Origin: Ilumatobacteraceae bacterium | Lineage (GTDB): Bacteria; Actinomycetota; Acidimicrobiia; Acidimicrobiales; Ilumatobacteraceae | NCBI GenBank assembly: GCA_017856375.1 | Contig: JAFMFC010000009.1 | Coordinates: 1-33,036 of the forward strand | DNA: 33,036 nucleotides | Reading direction: 5' to 3' | In this document: positions 1-33,036 of the stretch, one piece after another | How the letters are laid out: each line of letters starts with the position of its first letter | Position numbering within the stretch: the stretch's first letter is position 1 | Translations under genes and position numbers: made by a program | The notes under the pieces: generated by a model | Told to the model about the DNA's origin: nothing | The model's input: the letters and a program-made list of their open reading frames with translations, nothing else | Database searches by the model: none

Positions 1-1062
1 AATTTCAGTGATCCGTTGGTCGACTGTGTGGTCTGCAAGCGTCGTTTTCGAGAGGACCAGTTGGACGATCGTGACTGCCCGCAGTCGAAGAAGGGTTGCC
101 AATTCACGGCGGCCCGCGCGTTCAATCTCATGTTCAAGACACACGCCGGGCCGGTCGAGGGTTCGGGTGCAGAGGTGTACATGCGTCCGGAAACTGCGCA
201 GGGCATGTTCGTGAATTTTGCGAATGTCCTGCAGACTTCGCGCAAGAAGCCTCCATTCGGCATCGCGCAGGTGGGTAAGAGCTTTCGCAACGAAATCACG
301 CCGGGGAATTTCATCTTCCGCACACGCGAGTTCGAACAGATGGAGATGGAATTCTTCGTTCCCCCTGCGGAGAGCGCGCAGTGGTTCGAGTACTGGTGCG
401 AGGCGCGATTGAAGTGGTACCTGGATCTGGGCATTCCGGAGTCGATGTTGCGCGTACGCAAGCATGATGCGGACGAGCTGTCGCATTACTCGACGGGTAC
501 GAGCGACATCGAGTTCCTGTTTCCCTGGGGTTGGGGGGAGCTCGAGGGCGTGGCACAGCGCACCGATTACGACTTGAAGCAACACGCAGAACATTCCAAG
601 CAGAAGCTCGACTTCTTCGATCAATCCACCAACGAGCGGTACGTTCCGTACGTGATCGAGCCTGCCGCGGGCGTGAATCGGGCGATGGCCGCCTTCTTGC
701 TCGCGGCTTACGACGAGGACGTGGTCAACGAAGAGAGCCGCACCGTGCTCCGACTGCATCCGCGTCTCGCTCCCTATCAGGTTGCGGTGTTGCCGCTGTC
801 CAAGAAGGACGAACTGAGCGGACTTGCGCGTCAGGTGCATCGTGACATCGCCAAGCGGTACATGACCGATTTCGACGAGACGCAGGCGATTGGCCGGCGG
901 TACAGGCGTCAGGATGAGATCGGAACACCGTATTGCGTCACCGTCGACTTCGAGTCGCTCGAGGACAAGGCAGTGACGGTGCGAGAACGCGACACGATGA
1001 ATCAGGAACGAGTCTCCCTCGATCGGTTGCTCGAGTACCTCGACGAGCGACTCGGCTCCTGA
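1..1062 (+). CDS. glyS: Glycyl-tRNA synthetase, alpha2 type (5'-truncated)
   Basis: This is the C-terminal part of a class II glycyl-tRNA synthetase of the homodimeric type, which charges tRNA-Gly with glycine in the cytoplasm. The frame is open from base 1, so the start lies outside the window. The visible protein begins NFSDPLVDC and has paired cysteines (CVVCK, then DRDCP and GC). Next come [11 protein letters not shown] and the class II motif 2 region [30 protein letters not shown] follows, and then a C-terminal anticodon-binding domain from about [11 protein letters not shown]. About 350 residues are seen; the full-length family is around 450. The stop is 7 bp before trpC, so the two may be co-transcribed. 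Identity is secure; only the N-terminus is missing. Confidence 0.95.
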
Positions 1063-1067
1063 GCCGA
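1052..1067 (+). other. Short inverted repeat across the glyS stop, next to the trpC start
   Basis: Arms TCGGCTC and GAGCCGA are separated by two bases; as RNA this would be a 6-bp stem with a CCTG loop. It covers the glyS stop codon and ends 2 bases before the trpC ATG at 1070. There is no following T-run, so it is not a standard terminator. It could influence trpC translation, but this is only a structural observation. Confidence 0.35.
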
Positions 1068-1069
1068 TC

Positions 1070-1846
1070 ATGTATCTGGACGAGATTCTCGCCAGGCATC
1101 GCTCGAATGCGGCTGATGACGAACGGGACTTGGATCAACTGGTCGAGGCTGCACAGCGTGTGCCCGCGGCACGGGGGTTTCGCGATCGACTCCTGGTCGA
1201 TTCATCGACTCATCTGGCCGTGATTGCGGAGATCAAGCGCCGATCGCCGTCAAAGGGCGATCTCAACGTGAATCTCGATCCGGGAAGTCTGGCGAAGGTC
1301 TATGAAGACCATGGCGCATCGTGCGTGTCGGTGCTGACCGACGAGGAGTTCTTCGGAGGTTCCCGCAGCGATCTGATCGCTGCTCGAGAGTCGATCGAGT
1401 TGCCCGTCCTGCGGAAGGACTTCACGGTGTCTGCTCAGGATGTCTGTGATGCGAGATTGATGGGCGCCGACTGTGTCCTGTTGATCGTTGCTGCACTTTC
1501 GCCGGCGGAACTCAAGTCTCTCCACCACCTTGCCGAGAATCTCGGGCTCGACGTGTTGGTCGAAATTCATGACGAACCAGAATTGGAGACGGCATTGGAC
1601 TGCGGTGCTCGATTGATCGGAGTCAATCAGCGAGACCTGAAGACCTTTGCGGTGGATCGTGCCCGGGCGGTGCGTATGGCCCCGCTCATGCCAGCGAACG
1701 TCGTCAAGGTGGCGGAGTCGGGCGTGGTCGGGCCCGAGGACGCACGGGAGTTGCGAGACGCGGGTTACCACGCGGTGCTCGTTGGCGAGACCTTGGTTCG
1801 TGCATCCTCGCCCGGCGAGGCGTTGCGCACCCTGTTGGTCCCGTGA
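1070..1846 (+). CDS. trpC: Indole-3-glycerol phosphate synthase
   Basis: TrpC converts carboxyphenylamino-deoxyribulose phosphate to indole-3-glycerol phosphate, the penultimate stage of tryptophan synthesis. The 258-residue protein has the family length and a single (beta/alpha)8 barrel. Visible motifs are IAEIKRRSPSKG with its phosphate and catalytic lysine region (about residues 52-63), LRKDFTV with the catalytic lysine, LVEIHDE, GVNQRDL and VAESGV. The ATG start at 1070 is 7 bp after the glyS stop and has no clear Shine-Dalgarno sequence, so translation may be coupled. Unlike the fused E. coli TrpC-TrpF, this protein is monofunctional, and a separate trpF follows 38 bp later. Confidence 0.95.
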   Translation: MYLDEILARHRSNAADDERDLDQLVEAAQRVPAARGFRDRLLVDSSTHLAVIAEIKRRSPSKGDLNVNLDPGSLAKVYEDHGASCVSVLTDEEFFGGSRSDLIAARESIELPVLRKDFTVSAQDVCDARLMGADCVLLIVAALSPAELKSLHHLAENLGLDVLVEIHDEPELETALDCGARLIGVNQRDLKTFAVDRARAVRMAPLMPANVVKVAESGVVGPEDARELRDAGYHAVLVGETLVRASSPGEALRTLLVP

Positions 1847-1872
1847 TCCACGCCAAGAAGATGTCGAAGGAT

Positions 1873-1878
1873 TAGTTT
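1873..1878 (+). promoter_or_regulatory. Candidate -10 box for a leaderless trpF transcript
   Basis: TAGTTT fits the actinobacterial TANNNT -10 consensus and is exactly 6 bases before the GTG start of trpF at 1885, so transcription would start at or beside the first base of the start codon. No good -35 element is visible. The same spacing recurs before five other genes in the window. Confidence 0.5.
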
Positions 1879-1884
1879 CAGGTC

Positions 1885-2511
1885 GTGTTCGTCAAGATTT
1901 GCGGCATCACGAACGAGTCCGATGCGTTGCTGGCCACGGCGATGGGGGCTGATGCCCTGGGCTTCGTGTTCGCCACGTCTCCTCGTCAGGTGAGTGTGCA
2001 GACGGTGCAAGACATCGTGAAGCGGCTTCCTCCCGAGGTGATCACCATCGGCGTGTTTCGCAACGAACACCCCACTCGGGTGATCGACATCGTCAATCAA
2101 GCGCGCCTGCAGGGAGCGCAGTTGCACGGGAGCGAGACGCCGAGCATGGTTCGCGAGGTGGCGGAACAGGTGAAGATCGTGTTCAAGGCAGTGGTCGCGG
2201 GCAGTCAGGAAGCCTTCGCCGCTTCGGATTTTTCGGCGGATGCGATCCTGCTCGACTCGCAAAACCCCGGATCTGGGATCGCATTCGATTGGTCGCTCGC
2301 CGACGACATGCCCCGAGGAACGCGATTGGTTCTGTCGGGCGGATTGACGCCGGACAACGTCGAGTCGGCGATTGCGGCTGTGCAGCCATGGGGAGTGGAT
2401 GTGAGCACCGGCGTCGAGGCAAGCCCAGGTCGCAAGGATGCCGTCAAGGTGCGCCGCTTCATCGCCGCAGCCCGTAGCGCAGGTGAGGGCAACTTCGACG
2501 ACCTCGTCTGA
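1885..2511 (+). CDS. trpF: Phosphoribosylanthranilate isomerase
   Basis: TrpF catalyses the Amadori rearrangement of phosphoribosylanthranilate, the step before TrpC. The 208-residue protein starts FVKICGITNE, with the catalytic cysteine in KICGIT. It then shows ALGFVFATSPR, the LHGSE motif, the catalytic aspartate in ILLDSQNPGSG, GGLTPDNV, and the phosphate-binding GVDVSTGVEASPG. GTG at 1885 is chosen because it gives the standard N-terminus; a TANNNT box lies 6 bp upstream and there is no convincing ribosome-binding site. A dedicated trpF matters in this lineage because many actinobacteria lack it and use the bifunctional isomerase PriA. Confidence 0.95.
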   Translation: MFVKICGITNESDALLATAMGADALGFVFATSPRQVSVQTVQDIVKRLPPEVITIGVFRNEHPTRVIDIVNQARLQGAQLHGSETPSMVREVAEQVKIVFKAVVAGSQEAFAASDFSADAILLDSQNPGSGIAFDWSLADDMPRGTRLVLSGGLTPDNVESAIAAVQPWGVDVSTGVEASPGRKDAVKVRRFIAAARSAGEGNFDDLV

Positions 2512-2532
2512 GTTCGGTTCGGACACTCCCGA

Positions 2533-2538
2533 TACAGT
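2533..2538 (+). promoter_or_regulatory. Candidate -10 box for a leaderless trpB transcript
   Basis: TACAGT (TANNNT) ends exactly 6 bases before the ATG of trpB at 2545. There is no Shine-Dalgarno sequence in the 33-bp trpF-trpB gap. This suggests that trpB can be transcribed separately from trpC and trpF. Confidence 0.5.
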
Positions 2539-2544
2539 CGGCTC

Positions 2545-3699
2545 ATGCTTCGTGAGCCATCCACTGACGGTCGGTTTGGCGAGTTTGGTGGGCGTTTCGT
2601 TCCCGAAACACTCGTCCCTGCCTGCCTCGAGTTGGAACGGGCCTTTCATGATGCGTGGAATGATGCGCTCTTTCGCTCCGAGCTGAACGACCTGTTCGCG
2701 CAGTACGCGGGGCGTCCTTCGATCATCACGGAGTGTCACAATCTCGGTGCGCAACTCGGCATTCGCCTGGTGCTCAAGCGCGAAGACTTGAACCACACCG
2801 GTTCGCACAAGATCAACAATGTGCTCGGTCAGGCACTGCTTGCGAAACGAATGGGAAAGAAGCGCATCGTGGCGGAGACGGGTGCCGGTCAGCACGGTGT
2901 GGCGTCGGCAACCGCCGCGGCGCTGCTCGGGTTGGAGTGCAAGGTGTACATGGGCGAGAAGGACATCGAGCGACAGGCCTTGAATGTCTTTCGCATGCGG
3001 CTACTCGGCGCTGAAGTGGTTCCCGCCGTTTCGGGGAGCAAGACGCTGAAGGACGCCGTGAACGAGGCCATGCGTGATTGGGTGGCCACGGTCGAAGACA
3101 CGTACTACGCCATTGGCAGCGTGATGGGGCCTCATCCTTATCCGTACATGGTGCGCATGTTCCAGAGCGTCATCGGAGAGGAGGCTCGCGAACAATGTCG
3201 CGCGTTGCTCGACGGCGCAGACCCGGAATTCGTGGTGGCGTGCGTGGGCGGCGGTTCGAATGCGATTGGCATCTTCTCTGGATTCGTGGACACGACGTCG
3301 CGCCTCATCGGGGTCGAACCCGCCGGCGGCGCGGCGGTGGGTCACGGTGTTCCGGGTGTCGTTCATGGCATGCGCAGTTACCTCATGCAGGACGAACACG
3401 GACAAGTCCAAGAGGCGCACTCGATCAGCGCCGGTCTCGACTATCCCGGGGTCGGCCCTGAGCACTCGTATCTCGCATCGATCGGTCGTGCCGAATACCC
3501 GAGCGTGACGGACGAAGAGGTGATTTCGGCGTTTTCCTTGCTCGCGCGAACCGAGGGAATCATCCCCGCCCTCGAGTGCGCACATGCGCTTGCGTGGATT
3601 GTGCGGACTGCTCCCGATCATCAGGGGAGTACGTATCTGATGAATCTCTCTGGTCGAGGAGACAAGGACGTAGCGCAAATGATGGAGATCTTGTCGTGA
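2545..3699 (+). CDS. trpB: Tryptophan synthase beta chain
   Basis: TrpB is the PLP-dependent subunit that joins indole and serine to make tryptophan, working as an alpha2-beta2 complex with TrpA. At 384 residues it is close to the usual length. It opens [12 protein letters not shown]. The PLP-binding lysine is K89 in HTGSHKINN, the catalytic glutamate is E111 in AETGAGQHG, and the phosphate-binding loop is [24 protein letters not shown] and NLSGRGDKD complete a normal TrpB1-type protein. The stop is 16 bp before trpA, so the pair is probably co-transcribed. No key residue appears to be missing. Confidence 0.97.
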
Positions 3700-3715
3700 C
3701 CAACCCACTTCGCTG

Positions 3716-4492
3716 ATGGTTGGTCGTCTCGAACAACACCTCCGGAGTCGGCGAGATGCTGGACGCAAATTGCTGGTGCCGTACATAACGGGAGGCCTTC
3801 CCGGCTGGGAAGACGCCGTACGGATCGCCGCAGCTCACGGTGCAGACGCCATCGAGATCGGTCTTCCGTTTTCGGACCCGGTGATGGACGGGCCGATCAT
3901 TCAGGCGGCGTCAGAGCAGGCGTTGAATGCCGGCGCGACGCCTGCGAGCATCCTCGATCAGGTTCGCAACCTCGACGTCGGCGTGCCGCTGATCGTGATG
4001 TGCTACTTCAATACGGTCCACGCGATGGGCTTGGAGCGATTCGCCGGTGCACTTGCGAGAGCGGGCGTGAGCGGAGCGATCGTCCCTGATTTGCCACTCG
4101 AAGAGGTCGGCGAATGGGCGGTGCAAGCGGACGCCAATGGCATCGAGACGATCCTGCTCGCGGCTCCCACCGCGCCTGATGAACGCCTGCCGCGAATCGT
4201 CGAACGCTCGCGAGGATTCGTCTACGCGGTGGGACTCCTGGGGGTGACGGGAGAACGTGCAGAGTTGTCGCGCACTGCGACGAACATCGCTCAGCGGTTG
4301 AAGAAGGTCACCGACCTGCCCGTCTTGATCGGAGTTGGTGTTAGCAACGCTGAGCAGGCTCGTGAGGCCGTGCGTGTTGCCGACGGGGTGATTCAGGGTG
4401 CGTCCGTGGTGCGTCGATTGATGGAGTCCGGTCCGGAAGAAGTCGGACGATACGTCGACGAGGTGCGTCGAGCAATCGACAACCCCGCTTAG
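3716..4492 (+). CDS. trpA: Tryptophan synthase alpha chain
   Basis: TrpA cleaves indole-3-glycerol phosphate to indole and glyceraldehyde phosphate, and passes indole through a tunnel to TrpB. The 258-residue barrel shows LLVPYITGGLPG and the active-site pair E47 and D58 in IEIGLPFSDPVMDGP. GAIVPDLPLEE, VYAVGLLGVTG and the phosphate-binding VLIGVGVSN follow. It is the last gene of the trpC-F-B-A run. The ATG at 3716 lacks a strong ribosome-binding site. The trpE, trpG and trpD genes for the first committed steps are not in this window. Confidence 0.96.
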   Translation: MVGRLEQHLRSRRDAGRKLLVPYITGGLPGWEDAVRIAAAHGADAIEIGLPFSDPVMDGPIIQAASEQALNAGATPASILDQVRNLDVGVPLIVMCYFNTVHAMGLERFAGALARAGVSGAIVPDLPLEEVGEWAVQADANGIETILLAAPTAPDERLPRIVERSRGFVYAVGLLGVTGERAELSRTATNIAQRLKKVTDLPVLIGVGVSNAEQAREAVRVADGVIQGASVVRRLMESGPEEVGRYVDEVRRAIDNPA

Positions 4493-4504
4493 ATGTCGGT
4501 GCGA

Positions 4505-4510
4505 TAGTTT
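4505..4510 (+). promoter_or_regulatory. Candidate -10 box for a leaderless bcp transcript
   Basis: TAGTTT lies exactly 6 bases before the ATG at 4517, inside the 24-bp gap after trpA. No Shine-Dalgarno sequence is seen. The arrangement predicts a leaderless mRNA carrying bcp and the overlapping fabZ-like gene. Confidence 0.5.
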
Positions 4511-4516
4511 TTTCGC

Positions 4517-4972
4517 ATGCTCAAACCCGGTTCGCAAGCTCCGTCGTTCACGCTGCTCGATCAACATGGCAAGTCCGTGTCGTTGGAGAAGTATGCAAAG
4601 CGCAAGGTGCTCGTGTACTTCTATCCGAAAGCCGACACGCCCGGTTGTACGCAGCAGACTTGTCTCCTGCGTGACCTTGTCGACGAGATCGGGCGCACGG
4701 CAATCATCGGCATCAGTCCGGATGCCCCTGCCAAACAATTGAAGTTTGCTGCGAAGTTCGACGTGCCGTTTCCTCTCTTGGCGGACGAGGACCACCGCGT
4801 GGCCAAGGCGTACAAGGTGTGGAAGAAGAAGTCGATGTACGGCCGTGAGTACATGGGTATTGAGCGATCGGCGTTCCTGATTGACAAGGGTGGGGAGATC
4901 CTGCACTCGTGGTACAAGATTTCGCCGAAAGATACCGCTGCGAAACTGCTTGACGCATTGGGGGAGAAATGA
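4517..4972 (+). CDS. bcp: Thioredoxin-dependent peroxiredoxin (BCP/PrxQ)
   Basis: This cytoplasmic thiol peroxidase reduces hydrogen peroxide and organic hydroperoxides using thioredoxin. The 151-residue protein carries the PrxQ signature YPKADTPGCTQQTC. The peroxidatic cysteine is C44, and a resolving cysteine, C49, lies five residues on, which is the BCP arrangement. Conserved downstream parts are IIGISPDAPA, FPLLADEDH, and a threonine/arginine-type region around GIERSAFLIDKGG. The stop codon overlaps the next start as ATGA (4969-4972), so translation of the FabZ-like protein is probably coupled to it. No functional link between the two is evident. Confidence 0.95.
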   Translation: MLKPGSQAPSFTLLDQHGKSVSLEKYAKRKVLVYFYPKADTPGCTQQTCLLRDLVDEIGRTAIIGISPDAPAKQLKFAAKFDVPFPLLADEDHRVAKAYKVWKKKSMYGREYMGIERSAFLIDKGGEILHSWYKISPKDTAAKLLDALGEK

Positions 4973-5385
4973 AAAAGCCTGAAGATCTGATTCCGCATCG
5001 TGCGCCGTTCTTGTTTGTCGATGAAATAGTGCTCCTTGAGCCGGGGAAGAAGGCCACCGCGCGGTGGCACCTCAAGGGCGACGAATGGTTCTTCAGTGGT
5101 CATTTCCCTGGCCGCCCAACGTTGCCGGGTGTCTTGATGTGCGAGGCCATCGCTCAGACGGGTGCCTTGGCCATTGTGAGTGACGAGCGCTTTGCGGGGA
5201 AGTTGCCGCTCTTCGGGGGATTGGACGGGGCGCGTTTCCGTCGTCAGGTCGTGCCGGGCGACGTGTTGGAAATGACAACCGACTTGGTGCGGTTGTCCGG
5301 ACGGGCGGGAAAGGGCAATGGAATTGCCACCGTCAACGGCGAGACCGCATGTGAATGTGAGTTGCTCTTCGTCGTAGTCGACTGA
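4969..5385 (+). CDS. fabZ: 3-hydroxyacyl-ACP dehydratase, FabZ-like
   Basis: This predicted hot-dog fold dehydratase converts 3-hydroxyacyl-ACP to trans-2-enoyl-ACP in fatty-acid elongation. The 138-residue sequence has the FabZ opening LIPHRAPFLFVDEI. The catalytic histidine lies in FSGHFPGRPTLPGV, and the catalytic glutamate in LMCEAIAQTGALA. FRRQVVPGD, the strand facing the substrate, follows. It overlaps bcp by 4 bp and converges on the fab cluster, with only 12 bp between its stop and the fabF stop, so it sits beside the pathway it should serve but on the other strand. Other hot-dog dehydratases or thioesterases are possible, but the motif set is that of FabZ. Confidence 0.85.
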   Translation: MKKPEDLIPHRAPFLFVDEIVLLEPGKKATARWHLKGDEWFFSGHFPGRPTLPGVLMCEAIAQTGALAIVSDERFAGKLPLFGGLDGARFRRQVVPGDVLEMTTDLVRLSGRAGKGNGIATVNGETACECELLFVVVD

Positions 5386-5397
5386 AGCTGTATCCGA

Positions 5398-6579
5398 TCA
5401 GAGCGGCGACAGCACGATTGAACCGTTGTGCCCGCCAAATCCAAAATTGTTGGAGATGGTCGGCCCGGGAATCCATTCACGCGGATCGCCAACAACCAGG
5501 TCGATATTCATCTCGGGATCGACCGTCGACGTTCCACGTGTGGGCGGAATCAACCGCTTCTCGAAAGACAACAGGACCGAGGCGGCCTCAAGCGCGCCGG
5601 CAGCACCGAGAGGATGCCCGGTCACACCTTTGATCGAAACAACCGGCGTTTGATGGTTGCCGAAGACGGTGGCGATCGCTTGTGACTCAGCTTGATCATT
5701 CAATGGCGTGCTCGTTCCATGCGCATTGATCTGTTTGATCTCGTTAGGAGTGAGTCCGGCGTCTTCAAGTGCAAGATGCATGCAACGCGCTGCGCCGGTG
5801 CCGCCCGGCGAGGGAGCGGTGATGTGGTGGGCATCGGCATTGCTTGCTGCACCGAGTACTTCAGCGATGATCCTCGCACCTCGTTGTTGAGCTAGGTCCA
5901 TTCGCTCGAGCACGAAGACGGCCGAACCTTCACCCATTACGAATCCATCTCTTGCCTGATCGAACGGCATGCTTCGTAGCGTGGAAGAAATTGCGGTCAT
6001 GTTGGCAAATCCGGCGATAGCGGTGACTGTTCCCGCCGACTCTGATCCGCCGGTTATCACGGCATCGCACATGCCCCAGGCAATCTGTCGTGCGGCATTG
6101 CCAATGGCATGAGTCGCTGCGGCACACGCAGTGCAAACGGTTTCGGCAGGCCCTTGGAATCCGTAGCGCATGGAAATGGAAGCACCAGCTGCATTGGCCA
6201 TCATCATCGGGACAAGAAATGGCGAAACCCGGCGCTCACCCTTCTCGACACGCACGATCACTTGCTCTTCGAGTGTGTGGAGTCCACCGATTCCAGTGCC
6301 GAAGATCGTTCCAATACGCGTGCGGTCGTAGGGAATCTCACCGGCTTGTTCGAGGGCTTCGTGGGCCGCTGCCAAGGCGTACTGCTCGACGCGATCAGCA
6401 CGACGGGCGTCCTTTGGTGAGTCAAACCAAGGAGATGGATCCCAATCAACAATTTCAGCGCACTTGGTTCCCGTAAGGGCGGGGCCAAGGAGCCCTTGCC
6501 AAAACGATTCCTTGCCGATCCCGCAGGGAGCGACGACTCCGTATCCGGTGATCGCTACACGATGGCCGGCACCTCGCAT
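5398..6579 (-). CDS. fabF: 3-oxoacyl-ACP synthase II (beta-ketoacyl-ACP synthase)
   Basis: This condensing enzyme extends acyl-ACP by two carbons using malonyl-ACP. The 393-residue thiolase-fold protein has the KASII Cys-His-His triad. C152 is in VCTACAAATHAIG, H287 in INAHGTST, and H322 in GVTGHPLGAAGALE. The C-terminus ends SNNFGFGGHNGSIVL, as in the family. The ATG at 6579 gives the usual MxxVAITGYGVVAP start, 7 bp after the acpP stop and without a ribosome-binding site, so it is probably translated from the acpP transcript. It is the last gene of the fabD-H-G-acpP-F cluster. Confidence 0.95.
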   Translation of the reverse strand: MRGAGHRVAITGYGVVAPCGIGKESFWQGLLGPALTGTKCAEIVDWDPSPWFDSPKDARRADRVEQYALAAAHEALEQAGEIPYDRTRIGTIFGTGIGGLHTLEEQVIVRVEKGERRVSPFLVPMMMANAAGASISMRYGFQGPAETVCTACAAATHAIGNAARQIAWGMCDAVITGGSESAGTVTAIAGFANMTAISSTLRSMPFDQARDGFVMGEGSAVFVLERMDLAQQRGARIIAEVLGAASNADAHHITAPSPGGTGAARCMHLALEDAGLTPNEIKQINAHGTSTPLNDQAESQAIATVFGNHQTPVVSIKGVTGHPLGAAGALEAASVLLSFEKRLIPPTRGTSTVDPEMNIDLVVGDPREWIPGPTISNNFGFGGHNGSIVLSPL

Positions 6580-6586
6580 TGCGGGA

Positions 6587-6826
6587 TCAGCCAGCCTTGG
6601 CGCTGACGAGCGCGAAGGCCTTTCCCACAGTGTCCACGCCTTCGAGATCCGATTCCGGAACCTCGATGCCGAACTCTTCTTCTAGTGCCATCACGAGCTC
6701 GACGAGGTCGAGGCTGTCGGCGTCGAGATCCTCGTTGAACTTGGCCTCAGGGGTGACCTTGGCTGCATCGACAGACAAGACATCCACTGCACACTTCACG
6801 AAACGATCGAACAACTGCTGGTCCAT
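6587..6826 (-). CDS. acpP: Acyl carrier protein
   Basis: ACP carries growing fatty acyl chains on a 4'-phosphopantetheine arm. The 79-residue acidic protein has the attachment serine S38 in the motif DADSLDLVELVMALEEEF. Helices I and IV are recognisable on either side. The ATG at 6826 is preceded by a good Shine-Dalgarno sequence, GGAGGG, with 4 bases of spacing. This is one of the strongest ribosome-binding sites in the window and fits the high ACP demand. A TAAGAT box 24 bp upstream suggests an extra internal promoter. fabG lies upstream and fabF follows 7 bp downstream. Confidence 0.97.
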   Translation of the reverse strand: MDQQLFDRFVKCAVDVLSVDAAKVTPEAKFNEDLDADSLDLVELVMALEEEFGIEVPESDLEGVDTVGKAFALVSAKAG

Positions 6827-6850
6827 GAACCCTCCTGCGGTAATCGCGAT

Positions 6851-6856
6851 ATCTTA
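6851..6856 (-). promoter_or_regulatory. Candidate internal -10 box for acpP-fabF
   Basis: On the minus strand this reads TAAGAT, a good TANNNT box, in the 57-bp fabG-acpP gap. It would give a leader of about 18 bases that contains the GGAGGG ribosome-binding site. No clear -35 is visible. It would allow ACP to be made in excess over the enzymes encoded upstream. Confidence 0.4.
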
Positions 6857-6883
6857 GTTGGCGCGGTGGATCGAGGGGGGAGT

Positions 6884-7612
6884 TCAGTGTCCCATGCCAA
6901 GACCGCCGTCAACAGGAATGATCGCGCCGGTGATGTAGGCGGCACCCGGTCCCGCAAGAAAGTGAACGACCTCGGCGATCTCTGCTGGTTGGGCCATGCG
7001 TGCGAGTGGTACGGCTTTCAGCATCTCTTCTTTTCGAGCTTCGGAAATCGCCGCTGTCATATCGGTTTCGACGGGGCCTGGGGCCACAACATTGACGGTG
7101 ATTTGACGAGAACCAATTTCGCGAGCAAGTGAACGAGCCATGCCGACGAGCCCTGCTTTGGATGCTGCGTAGTTCACTTGGCCGGGTGAACCAAGCATCG
7201 CTACGACACTCGACATCAAGATGATGCGTCCTTTGCGTGCTCGCAGCATCCCTTGTACGGCACGTTTCACGATTCGAAAAGTGCCAACCAGGTTTGCTTC
7301 GACCACGCGAGAAAACTGATCTTCGGACATGCGCAAAATGAGTGTGTCATCGGTGATGCCCGCATTGGCGATCAGAACTTCCACGGGGCCGAATCGTTCT
7401 TCGATTTCCTTGAAGGCCTGTGCAACCTGATCTGGGTTGGTGACATCGCATTTCACGGCGAAGAAATCGCTCGGCGGTGGCGAACTGTTGTAGGTGATGG
7501 CGACACGATCGCCGGATTCGGCGAATGCTTTGGCGCAAGCGAGTCCAATGCCGCGGGATCCGCCGGTAATCAAAACGACCCGCCCCAAACTGTTGTCTGC
7601 TGCATCGCTCAT
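6884..7612 (-). CDS. fabG: 3-oxoacyl-ACP reductase
   Basis: FabG reduces 3-oxoacyl-ACP to 3-hydroxyacyl-ACP with NADPH. The 242-residue short-chain dehydrogenase has the Rossmann motif ITGGSRGIGLA (residues 15-25), NAG at 83-85, and the catalytic residues N107, S135, Y148 and K152 (in MSSVV and YAASK). It ends GAIIPVDGGLGMGH, the usual FabG tail. The start overlaps the fabH stop by 4 bp (ATGA), indicating translational coupling. The context inside the fab cluster supports the FabG role rather than another SDR activity. Confidence 0.94.
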   Translation of the reverse strand: MSDAADNSLGRVVLITGGSRGIGLACAKAFAESGDRVAITYNSSPPPSDFFAVKCDVTNPDQVAQAFKEIEERFGPVEVLIANAGITDDTLILRMSEDQFSRVVEANLVGTFRIVKRAVQGMLRARKGRIILMSSVVAMLGSPGQVNYAASKAGLVGMARSLAREIGSRQITVNVVAPGPVETDMTAAISEARKEEMLKAVPLARMAQPAEIAEVVHFLAGPGAAYITGAIIPVDGGLGMGH

Positions 7613-8574
7613 CGTGAAGAGAGACCCTTTCCGTTCCAGCGCATGATCGCACTTGCTGCCGTCATGCCTGCACCGAATCCGACCATCAGCACGAGATCGC
7701 CTTTGGCCAAACGCCCTTTGTCGGCGGCATCAAACAAGGCCAAGGGGATGGACGCTGATGAGGTATTGCCTGTTTCCTGCAGGTTGATCGCAGTCTTTTC
7801 CATTGGGCATCCCAGTCGATCACACGCGGACTCGATGATTCGAATGTTCGCCTGATGGGGAACGACAAGCGCGATGTCATCGATGCTGATTCCCGCGCGT
7901 TGCAAACTCTTCTCGGCCGAGTCCACCATGATGCGGACCGCGCGTCGAAACACCTCTTTGCCGTCCATGTGAATGTGGCCGCCAACTTCGCAATAGAGGA
8001 GTGGCTCGGCTGAACCGTCAGCATCGATGTCCCAGGCGAGCAGATCGTTGCGACCTTCTGTGGCTTCCAACACTGCAGCTCCCGAACCGTCTGCGAAGAG
8101 GATCGCGGTGTTGCGATCCGTCCAGTCCACGATGCGGGAAAGCGTGTCGGTTCCGATCAGCAGCACCGATCGGGCACCGATGGCGATCAGCCCACTGGCG
8201 ACGGTGAGTCCGTAGACGAATCCCGAGCATGCAGCGTTGACGTCGAAGGCCCCGCAGCGCAATCCCAGTTCGTTTTGCACCGTTGCAGAGGTGGCCGGAA
8301 CCGTTCGGTCAGGAGTCGTCGTAGCCAGTACGACGGCATCGATTCGCGTGGGGTCGATACCGCTCATGGCAATGGCCTTGCGCGCGCTCTCCACGCTCAA
8401 GCTGGCGGTCGATCCACCGATGTGGCGTCGGGAGATGCCCGTTCGTTCACGAATCCATTGGTCCGAGGTGTCCATGGTTGCGGCCAGGTCGTCGTTCGTG
8501 ACGACTTTGTCTGGCAACGCTGTTCCCCAGCCAGTCAGTGCAAACCCTGGCACGTTGACGTTTACGCTGGGCAC
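7609..8574 (-). CDS. fabH: 3-oxoacyl-ACP synthase III
   Basis: FabH starts fatty-acid synthesis by condensing an acyl-CoA primer with malonyl-ACP. The 321-residue protein shows GWGTALPDKVVTND and SDQWIRERTGI. Its Cys-His-Asn triad is C116 in DVNAACSGFVYGL, H240 in VPHQANIRI, and N270 in QETGNTSSASIP. The start codon is GTG at 8574, only 13 bp after the fabD stop. A TAGTGT box sits exactly 6 bases upstream of it and there is no Shine-Dalgarno sequence, so a leaderless secondary transcript is likely. It overlaps fabG by 4 bp. Primer preference (acetyl or branched) cannot be read from the sequence. Confidence 0.95.
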   Translation of the reverse strand: MPSVNVNVPGFALTGWGTALPDKVVTNDDLAATMDTSDQWIRERTGISRRHIGGSTASLSVESARKAIAMSGIDPTRIDAVVLATTTPDRTVPATSATVQNELGLRCGAFDVNAACSGFVYGLTVASGLIAIGARSVLLIGTDTLSRIVDWTDRNTAILFADGSGAAVLEATEGRNDLLAWDIDADGSAEPLLYCEVGGHIHMDGKEVFRRAVRIMVDSAEKSLQRAGISIDDIALVVPHQANIRIIESACDRLGCPMEKTAINLQETGNTSSASIPLALFDAADKGRLAKGDLVLMVGFGAGMTAASAIMRWNGKGLSSR

Positions 8575-8580
8575 GTCACG

Positions 8581-8586
8581 ACACTA
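8581..8586 (-). promoter_or_regulatory. Candidate -10 box for a leaderless fabH transcript
   Basis: The minus strand reads TAGTGT, then 6 bases, then the GTG start of fabH at 8574. It lies in the 13-bp gap immediately after the fabD stop codon. This suggests that fabH-G-acpP-F can be transcribed independently of fabD. Confidence 0.45.
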
Positions 8587-8587
8587 A

Positions 8588-9775
8588 TCAGTGAGTGCGA
8601 AGCCACGCGATTGGTTGATGAGCGGTCACGCGCTCGCCGTCGACTGCAATGAACGACTGCACCACGCCATCGAACGACGAACGCACTTCCGATTCTCCTA
8701 CGTGGCCGATGACCTGACCGACGGAAATACGCGAACCGGGGGAGACGGTTGAGTTTGGCGTGAATACACCGGCTGCTGGCGACACCACGAGTCGTTCCAT
8801 CGCGAAAAGGTGCTCGCCCTCGTGAGCAGTGATGGTCGTCGGCGTTGTCGAAGGAGCGAATTCACCAAGCCATTCGAGCAAGTGGTCGAGATCCTCCGGC
8901 GTGGCAACACTGATGGTGCGAGCACCATCGACCGTTCGCTTCGCCATGCCCGTGAGAACGCCTCCCGGACCGAGTTCGATGAAGCTGGTGATTCCCTGTT
9001 CGGCCATTGCAAGCAGGGAATGTTTCCACCGCACCGGTGAGGACAACTGGGCCGACAAGAGCGAACTCCATTCAGCAGCTTCTTGATGTGCCCGGGCATC
9101 GACGTTTGCCACGACGGGAACCTCGGTATCACGAAGGCGGGCATCAGCGATCGCGTCGCGAAGTCGATCACGAGCCGATGTCATGAACGGGGTGTGAAAC
9201 GCGCCGGCCACGGGGAGTGGCATCACCTTCTTGGCACCAAGTTCTTTCGCGTGTGTTGAAGCAAGGGCAACTCCATCGATGGAGCCGGCGATCACCACCT
9301 GTCCTGGCGCATTGAAGTTGGCCACCCACACTTCGTTGTCGGCACGTCTGCACGCGACCTCGACATCCTCGTCGTCCAAACCGAGCACTGCGGCCATCGT
9401 TCCAGGCGCGGCGATCCCTGCTTCATGCATGGCGCTGGCGCGCTCAGTGACGAGTCGCAATCCCTCGTCAAAACCAACCGAGCCCGTCGCGGCTAATGCG
9501 GTGTACTCGCCGAGGCTGTGCCCGGCACAAATTGCCGGCTCGATACCCAACCTTTCGACCGCGTCGAGGACCATGAGCGAGGCGACGAACGTCGTGAGCT
9601 GTGCGTTGCGCGTGTCCTTCAGAGCGTCGGCGTCGGCATCGAGGAGCAAGTGTGCAACATCGCGACCGACGATTTCAGACGCTTCGCCGACGAGCTCCCA
9701 GCTCTCATGGTCGTGCCATGGTCGCCCCATACCGGGCCTCTGGGATCCCTGACCGGGAAAGGTGAAAGCAAGCAT
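8588..9775 (-). CDS. fabD: Malonyl-CoA:ACP transacylase fused to a biotinyl/lipoyl-like domain
   Basis: The N-terminal part (about residues 1-303) is a normal FabD, which moves malonyl groups from CoA to ACP. It has FPGQGSQRPGMG, the nucleophile S87 in AGHSLGEY, R112 in the TERASAM segment, and H194 in GAFHTPFM. ELGPGGVLTGMAKR follows near residue 267. After a Thr/Pro-rich linker (about 304-326) comes an extra domain (about 327-395) with the pattern of a biotinyl/lipoyl barrel: SPAAGVFTP, GSRISVGQVIGHVG, FDGVV and DGERVTAHQPIAWL. This extra domain contains no lysine, so it cannot be biotinylated or lipoylated in the usual way. Ordinary FabD is about 300-315 residues. It is the first gene of the fab cluster. 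The transacylase call is firm; the role of the extra domain is unknown. Confidence 0.93.
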   Translation of the reverse strand: MLAFTFPGQGSQRPGMGRPWHDHESWELVGEASEIVGRDVAHLLLDADADALKDTRNAQLTTFVASLMVLDAVERLGIEPAICAGHSLGEYTALAATGSVGFDEGLRLVTERASAMHEAGIAAPGTMAAVLGLDDEDVEVACRRADNEVWVANFNAPGQVVIAGSIDGVALASTHAKELGAKKVMPLPVAGAFHTPFMTSARDRLRDAIADARLRDTEVPVVANVDARAHQEAAEWSSLLSAQLSSPVRWKHSLLAMAEQGITSFIELGPGGVLTGMAKRTVDGARTISVATPEDLDHLLEWLGEFAPSTTPTTITAHEGEHLFAMERLVVSPAAGVFTPNSTVSPGSRISVGQVIGHVGESEVRSSFDGVVQSFIAVDGERVTAHQPIAWLRTH

Positions 9776-9783
9776 TCGCCGCC

Positions 9784-9815
9784 AAGCGTAGAACTTCGCA
9801 TCAGTGGGTACGCTT
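9784..9815. promoter_or_regulatory. Divergent fabD / tRNA-Leu promoter region with an inverted repeat
   Basis: The arms AAGCGTA (9784-9790) and TACGCTT (9809-9815) are perfect inverted copies separated by 18 bases. Each arm supplies a TACGCT box reading outward. The minus-strand box is 9 bases before the fabD ATG at 9775, and the plus-strand box is 33 bases before the tRNA. They may be two back-to-back -10 elements whose -35 regions overlap, or a binding site for a dimeric regulator. Neither has a clear -35 sequence. Confidence 0.4.
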
Positions 9816-9847
9816 CTTCACCCCATGCGGTCTCCTTGACCGTTCGG

Positions 9848-9930
9848 GCCCGAGTGGCGGAATGGCAGACGCGACGGACTCAAAATCCGTTGTTCGCAAG
9901 GGCGTGTGGGTTCAAGTCCCACCTCGGGCA
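9848..9930 (+). tRNA. tRNA-Leu, anticodon CAA
   Basis: This 83-base class II tRNA has a 7-bp acceptor stem GCCCGAG/CTCGGGC and discriminator base A. The D-arm is GCGG...CGC, and the anticodon stem ACGGA/TCCGT encloses the loop CTCAAAA, giving anticodon CAA, which reads UUG. A long variable arm, as expected for leucine, and a T-arm GTGGG-TTCAAGT-CCCAC complete it. CCA is not encoded and must be added after transcription. Confidence 0.96.
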
Positions 9931-9957
9931 CTGATTGTCAGTAGCGAAAAGATTTCG

Positions 9958-10266
9958 ATGGAAACCGACATGATTTTCAGATCCTCAACACGACTCGTGG
10001 AGCGCCGGTTGCGTCGTGCGTCGTCAACGCTGCGCGAGAAGTCCAGCGAGTTGAGCATTGCGCTGGAGCAGTTCGACGTGATCGAGGATGAATTCAATGA
10101 AACCGAAGTTCGCGCACTGGTTTCGGAGACTCCACTGGCCGAGCACGAACACCGGGAGGTTCTGCGTCACCGGGAGGCCATGAACAGACACATCGAGGCA
10201 CTCCGCATGGAGATCGCGGAACTTCAACGAGAACAGGATCGCCTGCTCGATCAGCTACGCAAGTAA
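9958..10266 (+). CDS. Small charged coiled-coil protein, function unknown
   Basis: This predicted 102-residue protein resembles no family I recognise. It begins METDMIFRSSTRLVERRLRR and then becomes strongly charged and helical. Heptad-like segments run from about residue 20 to 40 (LREKSSELSIALEQF) and from about 70 to the end (HIEALRMEIAELQREQDRLL). It has no signal peptide, membrane segment or cysteine. The frame stays open upstream into the tRNA, but that part cannot be coding, so the start is ATG 9958 or ATG 9970, neither with a strong ribosome-binding site. It lies 27 bases after tRNA-Leu and 42 bases before polA, in the same direction. The extended open frame and heptad pattern support a real gene. 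Confidence 0.6.
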   Translation: METDMIFRSSTRLVERRLRRASSTLREKSSELSIALEQFDVIEDEFNETEVRALVSETPLAEHEHREVLRHREAMNRHIEALRMEIAELQREQDRLLDQLRK

Positions 10267-10308
10267 GTTCGGGGCCATGATGAGGCCTCGCTCGTTCAAG
10301 GATCCGTC

Positions 10309-12963
10309 TTGAAGATTCTCGCCCTCGACGGAAACTCGCTGGCGTACCGAGCGTTCTTCGCTCTGCCAACCGAAATGGCCACCGTCAGTGGTCAAGTGAC
10401 GAACGCCGTCTTCGGCTTCGTTACCATGCTCACCAATCTGGTCAAAGAGCAGAAACCCGACGGCTTGGTCGTGGTGTTCGACAGACGCGAGAAGACGTTC
10501 CGACACGAAGCGGCACCTGAATACAAGGCGCAGAGAGAGTCGCAGCCGGACATTCTGTATCAGCAACTGGAGATCATTCGCGAAGTTCTCGGCGCCCTGG
10601 GAATCCAGGTGTTGGACAAGGCGGGGTTCGAGGGCGACGACCTGATCGCCACCGTGGTGGAACGTGCCAGCGCGATCGACTCGGAGGTCATCGTGGTGAC
10701 GGGCGATCGCGATGCGTATCAGTTGGTCCGTGATCCTCATGTCAAGGTTCTCTACAACAAGCGTGGCGTCACCGATTACGCGCTGTACGACGAAGCGGGG
10801 ATCTTCGACAAGACAGGTGTGACACCGCGTCAGTATCCCGAGTACGCAGCAATGCGCGGTGACACGAGTGACAACCTCGAAGGAGTGCAGGGTGTCGGTG
10901 AGAAGACGGCCGCCAAGTTGATGGCGAAGTACGGCTCGTTACTCGCAATTCTCGACGCCGCTGACGAGCAGACACCGAAGCTCGCCGCATCCCTCAAGGA
11001 GGGAAGACAACGAGCATTGCGAAACCTCGAGTTGATGACCTTGCGGCGTGATGTGCCGATCGAACTCGACTTGCAGTCGCTTGCCCCTCGACCCGATCTC
11101 GTCAAGGCCCGATCGTTGTTCAACGCGCTCGAGTTCAAGACTCTCACCCAGCGGGCACTAGACGCATTTGCCCGGTTCTCGGACGAACCGCTTCCGGCCG
11201 CCGAGCCAACCAAGAGGGCTCGCGGCACCACGTCTTCCACCACACGAAGAATCGACAATGTCGAGGAAGCCGTCGCCGTGTTCGAGCAATGGTGTGAACT
11301 GGATCGAGTCACGATTCTCTTGCCCGACGGAGGCGAAGGCGGAATTGCCGTTGCCGATGACCGAGGCAATGGTGTGTGGATCGTCGCTGAAGTTGCGGCA
11401 TCGTCTGAAGTGATCGACGCTGCGTCTCGCATCAAGGCGATGGTGGGACACGACTGCAAGTCGGTGCTGCGCTGGCTGCTCCGGGGTTCTGGTGCCCTTC
11501 CGCGAGTCGAGTTCGACACGCTGGTCGCCGCGTATCTCATCGATCCGGCCCTCGGTCAGTCCACACTGGGAGAACTTGCTTCACGTTTCGTCGACGAACA
11601 TTTGCCGTCCACTGAATCGGACGGTGGCCAGTTGGACTTTGGTGGGGCCAGTGAGACGCGGGCTTTGGCTTGGGCTGAGCATGCGTCGGTTGTCATACGA
11701 CTGACGTCTGCGATGAAAGTTGCGATTGAATCCATTGAAGCAACCAAATTGCTGGAGGAGATCGAATTGCCGTTGATTTCCGTGTTGGCACGTATGGAGC
11801 ACATTGGCGTAGGTGTGAACCGGGAGCGTCTCCAAGAAATCAATGCCCATTTGGAAGCAGAAGTCGCCAAGTTGCTGACCACCATTCATCTGGCAGCTGG
11901 TAAGGAGTTCAACGTGAACTCACCAGCTCAGTTGAGACAAATTTTGTTCGAGGAGCGAAAACTCACACCCGGCAAGAAGACCAAAACCGGGTTCTCCACG
12001 GATGCCGCGACGCTGGAGAGACTCCGCGACGAATGGCCCGAGTTCATCGACCCGCTATTGCGTTACCGAGAGTTGGAGAAGCTTCGATCGACATACGGAA
12101 CAGGACTTCTCGAGGCAGTCGCCACCGATGGACGCATTCATGCAACGTTCAACCAAACGGTGGCTCGAACGGGTCGACTCAGCAGCGATGCTCCGAACTT
12201 GCACAACATTCCCGTGCGTTCGGATGAAGGCAAGGTGTTTCGAGAAGCATTTGTGCCGTCCGAGGGATGGCAACTTTTGGTGGCGGACTACAACCAAATC
12301 GAATTGCGATGTATCGCTCATCTGGCTGCTGATCCCGGACTCATCGATGCGTTCAACAAAGGTGAAGACATCCATCGAACTACGGCAGCTCGTGTCTTTG
12401 GCATCGCAGAATCTGATGTGACGGCAGACCAACGTTCACAGGCGAAGATGGTCTCCTACGGGTTGGCATACGGCATGGAGGCGTACGGCTTGAGCCAACG
12501 TTTGGCGATCGGCGTCGATGAAGCGGCAGGAATTCTCGACAGCTACTTCGGCGCGTTTCCAAAGGTTCGTCAATACATGGATGACGCGGTCGCCACAGCG
12601 CGCAAGCGTGGCTACACGGAGACCCTGTTCGGTCGCCGACGTCCCATCCCTGAACTGAACTCCGACAATTTCCGCATCCGGCAGGTGGGCGAGCGTCAGG
12701 CGATGAACGCAGGCATTCAAGGTTTGGCGGCCGACATTTTTAAGATTGCGCTCGTCAGAATTCAGGAGACACTCGACCAACTTGGAATTCGTAGTCGTCT
12801 GATTCTGCAAGTGCACGATGAAGTGATCGTGGAGTCGCCCAAAGCGGAAATGAAAAACGTTGAACGAGAGGTACTGGCTGCTATGCGTGGCGCCGCAAAG
12901 TTGCTCGTTCCACTGGAAGTCAATTACGCGTGGGGAGATTCGTGGGCCACAGCGAAGAGTTGA
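10309..12963 (+). CDS. polA: DNA polymerase I
   Basis: Pol I fills repair gaps and removes RNA primers. The 884-residue protein has a 5'-nuclease domain (about 1-285) with ALDGNSLAYRAFF, GFEGDDLIATV, VTGDRDAYQL and GVQGVGEKTAAK. Next is a 3'-exonuclease-like domain (about 312-490) that has lost most metal ligands: the first Asp-Glu motif is absent, though D403 in FDTLVAAYLIDP remains. The polymerase domain has TGRLSSDAPNLHNIP, motif A VADYNQIELR (D660), motif B with K713 and Y717 in AKMVSYGLAYG, and motif C VHDEV (D837). TTG at 10309 is the start, with AAGGAT as ribosome-binding site. Tyr instead of Phe at 717 is the residue that weakens discrimination against dideoxynucleotides in family A enzymes. 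Its position next to the uvr genes fits excision repair. Confidence 0.97.
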   Translation: MKILALDGNSLAYRAFFALPTEMATVSGQVTNAVFGFVTMLTNLVKEQKPDGLVVVFDRREKTFRHEAAPEYKAQRESQPDILYQQLEIIREVLGALGIQVLDKAGFEGDDLIATVVERASAIDSEVIVVTGDRDAYQLVRDPHVKVLYNKRGVTDYALYDEAGIFDKTGVTPRQYPEYAAMRGDTSDNLEGVQGVGEKTAAKLMAKYGSLLAILDAADEQTPKLAASLKEGRQRALRNLELMTLRRDVPIELDLQSLAPRPDLVKARSLFNALEFKTLTQRALDAFARFSDEPLPAAEPTKRARGTTSSTTRRIDNVEEAVAVFEQWCELDRVTILLPDGGEGGIAVADDRGNGVWIVAEVAASSEVIDAASRIKAMVGHDCKSVLRWLLRGSGALPRVEFDTLVAAYLIDPALGQSTLGELASRFVDEHLPSTESDGGQLDFGGASETRALAWAEHASVVIRLTSAMKVAIESIEATKLLEEIELPLISVLARMEHIGVGVNRERLQEINAHLEAEVAKLLTTIHLAAGKEFNVNSPAQLRQILFEERKLTPGKKTKTGFSTDAATLERLRDEWPEFIDPLLRYRELEKLRSTYGTGLLEAVATDGRIHATFNQTVARTGRLSSDAPNLHNIPVRSDEGKVFREAFVPSEGWQLLVADYNQIELRCIAHLAADPGLIDAFNKGEDIHRTTAARVFGIAESDVTADQRSQAKMVSYGLAYGMEAYGLSQRLAIGVDEAAGILDSYFGAFPKVRQYMDDAVATARKRGYTETLFGRRRPIPELNSDNFRIRQVGERQAMNAGIQGLAADIFKIALVRIQETLDQLGIRSRLILQVHDEVIVESPKAEMKNVEREVLAAMRGAAKLLVPLEVNYAWGDSWATAKS

Positions 12964-13733
12964 GCGATGCAAAGACGGTCAAACCCTCGAATGAATTGGA
13001 TCACGATCATTGGTTCGAGCCGTTGGCCGAACACATGGGTTCTGCGTACCTGCGTTACTCGTTTACAAAGGGAACCTTGCAAGAAGTGGACGCTCTCGAG
13101 CGGTTGCTTGACTTGTCGCCGGGCATGTCGATTCTTGACATCGGGTGCGGTCCTGGGCGTCATGCATTGGAGTTCGCCCGACGTGGCTATCGCGTAACAG
13201 GAATCGACATATCTGAACGATTCATTGAGATCGCCACCGATGCTGCTCGAGCTAGTTCGCTCGGAGCTTCCTTCATCCGACACGACGCACGGGATTTGCC
13301 GGCACAGTGGGAAAGTTCGTTCGATGTGGTCGTATGCCTCTGCCAGGGTGGATTTGGCCTGATGGTCGAAGACGGGGAGGACGAGCGGGTGTTTGCGGGT
13401 GCGGTGGCGTCGTTGAAGCCGGGCGGCTCAATCGCACTTTCGGCGTTCAACGCCTACTTTGCCGTGAAGCACTTTGCCGAAGCCCACTTCGATGCCGGTC
13501 GGGGGCTCAGCACCGAATCCACTGAGGTCCGGGATCTCGAGGGTCGGGCGATGGCCACGACGTTGTGGACAGGTTGCTACACGCCCCGGGAATTGCGTCT
13601 GCTCGCACAGCGACACCTTCTTGAGGACGTCCGTATTCATGGAGTCGAGCCGGGCGCGTATGGGGAGGCTGAGCCGTCGCTCGAACTGCCGGAGTTCCTC
13701 CTGCTGGCCCAACGGGCGAGCCAACCCCACTGA
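12942..13733 (+). CDS. Class I SAM-dependent methyltransferase
   Basis: This is a Rossmann-fold methyltransferase with an unidentified substrate. Motif I is ILDIGCGPGRHALEFARRG (residues 64-82), followed by the acidic end of strand 2 in VTGIDIS. A motif II-like FDVVVCLCQGGFGLM and the post-motif segment SLKPGGSIALSAFNAYF come next. The length is about 263 residues. The start is uncertain: GTG 12942 is preferred because GGGGAG lies just upstream, but GTG 12930 and TTG 12960 are possible. All three overlap or touch the polA stop at 12961-12963, so it is translationally linked to polA. It could methylate a small molecule or RNA; nothing visible decides. Confidence 0.85.
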   Translation: MGHSEELSDAKTVKPSNELDHDHWFEPLAEHMGSAYLRYSFTKGTLQEVDALERLLDLSPGMSILDIGCGPGRHALEFARRGYRVTGIDISERFIEIATDAARASSLGASFIRHDARDLPAQWESSFDVVVCLCQGGFGLMVEDGEDERVFAGAVASLKPGGSIALSAFNAYFAVKHFAEAHFDAGRGLSTESTEVRDLEGRAMATTLWTGCYTPRELRLLAQRHLLEDVRIHGVEPGAYGEAEPSLELPEFLLLAQRASQPH

Positions 13734-13808
13734 TAGCGTTTCCTCTGCTTCATCGCCGATGAGGCTGCCCTCGGGCATCCATCTCTCCTATCCACCGAAA
13801 GCATCACC
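13732..13808 (+). promoter_or_regulatory. rpsA leader with candidate extended -10 and two small hairpins
   Basis: TGATAGCGT (13732-13740) reads as an extended -10 (TG-N-TANNNT) overlapping the stop of the methyltransferase gene. The leader holds two short hairpins, TCATC/GATGA (13750-13762) and TGCCC/GGGCA (13766-13777), ahead of the GTG at 13809. S1 is known to control its own translation in enterobacteria through structured leaders, so this is a plausible but untested regulatory site. Confidence 0.35.
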
Positions 13809-15101
13809 GTGACCGATCTTCAGACCCTTCAATCCCCGCCCATGGGCACCTTCGACCAGGACGGCAACTACACGCCGCGCAAGGTCACCGAGCGGGATCT
13901 CACCCAGCCGTTCGAGGAAGCAATCAAGGGAACCCTCGTCGAATTGAAGGAGGGTCAGCTCGTCTCGGGAACGGTGGTTCGGGTGACTAAGGATGAGGTG
14001 TTGGTCGAGATCGGCTACAAGACCGAGGGCGTGATTCTTGCTCGCGAGCTGTCGATCCGCAATGACATCGATCCTTCCGAAATCGTCAAGGTCGGCGAGA
14101 AGATCGAGACGCTCGTTCTCACCCTCGAAGACAAAGAGGGTCGTTTGTTGCTTTCGAAGAAGCGCGCGCAATACGAACGCGCATGGGGCGACATCGAGAA
14201 GGTGAAGGAGCAGGACGGCACCGTTGAAGGTCTCGTCATCGAAGTCGTCAAGGGTGGCTTGATCGTCGACATCGGCTTGCGCGGATTTCTTCCCGCTTCA
14301 CTGGTCGAATTGCGACGCGTGCGCGATCTGACGCCGTATATCGGTCAGAAGATCACCGCCAAGATCCTCGAGCTCGACCGCAACCGCAACAACGTCGTGC
14401 TCTCGCGTCGAACTCTTTTGGAACAGAATCAGCGTGGCGCACGTGATGAGTTCCTCACTCAGCTAAAGATTGGCGAAGTCCGCAAGGGACGCATTTCGAG
14501 TGTCGTGGCGTTCGGTGCATTCGTCGACCTCGGGGGCATGGACGGGCTCATTCACGTGTCCGAGTTGTCGTGGAAGCATGTCGACAATCCGAGCGCAGTC
14601 GTCAATATCGGCGACGAGGTGACGGTCAAGGTTCTCGAAGTGGACATGGACAGGGAACGCATCAGCCTTTCGCTGAAGGCAACCCAGCAGGATCCGTGGC
14701 AGGAGTTCGCCAACGGACACCAGGTCGGTCAGTTGGTTTACGGTCGTGTCACCAAGCTCGTTCCGTTCGGCGCATTCGTTCAAGTGGGCGACGGCATCGA
14801 GGGTCTCGTGCACATCTCCGAGATGTCAGCCCACCATGTCGAGGCGCCAGAACAGGTGGTCACGCCCGGTGAAGAACTGTGGGTGAAGATCATCGATCTC
14901 GACCTGGCTCGCCGTCGTATCAGCCTGTCGATCAAGCAGGCCGCCGAGGGTGGCGAATTGGCCGAGGAATACCGCGGTCAATTCCAGATCGACGAGCAGG
15001 GCAACTGGGTCGGCGGCGACGACAGCGCCCGCGAAGCGGCGTGGTCGGAGTACTTCGAAGGCTCCGGCGAGGCTGCCACGGGTGGCGAGAACCAGGCCTG
15101 A
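13809..15101 (+). CDS. rpsA: 30S ribosomal protein S1
   Basis: S1 binds mRNA on the 30S subunit and helps initiation, especially on mRNAs with weak ribosome-binding sites. The 430-residue protein has four S1/OB domains, at about residues 47-116, 133-200, 219-287 and 304-373. The last two have the classic pattern VVAFGAFVDLGGMDGLIHVSE and VPFGAFVQVGDGIEGLVHISE and are the best RNA-binding candidates. Four domains is the actinobacterial form; E. coli has six. The N-terminal and C-terminal tails are acidic and low in complexity. The start is GTG at 13809, preceded by CGAAAG. It lies between the methyltransferase gene and coaE, 75 and 33 bp away. Confidence 0.95.
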   Translation: MTDLQTLQSPPMGTFDQDGNYTPRKVTERDLTQPFEEAIKGTLVELKEGQLVSGTVVRVTKDEVLVEIGYKTEGVILARELSIRNDIDPSEIVKVGEKIETLVLTLEDKEGRLLLSKKRAQYERAWGDIEKVKEQDGTVEGLVIEVVKGGLIVDIGLRGFLPASLVELRRVRDLTPYIGQKITAKILELDRNRNNVVLSRRTLLEQNQRGARDEFLTQLKIGEVRKGRISSVVAFGAFVDLGGMDGLIHVSELSWKHVDNPSAVVNIGDEVTVKVLEVDMDRERISLSLKATQQDPWQEFANGHQVGQLVYGRVTKLVPFGAFVQVGDGIEGLVHISEMSAHHVEAPEQVVTPGEELWVKIIDLDLARRRISLSIKQAAEGGELAEEYRGQFQIDEQGNWVGGDDSAREAAWSEYFEGSGEAATGGENQA

Positions 15102-15134
15102 TCGCTCCAGTGCGCACTGCGCATTGATCACCAC

Positions 15135-15737
15135 ATGATCCTGATCGGACTCACGGGCGGGATCGGTTCCGGGAAGTCGACTGTCGCTGCACTCCTGCGC
15201 GAGCTTGGCGCAGTGGTCATCGACGGCGATCGGGTCGCGCGGGATCTTCAGCAACCAAACTCTGCCGCATTGGGGGAGATCGGTGCTTCGTTCCCCGGGG
15301 TAGTCGACGATTCAGGGGTGCTCGACCGCCCGAAGCTTGCGGCCATCGTGTTCGCCGATTCAACGCGCTTAGCCGAACTGAATCGGATCATGTTGCCCCG
15401 CATCCACGCCGAGATCGAACGGCGAATCTCCGAGCATCGGGATAGTGACGACGTCGTCGTTCTCGATTTGCCCTTGCTGGCCGAAAATCCGCGGAGTGAT
15501 CTGGACGGCGTGATCGTGGTGGACGTTCCCGAAGACCTTGCTGTTCGCCGTTTGGTCGAATCGAGAGGAATGGACGAAGCCGATGCTCGGGCTCGAATCG
15601 CGCGGCAAGCATCGCGCGAGGATCGGCGCAAGATCGCGGATCAGTTGATCGACAATTCGGGGGGAACGGAAGATCTTCACGCTGCTGTTCGCGAGGTGTG
15701 GGAGTGGGCCTCTCGACTCTCGCCGAGATCGGCTTGA
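15135..15737 (+). CDS. coaE: Dephospho-CoA kinase
   Basis: CoaE phosphorylates dephospho-CoA in the last step of coenzyme A synthesis. The 200-residue P-loop kinase begins [18 protein letters not shown], with the Walker A lysine at K14. It continues [13 protein letters not shown] (substrate aspartate), [11 protein letters not shown], and a lid region with [20 protein letters not shown]. These match the family throughout. The ATG at 15135 gives the standard N-terminus. The stop is 2 bp before the uvrB start, so the two are probably on one transcript. The rpsA-coaE-uvrB order is common in actinobacteria. Confidence 0.95.
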
Positions 15738-15739
15738 CC

Positions 15740-17779
15740 ATGGCAACAGGTGAGGCCACACGCGGTCGTTTCAAGGTGGTCTCGGAGTATCGACCGGCAG
15801 GCGATCAACCCAAGGCGATTGCCGAGCTCTCGGAAGGCATCGAGAAGGGTGAACGGTTCCAGACGTTGTTGGGCATCACCGGATCGGGCAAGTCAGCAAC
15901 GATCGCCTGGACCATCGAGCAGGTGCAACGCCCGACACTGATCCTTGCGCCGAACAAGAGCCTTGCTGCCCAGCTGGCGCAGGAGATGAAGGAGTTCTTT
16001 CCCGAGAACCGCGTCGAATATTTCGTGAGTTATTACGACTATTACCAGCCTGAGGCGTACATCCCCTCGAGCGATACCTTCATCGAAAAAGACTCATCCA
16101 TCAACGACGAGATCGATCGCCTGCGGCACTCGGCAACTGCCGCCTTGTTGACTCGGCGCGACACCATCGTGGTGGCATCGGTCTCGTGCATCTATGGAAT
16201 GGGTAATCCCGAGGAGTATCGAGGCAACTTGCTCGAGTTGCACGTGGGCGTCGATTACGACCAGCGATCGATACTCCGTCGGCTTGTCGATTTGCAGTAC
16301 GACCGCAACGATGTCGCACTTGGTCGGGGCTCATTTCGGGTGCGTGGCGACACCGTGGAGGTGCAGCCCGCATACGAAGAAACCGTGACACGAATCGAAA
16401 TGTTCGGGGACACGGTGGAGAGGTTGACTGTCGTCGATGCGCTCACGGGTGAAACGTTGAGCGAGCACCAAGAGATGGTTATCTTTCCTGCCACGCACTA
16501 CGTGGCAGGTGACGAGCGGATGAAGCGTGCGATGAAGGGGATCGAGGATGAATTGCGTGAGCGCCTGCAGTATTTCGAGGCGAACGGCAAATTGCTCGAA
16601 GCCCAGCGACTGAAGATGCGTACGCAGTACGACCTCGAGATGATGGCAGAGGTGGGCTTTTGCAACGGCATCGAGAACTACTCACGGCACATCGATGGAC
16701 GTTCGGCGGGGGAGCCTCCGTTCACGCTCCTCGATTACTTTCCCAAGGACTACATGGTGGTGATGGACGAGAGCCACGTCACCGTGCCACAGCTGCACGG
16801 GCAGTACGCCGGCGATCGGAGCCGTAAGGAGACATTGGTCGAGCACGGATTTCGCCTGCCATCGGCAATGGACAACCGACCGCTTCGATTCGAAGAGACG
16901 ATGAAGCGGGTTAATCAATGCATCTTCTTGTCGGCAACGCCTGCCGACTTCGAATTGAAGGTCAGTGATCGGATCGTGCAGCAGATCGTTCGCCCCACCG
17001 GACTCGTCGATCCAGAGGTGGTGGTGAAGCCGACCAAGGGTCAGATCGACGACATCATCGAGCTGGTGAACGCCAAGGTCGAGGCTGGCGATCGCATCCT
17101 GATCACCACGCTGACCAAGAAGATGGCCGAGGACCTCAGCGATTACTTGATCGAGCAAGGGCTCCGTGTCCGGTATCTCCACTCGAACATCGACACGATT
17201 CAACGAATCGAAATCTTGCGGGCCCTGCGTCTCGGCGAGTTCGACGTCCTCGTCGGCATCAACCTGCTGCGCGAGGGCCTCGACCTGCCCGAAGTCTCGC
17301 TCGTGGCGATTCTCGATGCCGACAAGGAAGGTTTCCTGCGCAGCGAAACATCGTTGATCCAGATGATCGGTCGAGCCGCGCGAAACGTCAATGGCCAAGT
17401 GGTGATGTACGCCGACAAACAGACGAAGGCCATGGAAGCGGCGATTTCGGAGACGGCACGGCGACGGGCCCTGCAGATCGCCTACAACAAGGAACACTCG
17501 ATCGATCCGCAGACCATCCGCAAGGCGGTTGGCGACATCCTGGACGTGCTTCGCCCGAGTGAGGGAGTCACTGCTCCGGGCAAGGCTGAACGACAAGGTC
17601 GCGAGCGAGCACGGGTCGTGGCCGATCTGAAGGCGCTGCCTTCGTCCGAACTCGAGCGACTCGTCCTGACGCTGGAGGAAGAGATGAACCAGGCTGCGAG
17701 CGAATTGCGCTTCGAATACGCGGCGAGACTTCGTGACGAGATCAAGGATCTTCGTCGTGAACTTCGCGATGCCCGCTGA
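15740..17779 (+). CDS. uvrB: UvrABC excinuclease subunit B
   Basis: UvrB is the helicase-like core of nucleotide excision repair: it verifies damage handed over by UvrA and recruits UvrC. The 679-residue protein has Walker [16 protein letters not shown] (K51) and the damage-probing beta-hairpin region [12 protein letters not shown]. Walker B lies in [14 protein letters not shown], and helicase motifs [11 protein letters not shown] and [14 protein letters not shown] follow. The C-terminal UVR domain (about residues 640-675, [18 protein letters not shown]) binds UvrC. ATG at 15740 is chosen over an upstream in-frame GTG at 15698 because it gives the standard short N-terminus and follows the coaE stop by 2 bp. 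It stands first in a uvrB-uvrA-uvrC run. Confidence 0.97.
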
Positions 17780-17787
17780 GGGCTCGG

Positions 17788-17793
17788 TATTCT
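17788..17793 (+). promoter_or_regulatory. Candidate -10 box for a leaderless uvrA transcript
   Basis: TATTCT lies exactly 6 bases before the GTG start of uvrA at 17800, in the 20-bp gap after uvrB. There is no Shine-Dalgarno sequence. I found no LexA-type GAAC-N4-GTTC palindrome here. Confidence 0.5.
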
Positions 17794-17799
17794 TCACGA

Positions 17800-20697
17800 G
17801 TGGCGAGCACCAAGAAGTCCAAATCTGCGAAGGCCACGAAGTCGGCTGCCCGTCACCAAGCTGATCGAATCACTGTTCGCGGCGCGCGGGAACACAACCT
17901 CAAGAACGTCAGTCTCGAGATCCCGCGCGATCGACTGATCGCGCTGACGGGACTTTCTGGTTCGGGAAAGAGCAGCCTTGCCTTCGACACGATCTACGCC
18001 GAGGGTCAGCGTCGCTATGTGGAGTCTCTGAGTGCGTACGCACGCCAGTTCCTCGGACAGATGGACAAGCCCGATGTCGACGTCATCGAGGGATTGTCCC
18101 CGGCAATCTCCATCGATCAGAAGACGGCTTCCAAGAATCCTCGGTCAACCGTTGGCACGATCACCGAGGTCTACGACTATCTCCGTTTGTTGTGGGCGCG
18201 CATCGGCGTCCAACACTGCTGGAAGGACGACACACCGTTGTCCCGGCAAACGCCACAGCAGATAGTCGACCGAATTCAGGAACTTCCCGAGGGAACTCGA
18301 TTCCAGGTGTTGGCTCCAATCGTGCGGGGTCGTAAGGGTGAGTACGAGTCGTTGCTCGGCGACTTGGTATCGCAGGGCTTCACTCGCGCGAAGATCGACG
18401 GAGAAACCGTAGAGATCTCGGAGTTCCTCAAGCGCGACACGAAGTTGGCCCGCTATGAGCAGCACGACATTGACGTGGTTGTTGACCGCTTGGTTCGCAA
18501 GCCGTCCATTCAGCGTCGACTGACGGACAGTTTGGAGACGGCGCTCAAGTTGGCCGAGGGAGTCGCTGCCATTGAGCTGATGGGCCCAGATGGAACATCG
18601 GGTGAGGTGATCTCGTTCTCGCAGCACATGGCGTGCCCCAAATGTGGCTCGAGCTTCGAGGAACTCGCTCCACGAAACTTCTCGTTCAACAGCCCGTATG
18701 GGGCGTGTGAAAGCTGTCTCGGTTTGGGAACACGTTTCGAGGTCGATCCGGAACTGGTCGTACCCGATCCCGAGCTCTCAATCAACGAAGGGGCGATTGC
18801 GCCGTGGAGATCGGCACATACCCAGTACTTCACACGAATGTTGGAGGCTGTCGCGGAGGAGTTCGGCATCGACATGGACCGCAAATGGTCGAAGCTTTCG
18901 GAAAAGCACCGGAACATCGTGATGAATGGCGCAGGCGATGCGCTGATGGTCAAGTACCGCAATCGATATGGGCGAACGCGGGAGTATTCGACGTCGTACG
19001 AAGGTGTCGTTCCGTGGATCAAGCGTCGCCACGAGTCTGCGGAGAGCGACTATTCGCGTGAACAATTCGAGAGTTACATGCGCGAGGTGCCATGCAGGAA
19101 GTGCAAAGGTGCTCGCCTGAAGCCGTCTTCGCTTGCCGTCCGCGTAAACGGCAAGAACATCAGCGAGGTGTGCGACCTCTCGATTGGTGCCTCTGCGAAG
19201 TTCCTGGAGACTCTCGAGTTGGGGGATCGCGATCGCATCATCGCCGAGCGCGTGGTGAAGGAGATCAATGCACGTCTCGGCTTCTTGCTCGATGTCGGTC
19301 TCGATTATTTGACGCTCTCGCGTGCCGCGGCGACACTTGCCGGCGGCGAAGCCCAACGCATCCGTCTGGCAAGTCAGATCGGTTCGGGCTTGGTGGGCAC
19401 ACTGTACGTGCTTGACGAACCAAGTATCGGTTTGCACCAGCGCGACAATCACCGATTGATCGAGACCTTGATCAGGCTGCGTGATTTGGGCAACACGGTG
19501 CTCGTAGTGGAACACGACGAGGACACGATTCGTGCAAGCGACTGGGTGGTGGACATCGGTCCGGGTGCGGGAGAGCACGGTGGCGAGGTGGTGTACAGCG
19601 GACCGGTTCCTGGCATCGCCACCTGCAAGGAGTCAATCACCGGGCAGTACCTCTCCGGTAAGCGAAGCATTCCTGTTCCCGAGAAACGCCGTGAGCCGGG
19701 CAAAGAGTCGATTCAGGTGCGTGGTGCGCGCGAGCACAACTTGAAGAACATCACCGTGCGTATCCCCCTGGGCCTGTTCGTCGCAGTTACCGGCGTCTCC
19801 GGAAGTGGGAAGAGCTCGCTCGTTCGGGACATCTTGCTACCTGCGCTGATGCAGAAGATCTATAAGTCGAAGGATGCACCGGGGCGACACACCGGTGTGG
19901 ATGGCGTGCAGTTCATCGACAAGGTGATCGACATGGATCAGTCGCCGATCGGGAGAACCCCGCGATCGAATCCGGCGACCTACACGGGCGTGTTCGACGA
20001 CATCCGCAAACTCTTCGCGACCACGCCGGAGAGCAAGATTCGCGGGTACATGCCGGGCCGCTTCAGTTTCAACGTTCCCGGTGGACGTTGCGAAGCGTGT
20101 TCAGGTGACGGAACGATCAAGATCGAAATGCATTTTCTGCCTGACGTTTACGTCCCCTGTGAAGTCTGCAAGGGAGCCCGCTACAACAGGGACACGCTGG
20201 AGGTGACGTACAAAGGGAAGAACATCTCGGACGTCCTGAACATGCCCATCTCCGAGGCCGTCGACTTCTTCGCCAACCAGCCTCGAATCGCACGACACCT
20301 CCAGACCCTGCAGGACGTCGGTCTCGGGTACGTGCGGTTGGGGCAACAAGCACCAACACTTTCGGGAGGTGAGGCGCAACGAGTGAAGTTGGCAGCCGAA
20401 CTTGCCAAGCGTTCGACCGGACACACCATGTATCTGTTGGACGAACCGACGACCGGACTGCACTTCGAGGACGTTCGACGTCTGTTGACGGTTCTTGCCC
20501 GTCTAGTCGACCAAGGGAACACGGTGTTGGTCATCGAGCACAATCTGGATGTGATTAAGACCGCCGACTGGCTCATTGACCTCGGGCCCGAGGGCGGTGA
20601 TCGCGGTGGCGAAATCGTCGCTGAGGGAACGCCAGAGTTGGTCGCTCGGCAGAAGGCCAGCCACACGGGTCGGTTCCTGGCCCCGCTCCTGAAATAG
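17800..20697 (+). CDS. uvrA: UvrABC excinuclease subunit A
   Basis: UvrA is a dimeric ABC-type ATPase that first recognises DNA damage and loads UvrB. The 965-residue protein has two ATPase halves. Half one has Walker [14 protein letters not shown] (K57) and the signature [16 protein letters not shown]; half two has Walker [11 protein letters not shown] (K671) and [15 protein letters not shown]. Zinc-finger cysteines appear as CPKC/CESC in the first half and CEAC/CEVC in the second. A lysine-rich tail of about 20 residues precedes the conserved [14 protein letters not shown]. The GTG at 17800 has no ribosome-binding site but sits at leaderless spacing from a TANNNT box. No key residue is missing. 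Confidence 0.97.
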
Positions 20698-20707
20698 TGG
20701 TCTTGTC

Positions 20708-22561
20708 GTGATCACCAAACCGACGGGAACGATTCCCGACAAGCCTGGTTCGTACCAGTTTCGAGATGCCCATTCGCGAATTATCTATGTCGGCAAGGCG
20801 AAGAATCTTCGTGCTCGTTTGGCCTCGTACTTCGTGAGTCCTGAGCAGTTGCATCCGCGGGTAGCGGCGATGGTGGAAACTGCCGCCTCGGTGGAGTGGA
20901 TCGAGGTTCGCAACGAGCTCGAGGCAGTGATGTTGGAGTATTCGCTGATCAAGGAGCACCGTCCGCGGTTCAACATCCGGATGCGCGACGACAAGAGCTA
21001 TCCGTTTCTTGCCCTTTCGATGGAAGATGAGTGGCCCCGTGCCTATGTGATGCGGGGGAGACGTCGCAAAGGAAACCGATACTTCGGTCCCTACGCCCAT
21101 GCATGGGCTATCCGCGAGACCCTCGACCTTCTACTTCGTTCTTTCCCGGTTCGAACCTGTTCGCCCTCGAAATATCGTCAGCATGAACGTCTCGAGCGCC
21201 CCTGTCTCTTGTTTCACATCGAGAAGTGCAGTGGACCGTGCGTCGGGGCAGTAACGAAAGACGCCTACCGCGAACATGTCGAGCAACTGATCCGTTTCCT
21301 CAACGGAAATGGCGAGGAAGTGCGCAGTCGCCTTGAGCGAGAGATGACCGAAGCATCGTCGAACCAGGACTATGAGCGCGCTGCAGTATTGCGAGACCGT
21401 CTTGGCGCGGTGGCCAAGGTGCTCGAGAAGCAACAGATGGTGGCAGGGTCGGACGAGGATTTCGACTTGGTGGGGGTGGTCGAAGACGAACTCCAGGCCG
21501 CGGTGCAGTTGTTCCACGTTCGACATGGACGCGTGGTCGGACGCAATGCTCACATCGTTGACAAAGTCGAAGACACTACGACTGCCGGACTGATGGAACG
21601 AGTCATCGAAGGTTTGTACGAGGATGATCCGGCACTCGGAATACCTCCGCTGATCCTGACATCAGATGAACCATCCCAGGTTGCCGAACTGGCAGCGTGG
21701 TTATCGTCGAGGGCCGGTCGTGTCGTCGAGGTGAGGGTTCCCTCACGCGGAGCCAAGCGCGATCTGTTGCAAACGGTGAAAGTGAACGCGAAGGAAGATC
21801 TGCAGCGAACACGGCTGAAGCGCTCCAGCGATCACAACGCCCGCAGCAAGTCTTTGCTGGAACTTCGGGATGCGCTGGAGTTGCCCTATGCGCCCTTGCG
21901 CATCGAGTGTTTCGACATGGCCCACCTGCAGGGCACCGATTACGTCGGGAGCATGGTGGTCCTAGAGGATGGTCTCCCGAATCGACGCGAATACCGGCGA
22001 TTCAAAGTGAAGAACGTGCCCGGCAATGACGACTATGCCGCGATGCAAGAGGTGCTTACCCGCAGATTTTCGGCGTATGTCGCGGAGCGGGAAGAAGTTA
22101 ACGACAACAAGCGGCGGAAGTTCGGTTATCCACCACAGTTGCTTCTCGTGGACGGTGGCAAGGGTCAATTGAACGTGGCGGTCCAGGTTCTCGAGGAACT
22201 TGGGCTCGAGTCGGAGATTCCTGTTGCTGCTCTCGCCAAGGAGTTCGAAGAGGTGTTCGTTCCGACCAAGAGTGAGTCGATTCGTATTCCCCGTTCCTCA
22301 GAGGCGTTGTACATGTTGCAGGTCGTTCGTGACGAGGCGCATAGATTCGCGAACACCTTTCATCGCGAACTGCGTCAGAAGCGGATGACGCGTGGCGCGC
22401 TCGACGGTATCGAGGGTCTGGGAGAGCGCCGTCGCAAACGATTGGTGGAGAGCTTCGGGGGAGTGCGTGGAGTGAAGGCAGCATCGCTGGAAGACCTGCT
22501 CGCTCTTACGTGGCTCCCCGAAGACATTGCCAGAGCCGTTTACGAACATCTCCATCACTAA
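20708..22561 (+). CDS. uvrC: UvrABC excinuclease subunit C
   Basis: UvrC makes both incisions around a lesion bound by UvrB. The 617-residue protein has an N-terminal GIY-YIG nuclease domain (about 10-95: PGSYQFRD, IIYVGKAKNLRARLASYF) for the 3' cut. A small cysteine cluster (CLLFHIEKCSGPCVG) and a UVR domain (about 205-240) that pairs with UvrB come next. The RNase H-like domain (IECFDMAHLQGTDYVGSMVV, LLLVDGGKGQLNVA) makes the 5' cut, and helix-hairpin-helix motifs follow at the end (LDGIEGLGERRRKRLVESFGG in substance). The start is GTG at 20708, 10 bp after uvrA. Domain order and length are standard. Confidence 0.97.
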   Translation: MITKPTGTIPDKPGSYQFRDAHSRIIYVGKAKNLRARLASYFVSPEQLHPRVAAMVETAASVEWIEVRNELEAVMLEYSLIKEHRPRFNIRMRDDKSYPFLALSMEDEWPRAYVMRGRRRKGNRYFGPYAHAWAIRETLDLLLRSFPVRTCSPSKYRQHERLERPCLLFHIEKCSGPCVGAVTKDAYREHVEQLIRFLNGNGEEVRSRLEREMTEASSNQDYERAAVLRDRLGAVAKVLEKQQMVAGSDEDFDLVGVVEDELQAAVQLFHVRHGRVVGRNAHIVDKVEDTTTAGLMERVIEGLYEDDPALGIPPLILTSDEPSQVAELAAWLSSRAGRVVEVRVPSRGAKRDLLQTVKVNAKEDLQRTRLKRSSDHNARSKSLLELRDALELPYAPLRIECFDMAHLQGTDYVGSMVVLEDGLPNRREYRRFKVKNVPGNDDYAAMQEVLTRRFSAYVAEREEVNDNKRRKFGYPPQLLLVDGGKGQLNVAVQVLEELGLESEIPVAALAKEFEEVFVPTKSESIRIPRSSEALYMLQVVRDEAHRFANTFHRELRQKRMTRGALDGIEGLGERRRKRLVESFGGVRGVKAASLEDLLALTWLPEDIARAVYEHLHH

Positions 22562-22572
22562 CCTTTGTCACT

Positions 22573-23424
22573 GTGGCTGACATTCTCCTGATCGCCGGGA
22601 TGTCCGGGGCGGGGCGTTCGCAGGCGGCCGACGACCTCGAAGATCTCGGCTGGTTCGTGGTTGACAATCTTCCCATCTCCTTGATCGACAAGGTCGTCGA
22701 ACTGGCTGACTCGACGTCGGCAAACCAGCAGCAGCTGGCCTTGGTCGTCGGGGCAGCAATGCAGCAAACCGATTCGGTGGAGGTCGTGCAACGACTCCGT
22801 CAGTCCGGCCACCGAGTGCGTGTGTTGTTCATGGACGCGGCCAATTCCGAACTCGTTCGTCGATATGTGCAGACAAGGCGCAAGCATCCATTGGCTCATG
22901 GTGAAATGAGTGTCGAAGAGGCGATTGTCACCGAACGACGGATGCTCGAATCTGTGAAGGGTGCGTCCGACGTCGTGATCGACACGACGGGGATCAACCC
23001 TCACCAATTGAAGAACAGGATCGTCGAAATGTTCTCGCTCGACGATTCGGAGACCATGCAGATCTCTATCGTCTCGTTCGGATTCAAGCACGGGATCCCT
23101 ATCGATGTCGACTTGGTGTTCGACGTGCGGTTCATTCCCAATCCGCATTGGGACGAAAACCTCCGACCGCTGAGCGGTCTTGACGACGCGGTGCGCAGTT
23201 TTGTGCTCGATCAGCACTTGACCAAAGAATTTCTCGATCGTCTCCTGGGGATGCTGGAAATGCTGATTCCCGCATACCGCGAGGAAGGCAAGTCGTATCT
23301 TTCTGTTGCGATCGGATGTACCGGAGGTCGGCATCGGTCAGTGGCGGTGGCAGAGCGGCTCGCTGACCGCTTGCGAGAAAATGGGCATCGACCACGAACG
23401 ACCCATCGCGACTTGCAGCGTTGA
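22573..23424 (+). CDS. rapZ: RapZ/YvcJ-family nucleotide-binding protein
   Basis: This P-loop protein belongs to the RapZ family, which binds nucleotides and, in E. coli, acts as an RNA adaptor controlling amino-sugar synthesis. The actinobacterial role is not established. The 283-residue protein begins with Walker A IAGMSGAGRSQAAD, with arginine in place of the usual lysine as in other actinobacterial members. DLGWFVVDNLP follows, then the conserved C-terminal part with SFGFKHGIP, FDVRFIPNPHW and VAIGCTGGRHRSV. GTG at 22573 gives the family N-terminus; an upstream in-frame start would overlap uvrC. A TAACCT box lies 8 bp before it. yvcK and whiA, its usual downstream partners, are absent; gap follows. 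Confidence 0.93.
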   Translation: MADILLIAGMSGAGRSQAADDLEDLGWFVVDNLPISLIDKVVELADSTSANQQQLALVVGAAMQQTDSVEVVQRLRQSGHRVRVLFMDAANSELVRRYVQTRRKHPLAHGEMSVEEAIVTERRMLESVKGASDVVIDTTGINPHQLKNRIVEMFSLDDSETMQISIVSFGFKHGIPIDVDLVFDVRFIPNPHWDENLRPLSGLDDAVRSFVLDQHLTKEFLDRLLGMLEMLIPAYREEGKSYLSVAIGCTGGRHRSVAVAERLADRLRENGHRPRTTHRDLQR

Positions 23425-23438
23425 GGATGTTGATCCTC
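23423..23438 (+). other. Small hairpin at the rapZ stop
   Basis: Arms GAGGAT and ATCCTC enclose a 4-base loop, starting within the rapZ stop codon. There is no T-tract, so it is at best a weak terminator or mRNA-end structure before gap. Confidence 0.3.
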
Positions 23439-23461
23439 CGTTCAGGCGATGGGACGTGGAC

Positions 23462-23467
23462 TACTCT
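23462..23467 (+). promoter_or_regulatory. Candidate -10 box for gap
   Basis: TACTCT ends 8 bases before the ATG of gap at 23476, where no Shine-Dalgarno sequence exists. The spacing would allow a leaderless or nearly leaderless transcript. TTCAGG 15 bp further upstream is only a poor -35 match. Confidence 0.35.
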
Positions 23468-23475
23468 TTGACTCC

Positions 23476-24486
23476 ATGACTGACAAGGTTCGTGTAGGTA
23501 TCAACGGTTTCGGCCGCATCGGCCGCAATTTTTTCCGCGCCGTCCAGGCGGCAGGAGCAGACATCGAGATCGTCGCGGTCAATGACCTTGGCGCGGTCAA
23601 GACAATGGCCCATTTGCTCAAGTACGACTCGGTATTGGGAATTTTGCCCCAGCAGATCACCGCTGCAGATGACGCGATCATGATCGATGGAAGACCGCTG
23701 AAGGTGCTGCAGGTTCGCGATCCGAAGACGCTCCCATGGAAGGACTTGGGTGTCGACGTAGTGATCGAATCCACCGGGTTCTTCACCGAGAGGGAGAAGG
23801 CGGCTGCCCACCTCGAGGCAGGTGCTCCGGTGGTGGTGGTGTCGGCGCCGTCTGCGGGGGCAGATGCCACGTTCGTCTACGGCATCAATCATCGTGATTT
23901 CGATCGAAGCAAGCACCAGGTGGTGTCTAATGCGAGTTGCACCACCAACTGCTTTGTGCCCATGGTCAAGGTGCTTGATGATGCGTTCGGGGTGGAGAAG
24001 GGTCTGATGACCACCATCCATGCGTACACGGGTGACCAACAACTGGTCGACGGTCCGCATTCAGACCTACGACGAGCTCGTGGCGCAGCCATCAACATCA
24101 CGCCAACCGGAACGGGAGCTGCACGCGCGACCAGTCTCGTGTTGGAGTCGATGAAGGGCAAGCTCGACGGCACCTCGTTGCGGGTTCCGGTTCCGACCGG
24201 CTCGATCACCGATTTCGTGGCGGTGCTCAAGACCTCGCCGTCCAAGGAAGAGATCAATGCCGCATTCAAGGCTGCAAGTAGCGGCGAGTTGAAGGGCGTA
24301 CTGGAGTACACCGACCAGCCGATTGTTTCGAGTGACATCGTGACCAATCCGCACAGTTGTGTGTTCGACAGCGAGCTGACCATGGCGATGGGAAATCTCG
24401 TCAAGGTGCTGGGGTGGTACGACAACGAGTGGGGTTACTCGAATCGACTCGTCGATCTCGTTTCCCACATCGGTTCCACGAAATAG
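23476..24486 (+). CDS. gap: Glyceraldehyde-3-phosphate dehydrogenase, type I
   Basis: This glycolytic enzyme oxidises glyceraldehyde-3-phosphate to 1,3-bisphosphoglycerate using NAD. The 336-residue protein starts VRVGINGFGRIGRNFFRA. VAVNDLG carries the aspartate typical of NAD preference. The catalytic cysteine is C155 in SNASCTTNC, with H182 in TIHAYTGDQQ. WYDNEWGYSNRLVDL closes the protein. ATG at 23476 is preferred over ATG 23449 because it gives the standard N-terminus. It is the first gene of gap-pgk-tpiA; pgk begins 18 bp after its stop. Confidence 0.97.
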   Translation: MTDKVRVGINGFGRIGRNFFRAVQAAGADIEIVAVNDLGAVKTMAHLLKYDSVLGILPQQITAADDAIMIDGRPLKVLQVRDPKTLPWKDLGVDVVIESTGFFTEREKAAAHLEAGAPVVVVSAPSAGADATFVYGINHRDFDRSKHQVVSNASCTTNCFVPMVKVLDDAFGVEKGLMTTIHAYTGDQQLVDGPHSDLRRARGAAINITPTGTGAARATSLVLESMKGKLDGTSLRVPVPTGSITDFVAVLKTSPSKEEINAAFKAASSGELKGVLEYTDQPIVSSDIVTNPHSCVFDSELTMAMGNLVKVLGWYDNEWGYSNRLVDLVSHIGSTK

Positions 24487-24504
24487 ATCCCGGTCGTCAA
24501 TCCA

Positions 24505-25623
24505 ATGTCAGCGCAGGTGCCGGTACTTGAAGATCTTGGCGATGTGCGTGGGAAAAGGATTCTCGTTCGCACGGACTTCAACGTTCCGATGTCTGGTCCC
24601 GACGAAGATCGACACATCACGGACGACTTCCGGATCAGGGCCGCTCTGCCAACCATCGAATGGCTGCGGGAACGAGGTGCCATCGTCGTGTGTGCCAGTC
24701 ACCTCGGTCGACCAAAGGGGACTCCTTCCGCCAAGTATTCGATGGCGCCAGTCGCCAAGCGCCTCGCTGAGTTGGCCCCCGGTGTCGATTTGCTGGAGAA
24801 CCTGCGCTTTTCGCCGGGGGAGGAAGGCAACGATGACGCCTTCACACGCCAGCTCGTTGCGGGGTTTGATCTGTATGTGAACGATGCTTTTGGGGCCGCG
24901 CATCGGGCGCACGCTTCGATCGTGGGGCCGCCCCGAACGTTGCCGTCGGCCGCCGGTCGTCTTCTCCAGCGTGAAGTTGAGGTGCTCGGCGGATTGCGTG
25001 AGTCGGCAAAGCGCCCGTTCGTTGCGGTGTTGGGCGGTTCGAAGGTGAGCGACAAGCTGGGAGTGATCGAAGCGCTGATCGAGCGAGTCGACGAGCTGTT
25101 GATCGGTGGAGCAATGTGCTTCACATTCCTCGCGGCTCTGGGGAACACCGTCGGCGATTCGTTGTGTGAGCCAGATCAGATCGAACATTGCCGCAAACTG
25201 ATGGCAAAAGGTGTGTCGATTCAGCTCCCCGAGGACATCGTCGGTGTCGACGCTTCCGGAGAATACGCCACATTCGGGACGCGTTTGCCACAAGGCGCTA
25301 AGGGTTTCGACATCGGTCCGGGTACTGCTGCGCGCTTCTCCGACGTGATCCTTGCCGCGCGCTCGGTGTTCTGGAACGGACCGATGGGCATGTTTGAAGA
25401 CCCGCGATTCGCAGCTGGTACTCGCACGGTCGCCGAAGCAATGGCCGAGACCAAGGCGTTCACCGTGGTTGGTGGAGGAGACTCGGCAGCGGCGCTCGCA
25501 GAATTTGGTTTTGACGACGATGTCGATCACGTATCCACGGGTGGTGGTGCATCGCTCGAATTTCTCGAACTAGGAGATCTGCCGGGTCTCGCCGCATTGA
25601 GAGGAGCTCCCCGTGTCCGATGA
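24505..25623 (+). CDS. pgk: Phosphoglycerate kinase
   Basis: Pgk transfers phosphate from 1,3-bisphosphoglycerate to ADP, the first ATP-yielding step of glycolysis. The 372-residue protein is slightly shorter than the usual 390-400. N-domain motifs are RILVRTDFNVP, SHLGRPKG and VNDAFGAAHRAHAS, and LGGSKVSDKLGVIE also appears. C-domain motifs are FWNGPMGMFE and VVGGGDSAAAL with STGGGASLEFLE. All functional motifs are present, so the shortness is probably surface loops. The start is ATG 24505 without an evident ribosome-binding site. Its end overlaps tpiA by 11 bp. Confidence 0.97.
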   Translation: MSAQVPVLEDLGDVRGKRILVRTDFNVPMSGPDEDRHITDDFRIRAALPTIEWLRERGAIVVCASHLGRPKGTPSAKYSMAPVAKRLAELAPGVDLLENLRFSPGEEGNDDAFTRQLVAGFDLYVNDAFGAAHRAHASIVGPPRTLPSAAGRLLQREVEVLGGLRESAKRPFVAVLGGSKVSDKLGVIEALIERVDELLIGGAMCFTFLAALGNTVGDSLCEPDQIEHCRKLMAKGVSIQLPEDIVGVDASGEYATFGTRLPQGAKGFDIGPGTAARFSDVILAARSVFWNGPMGMFEDPRFAAGTRTVAEAMAETKAFTVVGGGDSAAALAEFGFDDDVDHVSTGGGASLEFLELGDLPGLAALRGAPRVR

Positions 25624-26419
25624 AACTTTCGTCAGGTCGAGCAATCGACGTCCGCTCATCAGCGGCAACTGGAAAATGCACCACAATCACTACGAAGCGA
25701 TTCAGTGCATCCAAAAACTTGCGTATCTCCTGACCAAAGATGATTACGCCATGGTTGATGTTTCAGTTCATCCGCCTTTCACGGACATTCGGAGTGTGCA
25801 GACGCTCATCGATGCTGATGAATTGCGCATTCAGTTGGGCGCACAAAATTGCTACTTCGAAGAAAAGGGTGCATTTACCGGCGAGGTGTCACCCTCTTTC
25901 CTTGCGAAGCTCGGTGTCCGCTACGTCATCGTTGGTCACAGCGAGCGGCGCGAGATTTTTGGAGAAACCGACGACATGGTGGCTAAGAAGGTCGCTGCGG
26001 TGTTCAAGCTCGAAATGACACCGATCCTGTGCGTGGGTGAAACACTGCAGGAACGGGAGTCGGGTCAGACATCGTCGAAGGTGCTGGGTCAGGTCCGTGA
26101 GGGATTGGCTTCGATCAAAGCAGAACAGGTAAGTGAGATGGTGATCGCTTACGAACCGATCTGGGCAATTGGCACAGGTCGAACGGCAACCGCCGGTGAT
26201 GCCCAGGCGGTTATCGGTGCCATTCGCGCGACCGTCGCCGAAGTTCATGGCTCGAGAGCGGCGGAGCGGGTTCGATTGCAGTACGGCGGCAGTGTGAAGG
26301 CCGCGAACATCGGTGAATTGATGTCACAGCCCGATATCGACGGAGCCTTGGTGGGCGGGGCCAGCCTCGATCCGGCCGAATTTGCCCGGATCGTCCAGTA
26401 CCGACTTCGTCCCGCCTAG
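25613..26419 (+). CDS. tpiA: Triosephosphate isomerase
   Basis: TpiA interconverts dihydroxyacetone phosphate and glyceraldehyde-3-phosphate. The 268-residue barrel has the catalytic residues K21 (SGNWKMHHN), H109 (IVGHSERREIFGE) and E181 (AYEPIWAIGTGRTAT). The phosphate loop YGGSVKAAN and DGALVGGASLDP follow. GTG at 25613 has a good ribosome-binding site, GAGGAG, six bases upstream and lies inside the end of pgk, so the two are coupled. In many actinobacteria secG follows directly; here a five-gene ABC importer and a membrane protein come between. Confidence 0.97.
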   Translation: MSDETFVRSSNRRPLISGNWKMHHNHYEAIQCIQKLAYLLTKDDYAMVDVSVHPPFTDIRSVQTLIDADELRIQLGAQNCYFEEKGAFTGEVSPSFLAKLGVRYVIVGHSERREIFGETDDMVAKKVAAVFKLEMTPILCVGETLQERESGQTSSKVLGQVREGLASIKAEQVSEMVIAYEPIWAIGTGRTATAGDAQAVIGAIRATVAEVHGSRAAERVRLQYGGSVKAANIGELMSQPDIDGALVGGASLDPAEFARIVQYRLRPA

Positions 26420-26446
26420 GAACTCCTTGCTGGTAGTTTGAGTCCA

Positions 26447-26469
26447 CCACAAGGCACTCGGCCTTGTGG
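26447..26469 (+). terminator. Hairpin between tpiA and the ABC importer genes
   Basis: Perfect 9-bp arms CCACAAGGC and GCCTTGTGG enclose a 5-base loop. It lies 27 bases after the tpiA stop and is not followed by a T-run. It could be a U-less terminator of the gap-pgk-tpiA unit or a leader structure of the importer mRNA. Confidence 0.5.
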
Positions 26470-26508
26470 CGCGGATTCGGTCCGCAGAGTCGACGGGGAG
26501 GTCGATTG

Positions 26509-28311
26509 ATGAGACAGCGCATGCGTTTCGCTCGTCTCGGTGCAATCGTCGCTGCGGGTGCTTTGGTGCTCGCTGCGTGCGGTGGTTCCGATGATGAAAC
26601 AGGCTCAGGCTCCAGTGGTGAGGGCTGCGGTGGCAGCGGAACACTCGTCTGGGCCCATGAGCAAGAGCCAGGTGACTTGCACCTGGATGACCCAGAGAAT
26701 GGTTTGACGATCACTGCCTGGATTCGTACCGGCATGTGGGAAGGCCTCTTTGGCGTCAGCTCGAAGACCGAGTTTTATCCGCGTTTGCTCGCTGGTGAGC
26801 CGGAAGTGGTGACTGCTGACGACGGTTCGGTGACGGTGAACTACACCTTGCGTGAGGGTCTGAAGTGGTCCGACGGTGACGACCTCACCGCAGACGATGT
26901 CAAGTACACCTACGACATGGTGATGGCCAAGGACGCTGCGGACGAGTACATCTATCTTTTGAGTGACCGAACGGGTCTGGACACGATCACTGCCTTTACG
27001 GTGACCTCGCCGACACAGTTCTCGGTCACCTGGAGCGCGTTCTTCGCTGGTTGGAAGGCCTTGTTCGGTGAAGTGCATCCGATGCACGTTTTCCCTGCAG
27101 ATCCGGCTGAGGCCGCTGCTGCGGAAAACGATGCGTTGCGCACCTGGAACCAGGGCGGCACGGTGTTGCCGTCGTCTGGTCCACTCGTGTTCTCGGAGTG
27201 GAACAAGGGTGTGAGCATGTCGCTCGTGTGCAACCCCGAATACCACGGTTCGACCAGTCCAGATGCGGTGAATACCGGCAAGGCACTGGTCGATGGTGTA
27301 CAAATCAACTTTGTCCCGGACACCGATGCGCAGATCAACGCGCTGAAGTCTGGCGAAGCCGACATCATCATGACCCAGCCGCAGTTGGCGTTCGAAGAGT
27401 TCGGCACCAATGAGGAGTTCACCGTTGCGTCCTCCGCTGGTCCGGTTTATGAGCACTGGGGTCTGAACCTGTTCAACACCCACCTCAAGAAGCCGGAAGT
27501 TCGCGAGGCACTTGCCTTGGCGATGGACAAGGGCGACGTGATGGAAGGTTTGTACACGCCGCTGTTTGGGGACAGCCTGCCGGCCGAAGGTTTGGGCAAC
27601 GTGTACTGGATGAGCAATCAGGGTGACTACTCCGATGCAACGACCGAGGCTGGTTACGGTCAGGGCGATATAGCGGCCGCCAAGGCCAAGCTCGAGTCGG
27701 CAGGTTATGTGCTCGGCGACGATGGCATCTACGCCCACCCCACTGACGGAGTCCTCTCGTTGCGAGTGGGTACCACGGGTGGCAACAAGCTTCGTGAGCT
27801 TCAGCAGCAGCTGCTGCAGGCCAAGTTTAAGGAAGCTGGTATCGACATCGTCATCTACAACCAACCGGGTGGTGAGTACTGGGGTGCTCAGCCGTTCAAC
27901 GAGGAAGCGCTGAAGTGCGCCAACTCGGGTGGCAAGGAAGGTGACTGCAACGTCTGGGACATCGCTCAATTCGCTTGGGTCGGTGGACCATGGCCGGGCG
28001 GACAGTCCGGTGTGTTGCGCACGGGCTCTGGCAACAACATTTATGGCTTCGCCAACGCGGAGTTCGATGCCAAGGCCGACGAGTGTGACGCCACCATCGA
28101 TGACGCTGAGCGCGCAGCTTGCTACAACGAGTTGAATCTCTACGCGGTCACGCTGCAAAAGGACGCCCAGACGGGTCTGTTCATGCTGCCGATCACGCAG
28201 AAGCCCTCGTTCTATGCGGTGTCGGCAACACGCCTCGCCTCCTTCGGCGTGGCGCCTGATGCCAACAACGCTGGTCCGTTGCTCAACGTTGCGGACTTCA
28301 AGAAGAACTAG
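26509..28311 (+). CDS. Family-5 peptide-type substrate-binding lipoprotein
   Basis: This is the extracytoplasmic binding protein of an ABC importer of the oligopeptide/dipeptide/nickel class. The 600-residue precursor has a lipoprotein signal: a basic start MRQRMRFARL, a hydrophobic stretch and the lipobox LAAC with the lipidated C24. A Gly/Ser-rich spacer follows, then the mature domain with LREGLKWSDGDDLTADDVKYTYD, the family-5 signature region. The ATG at 26509 has a strong ribosome-binding site, GGGGAGG. It is first in a five-gene importer set, followed by a strong terminator that should let it be made in excess over the permeases. The substrate cannot be told; peptides are the default for the family. 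Confidence 0.93.
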   Translation: MRQRMRFARLGAIVAAGALVLAACGGSDDETGSGSSGEGCGGSGTLVWAHEQEPGDLHLDDPENGLTITAWIRTGMWEGLFGVSSKTEFYPRLLAGEPEVVTADDGSVTVNYTLREGLKWSDGDDLTADDVKYTYDMVMAKDAADEYIYLLSDRTGLDTITAFTVTSPTQFSVTWSAFFAGWKALFGEVHPMHVFPADPAEAAAAENDALRTWNQGGTVLPSSGPLVFSEWNKGVSMSLVCNPEYHGSTSPDAVNTGKALVDGVQINFVPDTDAQINALKSGEADIIMTQPQLAFEEFGTNEEFTVASSAGPVYEHWGLNLFNTHLKKPEVREALALAMDKGDVMEGLYTPLFGDSLPAEGLGNVYWMSNQGDYSDATTEAGYGQGDIAAAKAKLESAGYVLGDDGIYAHPTDGVLSLRVGTTGGNKLRELQQQLLQAKFKEAGIDIVIYNQPGGEYWGAQPFNEEALKCANSGGKEGDCNVWDIAQFAWVGGPWPGGQSGVLRTGSGNNIYGFANAEFDAKADECDATIDDAERAACYNELNLYAVTLQKDAQTGLFMLPITQKPSFYAVSATRLASFGVAPDANNAGPLLNVADFKKN

Positions 28312-28327
28312 TTCTTCGAGGTAGAGA

Positions 28328-28355
28328 GGGGCCCTGGGCAACCAGGGCCCCTTTT
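28328..28355 (+). terminator. Strong intrinsic terminator after the binding-protein gene
   Basis: A perfect 10-bp GC-rich stem, GGGGCCCTGG / CCAGGGCCCC, with a GCAA tetraloop (GNRA class) is followed at once by TTTT. It begins 17 bases after the stop of the binding-protein gene and lies before the permease genes of the same importer. Partial read-through would give more binding protein than membrane components. Confidence 0.85.
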
Positions 28356-28367
28356 GCCGTTTCGGAC

Positions 28368-28373
28368 TAGATT
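28368..28373 (+). promoter_or_regulatory. Possible -10 box before the permease genes
   Basis: TAGATT fits TANNNT and lies just downstream of the terminator, 36 bases before the permease GTG. It could restart transcription of the permease-ATPase genes. No -35 is visible. Confidence 0.25.
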
Positions 28374-28409
28374 TTCGTTCGTGTTCGATCGCTTGGGGAG
28401 CGAGATGTC

Positions 28410-29366
28410 GTGTTGACCTATGTCATACGTCGCGTCCTGTCGACCATTCCCCTTTTGATCGGGGCGATGTATCTGGTGCACGTCGGCGTCTCCGCGACGA
28501 GTGATCCACTCGCAAGTTTGCGTCTTTGTCTCCCGCGTTGCCAGGAGGGTTACGACCGAGTAGTGGAGATCTACGAGCTCGACAGAAGTATTTGGGTTCG
28601 TCCGTTTGCCTGGTTCGGTGATGCCATTCGGGGTGATTTCGGCAAGAGCGAGGCGTTGGGGGAACCCGTCGGCAATGTGCTCCTCGAACGTGGTCTGAAC
28701 ACCGCGATGATGGCAATTCCGGCGTTCCTGATCTCCGCACTCTTGGCAGTGTTGTTGTCGGTGTATTCCGCTCGTCGCCAATACAGCAAGACCGACTATG
28801 TGTTGACAGGTTTTTCGTTTCTTGGTCTCGCCCTGCCGACGTTCTTCGTCGGACTTGTACTCCAAGTGTTCTGGGGCGTCTGGTTCCCTCAGTGGACTGG
28901 CATGAAGCCGTTCTACACGGGCTCGATGCGAACGGGAAGTGTCCTCGAGTTGCTGCAAAGCATCACACTCCCGGTGTTGACACTCGTCATTGTGAGTGTC
29001 GCTGCCGAGAGTCGATTCGGCAGGGCGAACATGTTGGAAATCATCTCCAGTGATTACGTGCGAACTGCTCGCGCCAAAGGCCTATCTGAAAGTCGGGTGA
29101 TCTGGAAGCACGCTCTGCGTAATGCGATGATCCCGCTGGTGACGCTGTGGGCTCTGGACTTTGCCGCGTTGTTAAGTGGATCCGTGATCACTGAGACGAT
29201 ATTTTCCTGGCCGGGCCTTGGCCCTGCCTTTGTGATCGCCCTCACCAAACCCGATCTCGACTTGGTGATGGGGATCACGATTCTTGCTGCAGTGATTGCC
29301 ATTGTTTTCAACCTCATTGCTGACCTCTTGTACGGATGGCTCGACCCGAGGATTCGTTTTGACTGA
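28410..29366 (+). CDS. Peptide-type ABC transporter permease, DppB/OppB family
   Basis: This is one of the two membrane subunits of the importer. The 318-residue protein has an N-terminal membrane helix (RRVLSTIPLLIGAMYLVHV), a periplasmic-type segment, and about five further helices. The permease EAA loop that docks to the ATPase is at about DYVRTARAKGLSESRVIWKH, followed by ALRNAMIPLVTLW, and the end is WLDPRIRFD, all typical of DppB. The external loop has two cysteines (LCLPRC). The start is GTG at 28410 with GGGGAG upstream. It overlaps the next permease gene by 8 bp. Confidence 0.92.
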   Translation: MLTYVIRRVLSTIPLLIGAMYLVHVGVSATSDPLASLRLCLPRCQEGYDRVVEIYELDRSIWVRPFAWFGDAIRGDFGKSEALGEPVGNVLLERGLNTAMMAIPAFLISALLAVLLSVYSARRQYSKTDYVLTGFSFLGLALPTFFVGLVLQVFWGVWFPQWTGMKPFYTGSMRTGSVLELLQSITLPVLTLVIVSVAAESRFGRANMLEIISSDYVRTARAKGLSESRVIWKHALRNAMIPLVTLWALDFAALLSGSVITETIFSWPGLGPAFVIALTKPDLDLVMGITILAAVIAIVFNLIADLLYGWLDPRIRFD

Positions 29367-30252
29367 TCTGGTCGACGTCAATTCCCGCGAGGGTTTGGGA
29401 GCGGAATCGCTTTCGTTTGGACGCCTCGCCCTGCGCAGATTCGTTCGTCACAGGCCAGCAATCGTGTCTTTGTTCCTGTTGATCCTGATGGTTCTGGCGT
29501 TCTTCTTTGCCGGACGACTTTCGAATTTCGCCTTCGATGCGGTCGATGTGACGAAGCGGTTGGAAAACCCATCCCGTGAACATCCCTTCGGAACCGATGA
29601 GATTGGCAGGGATCTCTTTGTCCGTACCATGCTCGGTGGGCAGTATTCGGTTCGGGTGGCCCTGCAAGTTTCCCTATTGGCAACGGCAATCGGCACCATT
29701 CTGGGAGCGATAGCCGGCTATTTCGGGCGTTGGGTGGATACCGCAATCAGCCAAATGATCAACTTGATTTTGATTGTGCCTGCGTTGATCGTGCTTGCGG
29801 TGTTTGCACAACGTTTTGGCGGATCGCCTGTGGGACTGGCGCTGGTGTTGTCGGGTCTGCTCTGGACGCGCATCGCGCGTGTCGTGCGCGGTGTGGTTAT
29901 GCAATACAAGGAGCAGGAGTTTGTTCTCGCTGCAAAAGCCGTAGGAGCAAAACCAGGAAGAATCGTCGCCCGCCACATCCTGCCGAACGTCGTTGGCTCG
30001 GTGCTGGTGGAGATCACACTGCTTCTCGGAACAGCCATCGTCCTCGAGAGCACGTTGTCATTCCTAGGTTTGGGCGTACAACCGCCGATTCCCACGCTCG
30101 GAAACCTCATTCAACAGTCGAAAGGTGCGATCGACGATGCCCCGTTGCGTGTCCTCCTGCCGGGATTCTTCGTCGTCTTCTTCGTTCTCTTCATCAATTT
30201 TCTGGGTGATGGCTTGCGAGATGCTCTAGACCCACGGAGTAAACGTCAATGA
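29359..30252 (+). CDS. Peptide-type ABC transporter permease, DppC/OppC family
   Basis: This is the second membrane subunit. The 297-residue protein has an N-terminal cytoplasmic stretch, a first helix (PAIVSLFLLILMVLAFFFAG), and the conserved loop HPFGTDEIGRDLFVRTMLGG typical of DppC. Further helices and the EAA loop follow around LAAKAVGAKPGRIVARHILPN in substance. It ends FINFLGDGLRDALDP. TTG at 29359 is chosen as start because GAGGAT lies 5 bases upstream and it overlaps the previous stop; the frame is open further upstream but inside the first permease gene. Its stop overlaps the next ATPase gene as ATGA. Confidence 0.92.
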   Translation: MTDLVDVNSREGLGAESLSFGRLALRRFVRHRPAIVSLFLLILMVLAFFFAGRLSNFAFDAVDVTKRLENPSREHPFGTDEIGRDLFVRTMLGGQYSVRVALQVSLLATAIGTILGAIAGYFGRWVDTAISQMINLILIVPALIVLAVFAQRFGGSPVGLALVLSGLLWTRIARVVRGVVMQYKEQEFVLAAKAVGAKPGRIVARHILPNVVGSVLVEITLLLGTAIVLESTLSFLGLGVQPPIPTLGNLIQQSKGAIDDAPLRVLLPGFFVVFFVLFINFLGDGLRDALDPRSKRQ

Positions 30253-31229
30253 CGTTCCTTCTGGACGTGAAGGGACTCAATGTGCGATTTCGCACCGAGT
30301 TCGGCTTGGTGCATGCAGTTAACGAGGTCTCATTCAGTGTGTCCAAGGGGGAGACCCTGGCGGTGGTGGGTGAATCGGGGAGCGGTAAGTCCGTTACGGC
30401 ACTCGCCTTGATGCGACTTCTGGATCGAACTGCGCTGATCGATGGCGAGGCCTCTTTCGAGGGTGTCAACTTATTCACGATGAGTGAGAAGGAGATGCAG
30501 AAGATTCGCGGGGCCCGTATCGGCATGATCTTTCAGGATCCGATGACAGCGCTCAATCCGGTGTTCACGGTGGGGGATCAGATCGCCGAGGTGGTCCTCA
30601 TTCACCGTGACTGCACGAAACAAGAGGCCAAGACGAGAGCAATCGAAATGATGGGTCTCGTTGGCATCCCCGATTCCAGGCGCAGGGTGGATCAATACCC
30701 GCACGAGTTCTCCGGCGGAATGCGTCAGCGCGCCATGATCGCTATGGCCATCGCCAACTCGCCGAGTTTGCTCATCGCCGACGAGCCGACGACCGCTCTA
30801 GATGTGACGGTACAGGCTCAGGTGATGGAGGTCATCAGGAGCGTTCAAGAATCGATCGGTCTGACCGTGATGTTGATCACGCACGATCTCGGTTTGGTCG
30901 CGGGGTTTGCTGACAGGATTCAGGTGATGTACGCGGGACAACTGGTGGAAACAGCCGAACGTGACCGAATCTTCTACGAGACACGTAATCCCTACACGAG
31001 AGCGCTGCTTGATTCGATTCCGTCTCAACTAGGCGTTCCCGGAACTGAGCTGAAGACGATCGGCGGTAATCCCCCTAGCCTGTTATCGCCCCCTCCTGGT
31101 TGTTTGTTTCAGCCACGTTGTGTGCATGCAACGGAAGATTGTCGGATGACTCGTCCTGAATTGAAATCAGTGGGGCAGAACCATCTTTCTCGTTGTCTTC
31201 GATCCTCTGATCTGGGTGTATTGCGATGA
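30249..31229 (+). CDS. Peptide-type ABC transporter ATPase, DppD/OppD family
   Basis: This is one of the two cytoplasmic ATPases that power the importer. The 326-residue protein has Walker A GESGSGKSVT (K47), the Q-loop FQDPMTALNP, the signature SGGMRQRAMIAMAI, Walker B LLIADEPTTALD and the switch histidine in ITHDLGL. The C-terminal oligopeptide-ATPase extension is present, with NPYTRALLDSIP and the cysteine set PPPGCLFQPRC...C that in relatives binds an iron-sulfur cluster. It overlaps both neighbours by 4 bp. The signature here is SGGMRQR, the usual D-subunit form; the partner ATPase has SGGQRQR. Confidence 0.94.
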   Translation: MTFLLDVKGLNVRFRTEFGLVHAVNEVSFSVSKGETLAVVGESGSGKSVTALALMRLLDRTALIDGEASFEGVNLFTMSEKEMQKIRGARIGMIFQDPMTALNPVFTVGDQIAEVVLIHRDCTKQEAKTRAIEMMGLVGIPDSRRRVDQYPHEFSGGMRQRAMIAMAIANSPSLLIADEPTTALDVTVQAQVMEVIRSVQESIGLTVMLITHDLGLVAGFADRIQVMYAGQLVETAERDRIFYETRNPYTRALLDSIPSQLGVPGTELKTIGGNPPSLLSPPPGCLFQPRCVHATEDCRMTRPELKSVGQNHLSRCLRSSDLGVLR

Positions 31230-32230
31230 GTGAACCCATTCTTCGTATCGAGAACCTCGTTACCAAATATCCAATTCGAGCGGGCCTGCTACGTCGCACT
31301 GTTGGTCACGTTCATGCATTGAACAACGTGAGCATCGACCTCATGCCTAAGGAGACCCTCGGGGTGGTCGGAGAGTCGGGATGTGGGAAGACGACGCTGG
31401 GACGATCCATTCTCCGTTTGGTCGAGCCAGATTCCGGACGAGTCATGTACGGGGGCAGTGACGTCTTGACGGCGAACAGCTCCGGATTGAGAGGTCTGCG
31501 CAAGGATCTGCAGATCGTCTTTCAGGATCCCTATGCGTCTTTGAATCCACGTTTGCCCATCAACGAAATCGTTGGTGAGCCGTTGGCCGTTCATGGAGTC
31601 ACCAAAGCGGAGCGGCGGGCGAGAGTGGGGGAAATTCTTCGGGAGGTGGGTTTGCTTCCGGAGCACGGAAACCGTTACCCGCATGAATTCTCTGGTGGCC
31701 AACGGCAACGAATCGGCATTGCTCGAGCATTGATCCTCAATCCTTCGGTGTTGATCCTCGATGAGCCGGTGTCGGCGCTCGACGTGAGCATCCAGGCGCA
31801 GATTCTCAATTTGTTGCGTCGGATTCAGCTGGAAAAGCAGATTTCAATGATCTTCATTGCGCACGACCTCTCGGTCGTGCGCCACGTGAGTGACCGTGTG
31901 GCGGTCATGTATCTCGGACGCGTGGTGGAAATCGGTGATCGAACGTCGCTGTACGAGAATCCGAAACACCCGTACACGGCTTCGTTGCTCTCCGCGGTTC
32001 CGTTAGCCGATCCGGTCACTGAGCGTTCTCGAAAGCGAATCGTCCTGCAGGGTGATGTACCTAGCCCCGCCCATCCACCATCTGGATGCGAATTTCGAAC
32101 CCGTTGTCCCATCGCACAGGAGCGATGCGTCACCGAACGACCCGCGATGCAGTCGATGGAGGGAGTGAGCGTGGCGTGTCACTTTCCGTTGGGTCGAGAT
32201 GAATCACTGGTATCTCGACTGAATCGTTAG
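31226..32230 (+). CDS. Peptide-type ABC transporter ATPase, DppF/OppF family
   Basis: This is the second ATPase, expected to pair with the preceding one. The 334-residue protein has Walker A GESGCGKTTLGR (K55), the Q-loop FQDPYASLNPR, the signature SGGQRQRIGIARAL, Walker B VLILDEPVSALD and FIAHDLSVV with the switch histidine. The C-terminal extension has HPYTASLLSAVP and cysteines in PSGCEFRTRCP, like OppF/DppF. It begins in an ATGA overlap with the previous gene and is the last gene of the importer set; 25 bp later a small membrane protein gene begins. Confidence 0.94.
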   Translation: MSEPILRIENLVTKYPIRAGLLRRTVGHVHALNNVSIDLMPKETLGVVGESGCGKTTLGRSILRLVEPDSGRVMYGGSDVLTANSSGLRGLRKDLQIVFQDPYASLNPRLPINEIVGEPLAVHGVTKAERRARVGEILREVGLLPEHGNRYPHEFSGGQRQRIGIARALILNPSVLILDEPVSALDVSIQAQILNLLRRIQLEKQISMIFIAHDLSVVRHVSDRVAVMYLGRVVEIGDRTSLYENPKHPYTASLLSAVPLADPVTERSRKRIVLQGDVPSPAHPPSGCEFRTRCPIAQERCVTERPAMQSMEGVSVACHFPLGRDESLVSRLNR

Positions 32231-32255
32231 TAGGTTCGCACTGAGATTCGTCAAG

Positions 32256-32696
32256 TTGCTCCTACTTGGTGTCGGTTCGTTCATCATGACAGCCGTCGCC
32301 GTGTTGTCCATTCAGTCGGGGAATGTGGCTTTCTCTCTGCTGTGTGGTGTGTTCACAGTTCTTGGAGTGTGGAGTTTCGGAACCTTTCCATTGGGCTTTT
32401 GCGTGGTTGAGAAGGGAATTCAAGTTGAACGTCCAATCGGCGCTCGGACGATTGAGTGGCGCGAGATCACTCGTATTTCACGGATGCCTGGTCCTTTTCG
32501 CTGGAGTGAAGCGCCAAGCGGCCGTCGAGGAGTGACGAGACAAGCCGGAACACTGATGTTGGTCGTTGGTCGGCGTCGTATCTCTATCAGCAGTGTTAAG
32601 GAGCCAAGCGATCTACGAGATGAACTGATTGCTGAGGCTCGCCAGCAGGGTGTCGAGGTGATGCCCGCGGTGTTCGGCAGCGAGTGGTCGAGCTGA
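32256..32696 (+). CDS. Small membrane protein with a possible PH-like domain
   Basis: This predicted 146-residue protein has unknown function. Two hydrophobic segments lie at about residues 1-20 and 25-46. A cytoplasmic part with alternating strands follows, including GFCVVEKGIQVERP, TIEWREITRIS and TLMLVVGRRRISIS, and then a helix, SDLRDELIAEARQQG. This layout resembles actinobacterial membrane-anchored bacterial PH-like proteins, but I cannot confirm it. The start is taken as TTG 32256, as the frame is closed at 32220 and no ATG or GTG fits; the ribosome-binding site is weak. It lies between the importer and secG. Confidence 0.65.
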   Translation: MLLLGVGSFIMTAVAVLSIQSGNVAFSLLCGVFTVLGVWSFGTFPLGFCVVEKGIQVERPIGARTIEWREITRISRMPGPFRWSEAPSGRRGVTRQAGTLMLVVGRRRISISSVKEPSDLRDELIAEARQQGVEVMPAVFGSEWSS

Positions 32697-32704
32697 CCAG
32701 ACGG

Positions 32705-32710
32705 TAGGAT
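32705..32710 (+). promoter_or_regulatory. Candidate -10 box for a leaderless secG transcript
   Basis: TAGGAT lies exactly 6 bases before the GTG of secG at 32717. The same bases also contain AGGA, which could serve as a ribosome-binding site, so this case is less clean than the others. Confidence 0.4.
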
Positions 32711-32716
32711 TTTGAT

Positions 32717-32953
32717 GTGCGTTCCGTGATTGTTCTCATCACCTTGGTCATCAATGTTCTCTCACTGATTGGCATGGTGGTAGGAGTCCTTTTGCACAGC
32801 GGCCGTGGTGGCGGCTTGAGTGACATGTTTGGTGGAGGAGGTGCTACCGCACTTGGGTCGGCAGCAGCGGAACGGAACCTCAATCGCATTACCGGTGCAA
32901 TCAGTCTCGTTTGGCTGTTCACGGTGGTTGCGCTCGGCATGTTCCTCGTGTAG
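32717..32953 (+). CDS. secG: Preprotein translocase subunit SecG
   Basis: SecG is the small auxiliary subunit of the SecYEG protein-export channel in the cytoplasmic membrane. The 78-residue protein has two transmembrane helices (about 3-25 and 57-77). Between them is the conserved cytoplasmic loop LLHSGRGGGLSDMFGGGG, followed by ALGSAAAERNLNRIT. This loop is diagnostic for the family. The start is GTG at 32717. In many actinobacteria secG directly follows tpiA; here it is separated from it by the importer and a membrane protein. A tRNA-Leu gene follows 32 bp downstream. Confidence 0.93.
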   Translation: MRSVIVLITLVINVLSLIGMVVGVLLHSGRGGGLSDMFGGGGATALGSAAAERNLNRITGAISLVWLFTVVALGMFLV

Positions 32954-32985
32954 CGAGGCGAGGGCGTAGATAGCATCACCTGCAC

Positions 32986-33036
32986 GTCGAAGTGGCGAAA
33001 TTGGCAGACGCACCAGCTTGAGGGGCTGGCGCTCGA
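32986..33036 (+). tRNA. tRNA-Leu, anticodon GAG (3'-truncated by the window)
   Basis: The first 51 bases of a leucine tRNA are seen: acceptor strand GTCGAAG, TG at positions 8-9, and a D-arm GCG...CGC with GGCAGA. The anticodon stem CCAGC/GCTGG encloses loop TTGAGGG, giving anticodon GAG, which reads CUC and CUU. The variable arm begins and the window ends. The 5' half closely parallels the tRNA-Leu at 9848. Confidence 0.9.

Follow-up and report, generated by a model that had tools for sequence, protein, structure and literature searches.

A FabD-fused barrel without an attachment lysine looks like a non-catalytic part of the fatty-acid machinery in Actinomycetota

Introduction

Why would a malonyl-CoA:ACP transacylase end in a carrier-like domain that cannot carry anything? 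Ordinary FabD proteins, such as those of Vibrio, E. coli, and M. tuberculosis, are chains of about 300 to 310 residues without a barrel. In contrast, an Ilumatobacteraceae bacterium (Actinomycetota; Acidimicrobiia) encodes a FabD of 395 amino acids that ends in one. The gene lies in a stretch of 33,036 nucleotides (NCBI GenBank assembly GCA_017856375.1, contig JAFMFC010000009.1, positions 1 to 33,036 of the forward strand), hereafter called the window. From the sequence of the window it had been proposed that this tail is a biotinyl/lipoyl-type barrel unable to take biotin or lipoate, and that it could dock FabD to partners such as acetyl-CoA carboxylase. Here, we investigated this original prediction with profile searches, structure prediction, and a comparison of barrel loci in the window's class and phylum.

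Results

A FabD with a C-terminal barrel in a FAS-II cluster

On its minus strand, the window holds a type II fatty acid synthase (FAS-II) cluster that comprises fabD, fabH, fabG, an acyl carrier protein (ACP) open reading frame, and fabF. The features are given below in window coordinates.

8588..9775, minus strand: whole gene of the 395-residue FabD with C-terminal barrel (open reading frame; TIGR00128 above cut-off)
8861..9775, minus strand: catalytic malonyl-CoA:ACP transacylase domain, residues 1-305 (TIGR00128 match, model, and motifs)
8822..8860, minus strand: variable linker, residues ~306-318 (low model confidence at 310-323; high pN)
8591..8821, minus strand: lysine-free biotinyl-type barrel, conserved unit residues 319-395 (PF00364 as a piece, AlphaFold2, folds of biotin carboxyl carrier protein, relatives)
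8687..8698, minus strand: shortened beta-turn GESE, residues 360-363, at the site of the biotin/lipoate lysine in true carriers, with 4 residues fewer (alignment)
7609..8574, minus strand: fabH, the next gene, 13 bases beyond the fabD stop codon (PF08541/PF08545)
6884..7612, minus strand: fabG (family profile match)
6587..6826, minus strand: ACP open reading frame with a DADSLD motif (open reading frame and motif)
5398..6579, minus strand: fabF (family profile match)
4969..5385, plus strand: fabZ-like gene, convergent with fabF (PF07977)

We take DADSLD in the frame at 6587..6826 to be the ACP site. No carboxyltransferase gene was found downstream of fabF within the window. A tRNA-Leu (CAA) gene lies on the opposite strand just upstream of fabD, at 9848-9931 (+).

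The catalytic part is that of an ordinary FabD. Residues 1-283 match TIGR00128 fabD at 281.7 bits (cut-off 260.9), which places the protein in this family, and the modelled catalytic domain aligns over about 300 residues with solved FabDs of Vibrio, E. coli, and M. tuberculosis (3hjv, 1mla, and 2qc3). The protein carries GQGSQ at residue 8, GHSLGE at 85, GAFHTP at 191, and Arg112; Gln9, Ser87, Arg112, and His194 are invariant in an alignment of 24 FabDs. We take the Ser and His to be catalytic, and we assign Gln and Arg their roles on the same assumption.

The tail has the fold of a biotinyl domain

Run as an 80-residue piece, the tail matches Pfam PF00364 Biotin_lipoyl at 23.4 bits, above the cut-off of 22.1; within the whole protein the score is 18.1, under the cut-off. 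Four of six relatives run as pieces also passed, while L176 and L289 gave no match. AlphaFold2 (tail plus nine relatives) returned a barrel for the tail with a mean pLDDT of 90.8. The full-length FabD model (pLDDT 93.7) is confident in both the catalytic domain and the barrel, and residues 310-323 are the sole stretch with pLDDT below 50. The barrel fold of the original prediction was thus borne out, with one correction: the domain had been placed from residue 327, whereas the conserved unit begins at about 319.

Which known domains does the tail resemble most? Among Foldseek's own candidates, the top VIA-align match for the tail model was the biotin carboxyl carrier protein (BCCP) of E. coli (4hr7_G; Z 11.5, with 67 residues superposed at an rmsd of 1.0). 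BCCP domains took all of the top eight places. 5gua (P. horikoshi BCCP) and 1bdo matched at Z 11.4 each, and Arabidopsis BCCP1 (9a87) at Z 11.1. The FabD tail, as modelled, therefore has its barrel fold in common with BCCP and the PF00364 biotinyl domain. However, BesA (Z 10.8) and efflux adaptors (10.5) follow less than 1 Z unit behind the first BCCP, so the fold alone does not settle descent. A profile built from 21 relatives matched biotinyl domains in the PDB (2d5d, E 9e-06; 1bdo, E 4e-04), and its best score fell to a P. horikoshi decarboxylase gamma chain, not to an acetyl-CoA carboxylase BCCP. With regard to a lipoyl or biotinyl origin, the tail profile matches both kinds in the PDB, the biotinyl one first. 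The stretch where a thumb would lie has 18-19 residues in 37 of 139 barrels (15 residues in the two biotin carriers of the window's genome, 22 in one AccB); descent from the thumb-bearing AccB type of BCCP is only a lead suggested by these lengths.

The versatility of the fold raises the possibility that the barrel is a sensor of a small ligand (acyl-CoA, malonyl-CoA, or a metal) that tunes FabD. Efflux adaptors, BesA, and hydrolase domains are all among the matches and attest to many non-carrier roles, but no ligand is suggested by the gene context, and we consider a sensor quite unlikely.

The FabD-type barrels have conserved features of their own. An ER near the start of the barrel and a WLR at its end are conserved among the barrels and absent from the aligned BCCP; both presumably lie away from the biotin turn, given the established topology of this fold. 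A nearly invariant GE pair (residues 320-321) sits in the low-confidence stretch of the model and may fold upon binding. Thus, unlike BCCP, FabD-type barrels combine an extra conserved ER, W, and R with the lack of an attachment lysine in 139 relatives, and they occur either as part of FabD or as the product of a gene that lies between fabD and fabH.

The attachment lysine is missing throughout the family

Three true carriers of the window's own genome served as references in an alignment of 139 distinct barrels. Lysine occupies the attachment column in 0 of the 139, which have a gap (79), glycine (44), or another residue (16) at this position. This supports the original view that biotin or lipoate cannot be attached to this barrel at the usual lysine. 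The accompanying claim that the domain has no lysine at all holds for the window tail, which is lysine-free from residue 322 on, but not for the family, since 85 of the 139 distinct barrels have none and relatives carry up to three elsewhere in the domain. Total absence of lysine was therefore rejected as the defining trait; what is conserved is the absence of lysine at the attachment position.

The turn itself has also changed. Flanking glycines are 20 residues apart in the three true carriers, whereas the spacing in the barrels is 16 in 79, 17 in 1, and 20-21 in 59; the window turn is four residues shorter than that of true carriers. Where a distinct barrel could be assigned to a locus of the 105-locus set described below, spacing 16 was seen in 27 of the 31 fused barrels and in none of the 49 separate ones; a further 52 distinct barrels outside this set all have spacing 16. 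This distribution suggests that loss of the lysine probably came first, followed by loss of the turn in most of the fused type.

True biotin carriers with MKM motifs are encoded elsewhere in the window's genome, so the barrel is not a failed sole BCCP. The true carriers noted in this genome are a biotin carboxylase-BCCP protein (L226, C64), a lipoyl E2 (L227, C58), and a BCCP domain at a carboxyltransferase N-terminus (L225, C52; ESMKMEH). EAMKL is present in three AccB-type proteins, which are weak matches from other phyla.

The tail is conserved and under purifying selection

Is the tail an accident of this genome? A frameshift or read-through, raised with the original prediction, would leave close relatives without it. 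Instead, all 37 genomes searched in the window's family (Ilumatobacteraceae), its own included, have the tail, with the gene partial or split in G002, G011, G016, and G020. Within the genus (19 sequences, 171 pairs), residues 1-300 had a median pN of 0.129 and residues 322-395 one of 0.156, whereas the stretch 301-321 reached 0.369. The corresponding dN/dS values were 0.048, 0.193, and 0.076 for the catalytic domain, linker, and barrel (94, 71, and 78 usable pairs), rough figures because synonymous sites are near saturation. By these substitution estimates, the barrel is under purifying selection near that of the catalytic domain. We rejected a frameshift or read-through origin, which is untenable because the tail is found in all 37 family genomes and is under purifying selection.

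The same data bear on whether the barrel is a functionless, decaying remnant of a BCCP. The lysine is lost, and in most fused forms the turn as well, as decay would predict. However, selection close to that on the catalytic domain and the retention of the motifs in families outside the class speak against decay, which we judge very improbable.

A free-standing barrel protein is frequent in Actinomycetota

The FabD fusion is one form of a more widespread protein. A search of 395 genomes of the class gave 266 with a match at E <=1e-3, of which the weakest (E 1e-3 to ~1e-7) are, by sequence, probably ordinary biotin proteins. In 11 genomes with only such weak matches, no barrel was found between fabD and the next FAS gene, and these were not counted as members (G065, G072, G076, G077, G095, G098, G102, G110, G113, G136, and G154). 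Across the phylum, 93 of 396 genomes had a match at E <=1e-5, ordinary biotin proteins probably included. We inspected 20 matches from the phylum search, chiefly the higher-scoring ones, and 17 lay between fabD and fabH; the others lay between fabH and a fabD truncated at the edge of the contig (G706), beside fabH without fabD (G716), and beside a carboxyltransferase (G690). Free-standing barrel proteins are thus often encoded in Actinomycetota outside the window's lineage, typically by a small gene between fabD and fabH.

For a control, 80 FabD loci from a named genome collection were searched with a broad barrel profile. Nine had a barrel, all labelled Actinomycetota, and 71 did not. In all 32 barrel-less control loci that hold both genes, fabH precedes fabD. 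A whole-genome search of 37 of the 80 control records returned three members at E <=4e-21, and the best of the other 34 reached 9e-10. One genome that encodes a fused FabD also has, at another place (L044, G050:C17), a second FabD of 313 amino acids without a barrel.

Fused, separate, and absent barrels

To compare barrel states, we scored 105 loci from 103 genomes (two each from G211 and G071); since the loci were chosen for barrel state, the counts are not frequencies. The barrel was fused at 33 loci, separate and adjoining fabD at 49, present without fabD alongside at 7, and absent at 16; for three of these 16, the genome encodes a barrel at another place (G211, G071, and G066). At 33 of the 49 separate loci, the candidate barrel start nearest the fabD stop codon overlaps it by 1, 4, or 8 bases, counts that rest on taking the nearest start codon as the barrel start.

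In a FabD tree built by a quick method from 104 FabDs, a single clade (99, starred) unites the 33 loci of the class with a separate barrel, and a second clade (97, starred) unites 27 fused loci, the window among them. On this tree the fused state must have changed at least 4 times, although starred branches force only 1 change. Two FabD-barrel fusions with diverged FabDs lie outside the class, at L288 (G622, a single contig of 7.0 Mb) and L284 (G475). G622 sits on a very long branch. These two fusions are perhaps independent. In family f22, three genomes (G253, G118, and G110; L248, L260, and L261) have fabD-fabG-fabF operons that lack fabH and the barrel at that place.

With which enzyme does the barrel work? 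The fused partner is FabD in all 33 fused loci, and no in-frame fusion of the barrel to FabH, FabG, FabF, or AccD occurs in the 105 loci. This pattern would fit a barrel that assists FabD and no other enzyme, acting in its stability, oligomerisation, or ACP docking, with accD merely a gene of the same pathway; the position of the barrel gene just after fabD in 49 further loci points the same way. However, other FabDs work without a barrel, as in the 71 control loci, and the linker is disordered in the model, although the barrel may still pack on FabD.

Alternatively, the barrel may act on behalf of FabH or the whole FAS-II assembly, holding condensing enzymes together as a scaffold. Most loci inspected have fabH after the barrel, and G042 and G260 keep the two genes together at a place that lacks fabD. 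Set against this are barrels without a neighboring fabH (G096, G330, G353, G211, and G690), which weaken the case for FabH as the partner, and the absence of a barrel-FabH fusion from the 105 loci. We regard a scaffold of this kind as unlikely.

Carboxyltransferase genes near the barrel

A carboxyltransferase (accD) was scored if it lay within 300 bases after fabF, and loci were scorable if the gene was found or at least 1500 bases were readable. Within the class, the gene followed fabF in 28 of 30 separate and 2 of 3 fabD-less loci, compared with 0 of 28 fused loci and 0 of 11 without a barrel. Non-fused barrel loci of the class thus have it in 30 of 33 scorable cases, largely from one clade. 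Two fused class loci have a carboxyltransferase further off, and none has one within the 300 bases. Outside the class, the counts were 0 of 10 separate, 0 of 2 fused, and 1 of 1 fabD-less. Because the separate loci of the class form one clade, the 28 of 30 may represent one event, and the association with accD is confounded by descent. In view of the tree, we treat the association as largely one lineage's trait, to be weighed only together with G211, G690, and G716.

The enzyme encoded in these operons is a PF01039 carboxyltransferase (E 1e-121, 1.7e-118, and 5.6e-163 in three examples). At L241 (5083-6432) and L167 (3750-5099) it looks short, at about 450 amino acids, with the PF01039 match beginning at profile position 54 or 68; the gene starts used are putative, set by the match or chosen manually.

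What happens when the barrel is apart from fabD? A carboxyltransferase is near in 5 of the 7 barrels without fabD alongside. In G211, one contig has the barrel and then a carboxyltransferase, with 62 bases between the matches, and another contig has the contig-cut end of fabD followed by fabH, fabG, and fabF, with neither barrel nor AccD there. In G690, a 121-residue barrel frame ends at 8498 and a carboxyltransferase starts at 8505 of L289; some 380 kb separate this place from fabD, which the same contig carries. G042, G260, and G716 have the barrel, fabH, further genes, fabF, and accD in this order, with fabD not at that place (in G716 it is on another contig). In G060, which has no accD after fabF, the barrel and fabD are both at contig ends, so their separation is probably a mere contig break. 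The seventh barrel, in G071, has no FAS genes around it. The barrels of G690 and G716 both lack the attachment lysine and are diverged (E 6.6e-11 and 8.9e-10 with profile A1); the one from G690 matches no family in Pfam or NCBIfam. Since ordinary AccB carriers of other phyla reach 9e-10 with the broader profile A6, the membership of these two is less sure and they weigh less.

Other gene orders stand against a carboxylase link. Operons outside the class keep the barrel without accD after fabF, and in the fused lineages, the window included, accD does not directly follow fabF. Moreover, barrels also lie outside any FAS context, in G071 and G066. These two orphans (L263 8088-8402 (-), G071:C8; L342 1492-1707 (+), G066:C73) lack the lysine turn and are alike in sequence (GDD-VVAP-SG ... 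QP-WL); no barrel was found between fabD and fabH in the operons of their genomes.

Two class genomes of 1.1 Mb (G065 and G076; L258 and L259), both among the 11 scorable class loci without a barrel, have carboxyltransferase and biotin carboxylase genes directly before fabD-fabH-fabG-fabF and no barrel. Carboxylase-FAS linkage thus does not need the barrel.

The neighborhoods also bear on the accessory subunit of FabD alone, the chief rival of an adaptor between carboxylase and FabD. Such a subunit would account for the fabD-barrel-fabH loci outside the class, with accD in 0 of the 10 scorable; it would account less well for the 7 loci where fabD is not beside the barrel and a carboxyltransferase is near in 5. 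We consider it a serious possibility, if on the whole somewhat improbable.

Discussion

What role would such a barrel have? The barrel looks like a non-catalytic part of the fatty-acid machinery. Carriage on the usual lysine is absent, selection is present, and the barrel is encoded with FabD and often near a carboxyltransferase when apart from it, so the simplest reading is an adaptor. We therefore favor, tentatively and at somewhat short of an even chance, a pseudo-carrier that is now a non-catalytic FAS-II adaptor tying a component of acyl-CoA carboxylase to FabD. The original interpretation is partly supported: the reading as a degenerate biotinyl barrel holds, and docking toward acetyl-CoA carboxylase would be a role to which some gene context points and other context does not.

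How might the adaptor work? A biotinyl-fold domain would have lost its attachment lysine and become a non-catalytic adaptor of FAS-II. It would most likely bind a component of acyl-CoA carboxylase, the carboxyltransferase (AccD) first, and tie it to FabD. Malonyl-CoA could then be passed from the enzyme that makes it to FabD, which loads ACP; alternatively, the carboxylase may be assembled or regulated where FAS works. Across much of the class, and likewise among other Actinomycetota, the adaptor would be a free subunit encoded beside FabD, whereas a flexible linker would hold it to FabD in the window's lineage. That the proteins touch, which partner is bound, and how flux would respond are our inference.

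Do similar proteins exist elsewhere? Plant BADC proteins are reported to be relatives of BCCP without the biotinylation motif that aid acetyl-CoA carboxylase assembly or, by other accounts, inhibit the enzyme (PMC11926652). They are BCCP-like, non-catalytic, and devoid of the AMKL motif, and the barrel likewise lacks an attachment motif. Unlike BADC, the barrel is bacterial, belongs to a FAS-II operon, and may be fused to FabD; the two are likened by description.

A second comparison is the E (epsilon) subunit of actinobacterial acyl-CoA carboxylases (TfAcCCE and others), a small non-catalytic assembly factor according to PMC7835884, which also places the T. fusca carboxyltransferase Tfu_2555 beside the E subunit Tfu_2556. 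The barrel resembles it, by description, in being small, non-catalytic, and in places encoded beside a carboxyltransferase. However, the barrel is directly beside a carboxyltransferase only in G211 and G690; elsewhere FAS genes mostly lie between, and the fused loci are unlinked. Epsilon subunits are not known to be biotinyl barrels.

Finally, the mycobacterial FAS-II locus contains a carboxyltransferase gene, accD6 (PMC5311964). In this respect it is like much of the class, where a carboxyltransferase also lies in the FAS-II locus. No barrel gene is known from the mycobacterial locus. Among the matches listed in the open PMC literature, no title or opening of an abstract pointed to a fusion of FabD with a biotinyl domain, or to a barrel gene that lies between fabD and fabH.

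Why would an extra gene in this pathway matter? FAS-II is an antibiotic target whose parts list is usually taken as known, and a conserved additional gene between fabD and fabH would be a missing part of that list in many Actinomycetota. In its fullest form, our proposal is an undescribed FAS-II component of Actinomycetota: a lysine-less, BCCP-derived protein that would physically couple acyl-CoA carboxylase to FabD, so that a single complex would both make malonyl-CoA and load it on ACP. Such a protein would correspond in bacteria to BADC of plants, and in the window's lineage it would have turned into a domain of FabD; taken as a whole, we think this rather doubtful. If the coupling of carboxylase and FabD is true, however, it would offer a direct way to test malonyl-CoA channelling in bacteria, and the plant-type pseudo-BCCP would have a bacterial counterpart.
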